Notes under the pieces: generated by a model
The model's input: only the letters and a program-made list of their open reading frames with translations
Told to the model about the DNA's origin: nothing
Database searches by the model: none
NCBI GenBank assembly: GCA_017640665.1
Contig: JAEPQE010000001.1
Span: 1,133,262 to 1,197,261, forward strand
Reading direction: 5' to 3'
Origin: Balneolaceae bacterium
Lineage (GTDB): Bacteria > Bacteroidota > Rhodothermia > Balneolales > Balneolaceae
Length of the DNA: 64,000 nucleotides
In this document: in pieces, positions 1-64,000 of the stretch
Numbering within the stretch: position 1 is the stretch's first letter
How the letters are laid out: every line of letters begins with the position of its first letter
Program-made: the position numbers and the translations under genes

Positions 1-161
1 TTAATTACATCAAAAAAGCCATTAAACACCGAAAGCACTACAATTAAAAGGGCAGTACCAATAGTTACTCCGGCAATACTTATATAGGTAAGCGTAGAGA
101 TTAGTGAAATATGTTTGCGGGAGAAAAGATACCTCCTCGCTATAAAACCTGTGTTATCCAT
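1..161 (-). CDS. LolC/LolE-like ABC transporter permease, N-terminal fragment
   Basis: A leftward reading frame begins with ATG at 161 and runs off the window edge after 53 codons. The visible part opens with a short cytoplasmic stretch containing ARRYLFSRKH, then a long hydrophobic segment (roughly residues 25-50). This matches the N-terminus of FtsX/MacB-type permeases of the LolC/LolE family, which release lipoproteins from the inner membrane in an ABC complex. A GAGGAGG-like stretch lies inside the gene, not before the start. The ATP-binding partner is not in view. Family assignment rests only on this N-terminus, so the subfamily is uncertain. Confidence 0.7.
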   Translation of the reverse strand, partial: MDNTGFIARRYLFSRKHISLISTLTYISIAGVTIGTALLIVVLSVFNGFFDVI

Positions 162-262
162 TAGTCAAAAATAGACAATAAGCGCCTTCAAAACACTCCG
201 AAATCAGCTGAAACGCTTTATTGTAAAATTCTTATATTTTCGCCCCTTCTAACAAACTAACT

Positions 263-2467
263 ATGAGCGAAACACTTTCGAAAGAAATCATTGAAACGAT
301 ATCAGATGGCTCCCATGGAGATCCGTTTTCAATATTAGGGCTTCACAAGATCAACGTTGATAAGAAAGAAAAACTTGTGCTTCGTGTGTTCCGACCTGAG
401 GCAAAGAAAGTTAGCGTAAATGTTGGTTCTGCTAAACCTATAGAGTTAGAAAGAGTTTCACAAGAAGGACTTTTTGAATATGTATTCCCAAGGCGCAAAA
501 ACCGATTCGAATATACCGTAACTATTACGCCCTATGATGGAGAGGAATTTACTGTAAACGATCCCTATGTATATGGTTCGTTGATTAGTGATTTTGATTT
601 GCAGCTCTGGGGAGAAGGAAACCACCACAAAGCCTATACATTCATGGGCGCGCATCCTAAGGATGTAGATGGAGTAAAAGGAACTCATTTTGTAGTTAGT
701 GCTCCAAGCGCGACTCGTGTTAGTGTGATTGGATCTTTTAATAATTGGGATGGGCGAGTTCATAGAATGAGAAAATTCCACGATCAGGGCTTATGGGAGA
801 TATTCATTCCACATGTTGGAGAAGGTGATTTTTACAAATACGAAATTAAATCTCCTGTTCAGGATCCACCACTCAAAAAAGCTGACCCATTTGCTTTCAG
901 TTCGGAACTTCGCCCCGGTACTGCATCCAAAGTGTGCAATCTTGATGGGTATAAATGGGGGGATAAAAAATGGACAGATAATCGCTCTGAGATTCAGGCT
1001 CATGATAAACCTATTTCGGTTTATGAAGTGCATGCAGGTTCCTGGAAAAGGAAATCCGGGGAAAAGCCTGGGTTTTTAAGTTACCGTGAGTTGGCGAAGG
1101 AACTTGTACCTTACGTTAAAGAGATGGGATATACTCATGTTGAGTTACTCCCGATAGCAGAACATCCCTATGACCCTTCTTGGGGCTATCAAATTACAGG
1201 CTATTATGCGCCCACAAGCCGCTTTGGCTCCCCGCATGACTTTATGTACTTCGTGGATGAGTGCCATAAAGCAGATATTGGCGTTATTGTGGATTGGGTT
1301 CCGGCTCATTTTGCAAAAGATGACCATGGCTTGCGTAGATTTGATGGAACAGGATTATACGAGCATGAAGACCCGCGTCAGGGAGAGCATAAAGACTGGG
1401 GCACCTGCATCTTCAATTTTGGGAGAACCGAAGTTCAAAACTTTTTGATTTCAAACGCTCTGTATTGGTGCGATCAATTTCATATAGACGGACTCCGGGT
1501 AGATGCGGTAGCATCTATGCTATATCTGGATTATTCGCGTGAGGAGGGAGAATGGATTCCAAATAAATACGGTGGACGGGAAAATATTGAGGCAATAGAA
1601 TTTTTACGCCGCTTCAACGACTCCGTGCACCATCACTTTCCGGGAACCATTACATTTGCTGAAGAATCCACCTCCTGGGGAGGGGTGTCGCGCCCAACCG
1701 AAACAGGGGGCTTAGGCTTCGATTTCAAATGGAATATGGGCTGGATGAACGATACGCTGGCTTATATTGAGAAAGATCCGATATATAGAAAATTTCATCA
1801 GGGCGAGCTTACCTTTTCGATGATTTATGCTTTTAGTGAGAACTTTACACTTCCTTTTTCTCATGATGAGGTGGTACACATGAAGCAGGCTATGCTGGCA
1901 AAAATGCCCGGAGATGACTGGCAGAAGTTTGCCAACCTGCGCTTACTTTATACCTATATGTACGCCCACCCAGGAAAGCAGTTATTATTTATGGGATGCG
2001 AATTCGGGCAATGGGAAGAATGGAGTGAATCAAAATCCCTGGATTGGCACTTACTGGATTGGCAAAATCACCAGGGAATACAGTTGTTAGTGAAAGATCT
2101 GAATAGGCTCAATAAAGACGTCCCTGCTCTTCATGAGGTTGATTTCGATTGGAGAGGTTTTGAGTGGTTGGATATTAATGATGCAGAAAACAGTATCATT
2201 TCATTTATCCGAAGGGCAAAAAATCCTGAAGACTTTATCATCACGGTGCTAAATTTCACCCCTACTGTTCATTACGAGTATACCATAGGAGCGCCTGTAG
2301 CCGGAGAGTATGAGATTATCATGAACAGTGATTCAGAATTTTATGGAGGAAGTAACGTTGGGGATGCTGTACTTACTGCCGAATGGAACGAGTGGCAAAA
2401 TCAACCTGCACAAATTAAAGTAACTATTCCTCCTTTAGCTGGAATAATATTAAAACTAAAGAAGTAA
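263..2467 (+). CDS. glgB: 1,4-alpha-glucan branching enzyme
   Basis: Transfers alpha-1,4 glucan segments to alpha-1,6 positions to branch glycogen in the cytoplasm. The 734-residue length is normal for the family. An N-terminal region and a CBM48 domain (about residues 20-240) precede the GH13 barrel. Visible catalytic motifs are [12 protein letters not shown] with the nucleophile Asp near 414, AEESTSW with the acid/base Glu near 467, and FSHDEVVH with the transition-state Asp near 535. It is the first gene of a rightward alpha-glucan cluster and is followed 6 bases later by malQ, which suggests co-transcription. Identification is firm. Confidence 0.97.
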
Positions 2468-2473
2468 GCTAAT

Positions 2474-3973
2474 ATGAGATTTCCGCGTTCTTGTGGCACG
2501 CTTGTACACCCTACCTCTTTTCCGGGGAAGTACGGGATTGGTGATTTTGGTCATGAAGCCAGAGTATTTTTAGATTTCCTTGAACGAACCAGCCAAACGA
2601 TCTGGCAGGTTTTGCCTTTAACTCCCACCGGATACGGCAACTCACCCTATGCCAGTTTCTCCGCTTTTGCAGGAAACCCATATCTAATCAGTCCTGATAT
2701 ATTAGTTTCTAAGGGATTGCTTACTAAAGCAGAAGCCGCAAAAACAGAGTTACCTGCTAAAGTTGAAGTAGATTATGATAAGGCGTTTTCAAACAAAGAT
2801 GCGCTCTTTAAGATTGCCAGCGAGCGATTTTATGCTAATTTAAGTGCAGGAGACGAAAAAGAATTCAAAGCTTTTAAAAAAGAAAACACACATTGGTTGG
2901 ATGATTATGTGCTGTTTATGGCGTGTGCTCTGCATTACAAAAAACAACCCTGGAATACTTGGGATAAAGACATAGCGCAACGCAATCCAGAAGCGTTAAA
3001 GGCATATAAAAAGAAGTTCAAAGATGAGATAGAGCTCCAGTACTGGATGCAATACGAGTTCGATAATCAATGGATGGATCTTAAAAGATATGCAAATAAA
3101 AAAAATATTCGGGTAGTTGGTGACATCCCCATTTTTGTGGATCACAATAGTTCAGATGTATGGGCAAATCCAAAATATTTTGAAGTTGATGCACAAGGGA
3201 ATCGGGTTCTTGTAGCAGGTGTGCCTCCGGATTATTTCAGTGAGACGGGTCAGCTATGGGGGAATCCTCAATACAACTGGAAAGAATTAGAGAAGGATGG
3301 CTTCTCCTGGTGGGTTGATCGTTTTAAGCACATGTTTAAAACCTGTGATGCAATCAGGGTAGACCATTTTCGGGGATTTGATGAGTACTGGGAGGTAAAA
3401 GCGGATGAAAAAACAGCCATTGACGGGAAGTGGGTTCAAGGTCCTGGCGAAAAACTATTTGATACCATTCTCAAAGAGTGCGGAGAGCTCCCGATTATCG
3501 CCGAAGATTTAGGCTTTGTAACAGATGGGGTGGAAAAACTGAGAGACAAATATGCGTTCCCTGGAATGAAGATTATTCAATTCGCCTTTGACGCTGATTC
3601 AAAAAACGCATTTTTACCACATAATTATGTTCAAAACAGCGTGGTATATACAGGAACCCATGATAACGATACTACTATAGGGTGGTTCAATCAGGCTCCT
3701 GAAGGAGAGAAGCACCGGGTTAGGATTTATACGAAATCTGATGGAGCAGAAATAAATTGGGAATTTATTCGTCTTGGTATGCTCTCAGTATCCGATCAGG
3801 CAATTTTTCCTTTGCAGGATTACATGAATTTAGATGGCGCTCACAGAATGAATTTCCCGGGAACTTCATCAGGTAACTGGTTGTGGCGATACACTGATGC
3901 AATGTTTTCTTCTTTAGATGAAGACCGTATTCGCTTTTTGATAGGCTTAAGTAACCGCAAAAATGATACGTAA
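2474..3973 (+). CDS. malQ: 4-alpha-glucanotransferase (amylomaltase)
   Basis: GH77 enzyme that moves glucan chains between maltooligosaccharides, feeding glycogen turnover. At 499 residues it has the compact bacterial amylomaltase length. Motifs seen are the N-terminal TSFPGKYGIGDFG, AIRVDHFRGF with nucleophile Asp near 297, IIAEDLG with acid/base Glu near 344, and TGTHDNDTTIGW with the third catalytic Asp. It starts 6 bases after glgB, consistent with one operon. Nothing looks damaged. Identification is firm. Confidence 0.97.
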   Translation: MRFPRSCGTLVHPTSFPGKYGIGDFGHEARVFLDFLERTSQTIWQVLPLTPTGYGNSPYASFSAFAGNPYLISPDILVSKGLLTKAEAAKTELPAKVEVDYDKAFSNKDALFKIASERFYANLSAGDEKEFKAFKKENTHWLDDYVLFMACALHYKKQPWNTWDKDIAQRNPEALKAYKKKFKDEIELQYWMQYEFDNQWMDLKRYANKKNIRVVGDIPIFVDHNSSDVWANPKYFEVDAQGNRVLVAGVPPDYFSETGQLWGNPQYNWKELEKDGFSWWVDRFKHMFKTCDAIRVDHFRGFDEYWEVKADEKTAIDGKWVQGPGEKLFDTILKECGELPIIAEDLGFVTDGVEKLRDKYAFPGMKIIQFAFDADSKNAFLPHNYVQNSVVYTGTHDNDTTIGWFNQAPEGEKHRVRIYTKSDGAEINWEFIRLGMLSVSDQAIFPLQDYMNLDGAHRMNFPGTSSGNWLWRYTDAMFSSLDEDRIRFLIGLSNRKNDT

Positions 3974-4039
3974 AAGCTAACCTTTAAAAGAATTGCCCTT
4001 TTTAGTATATTGGGTGCTTGGATTTAGAATTATTTTATT

Positions 4040-4858
4040 ATGCCATTTTCACTTAATAATCTTCCAAAAAGATCGGAAAAACCCAGAAAGGAAGGGATAA
4101 CACTAGTACTCGATAAAGGGTATAGTGTCCGGCAGGCTGAAGATTTTTGCTCAGTATGTGCTGATTATACCGATGTTGTTAAACTTGGTTGGGGAACATC
4201 TTATGTTACTCCAAATCTGGAAGACAAGATAAAAGTATATACCGGTGCGGGTATACCTGTATATTTTGGAGGCACTTTGTTTGAAGCGTATTTACTGCGT
4301 GATCAATTAGGTGCCTACAGAAAGTTGCTTGAGAAGTATGAAATTAAATCACTGGAAGTTTCCAATGGAACTATCTGGATTTCGGATGACAAAAAGCAGA
4401 AGATCATTAAAGAGCTCAGTAAAGATTACACCGTTTATTCTGAGGTTGGCAGTAAAAACCCTAACGAAATAATTCCCCCCTATAAATGGGTTAACGTTAT
4501 TAAGCAAGAATTAGAGGCCGGTGCTTGCAAGGTAATTTGCGAGGCGCGTGAAAGTGGTACTGTTGGAGTTTTTCGCCCAAATGGAGAAATACGTTCTGGA
4601 CTAATTGAAGAAATTACCGATCAGATTCCAGTAGAAAATCTCATTTTTGAAGCTCCCCAAAAAGAGCAGCAGGTATGGTTTATCAAAAAATATGGTAGCA
4701 ATGTTAATCTAGGTAATATTCAACCAGAAGAAGTTATTCCGTTGGAAACGTTACGGCTCGGTTTGAGAAGCGATACGCTAATGGATTTCTACTCACTGGA
4801 TGAAGACAATGAACTAGATCAAGTAATAAAAGAGAACAAAATCTCTAACGAAGAGTAA
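4040..4858 (+). CDS. Phosphosulfolactate synthase (ComA) family protein
   Basis: A 272-residue TIM-barrel-type protein with ComA-family features: LDKGYSVRQAEDF near the N-terminus, DVVKLGWGTSYV, FGGTLFEAYLLRDQL and SLEVSNGTIWI, then SEVGSK and CEARESG. Characterised members add sulfite to phosphoenolpyruvate to give phosphosulfolactate, the first step of coenzyme M synthesis in methanogens, and make sulfolactate in Bacillus spores. No comB or comC homologue is visible here, so the product's use is unknown; a sulfonate made for lipids or as an osmolyte is only a guess. It lies between malQ (66-base gap) and the starch-synthase-like gene (13-base gap). Confidence 0.85.
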   Translation: MPFSLNNLPKRSEKPRKEGITLVLDKGYSVRQAEDFCSVCADYTDVVKLGWGTSYVTPNLEDKIKVYTGAGIPVYFGGTLFEAYLLRDQLGAYRKLLEKYEIKSLEVSNGTIWISDDKKQKIIKELSKDYTVYSEVGSKNPNEIIPPYKWVNVIKQELEAGACKVICEARESGTVGVFRPNGEIRSGLIEEITDQIPVENLIFEAPQKEQQVWFIKKYGSNVNLGNIQPEEVIPLETLRLGLRSDTLMDFYSLDEDNELDQVIKENKISNEE

Positions 4859-4871
4859 GTAGAACACATTT

Positions 4872-5669
4872 ATGAAAATATTATACGCAGCGGCTGAAAT
4901 TTCCCCTTTTGCAAGAATGACCTATACAGCCGATTTGCTTCGGTTTTTACCGGCATCATTGCAGGATAAAGGCTTCGAAATTCGAATTTTACTACCAAAA
5001 TACGGTACTATCAATGACCGGCGAAACAGGCTCCATGAAGTAATTCGCCTATCAGGAATTGAGGTTGAAGTAGGCGATACTAAAGAGAGTATGAAAATAA
5101 AAGTGGCTAGCATTCCGAATGCTAAGTTGCAGGTTTATTTTCTTGATAACGATACCTACTTCAAGCGTAAAGGATTGTTCAAAGACCCCAAGAATGATGA
5201 ATTTTATCCAGATAATGATGAACGGCTTGCTTTCTACAATAAAGGGGTACTTGAAACAGTTATGAAGCTCGGTTGGGAGCCGGATATTATTCACTGCCAC
5301 GACTGGCCGGCAGGATTAATCCCGCTTCTGGTTAAAACAAAATATAAGGACGAGAAGATTTTCCAGAACACCCAGGTGGTCTACAATCTTCATCATCCGG
5401 AAAATGAAGGAACTGCTGATACAGCGAAAATTTTAGAATTGCTCGGTTTACCTGAAGATGTTGACATCAACAAGTTAACAGATAACGGTAAAGTTGATTT
5501 ATTGAAACTCGGCTTGATGTTCAGCGATCATGTTGTTACCGGTAACTACCTGAAAGATGAATTCGATGAAGTATTCAAGGAATTGAATATTACGCCGAAA
5601 CAAATTCAAGGATCTCCGGAAGACGTATCAAGCAAGTTTTCAGACTATTACAAAGTCATAGCCGAATAA
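4872..5669 (+). CDS. Glycogen/starch synthase family protein, GT5 N-terminal domain only
   Basis: This 265-residue protein matches only the N-terminal half of GlgA-type glycogen synthases. It begins MKILYAAAEISPFARM and contains RNRLHEVIRLSG, DNDTYFKRKGLF and PDIIHCHDWPAGLIP. The KTGGL motif that holds the catalytic lysine of true GlgA is replaced by RMTYT, and the C-terminal nucleotide-sugar domain is missing. Short proteins like this occur in many Bacteroidota, typically beside a DUF4270 gene as here, so it is a conserved form rather than a recent truncation. Catalytic activity is doubtful; a regulatory or scaffolding role is inference. The DUF4270 gene starts 15 bases later. Confidence 0.85.
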   Translation: MKILYAAAEISPFARMTYTADLLRFLPASLQDKGFEIRILLPKYGTINDRRNRLHEVIRLSGIEVEVGDTKESMKIKVASIPNAKLQVYFLDNDTYFKRKGLFKDPKNDEFYPDNDERLAFYNKGVLETVMKLGWEPDIIHCHDWPAGLIPLLVKTKYKDEKIFQNTQVVYNLHHPENEGTADTAKILELLGLPEDVDINKLTDNGKVDLLKLGLMFSDHVVTGNYLKDEFDEVFKELNITPKQIQGSPEDVSSKFSDYYKVIAE

Positions 5670-5684
5670 AAAGAGAATTATTTA

Positions 5685-6890
5685 ATGCACATTAACACTA
5701 AAGCTGCCAGATTCTGGCAGCTTGCTTTTTCTATAATCATACTAAGTACTTTTATTGGTTGCCAGGACCCAGGAACTCTGGGAGGGGGCTTTATAGATAA
5801 AACAGATATAGATATTGACACCCTTCTGGTTACAAACCTGACTTCATCAAATCAAGACGCATACCTGGGTCGCCTTGGCCGCTCGGCTATTGGGAGTTTC
5901 GACGATGGCTTGTTCGGCGAGATAGAGTCAGTATCATTTTTTAAGCCGTCAATTTTTCGTCCGGCAGATACCGTGGTTTTTGATGCCAACACAATATTTA
6001 AATTACAGCTTCAACTTCAGGAAGGGGAAGTTTATGGCGATACTACCCAGACGGGCACGTATTCTATCTATCGTGTAAACTCTCTATGGAGAGGTTCAGC
6101 TTTCCGCAACAGTATGTCCATCAGTTTTGATGAAGCAGAGACGATAGGTCAATTCTCTGATGCCGATGCTGATACAAGTGGAGTTGTAGAAGTAGAACTT
6201 TCGGGATCCTGGAAAGATGACTATATACCCTTTTTTAACGAACCAGACTCTACTCGAGACGACATATACAAACGAAATGATTTTGGTCTGGTTATAGTAC
6301 AGGATGCAGGTATCAACAAAATTATATATGCGAACTATTCACTCTCTAATATCCAGGCTATTGCTGAGGACACTACGTCTCATTTTATTCTCGATTGGGG
6401 GTACGATTTAGACAGAACAGGTGCCACTGTTGACCCGGAAAGGATTATGTTGCAGACCACATTTAACAATATACTAAGATTGGACTTGTCTGCTTTAGCT
6501 GATGAGGTAAGTGACATCAATTTCGTACGAGCAGAGTTAGTATTTAGCAGAGACACACTAAATCTGAGTAACACATTACAGCAAGATGAGGTACGCTCTC
6601 CTTCTTTAGGATTAGGATTGTCGATTGGGCCGCTTGATGATGTCGCTTACGAAGTGGCTTTTGGGAGCATTGATTTGTCAGCTGCCGCTCGGGATGATGG
6701 CACCTATCGATATAACATCACCAATATACTGAACAGCTATATTCATGGTGAGCTTACAATAAATGATCTTTATCTATATTTAAGCGCAAATCAAGGCACG
6801 TTAGCATATACCTCGTTATATAATGCAGGAGCCGATCCGGAACTTGCACCGAGAGTAATATTATATGGACTGGAATCAGGAGTGAGATGA
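5685..6890 (+). CDS. DUF4270 family lipoprotein
   Basis: A 401-residue exported protein. The N-terminus has a hydrophobic segment ending at Cys (FIGCQDPG, near residue 26), a lipoprotein signal. The sequence after it, LGGGFID with acidic residues, and the long beta-rich body are typical of DUF4270 proteins of Bacteroidota. The gene regularly follows a short GT5-type gene, and that arrangement is present here. Its function is not established. It overlaps the next gene by 4 bases (ATGA), so the two are translationally coupled. Confidence 0.8.
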   Translation: MHINTKAARFWQLAFSIIILSTFIGCQDPGTLGGGFIDKTDIDIDTLLVTNLTSSNQDAYLGRLGRSAIGSFDDGLFGEIESVSFFKPSIFRPADTVVFDANTIFKLQLQLQEGEVYGDTTQTGTYSIYRVNSLWRGSAFRNSMSISFDEAETIGQFSDADADTSGVVEVELSGSWKDDYIPFFNEPDSTRDDIYKRNDFGLVIVQDAGINKIIYANYSLSNIQAIAEDTTSHFILDWGYDLDRTGATVDPERIMLQTTFNNILRLDLSALADEVSDINFVRAELVFSRDTLNLSNTLQQDEVRSPSLGLGLSIGPLDDVAYEVAFGSIDLSAAARDDGTYRYNITNILNSYIHGELTINDLYLYLSANQGTLAYTSLYNAGADPELAPRVILYGLESGVR

Positions 6891-8194
6891 AAAAACAAGG
6901 TTTAATGAAAATATTTGCGTTTTTAAGTGCTATCGCACTAGTTCCTTTTTTAGTGCAAGCTCAGGATTCTGATGAAGGTATTGGTGGTTCACCATATTCT
7001 GTATTTGGTCTTGGAATGCCACAGGATATTACCTCTGATAATTTTAAAGGTCAGGGGATTTTGGGCGTATCCGGTATTACCCAGGAAATGACGAGTTTAT
7101 CAAACCCGGCATTGTGGAACAGATCTTATTATACGCAGGCATTTACCGGGCTAAATCTGAGTAAATTTAATTTGAAGACAAGTTCCGGCGCCGAAGAAAC
7201 TTCTAACTTTGGTTCTGGTTACCTACATACACTATTTCCTATTTATCCAGGTAAATTAGGACTCTCAGTTAGCCTTTATCCTGTAACCCGGACAAATTAC
7301 CGATTTGCTGACTCCGGCACTTTTATGGCATCCGCTTCTGATACGGTAGCATTTGCGAATGAAATCAGAAATAGCGGCGGCTTGAATAAGTTTGAAGTTG
7401 GTTTTGGTTTAAAACTAACAGAACACATCTCGGTTGGATATGCTCCATCAGTAGCCTTCATGACCTTGCAAAGTGATGAATCATTCACCTTCAGTTCAGC
7501 CTCTTTTAACGCACAGAATCAACGGGTAAATAATACCGGGGTAGCTTTTTCCCAGCGATTCGGGTTATCGGCGTTATTCGAAAGTGTGCTTAGTGAAACC
7601 GATAGAATCGCTTTGGGAGCAACTCTGACTCTACCATATACCATCGGAACAAAGTCTAGTTTTAAGGTAACGAAAACAATAGATGGAGTTGATGAAGAAG
7701 TTGATTATACATCATCTGTTCCCATTTCAGAAGCCGATGTTTCTGTTCCGCTTGGGGCTTCATTTGGGGTAGGTTATGGCCCCTCTCAGTATGTAAATTT
7801 TGCTATAGAAGGAATTTATCAGCAGTGGAGCGAATATTCTAATGGCTTAGCTTCTTCTCAGGAAACATTTTTAAAAGACCGATGGAAACTTGGGTTTGGA
7901 GGACAGTTTCATCCATACAAAAAAAATTCATCCTCTTTTTTTTCAAGATTTAAATATTCCGGTGGGCTATCTTATGACACAGGTCATTTGACTATTCAAG
8001 GGAATGACATTAATACTCTGTGGATTAATACAGGTTTGGGGATTTTATCAACAAGAACATCTTCTATTGATATAAGCTTCCAGTATGGCTTCAGGGGAAC
8101 AACTAACAATAACTTAATAAAAGAACGGATTTGGGCGCTAGGTCTTTCTGTGAATTTGACCGAACTCATGTTTTTCCGTCAAAAGCTTAGATAA
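6887..8194 (+). CDS. Outer-membrane beta-barrel protein (unassigned)
   Basis: A 435-residue exported protein with a signal peptide (hydrophobic stretch, cleavage probably after VQAQ near residue 25). The body shows SPYSVFGLGMPQ, then alternating polar/hydrophobic strands, Gly- and aromatic-rich turns, and a barrel-like end. This resembles Bacteroidota FadL/OMPP1-like barrels, but I cannot name a substrate. It overlaps the DUF4270 gene by 4 bases, which suggests a pair acting at the outer membrane. A 66-base gap separates it from the TPR gene. Confidence 0.65.
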   Translation: MKKQGLMKIFAFLSAIALVPFLVQAQDSDEGIGGSPYSVFGLGMPQDITSDNFKGQGILGVSGITQEMTSLSNPALWNRSYYTQAFTGLNLSKFNLKTSSGAEETSNFGSGYLHTLFPIYPGKLGLSVSLYPVTRTNYRFADSGTFMASASDTVAFANEIRNSGGLNKFEVGFGLKLTEHISVGYAPSVAFMTLQSDESFTFSSASFNAQNQRVNNTGVAFSQRFGLSALFESVLSETDRIALGATLTLPYTIGTKSSFKVTKTIDGVDEEVDYTSSVPISEADVSVPLGASFGVGYGPSQYVNFAIEGIYQQWSEYSNGLASSQETFLKDRWKLGFGGQFHPYKKNSSSFFSRFKYSGGLSYDTGHLTIQGNDINTLWINTGLGILSTRTSSIDISFQYGFRGTTNNNLIKERIWALGLSVNLTELMFFRQKLR

Positions 8195-8260
8195 TTCTAT
8201 AGTAATAATTAATTGAACTGTAGAGTTAATACAATGCACTAATTAACTAAAATAGAAGCA

Positions 8261-9598
8261 ATGAAACTATTAGCTACAATACTAGGGATTTTATTTGTGG
8301 GTTCATCTTTTGCTTACGCGCAGGATGATTGTAATCCGAACCCGCCTGATGGGATGCAGGAAATAGCCGCTTTTTCCATTTTTCAAGGGAACTACAATAA
8401 CGGAGATTATCCATTTGCTTTAAGATACGGTCGTTGGATGATATGTAAAAAGCCAACAGAGATCGAAGGAATTCCTCCCGGGCGATTCAAGCTTTCCACT
8501 CAGTACACAAAGTTCATTAACATGTATACAGAGATTGGAAAGGGTAAAACGGATCCAAGCGAAAGAGAAGCCTATATTGATACAGCCTTAGCGCTATATG
8601 AAGAGAGTTTTGAGTTATTTGCGGAAACTCCTGAAGAAGAGTTTGAGCTTTATCAAAGAAGGGGTCGCTATTTTCTTGAAAACTATAATGCCATAGATGA
8701 TGGTCTCCAAAAAGCATATGCAGACTTTGAAGCTATGTTTGAGCTCGATCCGGAGCGAACAACTACAACCGCCAATGGCTACTATATTCGAGTGACTGTT
8801 GAAAATATGGTTCGTCAGGATCGTAAAGATGAGGTGATTGCAATGATTGAAACAGCCACTTCTTTTGCCAGCCCTGAGATTCTGACATTCTTTGACGAAA
8901 CACTCGAGAAGTTATTTGATGCCCCGGAAGAACGCCTTGAGTTCTTTGGTGGTAAACTTGAAGATAATCCCGACGATCTAGAAGCGTTAAGAAATCTAGC
9001 CGATGCTCAGGAAGATCTGGATATGCAGGACGAGTTGATGGTTACATTGAAGAAAATTCATGATCTGGAACCTACGTACGACAGCGCGCTTTCATTAGCC
9101 GATATTGAAAAAGGGAATGCACAGTATGCTGGAGCTGCAGAGCTTTACAAAGAAGCACTGGAAAAAGCTCCAAACGATCAGGCTAAAAAAGAAATCAATA
9201 TTGATTTGTCTGATGTGTATGCGAGTATGGGACAGCTTCAAACTTCGAAACAGTACATTACTGCTGCCTTGAGGATCGATTCCAATTATGGATTAGCATA
9301 CTTGAAGATGGCATCTATTTATGGTCAAGCCGTAAGCTCCTGCTCAGATGGGCGTAAACTTGAAGCAAAAGATAAAGTAGTGTACTGGGTAGTGGTAGAT
9401 TACCTGAACAGAGCAAAACGTGTTGATGCTTCTGTAACCAACACGGTAAACTCTCAGCTTGCAACATACGAAGCAGTGACACCATCTACAGAAGATAAGT
9501 TCTTTACACTAGGCTATGAGGACGGCCAAAGTGTTAAAGTAGATAGTTCGTTGATGAGCTGCTATAGCTGGATAAATGAAACCACTACGGTTCGATAG
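8261..9598 (+). CDS. Exported tetratricopeptide-repeat protein
   Basis: A 445-residue protein with a signal peptide (cleavage probably near AYAQ, residue 20). It is followed by helical repeats of TPR type, for example NPDDLEALRNLADAQEDLD, AAELYKEALEKAPNDQ and QYITAALRIDSNYGLAYLK. Such periplasmic TPR proteins usually serve as protein-interaction scaffolds. It sits downstream of the outer-membrane protein with a 66-base gap and may share its transcript, which would end at the terminator at 9651-9682. Specific partners cannot be inferred. Confidence 0.75.
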   Translation: MKLLATILGILFVGSSFAYAQDDCNPNPPDGMQEIAAFSIFQGNYNNGDYPFALRYGRWMICKKPTEIEGIPPGRFKLSTQYTKFINMYTEIGKGKTDPSEREAYIDTALALYEESFELFAETPEEEFELYQRRGRYFLENYNAIDDGLQKAYADFEAMFELDPERTTTTANGYYIRVTVENMVRQDRKDEVIAMIETATSFASPEILTFFDETLEKLFDAPEERLEFFGGKLEDNPDDLEALRNLADAQEDLDMQDELMVTLKKIHDLEPTYDSALSLADIEKGNAQYAGAAELYKEALEKAPNDQAKKEINIDLSDVYASMGQLQTSKQYITAALRIDSNYGLAYLKMASIYGQAVSSCSDGRKLEAKDKVVYWVVVDYLNRAKRVDASVTNTVNSQLATYEAVTPSTEDKFFTLGYEDGQSVKVDSSLMSCYSWINETTTVR

Positions 9599-9650
9599 TT
9601 TGCTATCAACCTAAACATTTGTATCTTTTCTCATCTTCTGATAAGATTTA

Positions 9651-9682
9651 GGTGCGGAGAAAACTCTCCGCACCATTTTTTT
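9651..9682 (+). terminator. Rho-independent terminator after the glycogen/TPR block
   Basis: A perfect 10-bp GC-rich stem (GGTGCGGAGA with TCTCCGCACC) closes an AAAC loop and is followed by ATTTTTTT. It lies 53 bases after the TPR gene stop and 75 bases before rho, so it separates the two transcription units. Confidence 0.9.
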
Positions 9683-9756
9683 AAAGCTCTCCTTTTTATA
9701 TCCAAAACAATACTGATTTCGATACTTCCACTAAGGAGAAAACACAATTTATTTTA

Positions 9757-10995
9757 ATGGCACGGAAAAAGAATTACAAAAACCGTAATAAGAATCGTAA
9801 TAACAATAACAAAAACAGAAACCGCAATAATAATAAGAAAGGCGGCAATGTTTTTATTCCCAAGTTTTACTGGAATAACAATCAAGGGGTGGCTGGTAAA
9901 TATGCCGGAGTTCTGGAAATTAACTCGAAAGGTTGGGGCTTTATCCGAAAACTGGATTACGAATTTAGCTACAATCCTCAGGATCCTTTTTTGAAACCTG
10001 AAGAAGTAAAAGCACTTGATCTTAGACAAGGGTTGATTTTAGAAGGAGAGTTTGAGGAAGATAATCAGGGAAACAAGCATGTACACTCTGTTGAGTTTGT
10101 AAACAGAAAACCGTTGGAGTTTTGGACTAAATGCTCACGGTTTGAGCGGCAAACCCCCATTATGCCGATAGAATGGATTAAGATGGGAGAACATGCTGAA
10201 GATACAGAGATGCGTGTTATTGACTTGGTATCACCGATTGGTAAAGGGCAGCGTGCGCTAATTGTTGCACCTCCCAGAACAGGAAAAACCGTACTTCTTA
10301 AGCAAATCGCCAATGCACTATCTGCTCATCATGAAGACATCCACTTAAGCGTTTTATTAGTAGATGAAAGACCTGAGGAAGTAACAGATTTCATCCGTTC
10401 AACCGATGCAGAAGTATTTGCTTCATCGAACGATAAAAAGACACAGAGCCATATTCGAATCACAGAAATGGCACTTGGATACGCCAAGCGCAAAGCAGAG
10501 ATGGGCGAAGATGCTGTATTGCTTATCGACTCCATGACCAGATTGGGACGAGCTTACAACGCGGTTCAAACCAATAGTGGAAGAACACTTTCAGGTGGTT
10601 TAGATATCAGAGCGCTTGAAATCCCTAAAAAAATATTCGGTTCAGCCCGTAAAATTGAAGGCGGAGGCTCGCTGACTATTATCGCAACGTGTTTGGTAGA
10701 GACAAATTCCAGAATGGATGATTTGATTTTTGAGGAGTTCAAAGGTACCGGAAATATGGAGCTGGTACTAGACAGAGAGCTTGCCAATGATCGTATTTAT
10801 CCCGCCATCAACATTACAGCGTCAGGAACCAGAAACGAAGATAAATTCATCACTGATTCTCTGGAAGAGCGGAATATGGTTCGCCGGTATCTGCTGAAGA
10901 AATCTCCAAGAGAGTCGATGTTGGGATTACTGAAGGTGCTCAAAAACACGGACAGCAACGAAGAACTACTAAATCAGATCGCAGCCATCGCTTAA
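9757..10995 (+). CDS. rho: Transcription termination factor Rho
   Basis: Hexameric RNA-dependent ATPase that ends transcription. The 412-residue protein has an RNA-binding cold-shock-type domain (GVLEINSKGWGFIRK, about residues 50-115) and the ATPase core with Walker A APPRTGKT (Lys near 177), LLVDERPEEVTDF, and Walker B VLLIDSMTRLGRAYN. The usual helical N-terminal Rho_N domain is missing. In its place are about 40 residues made almost wholly of Asn, Lys and Arg, which look disordered and RNA-binding. The gene meets the leftward amidohydrolase gene tail to tail with a one-base gap. Confidence 0.97.
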   Translation: MARKKNYKNRNKNRNNNNKNRNRNNNKKGGNVFIPKFYWNNNQGVAGKYAGVLEINSKGWGFIRKLDYEFSYNPQDPFLKPEEVKALDLRQGLILEGEFEEDNQGNKHVHSVEFVNRKPLEFWTKCSRFERQTPIMPIEWIKMGEHAEDTEMRVIDLVSPIGKGQRALIVAPPRTGKTVLLKQIANALSAHHEDIHLSVLLVDERPEEVTDFIRSTDAEVFASSNDKKTQSHIRITEMALGYAKRKAEMGEDAVLLIDSMTRLGRAYNAVQTNSGRTLSGGLDIRALEIPKKIFGSARKIEGGGSLTIIATCLVETNSRMDDLIFEEFKGTGNMELVLDRELANDRIYPAINITASGTRNEDKFITDSLEERNMVRRYLLKKSPRESMLGLLKVLKNTDSNEELLNQIAAIA

Positions 10996-10996
10996 T

Positions 10997-12694
10997 TTAA
11001 TTACGGGAATTTGCAGGAGTAAGAACTCTTCCACTCAACGTACTCTGTAGTTTGCCTTGAGACAAAGCTGAAACTCCATTCACAAATACATACTCGATAC
11101 CAGAGGAATGTTGATGTGGTTCAAAAAAAGTAGATTGATCCTGAATCTCATCTAAATCAAAGACAACGATATCAGCATAATACTCTTCCCTAATCAACCC
11201 GCGGTTCTGTATATTCATTATTTGAGCAGGTAAAGAAGTGGAAGAACGTATTGCATGAGCAACAGAAATAGTGTTGTTTGTGAGTGCATACTTAAAGATT
11301 TTCCGGGGAAAGGTACCATAAAATCGGGCATGGATATTATTTCCATCTTCAGGAAGTGTGATACTTCCGTCCGTAGTTGTGGCAGTCCATTGAGTTGCAG
11401 CGATGGCATTTAAGTCATCTTCATGCATAGAGAAACTTCGCAGTCTTGCTCCTCCTCTTCGGTTTTCAAAACCTCTTCTTTGCAATTCAATGACCATATC
11501 CTGTGGAGAAATTCCATTCTCCATAGCAAGTTCAGATATATTTTTTCCGATATAAGATGAATCAGGAAACTCGAAGACTACGATCCGTTCAGGTCCGCCG
11601 CGATACGCCAGAGAATGAGATATATCTGCATATAAAGCGGTAGTTAATTGCGGATCTTTCAAGGCTTCTTCTAAAGGTAATTTATAATTCCAAGGTTGGG
11701 TTGATTCAATCCCAAAACGATCAAAATCAAAGACCCAGTTAGGAAGTAAACGAGTATTACCATCGCTTCCACTGGTGTTATATGGATATTGATCGGCGTA
11801 AACAGAAACGCCCCGATTACGAGCTTGTTCGATTAACGAAATAGCAGCCCGACTGCCACCCCAATAATTCGCCCCTCTTGATTTTAGATGAGAAGCTACA
11901 ACCGTGGCACCTGTTTCTTCTCCAATTCGAATAGTTTCTTCTACTGCATCTAGTAAAGTTGGAGGTGTAGGACTTTCATCGCTGGGTAACCAACGCATGG
12001 GCGTTTTAGCTTCACTTCGTTGATGGGAAATATATACACCACCAAAAGGCTCGATTTCTTCTACCAGAGCAATAACTTCTTCGGTATTACTCCACCGCCC
12101 CGGTTCGTATTCCAGTCCGGCTGACAGCCCAAAAGCCCCTCCTATGATGGCTTCCCGAACGATTGATTTTAATTCCTGAATTTCACCAACAGTAGAATAT
12201 CGCTCGTTATCCTCTCCAAGTACTTTGAAACGAATAGAGTTATGACCAACCATAAGTCCGGCGTTCACACCAATACCGTTGGCTTCAAGGGTGCCGATTT
12301 GATCCCTTATTGGTTCTGTGGAAGAACGACCATCTTGATTTACAATGACGGTTGTAATTCCCTGAGAAATTAAATTAGGAGCGATCCTTCTGCGACGATC
12401 TTCTGAATCTAACCCTCTTCCCTCAGAAGCGGGATCCAATGCATGAGAATGGATATCGATAAAGCCAGGCGAAATATACAGACCTGTAATATCGATTATT
12501 TCGTCTGCCGAGGCGGAGCTCAGATCACCAATAGCTACGATTTTGTCATCAGAGATAGCAACATCAGCATAAAACCAAGGATTCCCAGAGCCATCAAAGA
12601 CTCTTCCGTTCGTTAGGATGATATCATAACCCTGCCCAAATGATGCTAATGGGATCAAAGTACACAGGATGATAAAGAAGGATAGCTTTTTCAA
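10997..12694 (-). CDS. Exported D-aminoacylase-like amidohydrolase
   Basis: A 565-residue amidohydrolase-superfamily protein with a signal peptide (first ~20 residues, ending SFGQ). Features of the N-acyl-D-amino-acid deacylase group are DIILTNGRVFDGSG, the metal-binding PGFIDIHSHALD, VYISHQRSE, VVASHLKSRG and a C-terminal GLIREEYYADIVVFD. It would hydrolyse N-acyl-D-amino acids or related peptides outside the cytoplasm; the substrate is unproven. It is the last gene of the leftward purS-clpS-purQ-lptB-rhodanese unit, starting 10 bases after the rhodanese gene. Confidence 0.85.
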   Translation of the reverse strand: MKKLSFFIILCTLIPLASFGQGYDIILTNGRVFDGSGNPWFYADVAISDDKIVAIGDLSSASADEIIDITGLYISPGFIDIHSHALDPASEGRGLDSEDRRRRIAPNLISQGITTVIVNQDGRSSTEPIRDQIGTLEANGIGVNAGLMVGHNSIRFKVLGEDNERYSTVGEIQELKSIVREAIIGGAFGLSAGLEYEPGRWSNTEEVIALVEEIEPFGGVYISHQRSEAKTPMRWLPSDESPTPPTLLDAVEETIRIGEETGATVVASHLKSRGANYWGGSRAAISLIEQARNRGVSVYADQYPYNTSGSDGNTRLLPNWVFDFDRFGIESTQPWNYKLPLEEALKDPQLTTALYADISHSLAYRGGPERIVVFEFPDSSYIGKNISELAMENGISPQDMVIELQRRGFENRRGGARLRSFSMHEDDLNAIAATQWTATTTDGSITLPEDGNNIHARFYGTFPRKIFKYALTNNTISVAHAIRSSTSLPAQIMNIQNRGLIREEYYADIVVFDLDEIQDQSTFFEPHQHSSGIEYVFVNGVSALSQGKLQSTLSGRVLTPANSRN

Positions 12695-12704
12695 AATGAG
12701 TGGA

Positions 12705-13025
12705 TTATGCTACGGGCATGCTTGGGTCGATCTCATTAGACCATGCGGTAATTCCACCCTTAAGATTGTGTACGTTGGTAAAGCCTTCACTTTCCATGAT
12801 GCTAACCGCTTTTCCACTTCTTCCACCCGAGCGGCACATCATTATGATTTCAGTGTCTTTATCAGCTTCGATTTCATCAAGACGGCTTGGCAATTCTCCT
12901 AATGGAATGTGTTGACCATCAAGATTAGAGACTAAATACTCCGTGTTTTCACGCACATCAACTAATACGAAATCAGCTCCGTTTTCTTTCTTTTCTTTAA
13001 GTTCCTGAACAGTTATTTCTTTCAT
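12705..13025 (-). CDS. Rhodanese-like domain protein
   Basis: A single-domain rhodanese of 106 residues with the active-site loop CRSGGRSG (Cys64) and the N-terminal FVLVDVRENTEY. Such proteins carry sulfur as a cysteine persulfide in the cytoplasm; the acceptor is unknown. It starts 3 bases after lptB and ends 10 bases before the amidohydrolase, so all appear co-transcribed. Confidence 0.9.
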   Translation of the reverse strand: MKEITVQELKEKKENGADFVLVDVRENTEYLVSNLDGQHIPLGELPSRLDEIEADKDTEIIMMCRSGGRSGKAVSIMESEGFTNVHNLKGGITAWSNEIDPSMPVA

Positions 13026-13028
13026 TGT

Positions 13029-13787
13029 TTATTCGTTTTTGTATCGGTCTAGTTTAAAAGTTTGACCAAGATATAATTTTTTGGCCTTTTCGTCATTTGC
13101 TAAGGTGTCAGCATCCCCTTCCATCAATATCTTACCTTCAAACATCAGGTAAGCACGGTCGGTAATTGCCAAAGTTTCGTGGACGTTATGATCGGTAATC
13201 AGGATTCCAATATTCTGGTCTTTCAGTTTTGACACGATTTCCTGAATATCTTCTACTGCAATCGGATCTACTCCTGCAAAGGGTTCGTCCAGGAGAATGA
13301 ATTTAGGGTTTGTAACCAACGCCCGGGCAATTTCTGTTCTGCGTCGTTCTCCACCTGATAAACTATATCCTTTACTGTTTACCACGGTTTGAAGTGAAAA
13401 TTCTTCAATAAGACGATCACAGCGATCTTTAATCTCCTGTTTTGTATAATCCAGAAACTGAAGAACGGATTCTAAATTCTGTCGCACGGTTAGGTTTCGA
13501 AATACACTAGCCTCCTGCGCTAAGTAGCCAATTCCTTTTCGGGCGCGCTTGTACATTGGAGTTTGTGTAATGTTTTCTTCATTCAGAAAAATCTTCCCGG
13601 CATTGGGAGTCACCAAGCCTACCATCATGTAAAAAGTAGTGGTTTTCCCCGCTCCGTTCGGTCCAAGAAGTCCTACAATTTCTCCCTGCTCAACATTGAT
13701 GGATACATCATCTACAACCGTTCGCTTACGGTAACGTTTTACCAGTCCCTGGCTGTGAAGTTTTAATGGTTGGAAATCGCTGCTCAT
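13029..13787 (-). CDS. lptB: LPS export ABC transporter ATP-binding protein
   Basis: The cytoplasmic ATPase that powers lipopolysaccharide extraction by LptFG. The 252 residues contain Walker A ([12 protein letters not shown]), the Q-loop region, signature [15 protein letters not shown], Walker [14 protein letters not shown] and the switch His in LITDHNVHE. The [11 protein letters not shown] signature and the VDP and TDHNVHET stretches are typical of LptB. No other lpt gene is in the window. It lies 19 bases after purQ and 3 bases before the rhodanese gene. Confidence 0.93.
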
Positions 13788-13806
13788 GCAGTGAAGGTAC
13801 TAAATC

Positions 13807-14505
13807 CTACGCTATCGACAAGGAATTTAGAATAGAATCGAAGATAGGTTTGCCATCTTCCGAACCGAGAATTTTTTCCATAGCTCTTTCCGGGTGAGGC
13901 ATCATGCCTAACACGTTTCTGCCATCGTTGGTAATACCTGCAATGTTATCAATAGAGCCATTGAAGTTAGCTTCTTCGGTCAGGTTACCAACTTCATCAC
14001 AATAACGGAAGAGAACCTGGTCTTTGTCCTGAAGTGATTTAAGACCATCATCACTGATGAAGTAATTTCCTTCCCCATGAGAAACAGGAATATTGAACAC
14101 CTGCCCTTTTTCTAATCCTGAAGTGAAAAGAGAATCAGTAGTTTCACAGCGCATGTTGATATTTTTACACACAAAACGAAGTTTGTGATTGTGCATCATT
14201 GCACCTGGAATTAAGCTTGCTTCAAGCAAAATCTGGAAGCCATTACAAATACCCATGACAGGACCGCCTTTCTCCGCGAACTTCACCACTTCCTGCATAA
14301 TAGGTGAGAAACGAGCAATAGCACCAGAGCGAAGGTAATCACCATAAGAAAATCCTCCCGGAACAATTAAAAAGTCGATGCCGGTGAGATCAGTATCTTT
14401 ATGCCAGAGGAATTTCACTTCGCAATTCATCACATGCTTCATAGCATGATATGCGTCATGATCACAATTAGAGCCGGGGAATACGATTACGCCAAATGTT
14501 GCCAC
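13807..14505 (-). CDS. purQ: Phosphoribosylformylglycinamidine synthase, glutaminase subunit
   Basis: Class I glutamine amidotransferase subunit that supplies ammonia to PurL in step four of purine synthesis. The 232 residues contain FPGSNCDHD at the start, the nucleophile elbow GICNGFQ with Cys87, and the catalytic His/Glu motif HPERAMEK near the C-terminus. It follows clpS by 3 bases and is in the same unit as purS; purL itself is not in the window. Identification is firm. Confidence 0.97.
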   Translation of the reverse strand: MATFGVIVFPGSNCDHDAYHAMKHVMNCEVKFLWHKDTDLTGIDFLIVPGGFSYGDYLRSGAIARFSPIMQEVVKFAEKGGPVMGICNGFQILLEASLIPGAMMHNHKLRFVCKNINMRCETTDSLFTSGLEKGQVFNIPVSHGEGNYFISDDGLKSLQDKDQVLFRYCDEVGNLTEEANFNGSIDNIAGITNDGRNVLGMMPHPERAMEKILGSEDGKPIFDSILNSLSIA

Positions 14506-14508
14506 GTT

Positions 14509-14838
14509 TTATCCTTTTATTTCGGTAACGAGTTGAATTTCTTTTAAAACGCTGTCAATTCGAAGACATTCTTCAAACTCACCCTCATGAACCAATGCCT
14601 TACCTTCGTTATGAACCTGCCAGGTAAGTTTTTCGGCATGAGACAAAGAGCATCCGGTTGCTTTCATCAGTTGCTCAATTACTTCGTCAAATGTGTGAAT
14701 GTCATCATCGTATAAGAAAAGGCGCCAGGGCGTTTTAACCTGCTCCTCAACTTCTGATTCGGTTTTGGTTTCCGTAGCTTCCTCAAGATCGGCCAACACC
14801 GTTTCGGTATAGTACGTATCAAGAGTTTCGGGAATCAT
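14509..14838 (-). CDS. clpS: ClpS-like protease adaptor
   Basis: A 109-residue protein whose last 75 residues match ClpS, which hands N-degron substrates to ClpAP. Visible motifs are RLFLYDDDIHTFDEVIEQLM (the family's NDD loop appears as DDD), VHNEGKALV and a short C-terminal helix. About 35 acidic N-terminal residues form a longer leader than usual. The gene sits between purS (one-base gap) and purQ (3-base gap), so its expression is tied to purine synthesis genes. No clpA is in view. I am confident of the fold, less so of the physiological partner. Confidence 0.85.
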   Translation of the reverse strand: MIPETLDTYYTETVLADLEEATETKTESEVEEQVKTPWRLFLYDDDIHTFDEVIEQLMKATGCSLSHAEKLTWQVHNEGKALVHEGEFEECLRIDSVLKEIQLVTEIKG

Positions 14839-14839
14839 C

Positions 14840-15085
14840 TTATTGATTGATTTCGATTTCGAAATCTTCCATCACTTCGTTAGCCAGCAATTTAGCGCAG
14901 GCAGTTTCAACAATTTCTTTAGCGGCAGATTCAGAATCGGCATTTATATCCAATTCAATGAATTTACCAATGCGCACTTTCTCAACCTGACTAATCCCAA
15001 GATTTTGAAGAGCATGATGAGCGGCCTTTCCTTTAGGATCGAGAATAGAAGGGCGTAGCGTTACATTTACTTTAGCTTTGTACAT
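14840..15085 (-). CDS. purS: Phosphoribosylformylglycinamidine synthase subunit PurS
   Basis: The small bridging subunit between PurL and PurQ. The 81 residues show the family pattern KVNVTLRPSILDPKG, HHALQNLGI and VRIGKFIELDI. It is the first gene of the leftward unit, followed by clpS after one base. The 319-base stretch upstream of its start holds only repeats. Confidence 0.95.
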   Translation of the reverse strand: MYKAKVNVTLRPSILDPKGKAAHHALQNLGISQVEKVRIGKFIELDINADSESAAKEIVETACAKLLANEVMEDFEIEINQ

Positions 15086-15225
15086 GATGGAGCTTCGTTT
15101 TAAGTGAGTGCCAAATTTAAGGCTTATTGTGTTTAGCTGCTAAAGGCTTTTCGGGATTTTTTTGAGAGGATGTATTGGTTGTGTTGGAGGCTTGTCCTGA
15201 AGTCTCGGGATGCTGTATAAATAAA

Positions 15226-15393
15226 GTCATCCTGAGGATACCTCCGAAGGATCTGGGAGGATATCTGTTCGGTTCTTTATTTACTGTCATCCCGGACTTG
15301 ATCCGGGATCTTTTTAAAGTATTGTAGCCAGATTATAAATAGAAAGGAAAACAAAGCCTGAATCGTAAGATCCTGAAACGAGTTTAGGATGAC
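15226..15393. repeat. Intergenic GTCAT-ended repeat, composite
   Basis: The 319-base gap between purS and miaA holds no gene. From 15226 to 15393 it is bounded by GTCATCC and its inverse GGATGAC. Inside is a hairpin ATCCCGGA/TCCGGGAT with a 5-base loop at about 15289-15309. The element belongs to the intergenic family also seen at 26821, 27476, 30692, 33022 and 58804. Promoters for the two flanking leftward genes probably lie in or near it, but I could not pick one out. Confidence 0.65.
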
Positions 15394-15404
15394 ACAATAG
15401 AGAA

Positions 15405-16313
15405 CTAAGGAATAGTCCTCAAAACCCGCTCCTTTATCTCCTCCACCGAAAGCTGATCAGCATCCAGCCATTGAATAAAGTCCCAGCGCCGAAACCAGGT
15501 AAGTTGTCGTTTGGCATATCTTCGGGTGTTGGTCTTGATCTTTTCAATCATTTCGTCTTTGGTAAAGTCCCCATCCAAATAAGTGATTATTTCACGATAT
15601 CCAACTGTTTGAAGTGATTGTAAGTCCTTGAGAAAACCCTGATCCAAAATGGATTGAACTTCTTCAATAAGTCCATTCTCAATCATCAAATCTACCCGTT
15701 GGTTGATACGTTCGTACAGTTTCTCTCTGGGATGATGGAGTCCGAAAACGAGCGTATTTTTTGGAAGCGTAATCTCATCTTTTTGATGAAAAGAACTGAA
15801 GGGCCTTCCGGTTTGCATCCACACATCCAGTGCGCGAATGATACGCAGACGATTCATTCCATCCATTTTGGGGATGTAATCTGGATCGATTTCTTTCAGC
15901 TTCTCATATAAAATTTCAATCCCTTCTTCATCAATTTGTTGATTGAGTTTAGTGATGTTTTCTTCTTTTGAATCCGGGATATTGCTGAATGGCTGAATGA
16001 GCCCGGTAAGATGAAGCGTGCTACCTCCGGCATAAACCACATGATCAGAATGTTGAAGGATTTCTTTTTCCCAATCTTCGGCCCGTGCCACAAACTTTAC
16101 CGCGCTGTCATCTTCTTCCAACTCTAAATTAGAAATATTGAAATGCGGAACTCGGCTCAGTTCTTTTTTGGAAGGTTTTGCCGTTCCGATATCCAGGTGT
16201 TTGTAACACTGACGAGAATCCGCTGAAATGATAGACGTCCCCAGTTCCTCAGCAAGCTGAAGAGATAATTCCGTTTTACCGGATGCTGTAGGGCCAAGGA
16301 GGATTATGCGCAC
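15405..16313 (-). CDS. miaA: tRNA dimethylallyltransferase
   Basis: Adds the dimethylallyl group to A37 of tRNAs that read U-starting codons. The 302 residues begin with the P-loop LLGPTASGKTELS, followed by ISADSRQCYKHLDIGTAKP, VYAGGSTLHLTG and the C-terminal TRRYAKRQLTWFRR. The start is GTG at 16313 directly before the P-loop strand. It is transcribed leftward on its own, with the TA pair diverging upstream. Confidence 0.96.
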   Translation of the reverse strand: MRIILLGPTASGKTELSLQLAEELGTSIISADSRQCYKHLDIGTAKPSKKELSRVPHFNISNLELEEDDSAVKFVARAEDWEKEILQHSDHVVYAGGSTLHLTGLIQPFSNIPDSKEENITKLNQQIDEEGIEILYEKLKEIDPDYIPKMDGMNRLRIIRALDVWMQTGRPFSSFHQKDEITLPKNTLVFGLHHPREKLYERINQRVDLMIENGLIEEVQSILDQGFLKDLQSLQTVGYREIITYLDGDFTKDEMIEKIKTNTRRYAKRQLTWFRRWDFIQWLDADQLSVEEIKERVLRTIP

Positions 16314-16380
16314 TTATGGTTTTTGTTGAATGTAGGCACATTTGAGGATAATGTTTATATTGAAACTGGAGATTAAGCTC

Positions 16381-16563
16381 ATGGAAAAAATAGTTTTAAA
16401 AAAGAACGAACCAATTTCTAAGCAGAAAGAGAAACTGGAAAGAGCAGGAAAGCAAAAAAAAGGTCTTGACGCAAAGAAATACTCAGGAATTTTGTCGGTA
16501 AAAGAAACCCCAATTGAGTACCAAAAGAGAGTGCGTAACGAATGGGATGAAGCTTCTTCTTGA
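16381..16563 (+). CDS. Putative antitoxin of a VapBC-like pair
   Basis: A 60-residue, Lys-rich protein. I place the start at ATG 16381, with GGAG 12 bases upstream, rather than the in-frame ATG at 16342. Its stop lies 17 bases inside the following PIN-domain gene, the overlap common in toxin-antitoxin pairs. The sequence is basic at the start and ends KRVRNEWDEASS; no DNA-binding fold can be recognised. The antitoxin role is inferred from size and position. Confidence 0.6.
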   Translation: MEKIVLKKNEPISKQKEKLERAGKQKKGLDAKKYSGILSVKETPIEYQKRVRNEWDEASS

Positions 16564-16909
16564 TACCAATATTGTAATCTATTTTCTGAACGGGGATAAA
16601 CGGCTGCTCTCTTTACTGGACGGGATGGAAGTCCATTTGTCGTTCATCACAGAACTTGAATTACTTTCTTACCCAGATATTAGTGATCAAGAACGAGTTG
16701 GAATAGAAGCTTTTCTTAAAGATTCTATGATTCACAATATCTCTAGAGAAATAAAAGAAAAGACAATCGAGCTTAGAAAGGCACACAAACTTAAACTTCC
16801 GGATTGTATCATTGCAGCAACAGCTATTTTGGAAAATATTTCATTGTTTTCAGCTGATAAAGCTTTTAACAGGGTCGAAGAGCTATCTTTTATTGATTTT
16901 GAAGTTTGA
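16547..16909 (+). CDS. PIN-domain toxin, VapC-like ribonuclease
   Basis: A 120-residue PIN-domain protein starting MKLLLDTNIVIYFL. The acidic active-site residues are visible: Asp6, the Glu of SFITELELLS, the Asp of LPDCIIAATA, and a late Asp in FSADKAF. VapC toxins cut tRNA or rRNA when not bound by antitoxin. A longer in-frame start at 16514 exists, but ATG 16547 gives the standard PIN N-terminus. It overlaps the putative antitoxin by 17 bases. Confidence 0.85.
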   Translation: MKLLLDTNIVIYFLNGDKRLLSLLDGMEVHLSFITELELLSYPDISDQERVGIEAFLKDSMIHNISREIKEKTIELRKAHKLKLPDCIIAATAILENISLFSADKAFNRVEELSFIDFEV

Positions 16910-16932
16910 TGGGAGCAAAATGAGTTTCTGCT

Positions 16933-16957
16933 GGTAACGATGGTCTGCGTCGTTACC
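16933..16957. repeat. Inverted repeat after the toxin gene
   Basis: A perfect 8-bp inverted repeat, GGTAACGA and TCGTTACC, with a 9-base loop lies 23 bases after the toxin stop. There is no T-run after it, so an intrinsic terminator is unlikely. It may stabilise the transcript 3' end or be a fragment of an intergenic repeat. Confidence 0.5.
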
Positions 16958-17007
16958 TTACGCCCTTACGCAGAGAACTGGAGCGAGAGTAACGGGAATT
17001 TAAAGAC

Positions 17008-17340
17008 TTAAGGCTCTCCCAAATAACGACGCAATTTGAAAGCCAGGGTATCAACTAAAGCAGGTTCCATGTATTCATAGATATCGGGGATATCCAGACA
17101 AATGATTTTTTGTGAGTTTAAATAAGTGCCAAAGTTCTTTCTCAGGCGGTTCAGATGCGCCTTCTCCATCACAAAAATAGTTTCCGCCCACTCTAATAAC
17201 TCACCTGATACTTTGTTTTCTGCATCATTATTTAATCCGGCAGACAATACGTTTATATCGCTTCTCTTAGAATAGACCTGCTCAGCAGTTGGGCTTCGAA
17301 GTTTATTTTGGCTACAAATGAAAAGAACGTTCTTGTTCAT
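17008..17340 (-). CDS. Low-molecular-weight protein tyrosine phosphatase-like protein
   Basis: A short 110-residue protein with the phosphatase loop CSQNKLRS (Cys9, five residues, Arg15) at the end of the first strand, and a later acidic stretch DIPDIYEYM that could supply the general acid. It matches the compact COG4551-type predicted tyrosine phosphatases rather than the 150-residue Wzb/YwlE enzymes. Its substrate is unknown. It starts 13 bases beyond the stop of the PorV/PorQ-family gene and is probably co-transcribed with it. Confidence 0.8.
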   Translation of the reverse strand: MNKNVLFICSQNKLRSPTAEQVYSKRSDINVLSAGLNNDAENKVSGELLEWAETIFVMEKAHLNRLRKNFGTYLNSQKIICLDIPDIYEYMEPALVDTLAFKLRRYLGEP

Positions 17341-17353
17341 AAAGAAATAATTT

Positions 17354-18451
17354 CTAACCCTTCCCCTTCAAATTAAACTTTAGTGAGATACGATGGGTGT
17401 AGCCTAGGTTGCTGGAGGTTCCGGCGAAGCTGGCGAAACCGTAATCTATGTAGAAGGAAGCTACCCGGAAGCCAAGTCCGAGTGTAGGAGAAACGGTAAA
17501 TCCGGCTTCAGGATCATCGATAAAATCAGTCAATCCGGCGCGAGCTGAGATTCGGTTTTTATAAGTGACTTCTCCCCCAATATGTGGCTCGATACTCATT
17601 GAGCCTAGATTCAAATAATATGCCTGGCGGTTTTCAAATAAGAGATTCAAATCAGCGGCAGCTACAAAATCAAAATCCGTAACAGAGAATGCTTTGGAAG
17701 CTCCCAATCGAACAGAAGGAAGCACATATTCATTTTGCCCGGATGGAATAGAGTCTCCAAATGTTTCCTGGAATGACTGACCGTCAGAACCGGTAAACTT
17801 TTCTTCGTTTACCGTCCACATTTTCTGCATGGTGGTCACATCCTGAATAGAGGCTCCTAAATCTACAAAATCTGTTTTGTATTGTGCACCCACATCAATG
17901 CTGTAGCCCCAGGCGTTGGCAAAAGGACCAAGTCGCTGATTGATAATCTTAGCAGAAGCACCGTAGGAAAGTCGTTCAGAATATTTTTTTGCGTAGGAGA
18001 GAAAGATGGCGATATCCGCAGCACTGAATTTGGTAATGTAAGATTCTGCGTCTTCTCTGGGTCCGCCATTAGGTCCGCGTTCGTTATCCCATGCATTTAA
18101 GGTATTGGCGATGTTATCCACTCCCTGGCGGAAGAAGCTAATACCAACAACACCATTTCCGGATTTCAATGGCGTTGCCACTGCTCCGTAATCGTATCCT
18201 ACAATTCCACCAAATCGCTCGGAGTGCATGTAAATCAGTTCCGGTTGTTCGAGTTGTGCGAGTCCGGCTACATTCCAGTATCCAGCGGTAACATCATTAG
18301 TAAGCGCTGAATGAGTTCCCCCCATACCAAGTGCTCGGGCTCCTGCTCCGGTACTCAGGAAGTCATTTCCATACTTCGCCAACGCAGATTGAGCCTGTGC
18401 TGAGATGCTGAATAAGCAGATTATAAAGAGCGCTGAAAAGATTCTTTTCAT
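17354..18451 (-). CDS. PorV/PorQ family outer-membrane protein
   Basis: A 365-residue protein when started at ATG 18451, which gives a clean signal peptide (MKRIFSALFI to SAQAQ). The in-frame TTG at 18469 would add six residues. The typical N-terminal motif GAGARALGMGGTHSALTND is followed by YWNVAGLAQLE, then beta-barrel-like strands ending in GYTHRISLKFN. PorV acts in type IX secretion and PorQ is related, but many family members have unknown roles and no other T9SS gene is in view. Confidence 0.85.
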   Translation of the reverse strand: MKRIFSALFIICLFSISAQAQSALAKYGNDFLSTGAGARALGMGGTHSALTNDVTAGYWNVAGLAQLEQPELIYMHSERFGGIVGYDYGAVATPLKSGNGVVGISFFRQGVDNIANTLNAWDNERGPNGGPREDAESYITKFSAADIAIFLSYAKKYSERLSYGASAKIINQRLGPFANAWGYSIDVGAQYKTDFVDLGASIQDVTTMQKMWTVNEEKFTGSDGQSFQETFGDSIPSGQNEYVLPSVRLGASKAFSVTDFDFVAAADLNLLFENRQAYYLNLGSMSIEPHIGGEVTYKNRISARAGLTDFIDDPEAGFTVSPTLGLGFRVASFYIDYGFASFAGTSSNLGYTHRISLKFNLKGKG

Positions 18452-18583
18452 CAAAAAAAGAGAGTTCAATAATTAATACAACAGTAGCGCTTTAACGATA
18501 AGAAAACAGGGTTATTTGAATAATAAAATCGTGTTCTCTCTGGTTGCGGAGGGAACAACTATTTCTTAGTATAAGCACATCAT

Positions 18584-18614
18584 TTTGAAAGGGCAAGATT
18601 GGGGAATAAATTGT
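18584..18614 (+). promoter_or_regulatory. Candidate Bacteroidota-type promoter of dnaN
   Basis: TTTG at 18584-18587 and TAAATTGT at 18607-18614 are separated by 19 bases, close to the TTTG-N19-TAnnTTTG pattern known from Bacteroidota sigma factors. The second box matches imperfectly. The dnaN start lies 27 bases downstream. Confidence 0.4.
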
Positions 18615-18641
18615 CCTTAACATACAATAACACACGGATCC

Positions 18642-19757
18642 ATGAAATTTTCTGTATCAAGTAGCGAACTTAACAAAGGCCTTTCAGCGGTAATTGGTGC
18701 CGTACCCTCGAAGGCAACCCTGCCGATTCTCGAAACCATTTTATTTCAGAGTGAAGACGGAAAGCTGAAACTGACAGCCACCGACCTCGAAATTTCTATC
18801 ATTGAGTATATCGAAGCGGACATTGAAGAAGATGGGGCGGTAGCTATTCCTGCCCGCCGATTACTTGAAACATTAAGGCAACTTCCAAATATTACCGTGT
18901 TTTTTGATGTAGACGATCGTAAAAATATCAACTTCAGAACCGATAAAGGTAACTATAAGCTCGTTGGAGATGAAGCCGATGAATTCCCGGAAGTTCCTAA
19001 CCTTGATGACGGTACACATATCAAATCAACTTCAGAGTTGGTTCATAAGGCAATCGATAAAACATTATTTGCGGTTTCCAGTGATGACCTTCGTCCGGCT
19101 ATGATGGGGGTGTACTTCCAGATCGGAACTGAGGAAAGTAAATTTGTAGCTACCGACGGTCATCGTTTGGTGAAATACACGAATAAGGAAATCACAGCCG
19201 ATAACGACGTAAATTTTATCATTCCCGATAAAGCACTCAGCCTGATTCAGAAAACCATTTCCGGAGATGACTGTGATGTAACAGTAACTCAGGATCATAC
19301 CCGTTTCAAAAGTGGGAATACGATTTTAATTACGCGATTGATCAATGAGCAGTATCCAAACTATGATTCCGTAATTCCCCGCGACAACGATAAGTTTTTG
19401 ACAATCAGTAAAGAGCAAATGCTTTCGACGGTAAAACGTGTGGCAATTTTCTCCAGCTCAACTACCCGTCAGATTCGACTTCAAATGGAAACAGATAAAC
19501 TTACCATTCGTGCTGAAGATTTGGATATGAGCAGTGAGGCGAAGGAAACTATTGAATGTGACTATTCAAATGAAGGTATGGAAATCGGGTTCAACGCAAA
19601 ATACCTGGGTGACGTACTCAGCAATATCGATGATGAAGAAGTCAGTTTTGAATTTTCATCCCCAAACCGGGCCGGTATTGTTAAGCCGTCTACCAGTGAT
19701 GACAGCGAAGACATTCTGATGCTGGTGATGCCGGTGATGCTAAATAGTTATGCCTGA
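18642..19757 (+). CDS. dnaN: DNA polymerase III beta subunit (sliding clamp)
   Basis: The ring-shaped clamp that tethers polymerase to DNA. The 371 residues span the usual three repeated domains, with SELNKGLSAVIGAVPSKATLPILE, the second-domain ATDGHRLVKY and the C-terminal LVMPVML near the peptide-binding cleft. dnaA and recF are not adjacent. It overlaps the next gene by 8 bases, so the two are translated together. Confidence 0.97.
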   Translation: MKFSVSSSELNKGLSAVIGAVPSKATLPILETILFQSEDGKLKLTATDLEISIIEYIEADIEEDGAVAIPARRLLETLRQLPNITVFFDVDDRKNINFRTDKGNYKLVGDEADEFPEVPNLDDGTHIKSTSELVHKAIDKTLFAVSSDDLRPAMMGVYFQIGTEESKFVATDGHRLVKYTNKEITADNDVNFIIPDKALSLIQKTISGDDCDVTVTQDHTRFKSGNTILITRLINEQYPNYDSVIPRDNDKFLTISKEQMLSTVKRVAIFSSSTTRQIRLQMETDKLTIRAEDLDMSSEAKETIECDYSNEGMEIGFNAKYLGDVLSNIDDEEVSFEFSSPNRAGIVKPSTSDDSEDILMLVMPVMLNSYA

Positions 19758-20544
19758 TAGTCAGGTAATTACTCTTACTACCGATTTTGGAACTCAGGAT
19801 CACTACGTAAGTGCCATGAAGGCGGTGATGTTGGGTATTTCACCTAATGCACGCCTTATTGATGTTTCTCACGATATTCCTCCTCAGGATATCATGGCCG
19901 GCGCCTGGGTTGTTCGAAATTCAGCTTTTCTGTTTCCTAAAAACACGGTTCATCTTGTAGTGGTTGATCCCGGAGTGGGTACAGATCGCAACCCCATTGT
20001 ACTTAAAATCGAAGACCAGTATTTCGTGGGCCCGGATAATGGGATTTTCTCATTGTTATACGATGAGTTTAAGTACAAAGCATACAAGTTGAATAATCCT
20101 AAGTACTGGAGAAAGGATCGCTCCAGAACTTTTCATGGTCGAGATATTTTTGCTCCGATAGCAGCCCACATCAGCAGTGGAGTAGATCTGAAAGAGCTTG
20201 GTGATCCTATCAAAGATTTGGTTACCTATCACTGGGCCACTCCAATCGGAGACAAAGACGGACTTCAGGGCTGGGTAATTCACATCGACCGATTTGGTAA
20301 TCTCATTACCAATATTTCTGAAAACCTGCTGGAGGACACTGCAGGCAGGAGGAAAGTAAAAATTTATGTTGGGAACACGATTATTGATCATCTGGTAAAC
20401 ACCTTTGGAGATGTAGAACCCGGTGAGCCGGTTGCTTTTATTGGGAGTTCGGGGATGTTGGAAGTGGGCATCAACAAAGGAAATGCTGCGAAGATGTTAA
20501 GTGTTGACAAAGGTGCACAGATATCGCTGGTGTTACAGAAGTAG
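19750..20544 (+). CDS. SAM hydrolase (SAM-dependent hydroxide adenosyltransferase family)
   Basis: A 264-residue DUF62/COG1912 protein. Visible family motifs are ITLTTDFGTQDHYVSAMKAVM, VHLVVVDPGVGTDR, FVGPDNGIFS, FHGRDIFAPIAAH and IDRFGNLITNI. Characterised relatives split S-adenosylmethionine to adenosine and methionine using an activated water. It overlaps dnaN by 8 bases and precedes a methyltransferase gene by 53 bases. Confidence 0.92.
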   Translation: MPDSQVITLTTDFGTQDHYVSAMKAVMLGISPNARLIDVSHDIPPQDIMAGAWVVRNSAFLFPKNTVHLVVVDPGVGTDRNPIVLKIEDQYFVGPDNGIFSLLYDEFKYKAYKLNNPKYWRKDRSRTFHGRDIFAPIAAHISSGVDLKELGDPIKDLVTYHWATPIGDKDGLQGWVIHIDRFGNLITNISENLLEDTAGRRKVKIYVGNTIIDHLVNTFGDVEPGEPVAFIGSSGMLEVGINKGNAAKMLSVDKGAQISLVLQK

Positions 20545-20597
20545 CGAAACACTGTGATTGATGAAGCGTACCCCGTTTCCAAACTAACAGAAAGGAC

Positions 20598-21404
20598 ATG
20601 AATTTAGAATTACGATCGCCGGTTGATGAGAGAGCTACCATCCAGGTGCCCAAAGATGTAGCGGAGCTTTCCAAACCTTTTAACGGTACTGTTTGCTCTC
20701 AGGAAGGCGACGAATATAAGGTCAGGAACAATATTATAGATATTTTAGGCAAAGAACCTGCATTCAGTTCACTTGCTCAAAGTACCAACCACTTTAAGCT
20801 GACAGCATCTATTTATGAAGATATTTGGCGTAAACGCTCCCTTTCTCTTCTTTCCGGTGAGGATTTCCCCATTGAGAAAGAACATGAGTTATTGATTGAA
20901 TGGACTGCTCCCAAGGCTGGCGGGCTATATCTGGATTTAGGATGTTCAACCGCCTTATATGGCAGGGCACTGAAAGCAGCACAGAAAGAGGCTGATATTG
21001 TAGCTCTGGACTTCTCCTCTCAAATGCTGGAAGAAGCCCGGCTCAAAGCCGAAGCCGACGAAACCGATTTGTTTTTGGTCCGCGCTGATGGAAAAGAAAT
21101 TCCATTTTTTAGTAAAACATTTGATGGAATCGTTATGGGCGGAACGCTGAACGAACTATCTGAAGAATTAAAAGTGCTTTACGAAGCCCGAAGAGTTATT
21201 AAACAGGATGGAGTATTTTTTGTGATGCATCTCATTAAAAGTGATGCCTGGTACGGGCGCTTACTGCAGGAATCTATTTCTTTAGGAGGAATTCAATTCT
21301 GGACAAAAGATGAGAGTAATAAGCTTTTCAATCAGGCTGGCTTTAAAGTAGCTGAACAATTGGTACGAGGAATTGTTTGCTTTACGAAGTTGGTGCCTGA
21401 TTAA
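20598..21404 (+). CDS. Class I SAM-dependent methyltransferase
   Basis: A 268-residue protein with a small N-terminal domain (about 90 residues) then a Rossmann methyltransferase fold: motif I LDLGCSTALYGRAL, motif II VALDFSSQML, and the KEIPFFSKTFDGIVMGGTLN segment. This layout resembles methyltransferases of the UbiE/type-11 group. The substrate is unknown. Its 3' end overlaps the leftward TonB-like gene by 4 bases. Confidence 0.8.
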   Translation: MNLELRSPVDERATIQVPKDVAELSKPFNGTVCSQEGDEYKVRNNIIDILGKEPAFSSLAQSTNHFKLTASIYEDIWRKRSLSLLSGEDFPIEKEHELLIEWTAPKAGGLYLDLGCSTALYGRALKAAQKEADIVALDFSSQMLEEARLKAEADETDLFLVRADGKEIPFFSKTFDGIVMGGTLNELSEELKVLYEARRVIKQDGVFFVMHLIKSDAWYGRLLQESISLGGIQFWTKDESNKLFNQAGFKVAEQLVRGIVCFTKLVPD

Positions 21405-21808
21405 TTCTGCAATCGAAATACAATAGGAAGTGAATACTGAATTCGAACAAGCTCGCCTTGCTGCATGCCCGGATGGAATTTAGCTTGTTCCACTGCCTTA
21501 ACTGCTGCTTCATCACACCCTCCGCCAATACCGCGAATTACCTTAGGGCAGGCGACAGTTCCTTCTTTCGTTACAAAAAATTGCACCGTTACCCTTCCCT
21601 CAATTCCCGCTTCTATAGCTTCTTGAGGATAAACTACTCTTTGCTGTAACTCAGCAAGACCGCCAATTAATCGAGGCATACTCTCAGCAACGACTAAAAA
21701 ATCCTCTTCACAACTTGGGTCTAAAACATCAAGATTTTGCTCATTCTCAAAAACCCCACAGGATTGAATAAAAAGGATAGAGAATAAAAGAAGGCAAAGA
21801 TTTTTCAT
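21401..21808 (-). CDS. TonB C-terminal-domain lipoprotein
   Basis: A 135-residue exported protein. The N-terminus ends at Cys17 (FIQSCGVF), a lipoprotein-type signal. Residues 45-135 form a TonB C-terminal domain: RLIGGLAELQQRVVYPQEAIEAG, EGRVTVQFFVTKEG, AAVKAVEQAKFHPG and a final strand. Unlike true TonB it has no transmembrane helix or proline-rich span, so it cannot itself transduce energy across the periplasm. Its position 3 bases after argS suggests co-transcription. Confidence 0.8.
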   Translation of the reverse strand: MKNLCLLLFSILFIQSCGVFENEQNLDVLDPSCEEDFLVVAESMPRLIGGLAELQQRVVYPQEAIEAGIEGRVTVQFFVTKEGTVACPKVIRGIGGGCDEAAVKAVEQAKFHPGMQQGELVRIQYSLPIVFRLQN

Positions 21809-21810
21809 TA

Positions 21811-23436
21811 CTACATCCTTTCCGGTGCGGTAATACCAAGAATAGTTAATCCATTTTTCAGAACCTGAGCAGTTGTTTTAGCTAATGCTATTCGAGCTTG
21901 TGTGAGGTTTTCATCTACTCCGATAATTCTGCAATCGTGATAGAACGTTGTAAAGGCAGAAGCTACATCGTTCAGATAATTAATCACCCGATGAGGTTCG
22001 CGGGCATCCGCAGCGCTCTGGATCGCTCCAGGAAACTTGAAGAGGGTTTTGATGAGCGATGTCTCTGCATCTTCTTTTAACAGGCTGAGCTGAACATCGC
22101 TATCAAACGAATATTGCTCTTCTGCTTTTCGGAGAATGCTGAAAATCCGTGCATGAGCATATTGCAGATAGAATACCGGGTTTTTCTCCCCGGCTTCTTT
22201 AGCTTGAGCAATATCAAACTCTAGGTGAGTGTTCGGTGAACGCATCAAAAAGAAAAAACGCGTTACATCAGAACCTACTTCATCCATTAGCTCATCCAGC
22301 GTTATAAAGTTCGCTTTTCGGGTACTCATTTTAAAAGGTTGACCATCTTTAACAATCGTCACAAACTGATATACAATTACATCCACTTTACTCGTGTCGT
22401 AGCCTAAAGCAGAAATTCCCGATAAAACATCCGGGTAGGTGGCTATGTGATCGGCACCAAAAATATCAATACACAAATCATAACCGCGATCCAGTTTATT
22501 GGCGTGGTAGGCAATGTCCGGAAGTCTGTAGGTGGGTTCCCCGGTACTCTTTATGAGTACGGTGTCTTTCTCTTTGCCAAATTCTGTGGTTTTAAACCAG
22601 GTTGCTCCATCTTCTTTTTTGATGAGTCCAAGTTCGTCCAAGCGCTTTATTACAGAATCAATATCACCGCTATCATACAAGCTTTGCTCATTAAAATGAT
22701 TGTCCATATGGATTTTCATTCGGTCTAACGTGTCTCTGATATCTTTGAAAATAGCAGCTTCGGCTTTTTCTTTGAATGGAGTCCACTCGGCGTCAACCAA
22801 GTCTTCTCCTTGTTCATCAATTAGTTCTTTGGCGATATCCCGGATGTATTCACCTTCATATCCACCTTCTGGAAATTCCGATTCTTTTTCTAATTCTTCT
22901 AAATAACGAGCCTGAACGCTTTGACCAAGAACCCGCATTTGTCGTCCGGCATTGTTGAAGTAATACTCTCGATCGACTTCCGCTCCGGTCCATTCCATGA
23001 GTCGTGCTACGGTGTCACCTAATACAGCATTTCGTCCATGGCCAACTGTTAGGGGACCGGTTGGATTAGCACTCACAAACTCAATTTGGATCTTCTTCCC
23101 TTTTTGTGAATCAGTTTTACCAAACCCGTCTCCCTGATCAATGATGGAAGCGAGTTCGTCGTAGAGGTAATCTTCTGCAAATCGGAAGTTAATAAATCCC
23201 GGTCCGGCGATTTCCACAGAAGAGATTTTGGATTCATTATATTTTAAGCCGTCTACAATTTGCTGAGCTATTGCTCTGGGATTATTCCGCAAAGGTTTAG
23301 CCAGCATCATCGCGATATTAGTGGATGCATCTCCATGACTTTCCACTTTTGGAGCTTCTAAATGTATTTCAGGGATTTCTTCTAATTCAAATTGTGCCAG
23401 CGAGGCCTTAATAATCTCTTCTAGGTAGTTGTTCAT
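21811..23436 (-). CDS. argS: Arginyl-tRNA synthetase
   Basis: Charges tRNA-Arg. The 541 residues include the N-terminal Add-1-type domain, the class I HIGH-type motif as VGHGRN in SANPTGPLTVGHGRN, the KMSxR motif in FKMSTRKANF, and a C-terminal DALR anticodon-binding domain ending ILGITAPERM. Slightly short but complete. Identification is firm. Confidence 0.97.
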   Translation of the reverse strand: MNNYLEEIIKASLAQFELEEIPEIHLEAPKVESHGDASTNIAMMLAKPLRNNPRAIAQQIVDGLKYNESKISSVEIAGPGFINFRFAEDYLYDELASIIDQGDGFGKTDSQKGKKIQIEFVSANPTGPLTVGHGRNAVLGDTVARLMEWTGAEVDREYYFNNAGRQMRVLGQSVQARYLEELEKESEFPEGGYEGEYIRDIAKELIDEQGEDLVDAEWTPFKEKAEAAIFKDIRDTLDRMKIHMDNHFNEQSLYDSGDIDSVIKRLDELGLIKKEDGATWFKTTEFGKEKDTVLIKSTGEPTYRLPDIAYHANKLDRGYDLCIDIFGADHIATYPDVLSGISALGYDTSKVDVIVYQFVTIVKDGQPFKMSTRKANFITLDELMDEVGSDVTRFFFLMRSPNTHLEFDIAQAKEAGEKNPVFYLQYAHARIFSILRKAEEQYSFDSDVQLSLLKEDAETSLIKTLFKFPGAIQSAADAREPHRVINYLNDVASAFTTFYHDCRIIGVDENLTQARIALAKTTAQVLKNGLTILGITAPERM

Positions 23437-23475
23437 TATTGGATCTTGGTCAAATTCAGATACCTAAGATAAAAG

Positions 23476-23891
23476 AATTAAAAATTAAGAATGATTCAAT
23501 TAAGAATGTTTTTTACCAGGTTTTGAAGTAGTAACTAAAATAGCCCCAAGTATCTTTAATAATTCCTCACAGTCTTTAAGTAGAGAACCGGCAAGTTTTT
23601 CTTCAATATAATCTGAGTCTCGTAATAGTTTAATCCAGAACTTTGTTTCACGAGTTTCTTTATAGGCAATTGAAAGTTTATATCTAAAATCCTTTTTAGA
23701 GAATGCACCTATACCTTCCTCTACATTTGCTCCAATTGATGTGCCACTTCTAACAATCTGTTTGGATAAGGTGAATTCTCTTTTTTCCTCACAAAGGAAT
23801 TTGTAAAGCTTAACAATTCGTAAAGCAAAACTATAACTTTTATTCTGAATTGCATTTTCTGTCTTCATTGAATTATTCTTAATTTTTAATT
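23476..23891 (-). mobile_element. Inverted-repeat-bracketed unit carrying the S23 four-helix gene
   Basis: Positions 23476-23500 and 23867-23891 form a 25-bp inverted repeat with one mismatch. The left copy ends on the stop codon of the four-helix-bundle gene and the right copy begins in its start codon, so the repeat brackets exactly the reading frame. The right copy also overlaps the last codons of radC. This looks like a compact inserted unit of about 416 bp. There is no transposase, so any movement would need help from elsewhere. Confidence 0.55.
23500..23868 (-). CDS. Four-helix-bundle protein (S23 / 23S rRNA intervening-sequence family)
   Basis: A 122-residue all-helical protein with the family core RSGTSIGANVEEGIGAFSKK, the DFRYKLSIAYKETRETKFWI segment and a C-terminal helix ending LVTTSKPGKK. 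Related proteins are encoded in rRNA intervening sequences, and the fold is shared with accessory proteins of diversity-generating retroelements. No reverse transcriptase or variable repeat is present here. It lies between argS and radC inside an inverted repeat. Its role is unknown. Confidence 0.88.
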   Translation of the reverse strand: MKTENAIQNKSYSFALRIVKLYKFLCEEKREFTLSKQIVRSGTSIGANVEEGIGAFSKKDFRYKLSIAYKETRETKFWIKLLRDSDYIEEKLAGSLLKDCEELLKILGAILVTTSKPGKKHS

Positions 23892-24608
23892 GATCAACCG
23901 CTCTGCGCGCAGTGATACGAACTCATATCCTGCAATTATGATATGGTCATCAACCGGGATTCCAAGTAGTTTACCGGATTCGGCGATGCGTTTGGTAAGG
24001 TTGATATCAGCAGTAGAAGCCTCTGTTCTTGCTGAAGGGTGATTGTGAATAAGAATTATGGAATTTGCCTGATGGATTATAGATTGGCGTAAAACTTCAG
24101 CGGGTTCCACGATGGTAGCATTACTTCCACCGGAACTTATTTGCTGATAGCCTGTCATTACTTTTTTGTTATTGAGAAAGGCGACCATGAAAACTTCTTT
24201 GTTCAGGTGGCGCATTTTAGGTCCGAAATAAGCAGCTGCGTCTTCAGGACTGGTGATTTGGATTTCTTCTCCAAGTCCGGCAACCTGAATACGTCGCGCC
24301 AGCTCGAATGCCGCTTCCAAGGTAATTGCTTTAACTTTTGCGATTCCGGGAATTACCCGAAGCTCCGTCCATTCTTTTTTGATGAGCGCATGCAATCCCC
24401 CGAAATGATCAAGCAGAGCTTTAGAAGTTTCCAGTACATTCAGCTTTTTGGTTCCGGTTCGAAGTAGGATTGCAAGCAATTCAGAATCAGAAAGAGAATC
24501 CGTGCCATATTTCATAAGCTTTTCCCGGGGTTGATCATCCGGGCGCATATCCTTGACAGAGCGGTTCAGAAAATCTTCGGGAGAGAATGTTTCAATCGTA
24601 AAATCCAT
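23886..24608 (-). CDS. radC: RadC / JAMM-domain DNA repair-associated protein
   Basis: A 240-residue RadC-family protein. An N-terminal helix-hairpin-helix part (DSELLAILLRTGTKKLN) precedes a JAB/MPN domain with the metal motif ILIHNHPSARTEAS and a following Asp in ADINLTKR. The name is historic; the biochemical role of RadC is not settled. Its final codons are covered by the right arm of the inverted repeat around the four-helix gene. Confidence 0.93.
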   Translation of the reverse strand: MDFTIETFSPEDFLNRSVKDMRPDDQPREKLMKYGTDSLSDSELLAILLRTGTKKLNVLETSKALLDHFGGLHALIKKEWTELRVIPGIAKVKAITLEAAFELARRIQVAGLGEEIQITSPEDAAAYFGPKMRHLNKEVFMVAFLNNKKVMTGYQQISSGGSNATIVEPAEVLRQSIIHQANSIILIHNHPSARTEASTADINLTKRIAESGKLLGIPVDDHIIIAGYEFVSLRAERLIN

Positions 24609-24734
24609 AGTTGCTTCACATATTTTTTACATGTAAGACCGGAGAGAAAGGAATTCCTTACAAAAACTTTTCGAACACCGAACACTAATCAAGGAACATA
24701 GAACTTCGAAGTTTTATGTTGATATTCAATGTTC

Positions 24735-25919
24735 CTAATCCTCTCCAGCGCCCATCAATGGTTCGTTGAATGCGCGGATGCTTGAATTTGGGAGTCCGTT
24801 TGGGAAATTTGCCTTAACAAGCTTAATCGTATCAATAACGATTTGAAGGTGAAGCTCTTTCGAGTTTTGATAAAACTTCTGAGCGGCATCTGTCAATTTT
24901 GGTTTCCCATGCAAAGGCTTGTCACTTACCGAGAGAAGAGTAGCATGTGGAACACGGTATCGGAATCCGTTTGTAGCTACTGTTGCAGATTCCATATCGA
25001 CTGCCAAACTGCGACTTTGGTGAATCTGCCGGACCGTATGTTTTGCCGAAAACTCCCAATTTCGGTTTCCGGTAGTAAATACCGTCCCAATCCGATGTTG
25101 CAGACCATGAGAATCCAGCGCTTCTTTTAAATATAGATTGAGCAGGTAATTGGGAATTACAGGATTTCCAATCGGAAAAAGTTCATCCAGAATCTTATCA
25201 TCCCGGAAATAACTGTTCGCCAGAACAAAATCTCCAATTTCCTGGTGATTTCGAAGACCACCACAATGGCCAACCATAATCATGGCATCAGGTCGTAGTA
25301 CGGCCACATGATCGGTAATGGTTTTTGCGTTCGACGGTCCAACGCCAATATTAATAAGCGTAATCCCGCTGTTATCGTCTAGTTTATAGTGATAGGCGGG
25401 CATCTGAACCCCTTCGCGAATGGGTTTTACGCAATCAGGATATTTCTCCAGAAACACTTCTACATGCATGGCATAGTTTGTAAAGAGAATGTAGCGCTGA
25501 AAATCACAGGGATCGGTTCCAGTATAGTGCGAAAGTCGGTTTAAGGAAATATCAACCCGTTCAGGTGAAAACAGGAACATCTTCTTCTTAGTGAAATCCC
25601 ATTCTTCTTCGTCGGTATGATCCATCAGCTTGGGATCGTTCAATGGAATAACCGGACGAGAAGGTTTTATTTCCAGATCTGCTTTCTTGGATATTAGTCG
25701 TTTAATCTCTCGCCGTAAATACCAACGGAATGCTTTAGGTTGAGCCATCTCCCCTTTAATATTCGGGTTATGCTCAGAATATTCGCGATGTACAATCATC
25801 TTTGGATACATCCCTTTGGCATAAATTTCTTCCATCAGGTCGCAGGCTTTTTCCGTAGCTTTGGTGAGTTCTTCAGGGGAATTGAAATCAGAGTGAACTA
25901 AATACATTGAATCAGACAT
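24735..25919 (-). CDS. amn: AMP nucleosidase
   Basis: Splits AMP into adenine and ribose 5-phosphate. The 394-residue protein starts at ATG 25919 (a TTG at 25925 is also in frame). An N-terminal regulatory-type domain precedes a nucleoside-phosphorylase-like domain with INIGVGPSNAKTITDHVAVL, MIMVGHCGGLR, and LAVDMESATVATNGF. It is shorter than the 480-residue E. coli enzyme, mainly at the N-terminus. Its start codon shares a CATG palindrome with the divergently transcribed NUDIX gene, so the two are fused head to head. Confidence 0.9.
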   Translation of the reverse strand: MSDSMYLVHSDFNSPEELTKATEKACDLMEEIYAKGMYPKMIVHREYSEHNPNIKGEMAQPKAFRWYLRREIKRLISKKADLEIKPSRPVIPLNDPKLMDHTDEEEWDFTKKKMFLFSPERVDISLNRLSHYTGTDPCDFQRYILFTNYAMHVEVFLEKYPDCVKPIREGVQMPAYHYKLDDNSGITLINIGVGPSNAKTITDHVAVLRPDAMIMVGHCGGLRNHQEIGDFVLANSYFRDDKILDELFPIGNPVIPNYLLNLYLKEALDSHGLQHRIGTVFTTGNRNWEFSAKHTVRQIHQSRSLAVDMESATVATNGFRYRVPHATLLSVSDKPLHGKPKLTDAAQKFYQNSKELHLQIVIDTIKLVKANFPNGLPNSSIRAFNEPLMGAGED

Positions 25920-26480
25920 GGGCAAAAAATCTTTTAACTATACCATCGAACCGTGGGTAACCACCGATGAACGGGTGGAATATACGACGAATATCTTCAA
26001 GGTTTTAAAACGGGATATGAAGATTGAGTCAGAGGATCATTCTGCGACTTTTTCTGTGCTGGAAGCTCCGGATTGGATCAATGTGATTGCCCTTACTCCA
26101 GAAAATGAAATCGTCCTTGTTGAGCAGTATCGCTATGGAAAAAACCAACACTTGAGCTACCTGGTGGGGTGTGTGATCCGGGAGAACATCCACTTGAAAC
26201 TTCAAAAAGAGAACTTTTGGAAGAAACCGGGTTCTCAACTGATGATTGGGTGAGCCTGGGAAATGTGAGCTCTAATCCCGCTATGCAGACGAATTATACG
26301 CATACCTATTTAGCGAGAAACTGTGAGAAAACCGCAGAACAGTTATTAGATGGTAATGAGCGTATTCATGTACATATGATGCCTTTGGTTGAATTTCTTG
26401 AACTGGTAGGCAGAGGAAAAGTGAAACATTCGCTGGTGGTAGCGGCTGTGGCTAAGTTTTTGTTGAGTGAGTATTCTTAG
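25918..26480 (+). CDS. NUDIX hydrolase (ADP-ribose pyrophosphatase-like), needs a -1 shift
   Basis: Two overlapping frames encode one NUDIX hydrolase. Frame one (25918-26253, 111 residues) gives the N-terminal half through EIVLVEQYRYGKN. The -1 frame carries LELPGGVCDPGE and the complete Nudix box, ending at 26480. A shift at A AAA AAC (26139-26145) would give 187 residues, the normal size. Without it the catalytic box is lost. The body resembles NudF-type ADP-ribose pyrophosphatases, which release AMP and ribose 5-phosphate. Whether this is programmed frameshifting, a real mutation or an error in the six-A run cannot be settled here. Confidence 0.8.
26139..26145 (+). other. Slippery heptamer A AAA AAC in the NUDIX gene
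   Basis: Canonical X XXY YYZ heptamer: the first A is the third base of codon GGA, followed by AAA AAC. Slipping back one base makes the next codons CCA ACA CTT GAG, which join the frame holding the Nudix box. I saw no strong downstream hairpin or upstream Shine-Dalgarno-like stimulator. Confidence 0.6.
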
Positions 26481-26509
26481 GAGACAAAGGGACAAAGTCA
26501 GGAAAGTCG

Positions 26510-26740
26510 TTATGCCGGACTCGATTCAGCGCCTGCTGCCAGCGACTTCTTTTTCCGTTTCCAAAACTTTAAAGGACTCCAGTCAATCACAGGGACTAAT
26601 TTCTGAGGCACCTCTCCTCGTTCCTTCCTCAAAGCAATCTCTTTCTCCACATCTTTAATACGCTCGGGATATTTATACGGATTGATATGATTTAACATAT
26701 CGTACAACTCCATATAATGGTATTGAGAATAATCTTTCAT
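26510..26740 (-). CDS. Small conserved-looking hypothetical protein
   Basis: A 76-residue protein, basic at its end. It begins with a short motif, YMELYDMLNHINPYKYPER, of a kind I have seen at the start of uncharacterised Bacteroidota proteins (pattern YxxELxDxLxxIxxxxYPER). The middle is a predicted helix rich in Glu and Lys and the tail WSPLKFWKRKKK is basic. The ATG lies at 26740. No signal peptide or membrane segment is seen and its function is unknown. Confidence 0.6.
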   Translation of the reverse strand: MKDYSQYHYMELYDMLNHINPYKYPERIKDVEKEIALRKERGEVPQKLVPVIDWSPLKFWKRKKKSLAAGAESSPA

Positions 26741-26820
26741 ATTCTTGGATTAGTTAGTTTCAAAGCTTCAGGTAAATAACAATGAAAGAGCATAACTATC
26801 AACCATAATAATAAATCCTG

Positions 26821-26973
26821 TTGTCACCTTGAGCTCCCTGAAAGATCTTGAAGGTTGGTTCGCATAGCGAAAGGTATCAAATGTTGTTCTTACTCTAGCT
26901 TGATTTAAGGTTTGATATCCTTCGCGACTTCTACATCTCTTTTATTTAATTTTAATGGCGCTCAGGATGACAA
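26821..26973. repeat. Intergenic GTCAT-ended repeat
   Basis: A 153-bp element bounded by TTGTCACCTTGAGC and GCTCAGGATGACAA, an inverted pair differing at two of 14 positions. It includes a short internal palindrome around TTCGCATAGCGAA. It fills most of the gap before the OsmC gene. Confidence 0.7.
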
Positions 26974-26987
26974 TCTAAAATGGAACA

Positions 26988-27464
26988 ATGACTAAGAAAC
27001 ATAACTATCAAGCAACAATTGAATGGACGGGCAACAAGGGAGAGGGAACGTCCGATTATAAAAGCTATGAACGAAGTCATTCAATAAATATAAACGGAAA
27101 ATCAGTCATTGAAGCCTCCTCAGATCCCTCGTTTCGGGGTGATCCATCAAAACATAATCCCGAGGAATTATTTCTGGCTTCGCTTTCATCCTGTCACATG
27201 CTTTGGTTTTTGCACTTATGTACGGTTGCAGGAGTAATTGTGACCGATTATGTAGATAAGGCCTTGGGAACGATGCTGGAGGAGAAAGATGGCAAAGGCA
27301 GGTTTACGGAAGTGATACTGAATCCCGAAGTAACAGTTACCGAGGAACGAATGGCTACCAAACTCGATTCCATTCATCAGAAAGCAAACAAGATGTGCTT
27401 TATTGCAAATTCATGTAATTTTCCGGTGAGGCATCACTCTAGCTATAAAGTAGCATCTGAATAA
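26988..27464 (+). CDS. OsmC family protein
   Basis: A 158-residue OsmC/Ohr-type peroxidase. The two expected cysteines are visible: Cys69 in FLASLSSCHM and Cys137 in HQKANKMCFIANS (a third lies at 143). Related proteins reduce organic or fatty acid hydroperoxides in the cytoplasm. A peroxiredoxin gene follows after a repeat-filled gap, so the area looks dedicated to peroxide defence. OsmC versus Ohr subfamily is not distinguishable with confidence. Confidence 0.88.
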   Translation: MTKKHNYQATIEWTGNKGEGTSDYKSYERSHSININGKSVIEASSDPSFRGDPSKHNPEELFLASLSSCHMLWFLHLCTVAGVIVTDYVDKALGTMLEEKDGKGRFTEVILNPEVTVTEERMATKLDSIHQKANKMCFIANSCNFPVRHHSSYKVASE

Positions 27465-27475
27465 CATAAATATGA

Positions 27476-27562
27476 GTCATATTGAGGCTACTTCCGAAGG
27501 AGCTACACAACAGCAAATAAGCTGAAGTTTTCGTGTAGATTCTTCGTTATGTCCTGAATGAC
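27476..27562. repeat. Intergenic GTCAT-ended repeat, short form
   Basis: An 87-bp element running from GTCATATTGAGG to CCTGAATGAC between the OsmC and peroxiredoxin genes. The ends are an imperfect inverted pair of the same family as the element at 26821. Confidence 0.55.
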
Positions 27563-27577
27563 AAACTGAAAAAGACT

Positions 27578-28054
27578 ATGATCAAGACCGACGCTAAAAT
27601 GAATACCGATTTCACTTTTAAAGTAGTGAAAGAAGGAGAAGAACAAGAAGTTACATTCTCAGAGTTATTAGATAAACCTATCATCGTTTCGGTATACATG
27701 AAAAACAACACTTCAAGTTGTGACCGACAAACGATTGGTCTGGCTGAGCATTCCGATTGGTTTGAAAGGAAAGGATATAATCTTCTGGCAATTAGTAAAG
27801 ATGGTTGCCGTGCACATAAGAACTATGCAAAAAAGCATGGTATTAATTATATGCTTGCTTCCGACCCTCACTATAAATTTTCTGAAGCGACTGATTCGAT
27901 CGTCGAAAAGAAGATGTATGGACGAACTTTTACAGGCCCGTCACGATCTGCCTTTGTTATTGATACAGATGGTACTATTTTGGGCGTTATCGAAAAAATT
28001 GATACCAAAGCACACGCCGAAGAGTTGAAAGCTCTGGTGAATGAATTGAATTAA
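27578..28054 (+). CDS. Peroxiredoxin, BCP/AhpC-TSA-like
   Basis: A 158-residue thioredoxin-fold peroxidase. The peroxidatic cysteine is Cys48 in KNNTSSCDRQT, which keeps the T-x-x-C pattern although the usual Pro is replaced. A second cysteine (near 77, SKDGCRAH) could resolve it. The C-terminal GPSRSAFVIDTDGTILG matches the family. An inner ATG at 27599 is also possible as the start. It precedes topA by 17 bases. Confidence 0.85.
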   Translation: MIKTDAKMNTDFTFKVVKEGEEQEVTFSELLDKPIIVSVYMKNNTSSCDRQTIGLAEHSDWFERKGYNLLAISKDGCRAHKNYAKKHGINYMLASDPHYKFSEATDSIVEKKMYGRTFTGPSRSAFVIDTDGTILGVIEKIDTKAHAEELKALVNELN

Positions 28055-28071
28055 ATTAATACTGTTTTTAC

Positions 28072-30612
28072 ATGAAAAGTCTCGTAATTGTAGAGTCCCC
28101 TACTAAAACAAAAACGATTAGCAAATACCTGCCGAAAGGGTATGATGTTGATTCGTCGATGGGGCATATCCGGGATCTTCCCGCTTCGGCTAAGATGATT
28201 CCGGCCAAATACAAAAAGGAAAGCTGGGCAACCTTAGGTATCAATCCCGATGACCGATACTTCGCCATTTATGTAACACCACCAGATAAAAAGAAGATTG
28301 TAAAGAGACTTAAAGCCAAGCTAAAAGATGTCGATGAACTCATTCTGGCGACGGATGAAGACCGTGAGGGAGAAGCTATTTCCTGGCACTTGCTGGAAGT
28401 ACTAAAACCGAAAGTTCCGGTAAAGCGAATGGTTTTTCGAGAGATCACTAAAGAAGCTGTTCAGAAAGCTCTGGAAAATACCCGCGACATCGACATGAAT
28501 CTGGTGTTTGCGCAGGAAACTCGCAGAATTCTGGATCGACTAGCGGGATATACCGTTTCTCCGTTATTGTGGAAGAAGATTTCACCGGGTCTTTCAGCAG
28601 GGCGTGTACAATCTGTTGCGGTTGAGTTTTTGGTAGAGCGCGAACGTGAGCGCATGAAATTCAGAAGCGGAACCTATTATGATTTGCAGGCTGCCCTTCA
28701 GAAATCCGGCGAGAACGATGAGTTTAAAGCTGATTTAACGCATCTGAATGAAAAGCGTATTGCCAGCGGTAAAGATTTTGATGAGAATACAGGTAAGCTT
28801 AAAAAACCGGATTCTGTAGTATTGCTTGATGAAGAAAAAGCAAGTGCTTTAGTTGATGATTTAAAATCAGCAGATTGGTCGGTAACCAAAGTTGAAGTTA
28901 ACACCCAAAAGAGAAACCCTTCTCCTCCGTTTATAACCTCTACACTTCAGCAGGAAGCGAATCGTAAGCTTGGGATGTCTGCCCGTGATACGATGAGTGT
29001 AGCTCAGAAACTATATGAGAAAGGATTCATCACCTACATGAGAACGGACTCCACAAGATTATCGAGTCAGGCCATAGACGCAGCTCGTGACGGGATTGTA
29101 GAGATGTATGGAGAGGACTATTTATTTGAGCGGGTTCGGAATTACACCAAGAAAGGGAAATCAGCACAGGAAGCACATGAAGCAATTCGCCCTTCCGGTT
29201 CGAAATTCATTCAACCGGAAAAATCCGGATTAAAGGATCGTGAATACAAATTGTACGATTTAATCTGGAAGCGAACTATCGCCACTCAGATGGCGGAAGC
29301 TGAACTTGAGTTTACCGGAGTGACCATCACCGCGAAAAATAATGGAACATCAGCTGATTTCAGAGCTAGTGGTAAGAAGATTATATTCCCGGGATTTTTC
29401 CGTGCGTACGTAGAAGGGAGTGATGATCCAGAAGCCGCGCTCGAAAATCAGGAGAATTTCCTGCCGGCAATGAAGGAAGGTGACAGCACCGATCTTCAGG
29501 ATTTGAATTTCAACTCACACGAAACTAAGCCTCCTGCACGATATACCGAAGCAACTTTGGTGAAGGAATTGGAGAAAAGTGGAGTAGGTCGACCAAGTAC
29601 ATACGCGGCTGTTATCTCTACGATCCAATCGAGGAATTACTGCAGAACGGAAGGAAAGGCCCTGGTTCCAACCTTTACCGCATTTGCTGTGACATCCCTA
29701 CTGGAAGAACACTTCCCGGATTTAGTAGACAGTGATTTTACCTCCGCATTAGAAGATAAGCTGGATGGTGTTGCCAACGGCACCGAAGATCCGGTTAAAT
29801 ATCTGGATGATTACTATAAAGGTGAAAACGGACTTCGTGCGAAAGTAGATCGACAGGAAGACAAGATCGATCCCCAAAAAGCAAAACTATTAGATCTTCC
29901 TTTGGATGGATTGGAAGGAATTCAGGTTGCTGTGGGTCGTTTTGGTCCTTATGCCAAAATGAAGAAAGGAGAAGAGGAAGTTTCGACCTCGTTACCTCAG
30001 GATATGGACCCTAGTGATGTGACTGCAGAAAAATTGGAAGAGCTGATTAAACTTTCTGAAGAGGAAGACAAGCCGATCGGTGTTCACCCCGAAGAAGGTT
30101 TACCCATCTTTTTACTCTCCGGAAGATACGGACCCTATGTTCAACTTGGTGAAGTAACGGAAGAGAATAAAAAGCCAAAACGGGCTTCTCTATTGAAAGG
30201 GATGACCCCGGAAGATGTGGATTTAGATCTGGCTGTGAAGCTTCTTACACTTCCAAGAACACTTGGCGAACACCCCGAAGATGGAAAAGTGGTGAAAGCC
30301 GGAGTTGGTCGTTATGGCCCATACGTGGTGCATGATGGAAAATTCAAATCTATCCCAAAAGATGGGAATGTACTTGAAATTGAATTAGATGAAGCGGTGA
30401 CTTTGCTCAAGCAAAAAGCGAAATCCAGAAAAAGTTCTGAGCTGAAAGATTTAGGGAAACATCCTGATACTGACCTTCCAATCAAAGTTATGGATGGGCG
30501 GTACGGCCCCTACATTAAGCATGGGAAGAAGAATATTGGTCTGCCTAAGGATACCGATCCTGCGAAGTTCAATCTTGGTGATGCTATAAGTCTGATCGCT
30601 GAGAAAGGATAG
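28072..30612 (+). CDS. topA: DNA topoisomerase I
   Basis: Relaxes negative supercoils. The 846 residues show the TOPRIM start KSLVIVESPTKTKTISKYLP, the acidic ATDEDREGEAISW, and the catalytic tyrosine in GFITYMRTDSTR (Tyr322). The C-terminus has at least four repeats built around GR(Y/F)GPY, at roughly residues 620-840, in place of zinc ribbons. It starts 17 bases after the peroxiredoxin gene. Identification is firm. Confidence 0.97.
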   Translation: MKSLVIVESPTKTKTISKYLPKGYDVDSSMGHIRDLPASAKMIPAKYKKESWATLGINPDDRYFAIYVTPPDKKKIVKRLKAKLKDVDELILATDEDREGEAISWHLLEVLKPKVPVKRMVFREITKEAVQKALENTRDIDMNLVFAQETRRILDRLAGYTVSPLLWKKISPGLSAGRVQSVAVEFLVERERERMKFRSGTYYDLQAALQKSGENDEFKADLTHLNEKRIASGKDFDENTGKLKKPDSVVLLDEEKASALVDDLKSADWSVTKVEVNTQKRNPSPPFITSTLQQEANRKLGMSARDTMSVAQKLYEKGFITYMRTDSTRLSSQAIDAARDGIVEMYGEDYLFERVRNYTKKGKSAQEAHEAIRPSGSKFIQPEKSGLKDREYKLYDLIWKRTIATQMAEAELEFTGVTITAKNNGTSADFRASGKKIIFPGFFRAYVEGSDDPEAALENQENFLPAMKEGDSTDLQDLNFNSHETKPPARYTEATLVKELEKSGVGRPSTYAAVISTIQSRNYCRTEGKALVPTFTAFAVTSLLEEHFPDLVDSDFTSALEDKLDGVANGTEDPVKYLDDYYKGENGLRAKVDRQEDKIDPQKAKLLDLPLDGLEGIQVAVGRFGPYAKMKKGEEEVSTSLPQDMDPSDVTAEKLEELIKLSEEEDKPIGVHPEEGLPIFLLSGRYGPYVQLGEVTEENKKPKRASLLKGMTPEDVDLDLAVKLLTLPRTLGEHPEDGKVVKAGVGRYGPYVVHDGKFKSIPKDGNVLEIELDEAVTLLKQKAKSRKSSELKDLGKHPDTDLPIKVMDGRYGPYIKHGKKNIGLPKDTDPAKFNLGDAISLIAEKG

Positions 30613-30691
30613 CTGTTGACAGCTCGCCCTTTGGGAAGTATTTTAGTTGAGGACGATTGACAAAAGAACAAAGATGAGTTTTCTGTGAATA

Positions 30692-30752
30692 GTCATTGCG
30701 AGGAGCCTGCTTCTGTAAATCGATTTTGAACTGAATCGACGAAGCAATCTCT
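30692..30752. repeat. Intergenic repeat of the GTCATTGCGAGG type
   Basis: About 60 bp in the topA-hypothetical gap: GTCATTGCGAGGAG at one end and GAAGCAATCTC at the other, with an imperfect inverted middle (AATCGATTTTGAACTGAATCG). It looks like a shorter relative of the 26821 element. Confidence 0.5.
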
Positions 30753-30774
30753 TTAACAACGCCCATAAATCACC

Positions 30775-31341
30775 ATGCAAAAGCGAAGCAACTTCCATTT
30801 TAAGTATCCGCCAAATATCCATACACTGGATTTGGCCACTATGGTGAATATGTACCGAAGTCGTGGTGAACCACGTAAAGCTCCGGCTGGAGAATATATC
30901 TCCTGTGCGATTTCACAAGAATTAATGAAAGAAGCTAAGTGGTGGTTCGGCTTGTTCTATTCTCAGGAAGTCTGGGATGAACTTCTTACAAAAGGAAGCG
31001 AGGGATTTCCGCTTACCAACATTGAGCTGAACGTACTGGGTCAGGTGTATTTAAGTGAAGACGAAGCCCCGCATCGGGAGTTTGTTGAAAAGAATGCCGG
31101 AGTGATAGACAAGCTGGCTTATTTGATCGTAAACGATCTGCGAACTTTCGGTTTTCTTTCTGAAGACGATAGCGGTTTCGTACGCATCACCCCAAGAGGA
31201 GAAAAAGCGTTACACGGTATTTCTCGCCGCATCTACGAAAAAAGATTCTTACCTGAAATGCTCGGGGATGCCCCCACCCCCGAAGAACCCCGCATCGAAG
31301 AAGCTCAGAAAAAAGACAAAGAGCAGACGAGTTTGTTTTAG
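30775..31341 (+). CDS. Hypothetical protein downstream of topA
   Basis: A 188-residue soluble protein I do not recognise. It is hydrophilic, begins MQKRSNFHFKYPPNIHTLDL, has PAGEYISCAISQ and a Trp-rich EAKWWFGLFYSQEVWDE helix, and a charged C-terminal tail ending KDKEQTSLF. No signal, membrane segment or catalytic motif stands out. Codon use looks like that of its neighbours, so it is likely real. It may share the topA transcript, although a repeat lies between. Confidence 0.6.
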   Translation: MQKRSNFHFKYPPNIHTLDLATMVNMYRSRGEPRKAPAGEYISCAISQELMKEAKWWFGLFYSQEVWDELLTKGSEGFPLTNIELNVLGQVYLSEDEAPHREFVEKNAGVIDKLAYLIVNDLRTFGFLSEDDSGFVRITPRGEKALHGISRRIYEKRFLPEMLGDAPTPEEPRIEEAQKKDKEQTSLF

Positions 31342-31499
31342 GGCAGAGCCTCAAACCGGCATTCCGAAAGAGAAATGAATGTTCAATAATAAATTTATTC
31401 ATCGGTTTATTTGAACTTATTTATCGAACTTTATTTGATGTCAAAATGCTCATCAATACTATGTTATGCGCCTCATAAATAGACCAACAAGATTTTTTA

Positions 31500-31507
31500 T
31501 ATATTTG
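31500..31507 (+). promoter_or_regulatory. Candidate -7 box upstream of the CPBP gene
   Basis: TATATTTG matches the Bacteroidota TAnnTTTG box exactly. No clear TTTG box lies 19 bases before it. It sits inside cassette-like unit 1, 85 bases before the start codon, so the unit could carry its own promoter. Confidence 0.3.
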
Positions 31508-31591
31508 CCTGTTTTTTTATACAAGGGTTCATTTGGTCTGCGTCCTGTTAATAGGCCCAGATTGCGACCCATTAGACTTCAGCGCAAATAA

Positions 31592-32317
31592 ATGATCGAG
31601 ATTCTATTAGGTGCATTTCTGTTTTCGTGGCTCTTGCTCCGAGTGGTCATAAAGGAGCCTATCACTGTTTTGGGTATCGTTCCAAATCGACAGCGCGTGA
31701 AAGAGTGTCTTGTTGGGTTGGTGTTCATGGCTGGCATTGCTGTGATCAACTTCATATGGCAAGCGCACCTCAAAGAGATCTCCTACCAAATTAATCCTGA
31801 CTATGGTCTAGTCCAGCTGCTGGGAGGTTCTCTTTGGGTATTGATTGCCGTGATCTTGGAGGAATTGGTATTCAGAGGTGTGATTCTATATGTGTTAATC
31901 AGGCACATTGGGTTAGTTAAAGCATGTCTACTTAGCGCAATAATATTTGGGGTCTATCACTGGTTTAGTTATGGTGTATTTGGATCTCGCCTTGTGTTAA
32001 TGATCTATGTTTTCTTGATAACGGGAGCTGGTGGTTGGATGTTTGCCTTTGCTTATGCAAAAACAAAATCCCTTTTTGCTCCCATGGGCTTGCATCTCGG
32101 ATGGAACCTAGTTACTGCGATCGTTTTTTCCTCCGGTCCAATTGGAGACCAGTGGTTACTTGAGCAAGGAGAAGCAGTTCAAACGAGCGACTGGGTCACG
32201 CTACTATCTTTTTCACTACAGGCGATATTTGCACCTGGTGTAGTAACTTGGTATTTACAGAAAATCTATCAGTCAAGGTCGAGTTCAACAGAAGGGCGTA
32301 GACTCAACGGCGCATAA
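31592..32317 (+). CDS. CPBP family intramembrane metalloprotease
   Basis: A 241-residue integral membrane protein with several hydrophobic helices. The CPBP (CAAX/Abi) signature is present as EELVFRGVILYVL (Glu-Glu and Arg), GVYHWFSYG, and a late HLGWNL. Family members act in prenyl-protein processing, peptide-pheromone maturation or bacteriocin self-immunity; none can be chosen here. The stop codon lies inside the right inverted box of the unit. Confidence 0.85.
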   Translation: MIEILLGAFLFSWLLLRVVIKEPITVLGIVPNRQRVKECLVGLVFMAGIAVINFIWQAHLKEISYQINPDYGLVQLLGGSLWVLIAVILEELVFRGVILYVLIRHIGLVKACLLSAIIFGVYHWFSYGVFGSRLVLMIYVFLITGAGGWMFAFAYAKTKSLFAPMGLHLGWNLVTAIVFSSGPIGDQWLLEQGEAVQTSDWVTLLSFSLQAIFAPGVVTWYLQKIYQSRSSSTEGRRLNGA

Positions 32318-32325
32318 CAAGGCCA

Positions 32326-32734
32326 TTAGCCAACATTCAGAAAGAGTTTGGAAAAATTTATACCCAAAGATAAACATGATATTCAAGCTGTTGAGGAATG
32401 TATTAGAATTGGGTATCCAGAAATAAAGCCAATATTACCAGAACTACTGAATTGGATTCAAGATATGAATTGGCCTGTAGCCCAAGTTTTAGCTCCATTT
32501 CTAGCTGAAAACGCAGAGTACATAGAAACCGAAATCAGAGATATTCTAAATGGTGATGATGAGATTTGGAAATATTGGGTTATGATAGAAATACTTGGGA
32601 AATCCCCTCAGCTACAAAAAAATCTTCAAAATGAATTAGAGAAATTTGCCAATCACCCAACAGAATCAGAACAAATTGAGGAATTAGATATAATTGCTAA
32701 AGAAATTCTTAAAAAAACAAACCATGTTGGCTAA
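32326..32734 (+). mobile_element. Cassette-like unit 2: DUF5071 gene between inverted boxes
   Basis: TTAGCCAACAT at 32326-32336 and its exact inverse ATGTTGGCTAA at 32724-32734 enclose one gene, whose TAA stop is the end of the right box. The boxes differ in sequence from those of unit 1, but the layout is the same, and the left box begins 6 bases after unit 1's right box. Confidence 0.45.
32348..32734 (+). CDS. DUF5071 (HEAT-like) domain protein
   Basis: A 128-residue helical protein starting at TTG 32348. It has the DUF5071 pattern: FIPKDKHDIQAVEEC, IKPILPELLNWIQDMNWPVAQVL, and alpha-solenoid-like LL repeats. Members often sit in accessory regions; the function is unknown and a role as an immunity or antitoxin-like protein is only speculation. 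It fills cassette-like unit 2, with start and stop close to the boxes. Confidence 0.75.
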   Translation: MEKFIPKDKHDIQAVEECIRIGYPEIKPILPELLNWIQDMNWPVAQVLAPFLAENAEYIETEIRDILNGDDEIWKYWVMIEILGKSPQLQKNLQNELEKFANHPTESEQIEELDIIAKEILKKTNHVG

Positions 32735-33246
32735 CACCTTTTATAAGGACCTTGTCAAGTAGATAGTATTCTTCCAAGCTCCGTTTGAGCTTATTTTTGT
32801 TCGTGTTGTGCAATTACTACTTCTTCGTGCTGTTTGTGATCTGCCTTACCGGCACCCTTGCTATCTATGTGGCGCCTAGTGGCCACCAAACAACTTTGCG
32901 GGCTTGTCCCAAATCTACTTCGGAACTGTTCCGGCTTAGCCGAAACAACCTTTCTATCATACAAGATTTCGGAAGTGGTAGCTACGTGCAGGCAGGTCTC
33001 AAGGGAGGACTAACTAAAGTTGTCATGCTGAACTTGATTCAGCATCTGTGAAGATCAAAGCTTTTTATTAGCTTTAGCGCTTAGATCAAAGAATCAATCC
33101 CAACAGATCCTGAAATAAATTCAGGATGACCACGAATCTAGGTAGCTTCTTTAAAGCCCCCTCTGTAAAGAATTCCCAAACCCAATTGCCTCTCCCTTGC
33201 GATTAGTTATATTCAATCACTTATAAATTTAATGAAGGGAATTCCG
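32735..33246. other. Gene-free accessory spacer
   Basis: About 510 bases between the DUF5071 and S41 genes. An 88-codon frame at 32785-33051 ends in a translated repeat and looks spurious. The left part has short GC-rich inverted stretches such as CGGC-TTA-GCCG near 32934. The right part holds the GTCAT repeat at 33022-33130. I see no gene; it may be the remains of further inserts. Confidence 0.5.
33022..33130. repeat. Intergenic GTCAT-ended repeat
   Basis: A 109-bp element from GTCATGCTGAACTTG to GGATGAC. Its left part forms a hairpin ATGCTGAA/TTCAGCAT with a 5-base CTTGA loop. The leftmost bases of this repeat encode the end of the spurious ORF noted above. Confidence 0.65.
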
Positions 33247-36200
33247 ATGAAAAGAATAGGTGGGTTTATTTTGATATTAGCTGTTGTCACAGTCTCATTT
33301 CAGCAAGTATTAGCACAAGGTACTCAATTACTGAGACAGCCAACTATTTCCGAAACGAGTATCGTTTTTGTACATGCCAATGATTTATGGAAAGTAGACA
33401 AAGCAGGTGGAACGGCTACTCGATTAACAAGTAACATAGGAGGGGAATCAGAGCCACATTTTTCCCCTGATGGTTCTATGATTGCTTTCACTGGTCAGTA
33501 TGCAGGTAATTCGGATGTATATGTTATCCCCGCTGAAGGAGGAGAACCAAAGCGATTAACCTGGTATCCGGGTACAGACAATGTTACCGGTTGGACGCCC
33601 GAAGGTGAGGTTTTATTCCGATCCGGTCGATCTGGTTATCCTACGGCATTGAATCAATTTTGGAAAGTAAGTACTGATGGAGGTACGCCAACTATGCTTC
33701 CGATCCCAAGAGCGGCGTCTGGGGAGATTTCATCTGATGGAAAATATGTCGCCTATAACCCAATAACTTTCTGGGATTCAGAGTGGAGAAATTATCGCGG
33801 TGGTCAAGCGCAACCTATCTGGATTGTAGATCTGAACAACTTTGAATTAGTTCAGACCCCAAGAACCGATAATGAAAGACACACTGATCCGGTATGGCAT
33901 GATGGCTCGGTTTTTTATCTTTCTGAAAGAGATTATGCCAACAATATCTGGTCATACAATCCCGCTACAGGAGAGGAGAAGCAATGGACGTTTCACTCAG
34001 ATTTCGACGTAAAGAGTTTAGATGTTGGTGGGGAAATGATTGTGTATGAGCAAGGTGGATATTTACATGTAATGAATCCCGAAAATGGTGAAGCGGAACA
34101 GATCTCCGTAACAGTAGCCGGTGACATGAGTTGGGGGCGGGAGCGCTGGGAAGAACCTACTGCCTTTCAAATGACAAACCCAGCTCTTTCTCCAACAGGC
34201 AAAAGAGCTGTTTTTGAAGTTAGAGGTGAAATTATTACGGTTCCAAAAGAAAATGGAACGTGGAGAAATCTTACAAACTCATCCGGTAGTGCAGACCGGG
34301 CTCCTGTTTGGTCACCAGATGGATCAAAAGTTGCATGGTTTTCGGATAGAAGCGGAGAGTATTCTTTATTAATCTCCGATCAGTTTGGACAAGAAGAACC
34401 AAGATCGATAGAGCTCCCCAATCCTACTTTTTACTTTCAGCCTGCGTGGTCTCCGGATGGTAAATTTATCGCTTACACAGATACCGATTACAATCTTTGG
34501 TATGTAAATGTTGAATCAGGAAAGCCCACGACATTTGATACGGATGGGTATGCTCATCCAAACCGGACATTCAATCCGTATTGGTCTCCGGATAGTAAAT
34601 GGATTGCCTATGTGAAGCTTCTGGATAGCCAATTTAAGGCGGTTCATGTTCATAATGTTGAAACGGGGGAAACACACATGCTTACGGATGGGATGTCTGA
34701 TGCGATTACACCCGTCTGGGACGAAAGTGGAAAGTACTTATACTTTTTAGCTAGTACCGATTTTGGTTTAAATACAGGTTGGCTGGACATGAGTTCGTAT
34801 GATATGTCGGTTACTCGGGATTTGTATATGATTGTTCTTTCTGAAGACGATCCCTCTCCTATCCTCGCAAAAAGTGATGATGAAGAAGTAAAAACTGAGA
34901 ATTCTGAGGATGAGGAGAATGACACAAATGAAGAAGTGGTTATTGACTTGGATGGAATTTCAGAGCGAACACTCAGCCTTGATATCCCGACCAGAAACTA
35001 TCAGGGATTATTAAAAGGACCAGAAGGAGCAGTATTCATTTTCGAGTCTGTACCAAATGAAGGCACAAAACTTCACAAGTACGAAATCAAAGATCAGGAG
35101 GCTTCAACGTTTTTATCCAGTGTGAATAATGCGGTAGTATCTGAAGATCGGAAGAGCTTGTTATATCGTTCAGGTGGTACCTGGGGAATTGTGGAAACTT
35201 CTGGTGGGGAAAAGAAAGTGGGTGATGGCAGATTAGCACTTTCAGGAGTGAAAATTAAGATCAAGCCAGAGGAAGAATTTGAGCAGATTTTCAGGGAAGG
35301 ATGGCGATTCATGCGCGATTTTTTGTATGTAGACAATATGCACGGCGCTCCATGGAAAGACGTGTATGAGTGGTATGCTCCGTGGGTTAAACATGCGAAG
35401 CATCGCTCCGATTTAAACTATGTGGTTGATATCATGAGTGGCGAAGTAGCCGTAGGTCATTCCTATGTTAGTGGTGGTGATTTCCCTGATTTAGAAAGCG
35501 TACCTGCTGGCAGACTAGGTGCTGATGTTGAACTTGAGAATGGAGCATATAGAATCAAGAAAATCTATACCGCAGAAAGCTGGAATCCGAATTTAAGAGC
35601 GCCGCTTTCAGGTCCGGGAATCGATGTAAATGAAGGGGATTATATCCTTGCTGTAAATGGGATTGAGATTGATCCCGTGCAAAATTATTACAAGTACTTT
35701 GAAGGGACAGTGAACCGACAAACTCAGTTATTGGTAAATGACCATCCAAATATTTCAGGAGCCCGATTAGTAACGGTAGTTCCAATTGCAAATGAAGGCG
35801 GGCTCCGAACCCGACATTGGGTAGAAGAAAATCGCAGGAAAGTGGATGAAATGTCCGACGGACAACTTGCCTATGTTTGGATTCCAAATACTGGAAACGG
35901 TGGTTATACCTATTTCAACAGATATTACTTCTCACAACAGCATAAACGAGGAGTAGTGCTGGATCAGAGAAATAATGGCGGTGGATCAGCAGCAGATTAT
36001 ATCATTGATGTGTTGAATCGCGATCTCCATGGATTTTTTAACAGTAAAGCCGGGGATCGCAAACCATTTCCATCTCCGGGTGCAGGAATCTGGGGACCAA
36101 AAGTAATGATCATAAATGAACGTGCTGGTTCAGGCGGTGATTTACTTCCGTTTATGTTCAGGAAGGAGGAAATAGGTCCGCTTATTGGAACCAAAACGTG

Positions 36201-36492
36201 GGGCGGTTTAGTTGGAACCTGGGATACTCCCCGATTTATTGATGGTGGCCGCATGGTTGCTCCTCGTGGAGGATTCTATAATACTGACGGTGAATGGGAT
36301 GTGGAAGGCATCGGAATTTCACCTGATATAGAAGTGATGGATATGCCTAAAGAAAGTATGAACGGTGGAGATCCTCAACTGGAAGCGGCAGTTCGAGAAG
36401 CACTCCGGTTACTGGAAGGCTATCCAAATCCAATCCTCGAAACCCCGGCAGATCCAATCCGTTGGAAACGCCCGGTTAAATCTGGGAATTAG
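33247..36492 (+). CDS. Tricorn-like S41 family protease
   Basis: A very large exported protease (about 1081 residues). I choose ATG 33247 because AAGGGA lies 9 bases upstream; the earlier in-frame ATG at 33232 lacks this. After a signal peptide it has a beta-propeller with PD40-type repeats (for example SPDGSMIAFTG, WSPDGKFIAYTD, WSPDSKWIAYVK), a second propeller region, a tricorn core domain, PDZ near residue 750, and the S41 core with the nucleophile Ser near 962 in ERAGSGGDLLP. These enzymes degrade peptides; where it acts cannot be proved but the signal peptide suggests the periplasm. Confidence 0.9.
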   Translation: MKRIGGFILILAVVTVSFQQVLAQGTQLLRQPTISETSIVFVHANDLWKVDKAGGTATRLTSNIGGESEPHFSPDGSMIAFTGQYAGNSDVYVIPAEGGEPKRLTWYPGTDNVTGWTPEGEVLFRSGRSGYPTALNQFWKVSTDGGTPTMLPIPRAASGEISSDGKYVAYNPITFWDSEWRNYRGGQAQPIWIVDLNNFELVQTPRTDNERHTDPVWHDGSVFYLSERDYANNIWSYNPATGEEKQWTFHSDFDVKSLDVGGEMIVYEQGGYLHVMNPENGEAEQISVTVAGDMSWGRERWEEPTAFQMTNPALSPTGKRAVFEVRGEIITVPKENGTWRNLTNSSGSADRAPVWSPDGSKVAWFSDRSGEYSLLISDQFGQEEPRSIELPNPTFYFQPAWSPDGKFIAYTDTDYNLWYVNVESGKPTTFDTDGYAHPNRTFNPYWSPDSKWIAYVKLLDSQFKAVHVHNVETGETHMLTDGMSDAITPVWDESGKYLYFLASTDFGLNTGWLDMSSYDMSVTRDLYMIVLSEDDPSPILAKSDDEEVKTENSEDEENDTNEEVVIDLDGISERTLSLDIPTRNYQGLLKGPEGAVFIFESVPNEGTKLHKYEIKDQEASTFLSSVNNAVVSEDRKSLLYRSGGTWGIVETSGGEKKVGDGRLALSGVKIKIKPEEEFEQIFREGWRFMRDFLYVDNMHGAPWKDVYEWYAPWVKHAKHRSDLNYVVDIMSGEVAVGHSYVSGGDFPDLESVPAGRLGADVELENGAYRIKKIYTAESWNPNLRAPLSGPGIDVNEGDYILAVNGIEIDPVQNYYKYFEGTVNRQTQLLVNDHPNISGARLVTVVPIANEGGLRTRHWVEENRRKVDEMSDGQLAYVWIPNTGNGGYTYFNRYYFSQQHKRGVVLDQRNNGGGSAADYIIDVLNRDLHGFFNSKAGDRKPFPSPGAGIWGPKVMIINERAGSGGDLLPFMFRKEEIGPLIGTKTWGGLVGTWDTPRFIDGGRMVAPRGGFYNTDGEWDVEGIGISPDIEVMDMPKESMNGGDPQLEAAVREALRLLEGYPNPILETPADPIRWKRPVKSGN

Positions 36493-36599
36493 AAAATATG
36501 TTGAGCTGAGACTGTTGGCAAATCTGACAGCCTCTGTTGTTTTTAGGAATAGGCTTAGTTTCTTTTCAGAAAATATTAGCTCTTTAGATAATTAAATTA

Positions 36600-38285
36600 A
36601 TGCCAGCACATAATGCCATAAATAATAAAATTGTATTCAAAGGAAATGCAAAAGAAGCAGAAGATAAGCATAGACCTATACTATCTTTAGAAATAAGGAA
36701 AAAATTTGGTAAGGGTCCTTTTTCTAAGCAAGAGACAGTTCGTGACATAATTCTGTTTTGTCTCAATTACTATGTAACAGAATTCAAGGATGTTTGTCAC
36801 AAGGAAACTTCACTTACTTTTTACCAAAACATCTTATGGTTTCATGAGCAAGCAACAGAAATAGCTGTGCTTCATAAAGAGGATGATTTATCAGAGCCAA
36901 TAGATCATGAATATATTTCAATCTATAGAAGAGTATTGAAATTTATTTTAGAAACAGGCTGTGATGTTAAAATGGTTTCTGGAGAAGCTACGGATCAAAA
37001 ATTTATTTCAAGAATTGAACCAGTTCTGAATAACCTTTTATATCTAGGCGAAATGATATTGAGCCTTGCTGACTTCTACGCCGAGCAGTCAATGATAGAA
37101 GAAGTAGTATTGATTTCTTTCGATGAAAAAGGGCAGTTTAAATTTAGTAGAAATCATCATTATAACTTTATTTTTGAGCATATAATCAAGGAACTTGGTA
37201 CACATTTATTCAAAACAGTTGTAGATGAATCTGATCTCGCTGGAATTGAAGATTTGAAAAATTCATTCCAAGAATGTTTTGGGATTAAGTATGAAGCGGT
37301 TAGTCATATGGTAGCGGCTATTGACAAACAATTAAAGGAGAAAGGAGATTCGAATGGAGTTAATTGGGAAACATACACTTACAATATGAAAGAACAATTT
37401 TCAATTCCATATGAGATAACAGAACAACTGTTTGGCGGCTTAAGGCTTGATAAAAATATTAAAATGGATTTATTGGATTTAGCATGCAAGCCATATAGAA
37501 TTGATCGATACTTATACAAACCGTTACTTATTTGGAATATTGATGGCAAAGACTTTTCATTTCTGGGAGTAAACGCTTGGACTGAATCACTTCTCCAATA
37601 CGCTACAAATGCAATTCCTTGGGGAAAAGCACCAAAGGAGTGGTTAAGCAACCAATGCTTTAAAAAATATGTTCATAAGAAAGAAGATGAACATGGTAAA
37701 TGGTTGGAAAATGCTTTTGAAAAAATTGTTCTAGAGCTAAATCTTAAATATGATAGAAATGTAAAAACATTGAATCATAATAAAGGTAGTGAAAGAATCG
37801 ATATTAAAGGATTGGGAGAAGTAGATTTTATTGTAGTATCTAATCATACAAAACGAATTTATATAATTGATTGTAAGCATTTGATGAGCAGATACGATAT
37901 AGCAAATCAAAGGAATGACTATAATGCGTTTGTACTAAATAAAAAATCTTACAATAAAACCATGAGGAATAAGCTCGATTGGTTTACTAGCAATAAAGCA
38001 ATACTTATACAACATCTTTCAGGATTAGGGGGAGTAAAAGAAATTGAAAATTATTCTATTGAAGGAGTTTTTGTAATAAATACTCCAACGCTTTACATGT
38101 ATAATTCGGAATTTAGAATTTATACGATTAGCCAAATAAAAGATGTTTTATTAAATAAATATGTGGATCCAAAGTTTTTAATTTTAGATGAAGAAAATAA
38201 TAGCACATATTCTGTTGGCTACCCATATTTCAAAAAGCCTAAGCAAATTAATTTTGATAGACTTTCAGAACAGAACGATCATTAA
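36600..38285 (+). CDS. Hypothetical protein with PD-(D/E)XK nuclease-like C-terminus
   Basis: A 561-residue, AT-rich gene. The N-terminal 380 residues are mostly helical and unrecognised. The C-terminal part has GLGEVDFIVVSN (Glu407, Asp409) followed by IYIIDCKH (Asp424, Lys426), the order and spacing of a PD-(D/E)XK nuclease core. No helicase, methyltransferase or specificity subunit is adjacent. It lies between two housekeeping genes, with its 3' end overlapping the malic enzyme gene by 4 bases. A defence role is possible but unproven. Confidence 0.6.
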   Translation: MPAHNAINNKIVFKGNAKEAEDKHRPILSLEIRKKFGKGPFSKQETVRDIILFCLNYYVTEFKDVCHKETSLTFYQNILWFHEQATEIAVLHKEDDLSEPIDHEYISIYRRVLKFILETGCDVKMVSGEATDQKFISRIEPVLNNLLYLGEMILSLADFYAEQSMIEEVVLISFDEKGQFKFSRNHHYNFIFEHIIKELGTHLFKTVVDESDLAGIEDLKNSFQECFGIKYEAVSHMVAAIDKQLKEKGDSNGVNWETYTYNMKEQFSIPYEITEQLFGGLRLDKNIKMDLLDLACKPYRIDRYLYKPLLIWNIDGKDFSFLGVNAWTESLLQYATNAIPWGKAPKEWLSNQCFKKYVHKKEDEHGKWLENAFEKIVLELNLKYDRNVKTLNHNKGSERIDIKGLGEVDFIVVSNHTKRIYIIDCKHLMSRYDIANQRNDYNAFVLNKKSYNKTMRNKLDWFTSNKAILIQHLSGLGGVKEIENYSIEGVFVINTPTLYMYNSEFRIYTISQIKDVLLNKYVDPKFLILDEENNSTYSVGYPYFKKPKQINFDRLSEQNDH

Positions 38286-39430
38286 AACTCTCTAACGGCC
38301 TCCGCTACTTTTTCGGGAACATGCACATCAAACGGGCTTGGGATAATTTGGTCAACGGAAAGCTCATCCACGCAATCAGCGATAGCTTCCGCGACTTTAA
38401 TAAACATGTTCGTAGTCAGGTTACTAACTCTCGCATCCAACGCGCCTCTGAAAAGTCCCGGAAATGCCAATACATTATTGATCTGATTAGGAAAGTCCGA
38501 TCTACCGGTGGCAATGATGTAAGCACCTGCTTCTTTAGCTTCATCCGGCATTATTTCGGGGATGGGGTTAGCCATTGCAAAGATAATAGGATCTTTTGCC
38601 ATTGTTTTAACCATAGCCTGGGTTAACACTCCGGGCGCAGAAACACCAATGAAAACATCGGCATCTTCAACAGCAGTTGCCAAATCACCGGTTCTTTGCT
38701 TAGAGTTGGTTATTGCTGCCATTTTCTCTTTAACAGGATTCAAATCAGTTCGCCCTTTGTGAATAATTCCAGTGCTGTCACACATTAATACCTCTTCGAC
38801 TCCGGCTGAGAACAATAGTTTAGCAATAGCGACACCAGCTGCACCGGCTCCATTTATCACCACGGATAAATCTTTGAGTTCGCGACTCGTTAACCGGCAA
38901 GCATTAATCATTCCCGCAAGAGTAACAATAGCTGTTCCATGTTGATCGTCGTGAAAAACAGGAATCCGAAGCTCCGTTTTCAATCGCTCTTCTATTTCAA
39001 AACACCGGGGAGCAGAAATATCTTCCAGATTGATTCCACCAAAAGTTGGGGCAATAGCTTTCACTGCGGTGACAATCTCCTCCGTATTTTGTGTACTTAA
39101 CACAATGGGTACAGCATCTACATCAGCAAACTTCTTGAAAAGTACCGCCTTTCCTTCCATTACAGGCATGGCTGCTTCCGGCCCGATATTCCCCAAGCCA
39201 AGTACAGCGGAACCATCACTTACAACCGCCACTAGGTTTCCCTTTGCAGTATACTCGTAGGCTTTTTCTTCATCCTTTGCGATTTCTCTACAGGGTTCAG
39301 CTACACCGGGAGTATACGCTATACTTAAGTCATCTTTAGTTTCCAGCGGTAGTTTTGACTCGACAGAAATTTTGCCACGAACTTTTCTGTGAGCTTCAAT
39401 AGATAAGGCGGCGTAATCTTTTTTTGTCAT
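38282..39430 (-). CDS. maeB: NAD(P)-dependent malic enzyme
   Basis: Decarboxylates malate to pyruvate with NAD(P)H production. The 382 residues have the short bacterial form: IAYTPGVAEPCREIAKD, VAVVSDGSAVLGLGNIGP, LEDISAPRCFEIEERL, the HDDQHGTAIV metal-binding motif and VVINGAGAAGVAIAKL (Rossmann). There is no phosphotransacetylase-like C-terminal extension. Cofactor preference cannot be judged. Confidence 0.94.
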   Translation of the reverse strand: MTKKDYAALSIEAHRKVRGKISVESKLPLETKDDLSIAYTPGVAEPCREIAKDEEKAYEYTAKGNLVAVVSDGSAVLGLGNIGPEAAMPVMEGKAVLFKKFADVDAVPIVLSTQNTEEIVTAVKAIAPTFGGINLEDISAPRCFEIEERLKTELRIPVFHDDQHGTAIVTLAGMINACRLTSRELKDLSVVINGAGAAGVAIAKLLFSAGVEEVLMCDSTGIIHKGRTDLNPVKEKMAAITNSKQRTGDLATAVEDADVFIGVSAPGVLTQAMVKTMAKDPIIFAMANPIPEIMPDEAKEAGAYIIATGRSDFPNQINNVLAFPGLFRGALDARVSNLTTNMFIKVAEAIADCVDELSVDQIIPSPFDVHVPEKVAEAVREF

Positions 39431-39604
39431 ATAGTATTCTATTATAGTTAGCTTTCGAAAGTAATCAGGGTATTATAACATTTGAGCTACATAAGGTAAC
39501 GAACGTATACAATACACATCAAAATAGTACCGCTTTATAGCTTTTTTTTGAGAAGAAGTAAAATTGGATGTAAAGTTAATTACCCAATTTAACAAACACT
39601 GCTT

Positions 39605-40315
39605 ATGAAAAAGACACTTATTTTAGTTTCGATTTTAGTTTTACTCGCGGAAGTGAGCGTATCCCAGAACAACAGTTTTTATTCTTCAATGGATGATGCT
39701 CTTAGCCTTCATACAAGTAGCGACAATAATTGGCCTAATGATAGCTTTAAATCTGTTGAAGCATTTGTAAAAATTGCTCAAGATAATCCCGATAGATGGG
39801 AGCCATATTTTTGGGCATCATATGTATATACTCAAATAGCAAGGGGGATTTCTCCAACAGATTTAGAGACAAGAAATTTAACCAAAGAAAAAATACTGGA
39901 TCTATCACAAGAATATTTAAGCAAAGCGAAAGGAGACATGATTACTACAGAAGAATTAGCTTCAGATTATCACGTGCTTCAATCTTTGATTTATACATTT
40001 AGGGCAAGCTTTTCACAGTCAGATACAGAAAGATATAAATATATTGAGTTACAAAAGGAGTCATTATATGAATCAATCAAGAGTGATAACGAAAACCCGG
40101 TAAGTTGGGTATTGATAGGTACGGAACTGTACTCAAGAGGTATTCAAGAAGGTAATTACGGAATGATTGCTGCAGCGAAGGTTATGCTAAAAGAAGCTGG
40201 AGAAATATTTGAGATGAATAAAAAAGATTCTATAACACAAAATAACTACTGGAATGCAGCCTGGTATAAGTTTTGGCTGGGTAGAGCAGAAAGGTTCTTG
40301 AATGCGGCAGATTAA
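39605..40315 (+). CDS. Exported TPR-like protein of the first kinase module
   Basis: A 236-residue exported protein: signal peptide ending near VSVSQ (residue 21), then mostly helices with TPR character, for example WEPYFWASYVYTQIARGI and VSWVLIGTELYSRGIQEG. It precedes a kinase and LytTR regulator gene in the same direction (40-base gap), so it may act as a periplasmic sensor or effector. No enzymatic motif is seen. Confidence 0.65.
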   Translation: MKKTLILVSILVLLAEVSVSQNNSFYSSMDDALSLHTSSDNNWPNDSFKSVEAFVKIAQDNPDRWEPYFWASYVYTQIARGISPTDLETRNLTKEKILDLSQEYLSKAKGDMITTEELASDYHVLQSLIYTFRASFSQSDTERYKYIELQKESLYESIKSDNENPVSWVLIGTELYSRGIQEGNYGMIAAAKVMLKEAGEIFEMNKKDSITQNNYWNAAWYKFWLGRAERFLNAAD

Positions 40316-40355
40316 TTATAGATACTGAATCTTTCTCAACATTTACAAAAAGTTA

Positions 40356-41432
40356 TTGCAGAAACGGAGAGTCATATTTTTCCTTAGTATGATTTGGATA
40401 CTATTAGGGATTATCGAAATTGTTAGAAATTACATCCCAATAGTTTCAAGTGGCAGGGAATTTATCTGGTTAAGAGCGTTCTCTTTTGCAGGTTCATTTA
40501 CTTTTTCATGGATTATATTAACTCCAGTTATTTATTACATTTTTGAACAGAGTGCAAGATTCTCATTTTTGTTGAGAGGTTTGTCGCAGGTTTTTTTGAG
40601 TGTTTTTTTTGGTGCTATACATTTACTGTCAAATAATTGGCTTTTCTCTTTTCTTTATCATCCAGGCTCGTCAACAAGCGAAGTTTTTTATTCTGTAATG
40701 ATGAGATTTTCAACAAATGTCATCAATAGTATTCTCGTTTATTGGGTTGCAGTAATCACTCTACTTATGTTCGAGTATTATGAGAGGTACAGGAAAGAAA
40801 GTATTAAAGCTTTTTCTTTAGAAGCCGAGCTAACTAAGGCTCAACTTGGTATGCTAAAGATGCAACTACAGCCTCATTTTTTATTTAATGCTTTAAATAC
40901 TATTTCGATGATGGTAAGGAGAAAATCTAATCTTCAAGCAGTGGAAATGATAAGCGGATTAAGCGAGATGTTGAGGCACGCTCTTTTAAGTGAACAGAAA
41001 GATTTTGTTAAACTCGAAGAAGAGATCGATATGCTTAAAAAATATCTCAGTATTGAAGCGGTAAGATTCCAGGATCGTTTAAAAATCGAATTTGACATCG
41101 ATGAGTTAAGTAGAAAAGAAGAAGTCCCAAATTTGATTTTACAACCGTTTATTGAAAATGCATTTAAACATGGTATATCTAATAAAATGGAAGAAGCTGT
41201 GCTTAGAATATCATGCTCTAATACAAACACATACCTGGTTATTGAGGTTTTTAACAACGGCGCTCCCATTCCCGATAACTTTGATTTAGAAAAGGCAAAT
41301 GGAATTGGAATCAAAAACAGCAAGAATCGTTTAGAAAAGATTTACGGAAGTGATTTTCAGTTATCAATTGAGAATGCGGAAGATATTAAAGGGGTGAAAA
41401 TGACCTTAAAGATCCCAAAAGGTAGGAAGTGA
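40356..41432 (+). CDS. LytS/YehU-type sensor histidine kinase
   Basis: A 358-residue membrane histidine kinase. Several hydrophobic segments fill residues 6-145, followed by a coiled-coil and the His_kinase domain with the phosphoacceptor His174 in MQLQPHFLFNALNT, and an ATPase part with FIENAFKHGI and GIGIKNSKNRL. The start is TTG at 40356 (an inner ATG at 40389 would cut the first basic residues). Its end overlaps the regulator by 4 bases, so they form a two-component pair. The signal is unknown. Confidence 0.9.
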   Translation: MQKRRVIFFLSMIWILLGIIEIVRNYIPIVSSGREFIWLRAFSFAGSFTFSWIILTPVIYYIFEQSARFSFLLRGLSQVFLSVFFGAIHLLSNNWLFSFLYHPGSSTSEVFYSVMMRFSTNVINSILVYWVAVITLLMFEYYERYRKESIKAFSLEAELTKAQLGMLKMQLQPHFLFNALNTISMMVRRKSNLQAVEMISGLSEMLRHALLSEQKDFVKLEEEIDMLKKYLSIEAVRFQDRLKIEFDIDELSRKEEVPNLILQPFIENAFKHGISNKMEEAVLRISCSNTNTYLVIEVFNNGAPIPDNFDLEKANGIGIKNSKNRLEKIYGSDFQLSIENAEDIKGVKMTLKIPKGRK

Positions 41433-42241
41433 AATATACAGCATTAATAATTGATGACGAAAAGGAGGCGAGAGATGGAGTAAAAAAACTCCTTGAAGAA
41501 ATTAACGATATAGAAGTTACTGGAACGGCTAAGAATGGTCTAGAGGCTATAAAATTAATCGACAGAAAAAACCCAGATATAATATTTCTGGATATTCAAA
41601 TGCCTGAAGTAAATGGATTTGAAGTTTTAAGTAGTATTAACAGCCGAAATAAACCTCTTAATGTCATTTTTGTTACAGCGTATGATGAATATGCGTTAAA
41701 AGCTTTTGAAGTTCACGCCATAGATTACTTACTAAAACCCTTTTCAGATAGTCGTTTTTTAAAAGCGGTTGAAAAAGTAAAGAACCAGCTAGCTTTAAAT
41801 GAGAGCTTAGACCAAGTCATGCGAGTACATCTTTTATTGAAAGATTTTGAAGAAAAAGAAGCGAAGAAGTTTAATTCGGGAACTATAGTAAACGAGTCTG
41901 GAAGATTCAAAGAAAAGCTGGCGATCAAAACTTCAGGTAAAATTGTATTTATTAATCTTATAGAGATTTTGTGGATTGCCGCTGATAGCTACTATGTAAT
42001 GATTCATAGCAAAGAGAAAAAGTATTTGGTTAGGAGTTCGCTCAAAGAAATGGCGGATAAGCTTCCAGAAGAATATTTTTTGAGAATCCATAAATCAACA
42101 ATTATTAACTTAAAATTTATTGAAGAGGTGGAAGCATACTCTCATGGTGAGTATGTGGTAAAACTAAAAAGAGTAAAAGAAAGGCTTAAAGTTAGTAGAA
42201 GTTATAGCAAAGCATTTTCGAGATGGTTAAAAAAGCAATAA
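41429..42241 (+). CDS. LytTR-family response regulator
   Basis: A 270-residue regulator starting at GTG 41429, overlapping the kinase gene by 4 bases. The receiver domain has the acidic pocket IIDDE and phosphoacceptor Asp55 in IIFLDIQMPE; the C-terminal LytTR DNA-binding domain contains ILWIAADSYYVMIHSKEKK and EYFLRIHKSTIINLKFI. It would respond to the paired kinase and control targets not visible here. The strong terminator at 42240-42265 follows directly. Confidence 0.92.
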   Translation: MKYTALIIDDEKEARDGVKKLLEEINDIEVTGTAKNGLEAIKLIDRKNPDIIFLDIQMPEVNGFEVLSSINSRNKPLNVIFVTAYDEYALKAFEVHAIDYLLKPFSDSRFLKAVEKVKNQLALNESLDQVMRVHLLLKDFEEKEAKKFNSGTIVNESGRFKEKLAIKTSGKIVFINLIEILWIAADSYYVMIHSKEKKYLVRSSLKEMADKLPEEYFLRIHKSTIINLKFIEEVEAYSHGEYVVKLKRVKERLKVSRSYSKAFSRWLKKQ

Positions 42242-42265
42242 AGCCGAAGTTTTTGCTTCGGCTTT
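42240..42265. terminator. Bidirectional hairpin terminator
   Basis: A perfect 10-bp stem, AAAGCCGAAG and CTTCGGCTTT, closes a TTTTTG loop. Both sides end in A/T-rich bases, and it sits between converging genes (the regulator and the M1 peptidase), so it can stop transcription from both directions. Confidence 0.8.
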
Positions 42266-42281
42266 ATAATTAACTTGGAGT

Positions 42282-44150
42282 TTATTCTTCTTCGGGTTCG
42301 AATGCATTATCCACTGGATTGACGTCTGCCAAACGTTCGCTCGGATCAATCTTAATGCTTTTAATGTTGAATTTGGAAGTGGGGATGTCGAATGTAAAGG
42401 TAGGCTCTACCCAAGGCCAGTCTTTGAGAGTATGTCTTTTCATGGCGTTCTCAGCAGGCTTTTCTCCCCGCATCACCCGTAAAGGAATGTAGTATAGCTC
42501 CGAAGTCCCGTCATCATACTCAACAACCACATCCAGAGGCATTGGCATTAATCCATTTCTGGTTATTTCAACCGTAGTATTCGTTTCATCTCCTGAAACG
42601 CCACTAATACCGTAATCAACTGTTTTTGTGGTTTGAACGAAGTACTCATAATACCAATCCAGAATCATGCCAGACTCTTTCTCCATCACACGTATAAAAT
42701 CGAGATCGGTAGGGTGTTTAAGCTTCCAGGTTTCGTGATAAGTCAGCATTCCTTTTCTGAAAGCTTCTTCCCCGATGATATATCGCAACTGATTCAGAAA
42801 TACAGAACCTTTGGAATAAGAAGCTCTGCCATACGCACTGTTTGTGTTGTAATGATCGGAGTGAGTAGTCATAGGTTCCTCAAGTCCTGAACGTACAATT
42901 CCAAAATATCCACGATATGAACCAGCATGGGGATTCCCTTCCCGGTCAAATAAATGAGCCATAGTTTCAGAAGATGCAAAACTGGTAAATCCTTCATCCA
43001 TCCATGGATATAATGCTTCGTTGGTTGCCAACACATTTTGATACCAGCTATGATACATCTCGTGGACAGTAACCCCCGTTAAACTACCAAGTGATCTTCC
43101 GCCTGTTATCAAAGTTCCCATCGGATATTCCATACCTCCGTCACCACCCTGGATGGTTGAGAACTGAGGATACGGATATACGCCGAAGTGTTTATTGGCA
43201 TATTCAAATGCTTTGACTGTCAACTCCGGAAGTTGCTCCCAGTTTTCTTTGTACTGTGCATTTTCTTCTTCTGACGCTTCTATGTCAACAATTGGTTGCT
43301 GGTAGAAAAAGTGAAGTTTTGGTCCGTTTGGAACTTGAGCAGTTGTATGTACAAAGTCAGGGTCTGCGCCCCAAAAGAAATCAATTACATTCTCAGCGAT
43401 AAAGTGGTAGGTAATTTTATCGCGATTATGACTTACCTCAACTCCTTCATCTTCATAACCATGTCCAATTTCATTTGGGTTCTGAAGGATTCCTGTTCCT
43501 CCAACCACATAATCGTTATCGATCATAATTTTTACATCAAAGTCGCCAAAGATGCCATGGAATTCTCTTCCAATATAGGGATTAGGATGCCACCCTCTTT
43601 CGTCATATTGAGCAAGTTTGGGATACCATTGGCTCATAGAAAACTCAACACCTTCAGCATTCGCCCAACCTGATCGTCTAATTTGCTTAGGGACCTGGCT
43701 TTCGAATTCCATCTCAAATGTGGTAGAAGCGCCGGAGGCAATGGTGGTATTCAATTCTACGACCAAAATAGTTCCGTCTACTTTGTATTCAACAGCTTTA
43801 CCATCCTGAGTAAGTGAAAGAATGTTGTGATAACCAATTTCATCAACCGAAAGTTTAGAGATTCGATCTCCTACACGGCTATCCGGATCTGCAATGGTTC
43901 TGGAGCGAACATCCATCATGCTTCCCGGCTGGAATGCATTAAAATATAGGTGGTAATACACTCGATCTAGTACATCCGGAGAGTTGTTCGTGTATTCCAG
44001 AACCTGAGATCCTTTGAACTGATGCTTCTCAGTGTCCACATCAATTATCATGGTATAATCCACTTCCTGCTGCCAGTATCCACTGGTTTGGGCATTAGAA
44101 TAAAGAAAGCAAAAAACAGTAAATAGTAATATGGCGAATAGTTTATTCAT
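42282..44150 (-). CDS. M1 family metallopeptidase (aminopeptidase-like)
   Basis: A 622-residue zinc peptidase, exported by an N-terminal signal peptide (ending near SNAQT). The zinc ligands are visible as HEMYHSWY and the downstream Glu in WMDEGFTSFASSE, and GGDGGMEYP replaces the usual GAMEN exopeptidase motif. The C-terminal tail is acidic. Such periplasmic M1 proteins trim peptides. It is transcribed alone, with a terminator-like hairpin beyond its end. Confidence 0.9.
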   Translation of the reverse strand: MNKLFAILLFTVFCFLYSNAQTSGYWQQEVDYTMIIDVDTEKHQFKGSQVLEYTNNSPDVLDRVYYHLYFNAFQPGSMMDVRSRTIADPDSRVGDRISKLSVDEIGYHNILSLTQDGKAVEYKVDGTILVVELNTTIASGASTTFEMEFESQVPKQIRRSGWANAEGVEFSMSQWYPKLAQYDERGWHPNPYIGREFHGIFGDFDVKIMIDNDYVVGGTGILQNPNEIGHGYEDEGVEVSHNRDKITYHFIAENVIDFFWGADPDFVHTTAQVPNGPKLHFFYQQPIVDIEASEEENAQYKENWEQLPELTVKAFEYANKHFGVYPYPQFSTIQGGDGGMEYPMGTLITGGRSLGSLTGVTVHEMYHSWYQNVLATNEALYPWMDEGFTSFASSETMAHLFDREGNPHAGSYRGYFGIVRSGLEEPMTTHSDHYNTNSAYGRASYSKGSVFLNQLRYIIGEEAFRKGMLTYHETWKLKHPTDLDFIRVMEKESGMILDWYYEYFVQTTKTVDYGISGVSGDETNTTVEITRNGLMPMPLDVVVEYDDGTSELYYIPLRVMRGEKPAENAMKRHTLKDWPWVEPTFTFDIPTSKFNIKSIKIDPSERLADVNPVDNAFEPEEE

Positions 44151-44267
44151 ATCAGTAGAGTTTATTTAATTCGAATAAAGGACGTCACAAAATCACAAAA
44201 ACACCAATACTTTTACTTTTTTTGTGATTTGGAGTCTTAGTGGTTAAAAATCTTACCGAACAATTAT

Positions 44268-44870
44268 TTAAAAAGCACTTCTGCTGGTAAAGGCGCGGCT
44301 CAAGGTTGCTTCATCTATAAATTCTAGCTCAGTTCCCATTGGTATTCCATAAGCGATGCGGGTCACCTTAACCTCGTAAGGCAATAACAACTTGTTGATG
44401 TAATAGGAAGTTGCTTCACCTTCAGCATCGGGGTTTAACGCCAGAATTACTTCCGTGATCTGTTCATCTCCGCCAACCCGCGTCAATAAATCTTTAATGC
44501 GAAGTTGATCCGGGCCAATATTATCCATAGGTGAAATCACTCCCCCAAGCACATGATAACGACCTCGAAATTCATTGGTTTTCTCAATGATGTACACATC
44601 GTTGAACTCTTCAACCACGCACACCTGACCATTTTCTCGTTTCTGGTTTTCACAAATCTTGCAAGGATCTGAATCACTTACATTTCCGCAGACCGAGCAA
44701 CGAGTCACTTTGTTCTTTAAGTCAACAATGGCGTTGGCAAGCTTGAGTGCGTACTCATCATTTTGCTTCAGGAGATGGATCGCAATTCGCTGAGCGGATT
44801 TTCTTCCTGTACCCGGTAGCTTGGAAAGCTGTTCAATCGCCCGCTCTAAATATTCTGAGGTTATCTGCAT
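44268..44870 (-). CDS. recR: Recombination protein RecR
   Basis: Zinc-binding RecFOR partner that helps load RecA at gaps. The 200 residues show the HhH part (EQLSKLPGTGRKSAQRIAIHLL), the four-cysteine finger CSVCGNVSDSDPCKIC, and the Toprim segment ALNPDAEGEATSYYI. It closes the dnaX-ybaB-recR order that is common in bacteria, after a repeat-bearing gap of about 75 bases. Confidence 0.96.
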   Translation of the reverse strand: MQITSEYLERAIEQLSKLPGTGRKSAQRIAIHLLKQNDEYALKLANAIVDLKNKVTRCSVCGNVSDSDPCKICENQKRENGQVCVVEEFNDVYIIEKTNEFRGRYHVLGGVISPMDNIGPDQLRIKDLLTRVGGDEQITEVILALNPDAEGEATSYYINKLLLPYEVKVTRIAYGIPMGTELEFIDEATLSRAFTSRSAF

Positions 44871-44884
44871 GAAGAGAATTAAAG

Positions 44885-44928
44885 ATTAAAGATTCAAAAT
44901 TAGCAGTTGCCAATTTTAAATCTTTAAT
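44885..44928. repeat. Long hairpin between ybaB and recR
   Basis: Two 17-base arms (44885-44901 and 44912-44928) form an inverted repeat with one mismatch and a 10-base loop. The arms are AT-rich (ATTAAAGATT-type). The arm sequence resembles that of the inverted repeat around the four-helix gene at 23476-23891, so this may be an empty or related site. Confidence 0.5.
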
Positions 44929-44945
44929 TTTTCATTTTGAATTTC

Positions 44946-45293
44946 TTATAGTCCAAATTTAGAGAGATCCATTCCGGGAATTCCACCGCCGGGCATCATG
45001 CCTTTGTACGCTTCCTGCATCTTTGCTTTAGCCTCTTCATCGGCCTTCTCGAGCGCCTTGTTAACTCCGGCAACAACGAGGTCTTCAAGGATTTCTTTGT
45101 CTTCAGGATCAATAACATCTTTATCAAGTTTTATGGATAATACCTGACGAAGTCCATTCGCCTTTACCTTAACCATTCCACCACCGGCTTCAGCTTCAAC
45201 CTCAACTTTTCCTAGGTTAGCCTGTGTTTCCTGCACTTTAGATTGCATTTCCTGAATTTTGCCGAACATGTCGGCCATGTTAAAATCTGCCAT
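44946..45293 (-). CDS. ybaB: YbaB/EbfC family nucleoid-associated protein
   Basis: A 115-residue DNA-binding protein with the family core MVKVKANGLRQVLSIKLDKD and LEDLVVAGVNKALEKADEEA, plus a Gly/Met-rich tail. It lies between dnaX and recR, a conserved position. It starts 14 bases after dnaX, so it is in the same transcript. Confidence 0.94.
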   Translation of the reverse strand: MADFNMADMFGKIQEMQSKVQETQANLGKVEVEAEAGGGMVKVKANGLRQVLSIKLDKDVIDPEDKEILEDLVVAGVNKALEKADEEAKAKMQEAYKGMMPGGGIPGMDLSKFGL

Positions 45294-45307
45294 AATATTA
45301 TGTCCTT

Positions 45308-47146
45308 TTAGTATTCTAGTTCAGCGCCGAATCGCTCCACCAAGTCGCGGATAATCGGATCTTTTTGCTGAATTTCTTTAAATCGTTCATAGGGGTTTTT
45401 TGCTGTTGATGCAGCTCCTTCCCTTTTTTTAACTTCGGTTCTAAAACGTAACATAGTGCCAATATGTTCCTTTAACCGGAGTGATAAATCATGAGCCTGT
45501 TCGTCCAGCATCTTCTTAGCGAATGCATTGTCGCATTCAAGCGTGAGCTCGACGCCCTTTAATTTAGAAGGTTGAATTCGCTGCACCTGAAGCTCAAGTA
45601 CCTTCGGGATGTTGTTTTCGAGTGAAGTAACAAATTCATCCCAAACCGCTTTTACATCTTCAACCAAAAGCTTTTTTGCAGGGGTTTCTTCTTTGGTCTC
45701 AATCGGAACCGGTGCCGGCTTGGGAGTTCTATTGCCATTCGGGAAGTGAAGTACTTTTGCCTTTTGGGTAACCTCTGTAACCAGCGCTGGTTGACCTAAA
45801 TCATACTCATCATGAACAGGCTCAGGAACGACTTCTTCAATAGGCTCTGAGTTCACTTTAGCCATGATTTCAGGTTGGCTATCTGTTTCCGGTGGTAAGG
45901 GCTCAGATTCTTTAACCGCTGCGGACTCAATTGCTTCAGTTTCACCCTTGTTCTCTTGCTTTACGCCAGAAAATTCCTGTGCATCTTTGTCACTCTGTAA
46001 CTTTGTCTCTTCCTGAACAGCTAAATTCCTAGAGTTTTTTTTTAAATCATCTAATTCAGAAAGAAGCTTTACGAGATTCTCTGTTCGCTCCATGTGGATT
46101 AGTTTCAGAAGGGTAATCTCGAACTGGATGCGTGGTTGATGTGCATCTTTTAGTTTAATTTGAGCTTCACTTACGAGATGTAGCATTCGCATCAGGTCGT
46201 CCCGTGAAAAATGGGAAGCAGTATTTTTATATTTTGCTTTCGTTTCCTCAGAAGCTTCTACCAGATACATCTTTTCTGAATGATGAGCGATGTATAAATT
46301 CCGAAGGTGCTCAGTCAGACCAATTAAAAATTCCTGTATATCGTAACCTTCCTGTAACAAAGTGTTGATGAGTTCCAGTCCTTTGTCTGCATCGTGTTCC
46401 TTCACGCAACTCATAAACTCAAACAGTCGGTCGGTACCAACCACATTCAATGCCTGGAGCAACTCACTATGCGTGATGGTATCACCACAAAATGCAATCG
46501 CCTGATCCATCAGCCCTAAGGCATCACGAAGAGCGCCATCCGCTTTTTTGGCAATCACATGGAGTGATTCATCATCAATAGAAATATTTTCATCCAGCGA
46601 GATTTTCCTTAGTCGGTGAACAATCTCTTCTACTGCAATCCGCTTGAAATCAAACCGTTGTACTCTGGATAAAATGGTTGGAAGAACTTTGTGAGGCTCG
46701 GTAGTTGCAAAAATGAAAATGACATGCTCAGGAGGTTCTTCCAGTGTTTTAAGAAGGGCATTGAAGGCCGCTTTGGAAAGCATGTGAACCTCGTCCACAA
46801 TAATCACCTTATAAAGACTATTCTGTGGCGGGATTCGAACGATTTCACGAAGGTGATGGACGTCTTCTACTTTGTTGTTGGAAGCGGCATCCATCTCAGT
46901 AATGCTCATAGTTTGATTGAGTGCTTCCCCGTCTACATTGGCATCAATTTTATTAATTACACGAGCAAGAACACGCGCCATCGTTGTTTTGCCTACTCCC
47001 CTCGGACCGCAAAACATGTAGGCATGAGACAAACGGTTTTGCTTGATCGCGTTTAGCAACGTATTGCTAACGTGATCCTGAGAAACGATATCCTCAAAAC
47101 TATTTGGACGGTATTTTCGGGTAAGTGCGCGGTAAGTATCAGGCAT
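45308..47146 (-). CDS. dnaX: DNA polymerase III subunits tau and gamma
   Basis: The clamp-loader ATPase. The 612-residue tau form has Walker A FCGPRGVGKTTMARVLA, Walker B in VIIVDEVHMLSKAAFNALL, sensor 1 ATTEPHKVLPTILSRVQ, an extended acidic/proline-rich linker (residues about 375-480) and a C-terminal domain. The four-cysteine zinc module found after Walker A in E. coli and most relatives is missing, replaced by a short INKIDANVDGEALNQT stretch. Codons 490-492 form a -1 slippery site that would yield a shorter product. Confidence 0.97.
   Translation of the reverse strand: MPDTYRALTRKYRPNSFEDIVSQDHVSNTLLNAIKQNRLSHAYMFCGPRGVGKTTMARVLARVINKIDANVDGEALNQTMSITEMDAASNNKVEDVHHLREIVRIPPQNSLYKVIIVDEVHMLSKAAFNALLKTLEEPPEHVIFIFATTEPHKVLPTILSRVQRFDFKRIAVEEIVHRLRKISLDENISIDDESLHVIAKKADGALRDALGLMDQAIAFCGDTITHSELLQALNVVGTDRLFEFMSCVKEHDADKGLELINTLLQEGYDIQEFLIGLTEHLRNLYIAHHSEKMYLVEASEETKAKYKNTASHFSRDDLMRMLHLVSEAQIKLKDAHQPRIQFEITLLKLIHMERTENLVKLLSELDDLKKNSRNLAVQEETKLQSDKDAQEFSGVKQENKGETEAIESAAVKESEPLPPETDSQPEIMAKVNSEPIEEVVPEPVHDEYDLGQPALVTEVTQKAKVLHFPNGNRTPKPAPVPIETKEETPAKKLLVEDVKAVWDEFVTSLENNIPKVLELQVQRIQPSKLKGVELTLECDNAFAKKMLDEQAHDLSLRLKEHIGTMLRFRTEVKKREGAASTAKNPYERFKEIQQKDPIIRDLVERFGAELEY
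45671..45677 (-). other. Slippery heptamer A AAA AAG in dnaX
   Basis: Read on the coding strand, GCA AAA AAG contains A AAA AAG in the exact phase used in E. coli dnaX (codons 490-492). After a -1 slip the next codons are GCT TTT GGT TGA, giving a gamma-like product of 495 residues. A weak GCTTTT/AAAAGC stem lies directly downstream; no strong upstream stimulator is clear. Confidence 0.75.
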
Positions 47147-47271
47147 GCTTTTGTGTCGCTTTTGCTAACGCAGGGAATGTACAAAAAGCTGAACAGAGTT
47201 GAAGAGGAAACCGGGTGTTTTTCACTATTTATCTTGAAAGAGTTGCCTACTCGTTTTATTCTTGCTTCACT

Positions 47272-47544
47272 ATGAAAATTGCTAAACATATTCTGATAAA
47301 AGGAAGAGTACAGGGAGTGGGCTTCAGATACTTCACAAAAAAGCATGCGGCAAATAAAGGGATAAAAGGCTGGGTTCGAAATTTAAGAGATGGAAGAGTT
47401 GAAGCTATAGTTCAGGGGAGCAAGGAAGATGTTGACCAAATGCTTTCAATATTATCAACAGGGCCGATACACAGCAAAGTTATCAATATGGAGGTTGAAG
47501 ATTCGAGTGTGGAAGATCTCAAAGACTTTGAAGTACGCTACTAA
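47272..47544 (+). CDS. acyP: Acylphosphatase
   Basis: A 90-residue protein starting at ATG 47272; an earlier in-frame start would add an atypical hydrophobic leader. The active-site pattern GRVQGVGFRYF (Arg in the loop) and the Asn-containing GWVRNLRDGRVEAIVQG are complete. It hydrolyses acyl phosphates in the cytoplasm. It stands alone between dnaX (divergent) and the leftward regulator gene. Confidence 0.94.
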   Translation: MKIAKHILIKGRVQGVGFRYFTKKHAANKGIKGWVRNLRDGRVEAIVQGSKEDVDQMLSILSTGPIHSKVINMEVEDSSVEDLKDFEVRY

Positions 47545-47626
47545 TCCCAAATCTTTTATTTCAGCAACTCTGGAAGTTGTTGGTATGACCTAATTACTTA
47601 GGGGTTAGCTTTTTCACCGAAATCAA

Positions 47627-48349
47627 TCATAACACCTCAGAGCTTTCTCCGAGCCTTTTAAGGGCTTCTCTTTTATAAGTGCGCCCGATAGGAATAGTAG
47701 CCTCCGACAGCTCAACCTCGTTTTTACTCCAGCTTTCAATCTTTTTAAGATTAATTATAAACGAGCGATGCACACGTAGAAACTGATCACCGGGAAGTCG
47801 GTCTTCCATGTAGGTAATCGTTTGATAAGTGGAAACTTGCTTATTTTCTGTCTTGATTAAAATGTAGTCTCGCTTACTTTCGATATAGAGAATTTCATCG
47901 AGGCAGATTTTCACATTTTTTTTGTCGGATGGTACAAACACGTAATGATGTTCTTCATTAGAATCTGAATAAGCGGGAGTACTTGCTTGAGGGGCTAAAA
48001 CGTCAAACACTTTATTGACTGCTTTAAGGAATCGCTCAAAAGAAACGGGTTTCAATAAGTAATCAATTACATCGAGATCGAAACCTTCCAGTGCATATTC
48101 ACGATAAGCGGTTGTGAAGATGACTTTTGGTGGGTTTTTGAGTGTTCTTAGAAACTCAATCCCTGTCAGCTTGGGCATCTGAATATCAAGGAATAACACA
48201 TCAACCGAATTATTTCTCAGTTCCTGAAACGCTTTTATTGCATTTTGAAACGTGGCTTTAACTTCTAATCCATCAATCTTAGATACATGAGACTCAATCA
48301 CCTCAATAGCGAGCGGCTCATCATCTATGATATAACAGGTTAGGCTCAT
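47627..48349 (-). CDS. LytTR-family response regulator of the second module
   Basis: A 240-residue regulator: receiver with acidic IIDDE and phosphoacceptor Asp55 in VLFLDIQMPK, then LytTR DNA-binding domain with ILYIESKRDYILIKTENKQ and QFLRVHRSFIINLKKIE. Its start overlaps the kinase end by 4 bases. It resembles the regulator at 41429-42241 in length and layout. Confidence 0.92.
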   Translation of the reverse strand: MSLTCYIIDDEPLAIEVIESHVSKIDGLEVKATFQNAIKAFQELRNNSVDVLFLDIQMPKLTGIEFLRTLKNPPKVIFTTAYREYALEGFDLDVIDYLLKPVSFERFLKAVNKVFDVLAPQASTPAYSDSNEEHHYVFVPSDKKNVKICLDEILYIESKRDYILIKTENKQVSTYQTITYMEDRLPGDQFLRVHRSFIINLKKIESWSKNEVELSEATIPIGRTYKREALKRLGESSEVL

Positions 48350-49425
48350 TCCGTATCGTGGTTTATTAATTGATCGAGTTCAATTTCTAAAGAAACTGAA
48401 TAGGTTTTGCCGTCATCCTCAATGCTCAGGTTGTAATGATCTTCGTACAGTAATTCCAGTCGCCGATTTACATTCTTCAAACCGATCCCTTGTTGGTATT
48501 CAAATTCTTCCTGATCGTCTTCTTTGCCATTACTATTCTTAACTGAAAGAGAAAGGCTTTGCTCATGTACCACAACATTGATGTCCACCCAAACTTCATC
48601 AAGCGTATCACTTGTTCCGTGTTTAAATGCATTTTCGACAAACGGAAGTAATAGCATCGGAGGGATTTGACTCTGCGAAACATCTCCGTACGTTTCATAA
48701 GAAACGGTAAGGCGATCATCGTAGCGTATTTTTTCAAGAGCGATGAAATTTTCAATCAATTTCAACTCCTTACTGAGTGAAACGGTTCTGGAATTACATT
48801 CATACAGCATGAAGCTTAATAGCTCCGAAAGCTTTAAGACCACTTCAGGAGAAGACTCGGACTTCTTCAGTGTAAGTGCGTACAAATTATTAAGCGTATT
48901 AAAAAGAAAATGGGGATGAACCTGGCCTTTTAAGAAGTTCAATTCTGCCTGAAGTTTCTCTTGTCGAAGTTCCTGAGAGCGACTCTCTTCACTATAAAAA
49001 TACTTAGTGATTTTAATAAACGAAGCCAGTGCTACAACCGGGTAAATGCCGAGGATGTTCTTCAAACTTTTTGCCACATTTAAAGCTCCACCCGACATCC
49101 ATTCGTAACTATAGATAGGGTAAAAGACATAGTAATCTAGTACACGCTGGGTGAATGCAGCAACAATTATTGCTAGTGTGGTAAGCAATGTGGCGGTCAC
49201 ATACTTCTTCTGAAGGAAATATCTAGGGATTACAAAGTAGAGTGTAAAATAAGTGGCGAGCATTTTTAGCGGCAGATAAGCCATTGCCCAAAAGAATTCC
49301 GCTCCATAGGTATCCTCAAAATTTCCATAAATGATGGTGTACATCCCAATGTAGCATACCCAGAAAATGACGTGCCAGAGGATACGTTTTGGAGTAGACT
49401 GATATTTCTCAAAAAAAGAAAGCAT
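48346..49425 (-). CDS. LytS/YehU-type sensor histidine kinase of the second module
   Basis: A 359-residue kinase with several N-terminal transmembrane helices (about residues 15-140), then the His_kinase domain with His172 in GQVHPHFLFNTLNN and an ATPase part with FVENAFKHGT and GIGLKNVNRRL. It starts on the base after the stop of the exported NTF2-like gene and overlaps the regulator by 4 bases, so all three are tightly coupled. The signal is unknown. Confidence 0.92.
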   Translation of the reverse strand: MLSFFEKYQSTPKRILWHVIFWVCYIGMYTIIYGNFEDTYGAEFFWAMAYLPLKMLATYFTLYFVIPRYFLQKKYVTATLLTTLAIIVAAFTQRVLDYYVFYPIYSYEWMSGGALNVAKSLKNILGIYPVVALASFIKITKYFYSEESRSQELRQEKLQAELNFLKGQVHPHFLFNTLNNLYALTLKKSESSPEVVLKLSELLSFMLYECNSRTVSLSKELKLIENFIALEKIRYDDRLTVSYETYGDVSQSQIPPMLLLPFVENAFKHGTSDTLDEVWVDINVVVHEQSLSLSVKNSNGKEDDQEEFEYQQGIGLKNVNRRLELLYEDHYNLSIEDDGKTYSVSLEIELDQLINHDTE

Positions 49426-49866
49426 TTATCGTTCGAGCGGTCCCTCCCAGATAACCTGCCCAATCATCCACTTATCCTCTTCTTTGGAGAGCAGCAGGTA
49501 ATCCACGCCCCACCAGGCAGTTATTTTTACAGCAGCGATATGGTTCATCATATCCAAAATCTCAACTTCTTTAGGGGCATCATCTCCTTGTTGGTTTCCT
49601 CCTTCCAGTACACGACGTGCATAATCTTTAGCACCATCATAAGTCATATAAATTTCGTTTCCGTACTCGCCGGTTTCACGGTCTTTCCAGTAGCCATATT
49701 TTAATAAGTCAGGTTTCAGGCTTTCTTTGAGCTTGAGTGTGTCTCCTTCATAAAACCCTTCTATATAATTCAAAGCAGCTCGTTCCACCAGGCTTTGATC
49801 ATCTTCCTGAGCATAAGCAGAGCTCATAAATAGGACTGCGCATAAAAATGTAAATATCGTCTTCAT
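49426..49866 (-). CDS. Exported NTF2-like protein (putative lumazine-binding family)
   Basis: A 146-residue secreted protein with a signal peptide (ending SSAYAQ). The remainder looks like an NTF2-like cone fold, for example ALNYIEGFYEGDTLKLKESL, AAVKITAWWGVDYLLLSKEEDKW, as in the putative lumazine-binding (PF12893) group. It is the first gene of the second kinase module with zero-base spacing to the kinase gene. It may act as a ligand-binding partner; this is inference. Confidence 0.7.
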   Translation of the reverse strand: MKTIFTFLCAVLFMSSAYAQEDDQSLVERAALNYIEGFYEGDTLKLKESLKPDLLKYGYWKDRETGEYGNEIYMTYDGAKDYARRVLEGGNQQGDDAPKEVEILDMMNHIAAVKITAWWGVDYLLLSKEEDKWMIGQVIWEGPLER

Positions 49867-50126
49867 AAGTGGTGTTTTAAATTAGTCCCCGTTCTGCCCG
49901 ATGACCAGTAAACATTAAAAATAATGATCTTGCAGAAAGAATGGGAGAGTTAAAGAATACTTTCTGCATACTACTGCTTTAAGGCTGCGAAGGTTACTTA
50001 AAAGTTTGCAAATGCTACAACTTGGCTTATAAATGCTTTTAGGAGATAAAAGTGGGGTGTATGTCGATGTCTGCCAATATATAAAGAAGAAGTTTTTATC
50101 TCTGGGCAGCAAAAACCTATAAGCCC

Positions 50127-52334
50127 ATGAAGCATTTATTATCCCTGATTATTCTAGTACTCTTAACTGGAGCTTTAACTGCTCAGGAACAATCTATTAT
50201 TGAAGAGTTTGTTCTGGAATCAAGAAAGTCTGAGCTCAAAATATCCATTGATGGAAAATTGGATGAACAAGCCTGGACTACAGCGGTACTTACTTCCGAT
50301 TTTCTAAATAAATGGCCGAAAGACACCGGCTTAGCAGAAGCGCAGACACAAGCCTGGGTTACGTACGATGATGAGTTCCTTTACATTGGAGCTATCAACT
50401 ATCAGAAAAAAGAAGACCTGGTAATCAAATCATTGAAGAGAGATAACAGCTCTTACCATTGGGACAGTGATGGATTCACAGTGGTGCTGGATCCCTACAA
50501 TCAAAAAACAAATGGTTTTATCTTTGGGGTGAATGCAGCCGGAGCACGTGTGGATGGGGTAGTAAGTATCGAAAATTCCAGAACACGTCCGGACTTCAAC
50601 TGGGATAACGCCTGGAGTAGTTCGGTGAAAGTATATGATGAATATTGGGTGGCCGAATTCGCAATACCGTTTAAGTCCATTAACTATGACCCGGAAAGTG
50701 ATGAGTGGGGCATTAATTTTGTACGGAATGATATGAAGAGAAATGAATTTTCTACCTGGAGCCACGTACCACAGGGTTTTCCGGGAATTGATTTGGGTTA
50801 TTTGGGGACACTCAAAATGGAAACTCCGCCGGAAAAAAGAAGACAGCGAATAGCGCTTCAACCCTATGTGTTAGCTTCCGCAGATCGTGATTTTGAAGAA
50901 AGTTCGAGATATGGGGGAGATCTCGATGTTGGATTAGATGCGAAAATCCCTATTGGTTCTAAGCTTAAAATGGATCTTACCCTAAACCCGGATTTCTCAA
51001 CCGTAGACGTCGACCAACAGGTAACCAACCTCTCTCGCTTTAGCATCTTTTTTCCTGAAAAAAGAACCTTCTTTCTTGAAAACAGCGACTTATTTTCCAG
51101 CTTTGGTACCTGGGGAGTAAAGCCATTTTTCTCACGTCAGATTGGGATAAGCGATGGAGAGTTGGTACCGATTTTATTTGGTGCCCGGGTAACAGGAAAC
51201 GTGACGGATGATTTGAGGGTAGGAGCCCTTAACGTGCAAACCCGGAGCATCGACGGGTTTGGAGCCAATAATTATTTAGTGGGCGCGGTGCAGCAACAAG
51301 TATTCGGGCGGAGCAGTATTAAAGCGTTGGTAACAAATCGTTCGGCTTTTGATGGCACCAATAACACAGAAGAGGATTTCAACCGTACGTTAGGCGCTGA
51401 ATTTCATTATTCTTCAGAAAGCGGAAGATTAACAGGAAACGCGCGATACCACTGGTCACAAACCGAAGACATACTGGATGATGCCTCTTTTATTGGGGCC
51501 ACCATGATGTATAATAACGGAAACTTCTTTTCGGGAATTACCGCCGACCGCGTTGGGGATAATTATATTAATGAACTTGGCTTTTCCAGGCGTTCATTTC
51601 AATATGATGCAGAAAGAGATAGCCTGATTCGGATTGGCTTTAGTTTCCTTAACCCCTGGATAGGGTACACTTTTCGCCCGGAATCGAACTGGGTAAACAG
51701 TCATGAGTTTAGCGCCTGGACAGTAATGAGCTGGGAAACCGATGGACAGCTCATTGATCGGTTTACAAGCCTCAATTATTTCCTTAATACGTTGAACCAC
51801 GGTTCATTTAGTGTCTCAGTCGAGAATTCAAATGTGCGGCTCCTTTTCCCAACCGACTTAATTGGTGGCGACGAGTTTCTTCCTGCGAAAACCTACATTT
51901 ATAATACTACTTCTTTAAGTTATGATACCGATCAGAGGGGTATTGTAAGCGGAGGTTTACGAACTTCGTATGGTGGCTTTTATGATGGTACTCGTTTAGA
52001 GTTTGGCGGAAATGTAAATGTGCGCACCCAACCTTGGGGGAATTTTGGTGTTCGATATATAGGCAACCGGGTAGAGTTGCCTGGAAATTATGGAGAAGCT
52101 ACTCTTCACTTAGTCGGTCCACAGACTGAGATTAGCTTTTCAAACAGCTTGAATTGGACTACTTTCCTTCAATACAACACGCAATCTGATAATTTTAATA
52201 TTAATAGCAGGCTACAATGGAGGTTTGCTCCCATGAGTGACATCTATTTGGTGTACAACGATAATTACGGCACCGAAAATTTTGGGGTTAAAAACCGGGG
52301 AATGGTATTTAAAATGAACTACTGGTTCAATTGA
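50127..52334 (+). CDS. DUF5916 protein with CBM9-like N-terminal domain
   Basis: A 735-residue exported protein. After the signal peptide (ending near LTAQ) comes a CBM9-like sugar-binding fold with ISIDGKLDEQAWTTAV and FLYIGAI, then the DUF5916 region with FSTVDVDQQVTNLSRFSIFF and FPEKRTFFLENSDLFSSFG, and a large beta-rich C-terminus that looks like an outer-membrane barrel. The DUF5916 function is unknown. A 72-residue exported protein gene follows directly. Confidence 0.85.
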   Translation: MKHLLSLIILVLLTGALTAQEQSIIEEFVLESRKSELKISIDGKLDEQAWTTAVLTSDFLNKWPKDTGLAEAQTQAWVTYDDEFLYIGAINYQKKEDLVIKSLKRDNSSYHWDSDGFTVVLDPYNQKTNGFIFGVNAAGARVDGVVSIENSRTRPDFNWDNAWSSSVKVYDEYWVAEFAIPFKSINYDPESDEWGINFVRNDMKRNEFSTWSHVPQGFPGIDLGYLGTLKMETPPEKRRQRIALQPYVLASADRDFEESSRYGGDLDVGLDAKIPIGSKLKMDLTLNPDFSTVDVDQQVTNLSRFSIFFPEKRTFFLENSDLFSSFGTWGVKPFFSRQIGISDGELVPILFGARVTGNVTDDLRVGALNVQTRSIDGFGANNYLVGAVQQQVFGRSSIKALVTNRSAFDGTNNTEEDFNRTLGAEFHYSSESGRLTGNARYHWSQTEDILDDASFIGATMMYNNGNFFSGITADRVGDNYINELGFSRRSFQYDAERDSLIRIGFSFLNPWIGYTFRPESNWVNSHEFSAWTVMSWETDGQLIDRFTSLNYFLNTLNHGSFSVSVENSNVRLLFPTDLIGGDEFLPAKTYIYNTTSLSYDTDQRGIVSGGLRTSYGGFYDGTRLEFGGNVNVRTQPWGNFGVRYIGNRVELPGNYGEATLHLVGPQTEISFSNSLNWTTFLQYNTQSDNFNINSRLQWRFAPMSDIYLVYNDNYGTENFGVKNRGMVFKMNYWFN

Positions 52335-52335
52335 T

Positions 52336-52554
52336 ATGAAAGAGAGTTTATTAGCAAAAATCCTGGCAGGTATTATTCTGGCTTTTTTAACACTCGGAAT
52401 TGGATTAGCGGAGGGAGATAGTAAAGGTCGAACTGGTTTATCACAAATGGATTCTTCTAAGATGGATTTTTGTTCAATTGAAGAAGAAGGTTTCAGCTAC
52501 TATTCTGAACGCAGTAAAATAATACTGGAATGCAGCAAAAATAAATGCGTGTAA
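52336..52554 (+). CDS. Small exported Cys-containing protein
   Basis: A 72-residue protein one base after the DUF5916 gene. A hydrophobic stretch at residues 6-25 (LLAKILAGIILAFLTLGIGLA) could be a signal or anchor; the rest has three cysteines (FCSIEE, LECSKNKC). Its length and placement suggest translation coupled to the DUF5916 gene. I do not recognise the family. Confidence 0.5.
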   Translation: MKESLLAKILAGIILAFLTLGIGLAEGDSKGRTGLSQMDSSKMDFCSIEEEGFSYYSERSKIILECSKNKCV

Positions 52555-52632
52555 ACAGGAGTAGTAAAAAAATTTCAAACTGTTACTAATTTGCCGGAAA
52601 GTTCGTTTATTTCTTGAAAAAAGCGGATTACC

Positions 52633-53064
52633 ATGTCAAAGTTTGATACAAGTCTCTCCTTTCTTACAAAACACAAAGACCTTGGAATGCTGGTTCTCAG
52701 GCTAGGCGTAGGTCTTTCTTACCTGTTCCTTCACGGATGGGGAAAGATTTCCGGCGGACCAGATCGATGGATAGGAATTGGTAAAAACATGCCCGGTTTT
52801 GGAGTAGATACTATTTATATGTTTTGGGGATTTATGGCTGCTTTTGCGGAATCAATCGGGGCCTTTTTATTTGCTCTGGGTTATAAATACCGGCTCATGG
52901 CAGCACTACTTTGTATCACAATGTTGGTTGCAACTATAACACATCTGGAGCGCGGAGATGGATTCAAAGGAGCTTCTCATGCCATGAAAATGATGTTCAC
53001 TTTCTTTGGTTTGATGATGATTTCCCCGGGAAAATACAGCCTCGATGAAATGCTAAAGAAGTAG
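52633..53064 (+). CDS. DoxX family membrane protein
   Basis: A 143-residue integral membrane protein with four hydrophobic segments and the DoxX pattern: LGMLVLRLGVGLSYLFLHGWGK, GFMAAFAESIGAFLFALG, YRLMAALLCITMLVATITH. DoxX-like proteins have been linked to thiosulfate or quinone metabolism in some bacteria; the role here is unknown. Confidence 0.85.
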   Translation: MSKFDTSLSFLTKHKDLGMLVLRLGVGLSYLFLHGWGKISGGPDRWIGIGKNMPGFGVDTIYMFWGFMAAFAESIGAFLFALGYKYRLMAALLCITMLVATITHLERGDGFKGASHAMKMMFTFFGLMMISPGKYSLDEMLKK

Positions 53065-53118
53065 TCCCACTAGTACTATCTTTTCACGTTTTATGAGATA
53101 AAATTATTCAGGATCTTA

Positions 53119-53160
53119 CGCATCACGCATCACGCATCACGCATCACGCATCACGCATCA
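53119..53160. repeat. Six tandem copies of CGCATCA
   Basis: Exactly 42 bases made of six perfect 7-bp units, CGCATCA, in the DoxX-hydrolase gap. No spacer structure is present, so it is not a CRISPR. Related bases occur again near 56100. Confidence 0.95.
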
Positions 53161-53242
53161 GGCATTTTTAGAGCTACCTTTCACTTCTAAATCTCCAAGG
53201 AATGCCTTCGGCAAAATTCGGGACAACCCTAATCTTAGATCA

Positions 53243-54295
53243 TCAATCTCTAACCAGCTTTTCTCCTTCACCAATCAGTATGAAATTTTCATCTCCTACC
53301 ACTTTGTTAAAGTCGTTGACCGGATCATACTGTCCATCATCAGCGAGAGGGAAAGTGCCATAGTGCATCCCGATACTAAACTCTGACTTTATATCTTTGT
53401 GAATTTGCACAGCTTGAGCCGGATCTACATGAACGGGACTCATAAACCATCTTGGGATATATGCTCCCACTGGTATGAGTGATGTTTTGATGGGTGCGTA
53501 TCGTTCTCCGATTTCAGAAAAGAAGGTATTATATCCGGTGTCTCCGGCAAAGTAGATGTTTCCATTTGGGGATTTGATTACAAAGCCTACCCAGAGTGTT
53601 TTATCACGATCAAACATCCCGCGACTGGAAAAATGCTGGGCTCGTACGGCTACAATATCTACGGAATCAGAAACGGTGGTTTCCTGCCACCAATCGAGGG
53701 AAACCGTTTTAGAAAGTCCTTTTTTATTCAGATATAAATCAACACCAAGAGGAGTGATGAAAGTTGGATCATGTACTTCTTTAATCCTTTTGAGTGTATT
53801 AATATCGAGATGATCGTAATGATTGTGGCTCAGGAGTACGAAATCAATTTCGGGTAAATCATCAAAAAGGATTCCCGGCGGGCGCATTCTCTTTGGCCCC
53901 GCAAAACTAAATGGCGAAACCCGTTCACTGTACACCGGATCGGTAATGAAGTTCAGTCCATCCGTCTGGATTAAAAAAGTAGAATGATTAACGTAAGTGA
54001 TTACCTGAGTGGAATCGTTAACACGACTCGTTGGTTTTTTACCAAAGGTAATGTCTTCCTCATTAAGCTCTTTCCATTCTCCGGGTTTACGAGTAGTCAT
54101 CCATTTCAGCAGATCAGAAGTAGTTTTTTCTTGATATCCATCTCCATTTATAAACGTACTGCCGTTAAAGTGATTAGTTGTTTCTCCTTTATAGCCCGGC
54201 GCGGAAGTCCATGAGCCAAGTCCAAGCACAATAAGAATAAAAACCCCGAGGATAATTAAGACGGCCATAAAAACTCTTTTGATGATTGATTTCAT
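53243..54295 (-). CDS. Metallo-beta-lactamase-fold hydrolase (UlaG/NAPE-PLD-like)
   Basis: A 350-residue protein with an N-terminal membrane anchor (about residues 8-28). The metal motif is LLSHNHYDHLD; further ligands appear in the IYFAGDTGYN and IGMHYGTF segments. The TYVNHSTFLIQTDGLNFITDP start is typical of the NAPE-PLD/UlaG group. Substrate is unknown; the anchor suggests it faces the periplasm. Confidence 0.85.
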   Translation of the reverse strand: MKSIIKRVFMAVLIILGVFILIVLGLGSWTSAPGYKGETTNHFNGSTFINGDGYQEKTTSDLLKWMTTRKPGEWKELNEEDITFGKKPTSRVNDSTQVITYVNHSTFLIQTDGLNFITDPVYSERVSPFSFAGPKRMRPPGILFDDLPEIDFVLLSHNHYDHLDINTLKRIKEVHDPTFITPLGVDLYLNKKGLSKTVSLDWWQETTVSDSVDIVAVRAQHFSSRGMFDRDKTLWVGFVIKSPNGNIYFAGDTGYNTFFSEIGERYAPIKTSLIPVGAYIPRWFMSPVHVDPAQAVQIHKDIKSEFSIGMHYGTFPLADDGQYDPVNDFNKVVGDENFILIGEGEKLVRD

Positions 54296-54343
54296 TGCGA
54301 ATAATAAGTAACTCTTGTCCGAATTAGTTCAATTAAAATTAAA

Positions 54344-55432
54344 CTATTTGTTTGGATCATAATCTGTCGGGAGAAGATCGGAAGCCTTTTCTCTGGCCCA
54401 TTTCCCAATATACTTCAGGTGAGCAGGATCATAAAGCAAGCCATTACTATCTACAAGGAAGAAGGGAGTACTACCGGCATAACTTATATAAGTGAGATTG
54501 TTTGGGTTTTCAATATTTCTGTTCATATCAAACCGGATGCCATACCCTACAACCACCTGACTCTCAGATAATTCAAAAATAGAGTAATGTTCTCTGAGTG
54601 GATTCCATAATTTAGGATAGTGTTTAGTTAGTACATTAAGGTCATCGTAAGCTACGATTTTCCCTCCCTCCCGTGTAAGGAAGGAAAAACCCTCCTTTAG
54701 ATGAGTACCCTCTACCAGACTACGGTAAAAATGCATAGAGGAACCTTCGTAAACGGTTTTTCGATTGTTTGCCCACCTTCTTTTTGCTGCATCCGATGCA
54801 CGGGGCAATTCGGCATAGTTGGTGTAGATTTTATAGGCTCCCGTTTTATCGAATTTATTAAAAGCGACATCTATAATGTCTGCTTCAACCCGGTAACCAA
54901 GCGCCCGGTTGATGATTATTAATGGGTTTGATGCGGTTACCTTAACCAATCCGTTTTCTTCTTCATCAAAGTTTAATACTTCAGGGTTTCTTAGCTGAAC
55001 GCTTCTGGAAAACCTGCCCTCACCAATAAAGAACTCTCTGAATAAGCGGTAGCTATTTTGCCATTCTTTATTGCTGGATGTAACTACAATTTCGTTTAAT
55101 TCAGTAATTCTGGCTTTTAAAAAGAACGTGTAGCCAGCGGAACCGGATGAGGATAATAACACATCTTCAGACTTAGAATCATAGCCAACAAAACTTACTA
55201 CTAATTTTGCTCCGCCCTGGTAAGAGGTAGTAAAAGAAAAAGACCCATCCTGTAAAGTTTGTGTTCCAATGGTTGTTCCCGATAAATAGACACTGGCTCC
55301 CGGAATGGGCTCTTCAGTTTCTTCATCATATACAAATCCCGAAATGGTATAACTTAGAATCTCAGCAGTGTTACTGTACAAGAAAGAGGTAAAAACGAAA
55401 CAGAGTATAAATATAGAAAACAGGCTTCTCAT
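54344..55432 (-). CDS. Exported protein with carboxypeptidase-regulatory-like domain
   Basis: A 362-residue exported protein. After the signal peptide comes a CarboxypepD_reg-like beta-sandwich (ISGFVYDEETEEPIPGASVYLSG, about residues 30-115), as found at the start of many TonB-dependent and surface proteins of Bacteroidota. The remaining 240 residues form no family I recognise. No TonB box or barrel is evident. Confidence 0.7.
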   Translation of the reverse strand: MRSLFSIFILCFVFTSFLYSNTAEILSYTISGFVYDEETEEPIPGASVYLSGTTIGTQTLQDGSFSFTTSYQGGAKLVVSFVGYDSKSEDVLLSSSGSAGYTFFLKARITELNEIVVTSSNKEWQNSYRLFREFFIGEGRFSRSVQLRNPEVLNFDEEENGLVKVTASNPLIIINRALGYRVEADIIDVAFNKFDKTGAYKIYTNYAELPRASDAAKRRWANNRKTVYEGSSMHFYRSLVEGTHLKEGFSFLTREGGKIVAYDDLNVLTKHYPKLWNPLREHYSIFELSESQVVVGYGIRFDMNRNIENPNNLTYISYAGSTPFFLVDSNGLLYDPAHLKYIGKWAREKASDLLPTDYDPNK

Positions 55433-55470
55433 ACCTGTTAATATCTGTTTTTTTGATAATTCTGCAAAGA

Positions 55471-55863
55471 CTATTTAAGGTGATAGGTAAGCGCCATTTG
55501 GATACAGATTTTTAAAGCGTTTTCAGGAATAGGTTGATTGATCGGAATTATAATCGCTCTATTACTCTCGAATTCCAGCTCGTCTGAGAACATCCCACGG
55601 TACTTCTCGACTAGAGAGGTGTTGCAGTTTACATAGATTCCAATCTGATCGGGATTTCGTTCTTTCCAATCAATGCGAACAGTGGTTCCGCTTTTTGGCT
55701 TTGAAGTTAGATATGCTGGTTCACTCCATTTAAGCGTTTCGGTAATCTGTCCGACGCCTTCCGTATGCTCCGCCACATGATAAATGAGTTTCCTCAACTG
55801 CTCCATCTTTGGTTTGATGTGATCCGGATAAGCATTGAATTTTTCTTTAACGGATGGTTCCAT
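55471..55863 (-). CDS. DUF1801 domain protein
   Basis: A 130-residue soluble protein with the YdhG-type pattern: DHIKPKMEQLRKLIYHVAEHTEG, ETLKWSEPAYLTSKPKSGTTVRIDW and IYVNCNTSLVEKY. This fold is found in many environmental bacteria and its function is not known. It appears to be transcribed leftward on its own, close to the regulatory-domain protein gene. Confidence 0.85.
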   Translation of the reverse strand: MEPSVKEKFNAYPDHIKPKMEQLRKLIYHVAEHTEGVGQITETLKWSEPAYLTSKPKSGTTVRIDWKERNPDQIGIYVNCNTSLVEKYRGMFSDELEFESNRAIIIPINQPIPENALKICIQMALTYHLK

Positions 55864-55994
55864 GACCGTTTCGTTTGTTCAGGGTTTTCTAACGCCTGCT
55901 AATATAAGTGTTGCTACTGACAACCCTATGTCAAGGATATTTATTTCGGGGCCTGGGACTTAGTAAACTTAAAGTGCGGTTGTTTTCAATCCGG

Positions 55995-56014
55995 ATTCCC
56001 GCCTTCGCGGGAAT
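55995..56014. repeat. Short intergenic palindrome
   Basis: ATTCCCGC and GCGGGAAT enclose a 4-base CTTC loop. This hairpin type (often ATTCCCGC-CTTC-GCGGGAAT) recurs in bacterial intergenic DNA. It sits in the 252-base gap before the GIY-YIG gene, with no gene in view there. Confidence 0.7.
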
Positions 56015-56116
56015 AACTTATTTTCGTTCGGAATGCCTTGATTGAGGCAGAGCCTCAGTAGAACAGGAGCCTGCCTGTCTGCCGAGAGGCTTCCGAAAAT
56101 GCATCACGCAGCAGAG

Positions 56117-56581
56117 CTACATGACAAAGTAAACATCTAAAACTATTAGAGTATATTTACCCTGTATGCTATGTACGATTCCATAATTCATCTTTTTTAT
56201 AAGTGCAATCTCTTCTATCGATTCGGATGGAACTTGTTCTCCAAAAACCTCAATCAATGGGGACTTTCTTGCATAAATAAGATACCGCTTCCCTAGAGAT
56301 ATACCGTTTTTGATTAGAACACCATTTTTTCTACCAGTGACACTCCCCCCATTAAAACCACCTTTGTGTTGACTAAATCTTGCGTGAAGCGTCTTTCCAG
56401 CTTTTCCTATATAAACAATGGAATAAGTGGACTCAAATTTTTCGACCCATATATAGACAAAACCTTTCTGTAAACTTCTATTTAAATAATTAAAGCTAAG
56501 TTTGTCATCAGAAAGAACTATTTCACCAGCTTCGAAAAAGCTGAACTTTTCTAGAAAAGATTTGAATTCACTTAATTCCAT
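56117..56581 (-). CDS. GIY-YIG nuclease-like protein
   Basis: A 154-residue protein with the motif as GFVYIW (residue 40) and VYIGKAGKT (residue 57), the conserved Arg68 in HARFSQH and a candidate catalytic Glu near 123 in SIEEIALIKKMN. It is AT-rich and stands alone. Related standalone GIY-YIG proteins occur in accessory regions; a restriction or repair role is possible but unproven. Confidence 0.7.
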   Translation of the reverse strand: MELSEFKSFLEKFSFFEAGEIVLSDDKLSFNYLNRSLQKGFVYIWVEKFESTYSIVYIGKAGKTLHARFSQHKGGFNGGSVTGRKNGVLIKNGISLGKRYLIYARKSPLIEVFGEQVPSESIEEIALIKKMNYGIVHSIQGKYTLIVLDVYFVM

Positions 56582-56613
56582 TATATACGGTGTTTCAACA
56601 AAGTCCCTTCCTA

Positions 56614-57960
56614 CTACCCCGCCATCAAGGCTTCAATCTCATCAATCTCTTTAGGTACATTCGTTAGGTTCTCGAAGCCATCCTCGGTTACGGCGATATT
56701 ATCTTCGATTCTTATTCCACCGAAAGTTAGTAAGTCTTTCACTTTCTCTACATTCAGGAATTTTGATTGCTCGGGGTCTTCCATAGCGGGTTCAAGAACG
56801 GCCGGTACAAAGTAAATGCCCGGCTCTATGGTGATCACCATTCCAGGCTGAAGTTCTCTTCGGGCGCGTAGAAATTTAATGCCCGGTCGGTCTATGCGAT
56901 CTACTCCTTTGGGGTAGCCGCCTACATCATGGGTATCTAATCCGAGGAAGTGGCCAAGTCCATGCGGGAAGAACAGCGCGAATATATTCTGTTCCATAAT
57001 GTCATCAATCTCTCCTTTTATGATACCAAGCTTTTTAAGACCGCCCATCATAATACGTGAAGCCATCAAATGGAGGTCTTCCATTTTCACTCCGGGACGA
57101 ATAGACTCAATCACTTCGGTATGTGCATTCAAAACGGACTGATAAATCCCGGCCTGTATCTCCGTGAATTTTCCATTCGCGGGAAAGGTGCGGGTATAAT
57201 CAGCGGCGTAGCCATTGCACTCAAAGCCGGCATCCATCAGGAATAGATCACCATCGTTAATCTTATAGGTATTCTCCACATAATGCAGAATGGAGGCATT
57301 TACTCCCGAGGCAAAAATTCCGTTATAGGCATCCTGAAGTAAACCGTTCTCAATCTGCACTTTGTTGAAGATGGCTTTCAGTTCGTACTCATACATTCCC
57401 GGCTTAATTGCTTTCATAACTGCTTCATAAGCGAGATTATTCACCCGACAAGCTTCCCTCATCTGATCTAGTTCCCACTCTGTTTTTAACACCCGGCAGT
57501 AAGTTAGCGCGTCAGCTAGCGCATCGGTTTCCACATTAAATCCGCGATCCAAATCTTCGATAAACTCCGCTTGTTCATCATTAAGGCAATAGACAACTTC
57601 CGGCTTCAGCTTATTTAACACACTTAGAATATCGTTCTGATAATGCAGGTGATCTGGTTTATACTGCTCCTGATATTGCTCTTTTGTTTTCACATAGCCA
57701 TGCCATACCGCGTACTGTGCGTCCCGCTTTGGGACAAACAAGTGATATTCTTCTTTTTTTAAATCCAGAATCAGGGAGCAATCTGTTTCATTAGCCCCGG
57801 TTAAATACCAGAAGTTGGATTCTTGCCGGAAGGGAAATTCATAATCCGTTTGGTAACGATACATGGTTTCAGCGCCCTGGATAAAAACAACGCCACTCTG
57901 GTTGTCATCAAATAAAGAAAAAAGCTTTTCGCGGTGTAGGTGATGCATATCAATGTTCAA
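56614..57960 (-). CDS. pepP: Xaa-Pro aminopeptidase (aminopeptidase P)
   Basis: Removes the first residue from peptides with Pro at position two. The 448-residue protein has an N-terminal domain (residues 1-165) then the M24 pita-bread fold. Metal ligands are seen in FLMDAGFECNGYAADYTRTF, FPHGLGHFLGLDTHD, VITIEPGIY and IRIEDN. Cytoplasmic, with no signal peptide. Confidence 0.95.
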   Translation of the reverse strand: MNIDMHHLHREKLFSLFDDNQSGVVFIQGAETMYRYQTDYEFPFRQESNFWYLTGANETDCSLILDLKKEEYHLFVPKRDAQYAVWHGYVKTKEQYQEQYKPDHLHYQNDILSVLNKLKPEVVYCLNDEQAEFIEDLDRGFNVETDALADALTYCRVLKTEWELDQMREACRVNNLAYEAVMKAIKPGMYEYELKAIFNKVQIENGLLQDAYNGIFASGVNASILHYVENTYKINDGDLFLMDAGFECNGYAADYTRTFPANGKFTEIQAGIYQSVLNAHTEVIESIRPGVKMEDLHLMASRIMMGGLKKLGIIKGEIDDIMEQNIFALFFPHGLGHFLGLDTHDVGGYPKGVDRIDRPGIKFLRARRELQPGMVITIEPGIYFVPAVLEPAMEDPEQSKFLNVEKVKDLLTFGGIRIEDNIAVTEDGFENLTNVPKEIDEIEALMAG

Positions 57961-58143
57961 TTAAGAATGAAGAATTATTTAATGAGAGTTTCGGTCTCTC
58001 CCTCGTTCCCTCTTCTTTTTAAAGAGAGGGATACTCTTAGATTAAGGTCATGTTATAATACAGAAGTTCTGCCCCTTTTTGAAGCCTACTGTCTGGCAGG
58101 CTGGGAGGAGAAAGAGGAGGTAGAAAGAAACAGTACTACTATA

Positions 58144-58779
58144 CTATCCCCGCTTTATCTTTGAACCATTCCCAATAAACACTCCAAGAAATCCTTCTTT
58201 GAAGGTGATGATGGGATTTTTGCCTGTAATTTCATTTGAGCTTCCATCCTGTCCTCCCATTTCCAGAACACTGTCTGTGAGAGGATAGAGAACGTCTTTT
58301 GAAGTAAACTCTTCAACGGGATTCCGAACTGGAAAAAAGGAGATGATGGTTCCAACTGGTAATTCCGGTTTGTAGGGAGATCGAACAAGCATAGTATCGC
58401 CGTAATCATCCCGAAAGATAATTGTTTCAAACGTTGGCCAGAATTGTTGGAGCACCGACATGTTTTTCATAAGGTGGTCGATACGTTTGCCTAAAGCTCC
58501 CAGAACCACAGCATGTGTTGCCCCTTTTTTGAGCGCATAGCTCAAAGCCTTTTCAAGGTCATTGGTTTCCTGATCGGGATCTTCCAGAATATTTATGCCT
58601 TCATGATTGGTGTATTTGAAACTATCCATGTCGCCAATCACGATATCCGGAGTAAAGCCATAGCCCAGTAATGCATGTCCTCCGCTGTCTGCGCCAATCA
58701 CTAAATTAGCGGAGTTAATTTCTTTTTCCAGTAATTTTTTGGTGGGAGGAGTCCCTCCTGCTACAATTAATGCGTTCAT
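58144..58779 (-). CDS. thiN: Thiamine pyrophosphokinase
   Basis: Converts thiamine to thiamine pyrophosphate. I start at ATG 58779 (211 residues, MNALIVAGGTPP) because the longer upstream frame would translate the GTCAT repeat. Motifs of the family are VIGADSGGHALLGYGFTPDIVIGDMDS, QETNDLEKAL and VLGALGKRIDH; the C-terminal domain is short. It stands alone. Confidence 0.9.
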   Translation of the reverse strand: MNALIVAGGTPPTKKLLEKEINSANLVIGADSGGHALLGYGFTPDIVIGDMDSFKYTNHEGINILEDPDQETNDLEKALSYALKKGATHAVVLGALGKRIDHLMKNMSVLQQFWPTFETIIFRDDYGDTMLVRSPYKPELPVGTIISFFPVRNPVEEFTSKDVLYPLTDSVLEMGGQDGSSNEITGKNPIITFKEGFLGVFIGNGSKIKRG

Positions 58780-58803
58780 ATTTACAAGATAATGATATCT
58801 GCC

Positions 58804-58898
58804 TGTCATTTCGAACGAAGTGAGAAATCTAAAATGCTTCTTTGAGTTACTCGTTAGATTTCTCAATCCTTACCTTCGATGATTCATTCGAAATGACA
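58804..58898. repeat. Intergenic GTCAT-ended repeat with perfect 12-bp ends
   Basis: TGTCATTTCGAA (58804-58815) and TTCGAAATGACA (58887-58898) form a perfect inverted pair around a 95-bp element. It overlaps the upstream extension of the thiamine kinase frame, supporting the later start for that gene. Confidence 0.75.
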
Positions 58899-58971
58899 AC
58901 AAGAATTGGTTTACTTTCAAAAAGAAATGGAATTGCTTTCTGATAAGTCTATTTTTGGGGAAAGGAGATTT

Positions 58972-59934
58972 ATGTTCAAAGAGTTTATTTCAAAAATTAC
59001 TACACACAAGAAAGTTGCAGTTTTTTCACATATACGTCCGGATGGAGATTGCCTGGGCTCACAAATTGCGTTGTGTTTATGGCTCGAAAAAAATGGAGTA
59101 GATGCTACAGCTTTTAATGAGGATGAAGCCGGAGATAATCTAAAATGGCTTCTGGATTTCTTCCCTGTGGTAAAGCCGAATGATGAGGACTTATCAGCTT
59201 TTGATGCATTTGTTGTGGTTGATGGGAATGCACTCCATCGTTTTGGAGAGATAGCGGAAGGCATTGCCGATCTAGGAAAACCAATCTATATGATTGATCA
59301 CCATCCCCAGCCGGATGATATTTACGAAGAGTTTGTATCCAGAGTGGATTACTCTTCAACATGCGAGTTGATTTACGAATTGTATGTAGAACATAATCCT
59401 GATCAGATCGATGAACAATCAGCCAAAGCGATGTATACCGGCATCGTAACTGATACCGGATCGTTTCAGTTTGATAGTGTAACCCCTAACACACTAAATG
59501 CCGCTTCAACTCTGTTACAGAGAGGAAGTTTTAAACCCAATGAAGTGGTTGAACGAATTTATTCAACGAAAACGATTGGCCAACTTCACCTGTTAAGCAA
59601 AGCACTGGAAACAATAACGTTATTTGCGAACCAACAAATCGCAATTATCTGCGTTACCAAAGCTATGTTTGAAGAAACAGAGACAAGCAAAGAAGATACC
59701 GAGGGGTTTGTGAGTTATCCGCTCAGCATCTCAGGAGTTAAAGCTTGTGCATTGTTTCGGGAAGATGGAGATCGAATTAAGCTAAGTCTTCGTTCGAGAA
59801 GTGACATTGATGTGAATGTCTGGGCGCGGCAACTGGGTGGCGGTGGTCACAAGAAAGCAGCAGCAGGCTGGCATAACGGACCTCTTGAACAAGCAATTAA
59901 AGATGTAATTAAGCTGGGAGAAGAACAGCTTTAG
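58972..59934 (+). CDS. DHH-family phosphoesterase (NrnA-like)
   Basis: A 320-residue protein started at ATG 58972, which has AAAGGAGA directly upstream; a TTG at 58906 is also in frame. DHH-DHHA1 motifs are visible: SHIRPDGDCLGSQ, FVVVDGN, MIDHHPQPD and GGGGHKKAAAG. Relatives break down nano-RNA and 3'-phosphoadenosine 5'-phosphate. It is followed by a DegP-like protease gene 17 bases later. Confidence 0.93.
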   Translation: MFKEFISKITTHKKVAVFSHIRPDGDCLGSQIALCLWLEKNGVDATAFNEDEAGDNLKWLLDFFPVVKPNDEDLSAFDAFVVVDGNALHRFGEIAEGIADLGKPIYMIDHHPQPDDIYEEFVSRVDYSSTCELIYELYVEHNPDQIDEQSAKAMYTGIVTDTGSFQFDSVTPNTLNAASTLLQRGSFKPNEVVERIYSTKTIGQLHLLSKALETITLFANQQIAIICVTKAMFEETETSKEDTEGFVSYPLSISGVKACALFREDGDRIKLSLRSRSDIDVNVWARQLGGGGHKKAAAGWHNGPLEQAIKDVIKLGEEQL

Positions 59935-59951
59935 AAGTAAAAACCTACTGT

Positions 59952-61148
59952 ATGAAGCGAACCGCTACTATACTTTTATCTTTATTATTATTTACCACGT
60001 ACTGCTCTAAACCCGGATCAGAGATTAATGATGTAATCTCTACCTCGGCTAGTTCCGTTCCTGCTGTATCTGAGGCTGAAAAAGTGGAAGAACCTCAAGA
60101 GCAGGTAGATCCTACTGAATCAATAAGCAGAAGCCGGACCAATGCAATTACCAATGCGGTAGAAAAAGCAAGCCCGGCGATTGTGAGTATTACTGTTACG
60201 GAACTTCAGACCGGGTATACAAGAAGTCAGGACCCCTTCTTTTCTTTTTTCTTCTCAAGACCGGTACAACGTGAGGTACAAAGTATGGGTTCGGGATTTA
60301 TCATCAGCGAAGATGGTTTGGTGGTAACCAACGAACATGTTGCCAGCGAGAGCGCAAAGACAATAAAAGTGTCGCTTGCAAATGGCGAAGTTCACGATGC
60401 AGAGTTATTAGGTTCAGATGAACTTGCTGATTTGGCGCTACTAAAAATTAAAGGCGATAAAAACGACTTCCCATATATTAAGTTTGCTAACTCTGAAGAA
60501 GTGATGGTGGGTGAATGGGCAATTGCTATGGGAAATCCGTTCGGGCTTTTTGCAGACGGACAGCCTTCCGTTACAGTTGGGGTAGTAAGCGCAACCAAAC
60601 GAGATTTTCGCCCTGATCCGGAAGAACCACGTCTTTATATGGATATGATTCAAACCGATGCATCGATTAATCGCGGAAACTCAGGCGGACCATTAGTTAA
60701 CAGTGAGGGAGAAGTGATCGGTGTAAATACCTTCATTTTTACCGGGGGCACCAGCAATGGATTTGTGGGATTAGGATTTGCAATCCCAAGTGACCGGGTG
60801 CAGAAAATCATCAATCAATTGAAAGAATCAGGTTCAGTTTCTCTGGCTTTTGATCCGGGGATGGAATTCACCCCGATGACTCGCCAGCTTGTATATCAAT
60901 ATGGGCTTAATCCAATCCCTGGTCTGTTAGTAACTACTGTTAATAAAGACGGACCTGCTTACGAATGTGGGATTATGCCGGGTGATATCATCATTCGAAT
61001 TGGAGAAGAACGGGTTAGCAGTGAAATGCATGCCTGGGCCTTAATGCGTGAATTTGAAGAAGGTGAAAAGATGGTGATTCAACTTCATCGTGACGGAAAA
61101 GAATACGAAGCCGAAATGACTTTAAGGAAGAGCGTAGCAGGAAGATAA
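59952..61148 (+). CDS. DegP/HtrA-like serine protease
   Basis: A 398-residue periplasmic S1C protease. The N-terminal signal has a Cys at 18 (FTTYCSK), a non-canonical lipobox. The catalytic triad is visible: His in VVTNEHVASES, Asp in DELADLALLKI and Ser in NRGNSGGPLVN; one PDZ domain (about residues 300-390) follows. It probably degrades misfolded envelope proteins. A DHH phosphoesterase gene lies upstream. Confidence 0.93.
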   Translation: MKRTATILLSLLLFTTYCSKPGSEINDVISTSASSVPAVSEAEKVEEPQEQVDPTESISRSRTNAITNAVEKASPAIVSITVTELQTGYTRSQDPFFSFFFSRPVQREVQSMGSGFIISEDGLVVTNEHVASESAKTIKVSLANGEVHDAELLGSDELADLALLKIKGDKNDFPYIKFANSEEVMVGEWAIAMGNPFGLFADGQPSVTVGVVSATKRDFRPDPEEPRLYMDMIQTDASINRGNSGGPLVNSEGEVIGVNTFIFTGGTSNGFVGLGFAIPSDRVQKIINQLKESGSVSLAFDPGMEFTPMTRQLVYQYGLNPIPGLLVTTVNKDGPAYECGIMPGDIIIRIGEERVSSEMHAWALMREFEEGEKMVIQLHRDGKEYEAEMTLRKSVAGR

Positions 61149-61166
61149 ACTCTGTGAGTGTCTAAC

Positions 61167-61742
61167 TTAACTGGAATGAAAATTAGCAAAACTTCTTGCC
61201 TGCCAGTCAGCCACTCTTGGATGCATAACCTTATCGCCCGGAGTATATTTTACAGTTGGAATATATTGACCGGGGACTGGAGCAAAATCGAATAAGCCGG
61301 TTAACCCTGGTTCTGAAGTCAGATACCCCCAGATGGTTAACTGTTTCATCATTAGATACGAAGTAGGTTTGTCTGTATTTGAAGCTTCCTGTTCGAGCAT
61401 CATAGCAAAATCAATCTTCTCGTTCTGATTCATCAAACTAAACGCTTCATTTTCCAATCGGGATAACCCTGCTATGAAAAGGTTCTGTTCTTCTTCGTTA
61501 TAAAAGTCGGAGACTATAGTATTCATGAATTCCCCCACATTCGCAGCTTTAGCTCCCTCACTATCAGATGTAGTTGGGATAATAACTTCCCCAAGCTCAT
61601 TCAGTAATTCAATCTGATCAGGAGTAAAAGGGGCAAAAGAGGAATGGTCGTAAGGTGAGCATCCAGATAAAAAAGCGGGAGCTCCAATAATTGAGCCTCC
61701 CAATAATAGACTCATTCTGGTTAGGGCGTCTCTGCGATCCAT
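61167..61742 (-). CDS. Gluconate 2-dehydrogenase subunit 3 family protein
   Basis: A 191-residue exported subunit. I start at ATG 61742 because AGGA lies about 10 bases upstream and the start leads directly into MDRRDALTRMSLLLGGS, which resembles a Tat signal with RR, and a lipobox-like FLSGCSP. The rest matches the small subunit of GMC-type sugar dehydrogenases (QIELLNELGEVIIPTTSDSEGAK). It starts one base after the GMC gene, so the two are translated together. Confidence 0.9.
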   Translation of the reverse strand: MDRRDALTRMSLLLGGSIIGAPAFLSGCSPYDHSSFAPFTPDQIELLNELGEVIIPTTSDSEGAKAANVGEFMNTIVSDFYNEEEQNLFIAGLSRLENEAFSLMNQNEKIDFAMMLEQEASNTDKPTSYLMMKQLTIWGYLTSEPGLTGLFDFAPVPGQYIPTVKYTPGDKVMHPRVADWQARSFANFHSS

Positions 61743-61743
61743 A

Positions 61744-63450
61744 CTATAAGTTTCCTTTTTTGAGTTCTTCAACAGCGTGTGTTGCTGCACGTGCACTTAA
61801 TGCCATATAGGTTATAGAAGGGTTTTGACATGCTGTAGAGCTCATACAAGCCCCATCTGTTACCAGAACATTGGATACTGCATGCATTTGATTCCATTTA
61901 TTAAGCATAGAGGTTGATGGGTCTTTTCCCATTCGGCACCCTCCCATCTCATGAATGTCTAATCCGGGAGCTTGCTTAGAGTCACTGACCCGCACATTTT
62001 TTGCGCCGGCAGCTTCCAGCATTTCAGCCCCGGTTTCCATCATGTCTTTACACATGGATTCTTCATTTTCAGAGTAATCGATATCAATCTCAACTAATGG
62101 CATACCCCATTCATCTGTATCTGTTTTACTCAGACTAATTTTGTTTTCAAACCTTGGGAGTACTTCACCCATGGCGGTCATGCCAATGCTCCATCCTCCT
62201 AATTCGGAAATTTGGTCTTTTAGGTCTGCCCCGATTGGAGACTTATTCTTATCCATACTTCCTAAACCTCGTCCACTCCACATCCCAAAGGAATATCCTC
62301 GTAGAAAGTCTTTCTGTGTATTATCACCAACATTTCGGAAGCGTGGTATATACAGACTGGTTGGCTTTCGTCCAAAGAAGTACGAATCTTTAAAATCATC
62401 AATCTGTCCACTGGCTCGGATTCTGTAATTATGGAACATCAGATAATGACCTAAGGTGCCACTATCATTCCCAATCCCATTTGGGAAGCGGTCGCTTTTT
62501 GAGTTCATGAGAAGTAACAGAGAGTTAATTGCTCCAGCGTTTATCGAGATCACATTTGCAGTATATTCTATTACTTCTTTCGTATTTGAATCGATAACGC
62601 GAACACCTGATGCCCTTCTTGTTTCATTGTTATACATGATTTCCTGTACTACAGAAAAAGGGCGTAAGGTCATATTCCCTGTTGCCGCGGCTGCCGGTAT
62701 TGTTACTGAATTAGCGCTGAAATATCCTCCATAAGGGCAACCTCTTTCGCACCTGCTTCGGTACATACATACTCTGCCGTTATGAGGTTGTGATAGATTA
62801 GCTACACGGGCAAAAATTACGTTTCTCTCTGGAAAGGAACTCTCAATACTTGAAATACAGTGCTTTTCAATATCATTGAATGGCATTGGCGGCAAAAACT
62901 CGCCATCCGGTACGGCATCTAGTCCGTCTTTATTTCCACTTATTCCGGCAAATTTTTCTACATGAGAATACCAGGGAGCCAGATCTTCGTATCGAATCGG
63001 CCAGTCAACGCCATGCCCATCTTTTGAGTTAGCCTCGAAATCAAACTTCGCCCATCGTTGTACATGACGGGCCCACATCAATGACTTGCCACCAACCTGA
63101 TATCCTCTGATCCAGTCGAATGGCTTAGTTTGTACATAAGGGTGTTCAGAATCTTTTACGAAATGATGTTGAGTTGCTTCCCGAAATGCATAGCATTTAC
63201 TTACCACAGGGTTGTCTTTCACTATTTTCGGGCTTAACGTATTTCGATATGGAAATTCCCAAACTTCTTTCATTGCTGTTTCATAGCCTGAGATATGCTC
63301 AATATTTCTACCCCGCTCCAAAACGAGCGTTTTTAATCCTTTTTCACAAAACTCTTTCGCCACCCAGCTACCAGACATCCCGGCTCCAATAACGATCGCA
63401 TCGAAATGGTTCTGCTTTTTTGCTTTTAGATTAAGGTTAGTTGCTTCCAC
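61744..63450 (-). CDS. GMC family FAD-dependent oxidoreductase
   Basis: A 568-residue sugar/alcohol dehydrogenase. The FAD-binding start is DAIVIGAGMSGSWVAKEF, then the GMC motif region GGKSLMWARHVQRW, a Cys-rich stretch CMYRSRCERGCPYG, and the C-terminal HEMGGCRMG and the NPSITYMALSARAATHAVE pattern. It pairs with the downstream subunit-3 protein, and a sugar isomerase gene lies 3 bases upstream, suggesting sugar oxidation. The substrate is unproven. Confidence 0.92.
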   Translation of the reverse strand: MEATNLNLKAKKQNHFDAIVIGAGMSGSWVAKEFCEKGLKTLVLERGRNIEHISGYETAMKEVWEFPYRNTLSPKIVKDNPVVSKCYAFREATQHHFVKDSEHPYVQTKPFDWIRGYQVGGKSLMWARHVQRWAKFDFEANSKDGHGVDWPIRYEDLAPWYSHVEKFAGISGNKDGLDAVPDGEFLPPMPFNDIEKHCISSIESSFPERNVIFARVANLSQPHNGRVCMYRSRCERGCPYGGYFSANSVTIPAAAATGNMTLRPFSVVQEIMYNNETRRASGVRVIDSNTKEVIEYTANVISINAGAINSLLLLMNSKSDRFPNGIGNDSGTLGHYLMFHNYRIRASGQIDDFKDSYFFGRKPTSLYIPRFRNVGDNTQKDFLRGYSFGMWSGRGLGSMDKNKSPIGADLKDQISELGGWSIGMTAMGEVLPRFENKISLSKTDTDEWGMPLVEIDIDYSENEESMCKDMMETGAEMLEAAGAKNVRVSDSKQAPGLDIHEMGGCRMGKDPSTSMLNKWNQMHAVSNVLVTDGACMSSTACQNPSITYMALSARAATHAVEELKKGNL

Positions 63451-63453
63451 AAG

Positions 63454-64000
63454 TTAATTGAGCTCTTCTCGTACTTTTTCCAGAAGAGATTTAGTGAGTT
63501 TTATGCCTTGATTGGCAGGAATAGAATCCCCTTCATATTCTATCCCAACATACCCGTTGTTAAATCCCGATTCCTTAATGATTTTAAAGAGACGGATATA
63601 GTCCATGCTCGATTCATTCCCGTCTTCATCAAAATTAAATGTTTTAGCACTTACACCTTTCGCGTAAGGCATCAGTTCTTTTGTCCCTTCATAAATATCA
63701 TATTGAGCAACGCACGGAGTATTCCATAAGGCATCCCCCTCACGTTTATAACAGAAATTCCCAAAATCAGGTAAAGTACCCGCCCAGTCACTATTTACCT
63801 GTTTCAAAACATGAGCTAATCTGCCACCATGAGAAGAATGACTTCCATGATTTTCAACGATTACCGAAACGCCTGCATTCTTTCCATATTCAGCCAAAGT
63901 ACCCAGGCTATTAATCGAGGCTTCAGTCCATGTTTCTAAATCCAAGGCTCCGTGAAGATTAACTCGCACGGAATGACATTCAAGAAATTTTGCTGCGTCG
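63454..64000 (-). CDS. Sugar phosphate isomerase/epimerase-like protein, partial
   Basis: The C-terminal 182 codons of a TIM-barrel isomerase; the gene enters from the right edge. The visible frame, reading through AAKFLECHSVRVNLHG, VIVENHGSHSSHGGRL and GYVGIEYEGDS, matches the xylose-isomerase-like family. A GTG at 63969 gives an internal start but the frame stays open beyond it. It precedes the GMC gene by 3 bases. The substrate is unknown. Confidence 0.85.
   Translation of the reverse strand, partial: DAAKFLECHSVRVNLHGALDLETWTEASINSLGTLAEYGKNAGVSVIVENHGSHSSHGGRLAHVLKQVNSDWAGTLPDFGNFCYKREGDALWNTPCVAQYDIYEGTKELMPYAKGVSAKTFNFDEDGNESSMDYIRLFKIIKESGFNNGYVGIEYEGDSIPANQGIKLTKSLLEKVREELN

Follow-up and report, generated by a model that had tools for sequence, protein, structure and literature searches.

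The window that we analysed, a stretch of 64,000 nucleotides, carries near its centre two genes on the plus strand, one encoding a CPBP / type II CAAX protease-like membrane protein of 241 amino acids (31592-32317; PF02517, CPBP/Rce1-like, E-value 6.9e-17) and the other a DUF5071 protein of 128 amino acids (32348-32734; PF16804, E-value 1.1e-31). The segment is variable, since in two congeners (G001 and G002) malic enzyme comes right after the upstream gene (30775-31341), without either of the two genes in between. The nearest relatives of the CPBP protein are found in Gammaproteobacteria, at 70-73% identity. Plasmids yielded only distant relatives (<60% identity) and phages only short insignificant matches, a DUF5071 relative was not found among viral contigs, and a promoter scan remained at background level.

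The initial annotation had described an exact 11-bp inverted pair around each gene, with the stop codon in the right box and a 6-base spacer between the two units, and all of this was recovered: TGTTATGCGCC/GGCGCATAACA at 31462-31472 and 32309-32319 (unit 1), TTAGCCAACAT/ATGTTGGCTAA at 32326-32336 and 32724-32734 (unit 2), a TAA stop inside both right boxes (32315-32317 and 32732-32734) and the spacer AGGCCA at 32320-32325. A bare 11-bp inverted pair has little meaning here, because the window contains 44 such pairs at distances of 300-1500 bp, as compared to 17-44 (mean near 27) in 20 shuffled versions. The box as a repeat of the genome was considered and rejected, as TGTTATGCGCC occurs exactly twice in the 3.8 Mb, i.e. 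as the two unit 1 boxes, and matches with one mismatch are at the control level. The significance of the two pairs lies in their anchoring on GTT at the start and AAC at the end, in the TAA within the core and in their mutual abutment. Contiguous complementarity of at least 10 bp with a GTT/AAC anchor was present in 10 of the 34 cassette pairs from arrays of relatives, versus 2 of 1122 mispaired combinations. The unit 1 pair extends over 10 bp from the anchor, its 11th base pair being formed by a T of attI and an A of attC, and the unit 2 pair extends over 11 bp when counted from TT, its G having changed to A.

Read in terms of integron cassettes, the boxes correspond to the outer arms of attC sites. 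The left box of unit 1 contains the R' site GTTATGC (31463-31469) plus an extension, with the bases from 31464 onward belonging to cassette 1, and the same R' is found in attC sites of relatives. The right box holds the R'' site GCATAAC (32312-32318), including the stop codon, and continues as GCATAACAAGGC. The left box of unit 2, assigned by the exact box match, has TTAGCC plus an extension, i.e. an R' in which A (32325) replaces the invariant G. The right box of unit 2, together with the C that follows (32724-32735), supplies the R'' site GGCTAAC (32729-32735), known from attC sites in the loci L159 and L161 and from the class 1 dfrA12 cassette. Both R'' sites differ from RYYYAAC at one position, like many in the arrays of the clade. 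Each ORF thus ends in an R'' and has a complementary R' at the start of its unit, with the G|TT crossover in unit 1 and A in place of G in unit 2. On the basis of the crossover rule and the box pairing, cassette 1, with a truncated attC, would span 31464-32325, and cassette 2, by its box pair, 32326-32735, the right limit of the latter being uncertain, as no attC is recognisable downstream.

The same layout is found in relatives that do carry an integrase, as was seen in arrays read from up to 20 kb fetched around IntI in 20 relatives. Their attC sites, about 88-146 nt long, start with GYATAAC-AAGGCG-TTTTAA..CGGAC and end with CCGYTTAAACGCYGGGYC-GTTATRC, or close variants. Four successive cassettes of one relative (G005) have the pairs GTTATAGTGC/GCACTATAAC, GTTATACTGCC/GGCAGTATAAC, GTTATACATAGC/GCTATGTATAAC and GTTATGCAGCAA/TTGCTGCATAAC, which are perfect over 10, 11, 12 and 12 bp, respectively, and differ from cassette to cassette. 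Most of the other 24 start/end pairs (out of 34) span intervals of more than 800 bp, which probably include an undetected attC. In class 1 integrons, the aadA2 cassette has an own pair of 12 bp and the dfrA12 cassette one of 7. Cassette-specific paired boxes are a consequence of the opening of a circular cassette at R' and are not themselves new. Neither of the two genes was found as a cassette inside the live array of a relative, and inspection of the flanks of the gammaproteobacterial CPBP relatives and of the DUF5071 relatives revealed no visible boxes or attC.

The first box is preceded by an attI. The ~120 bp from the stop of the upstream gene to this box (31342-31463, plus strand) are homologous to the attI sites of two relatives, G153 (L160) and G314 (L159), both of which lie directly upstream of intI; the Smith-Waterman scores were 66 and 53, versus 35 and 30 for the best of 500 shuffles. 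A BLAST search with 106 bp against 92 genomes of the family returned the G153 attI, just upstream of intI, as the best non-self match (4.4e-9); a further 24 bp aligned collinearly at 96% identity. The match comprises about 58 + 24 bp and leaves roughly 80 bp of the G153 attI without a counterpart in the window. The attI core of the clade, roughly aata[ct]tatGTTA, which ends most of the relatives' attI sites, also ends the site described here and places the crossover between G31463 and T31464. A shared chromosomal position with the integrons of the relatives was considered and rejected, as their intI does not lie in the vicinity of topA and the genes next to it. In the assembly of G153, two contigs (C9 and C26) both start inside a copy of the attI-type sequence (bases 1-53), which suggests that the assembly was broken by multiple copies of attI.

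The junction between the two units (32312-32332, plus strand) reads GCATAAC-AAGGC-C-A-TTAGCC and has the composition of a collapsed attC without the L''/loop/L' part, which in relatives measures roughly 70-110 nt. Its beginning, GCATAACAAGGC (32312-32323), equals the first 12 nt of the family attC and is identical in sites of G005 and G280, and some family sites end in GGCCGTTA. A deletion from GGC to GGC in a family attC yields GCATAACAAGGCCGTTAGCC, from which the sequence in the window, GCATAACAAGGCCATTAGCC, differs by a single transition that affects the crossover G. As judged from this comparison, the junction could have arisen by only two events, namely one deletion between GGC triplets and one G-to-A change. 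The two ORFs are at this point joined as fused, attC-truncated cassettes, and of the R''-L''-loop-L'-R' hairpin that a cassette normally owns only those first 12 nt are left after unit 1. An attC covariance model gave no significant match over 30600-33300, and Rfam gave none over the locus. Folding for attC-like hairpins, as the initial annotation had proposed, produced no supported structure beyond unit 2, where the four R' candidates had z-scores between -0.1 and -1.2 and were rejected, and a half-site R''-L'' at 32729 was not significant, the loose pattern matching eight times in the window. Because there is neither a significant model match nor a convincing fold after unit 2, the second attC has either been lost or can no longer be recognised. 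With no intact attC left at the locus, the assignment as cassettes depends on the box pairs, on the attC prefix and on the attI.

Full-length attC sites are present elsewhere in the host genome (G000). The covariance model was built from 19 attC sites of the family, none of which came from this genome, and recovered eight sites in it at an E-value of 0.1 or better (best 1.4e-15); these E-values are rough, and the matches in G005, G314 and G014 include training sequences whereas those in G000 do not. One region (L194, G000:C1:1013500-1021500) contains, at 3112-4472 on the minus strand, an integrase-less array of at least four attC sites, in which three cassettes in a row are bounded by own-box pairs of 11, 10 and 12 bp. 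The search for further ORFs with paired boxes that had been recommended was thus successful both here and in the relatives' arrays, the opposite of the outcome that had been named as a refutation. A second attC cluster occurs in L195 (G000:C4:33000-41000) at 2927-4548; one of its cassettes holds two small overlapping ORFs that, by eye, resemble a ParE/RelE-type toxin-antitoxin pair. Contig C3 has two attI-like cores, cggataatattatGTTATG (L196:3177, plus strand) and cttaataatatGTTATACC (L197, about 4189, minus strand); behind each of them lies a single cassette that has a matching end box and an attC that is intact, and neither core is accompanied by intI.

The integrase itself is missing, as had been remarked from the letters of the window: the best score against TIGR02249 in the host genome was 82 bits versus a cut-off of 265, in a draft assembly of 9 contigs that is 98.8% complete and in which an intI in a gap is possible. 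No trace of intI, as required for a complete integron, was found near the locus, where an intact upstream gene occupies the position in which it would lie. Integron integrases were found in 110 of the 245 genomes of the host's class, many of them in its own family.

It is well established that IntI inserts cassettes at attI by an exchange at G|TT. We consider it very probable that the locus is what remains of a chromosomal integron in which intI was lost, attI and two cassettes (CPBP and DUF5071) were kept and the attC sites decayed. An IntI would once have captured both cassettes into attI (31342-31463). Each cassette circle would have had one attC, with the R'' arm at the stop codon of the gene, and opening between G and TT upon integration would have left the R' arm at the cassette start. 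That there was one attC per circle, opened at R', would account for the complementary pair around each gene, for the difference between the two pairs and for the TAA in the right box. To judge from its position, cassette 2 would have been captured before cassette 1; a difference in GC content (32.6% for cassette 2 versus 44.2% for cassette 1) and the gammaproteobacterial relatives of CPBP fit with separate captures but do not prove them. The intI gene was then presumably lost, the attC between the cassettes may have collapsed to R'', spacer and R' by the deletion between GGC triplets, and the attC after cassette 2 would have disappeared as well, the relative order of the loss of intI being likewise conjectural. 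Most likely, the two genes at present form a fused, immobile block.

A related possibility is that a since-lost integron elsewhere put the cassettes into a chromosomal site that resembled attI, in which case the integrase would never have resided at the locus. The other host loci at which a single cassette follows a short attI-like core without an integrase speak for such an origin, but the similarity to attI extends over ~120 bp, i.e. far beyond a core target, and makes it very unlikely. Such sites (the two-cassette locus, L196 and L197, all of them an attI core plus cassette without integrase) are also the basis for a broader idea, namely that the clade repeatedly seeds cassettes in trans at dispersed attI-like sites, rather than at one platform only, with fixation by attC collapse; we regard this generalization as rather unlikely.

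The initial annotation had suggested a minimal cassette system. If it were a new one, the 11-bp boxes alone would serve as recombination sites for another recombinase, without an attC hairpin. Two abutting units with paired boxes and no hairpin between them invite that reading, and the kinship with integron cassettes that the annotation invoked on account of boxes that differ between units is indeed borne out by the attI, the attC prefix and the relatives' arrays. The same boxes, however, form the outer R arms of complete attC sites, both in relatives and in the host genome, the right box of unit 1 runs on into attC spacer sequence, an attI is present and box-only arrays were not seen. The boxes do not represent a different, minimal kind of site but correspond to the R' and R'' termini that any normal cassette has and that are joined only in the circular form. 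The remainder of the attC between the units has been deleted, there is an attI upstream, and full-length family attC sites occur elsewhere in the genome and in IntI-bearing relatives. The proposal of a separate system is thereby largely refuted and highly improbable. Even less credit can be given to the notion of two small transposon-like elements mobilized by a transposase in trans, with the boxes as their terminal inverted repeats, for although inverted pairs occur at both ends of each unit, no terminal sequence is common to the two, the stop codon is part of the right box and the resemblances to attI and attC are left unexplained. That two unrelated genes are flanked by inverted matches through chance would be plausible if only the pairs counted, with ~27 exact 11-bp inverted pairs at such distances per shuffled 64 kb window; but both pairs have a (G)TT/AAC anchor and carry the TAA in the core, a feature seen over at least 10 bp in just 2 of 1122 controls, they abut and the end of the attI coincides exactly with the first box, so that coincidence has barely any credibility left.

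As an integron remnant, the locus is of a known kind, being a further and more eroded example of an integrase-less remnant with fused, attC-truncated cassettes. Integrase-less attC clusters (CALIN) are common and have been proposed to be degraded integrons (PMC9024848), and the locus shares with them the single-ORF units, the stop in R'', the complementary start and end, the family type of attC and the absence of a nearby integrase; it differs in that it lacks a complete attC and yet keeps an attI. Lacking intact attC and intI, it falls outside the strict definitions of a CALIN (at least two attC sites without intI, as found in L194 and L195) and of a complete integron, while it does possess the attI and the cassette ends. 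Truncated-attC and fused cassettes have been described in class 1 integrons (PMC4670013, PMC12901181). In such fusions, i.e. blaGES-1/aacA4 (PMC4670013) and the unusual cassette type i (Partridge 2009 as cited in PMC12901181), the first cassette has, as here, hardly more than R'' left of its attC and the two ORFs form one block; compared to these descriptions, the present locus is chromosomal and without integrase, its attC is almost wholly truncated and the R' that follows lacks its G. With the integrons of the family (G005, G153, G314 and G014) it has in common the attI core aata[ct]tatGTTA, an attC starting with GYATAACAAGGCG and boxes of 10-12 bp, whereas those integrons have intI and intact attC sites. 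A caller that depends on attC would miss the locus, because no complete attC is left; the own paired boxes can thus expose a former cassette where the hairpin has been deleted and standard attC and integrase searches come back empty. The locus gives no pointer to a new recombination system; it records the loss of an integrase and the fixation of cassettes in a lineage in which integrons are common.

Two further observations concern the surroundings. Adjoining a tricorn-type protease, an ORF of 561 amino acids (36600-38285) has a GC content of 30.7% versus 40.9% for the window and no Pfam match; neither it nor the protease is found at that position in the two congeners. Closer to the cassettes, the intergenic sequence GTCATGCTGAACTTGATTCAGCATC (33019-33050) has near-identical copies elsewhere in the host genome and looks like a dispersed palindromic repeat.
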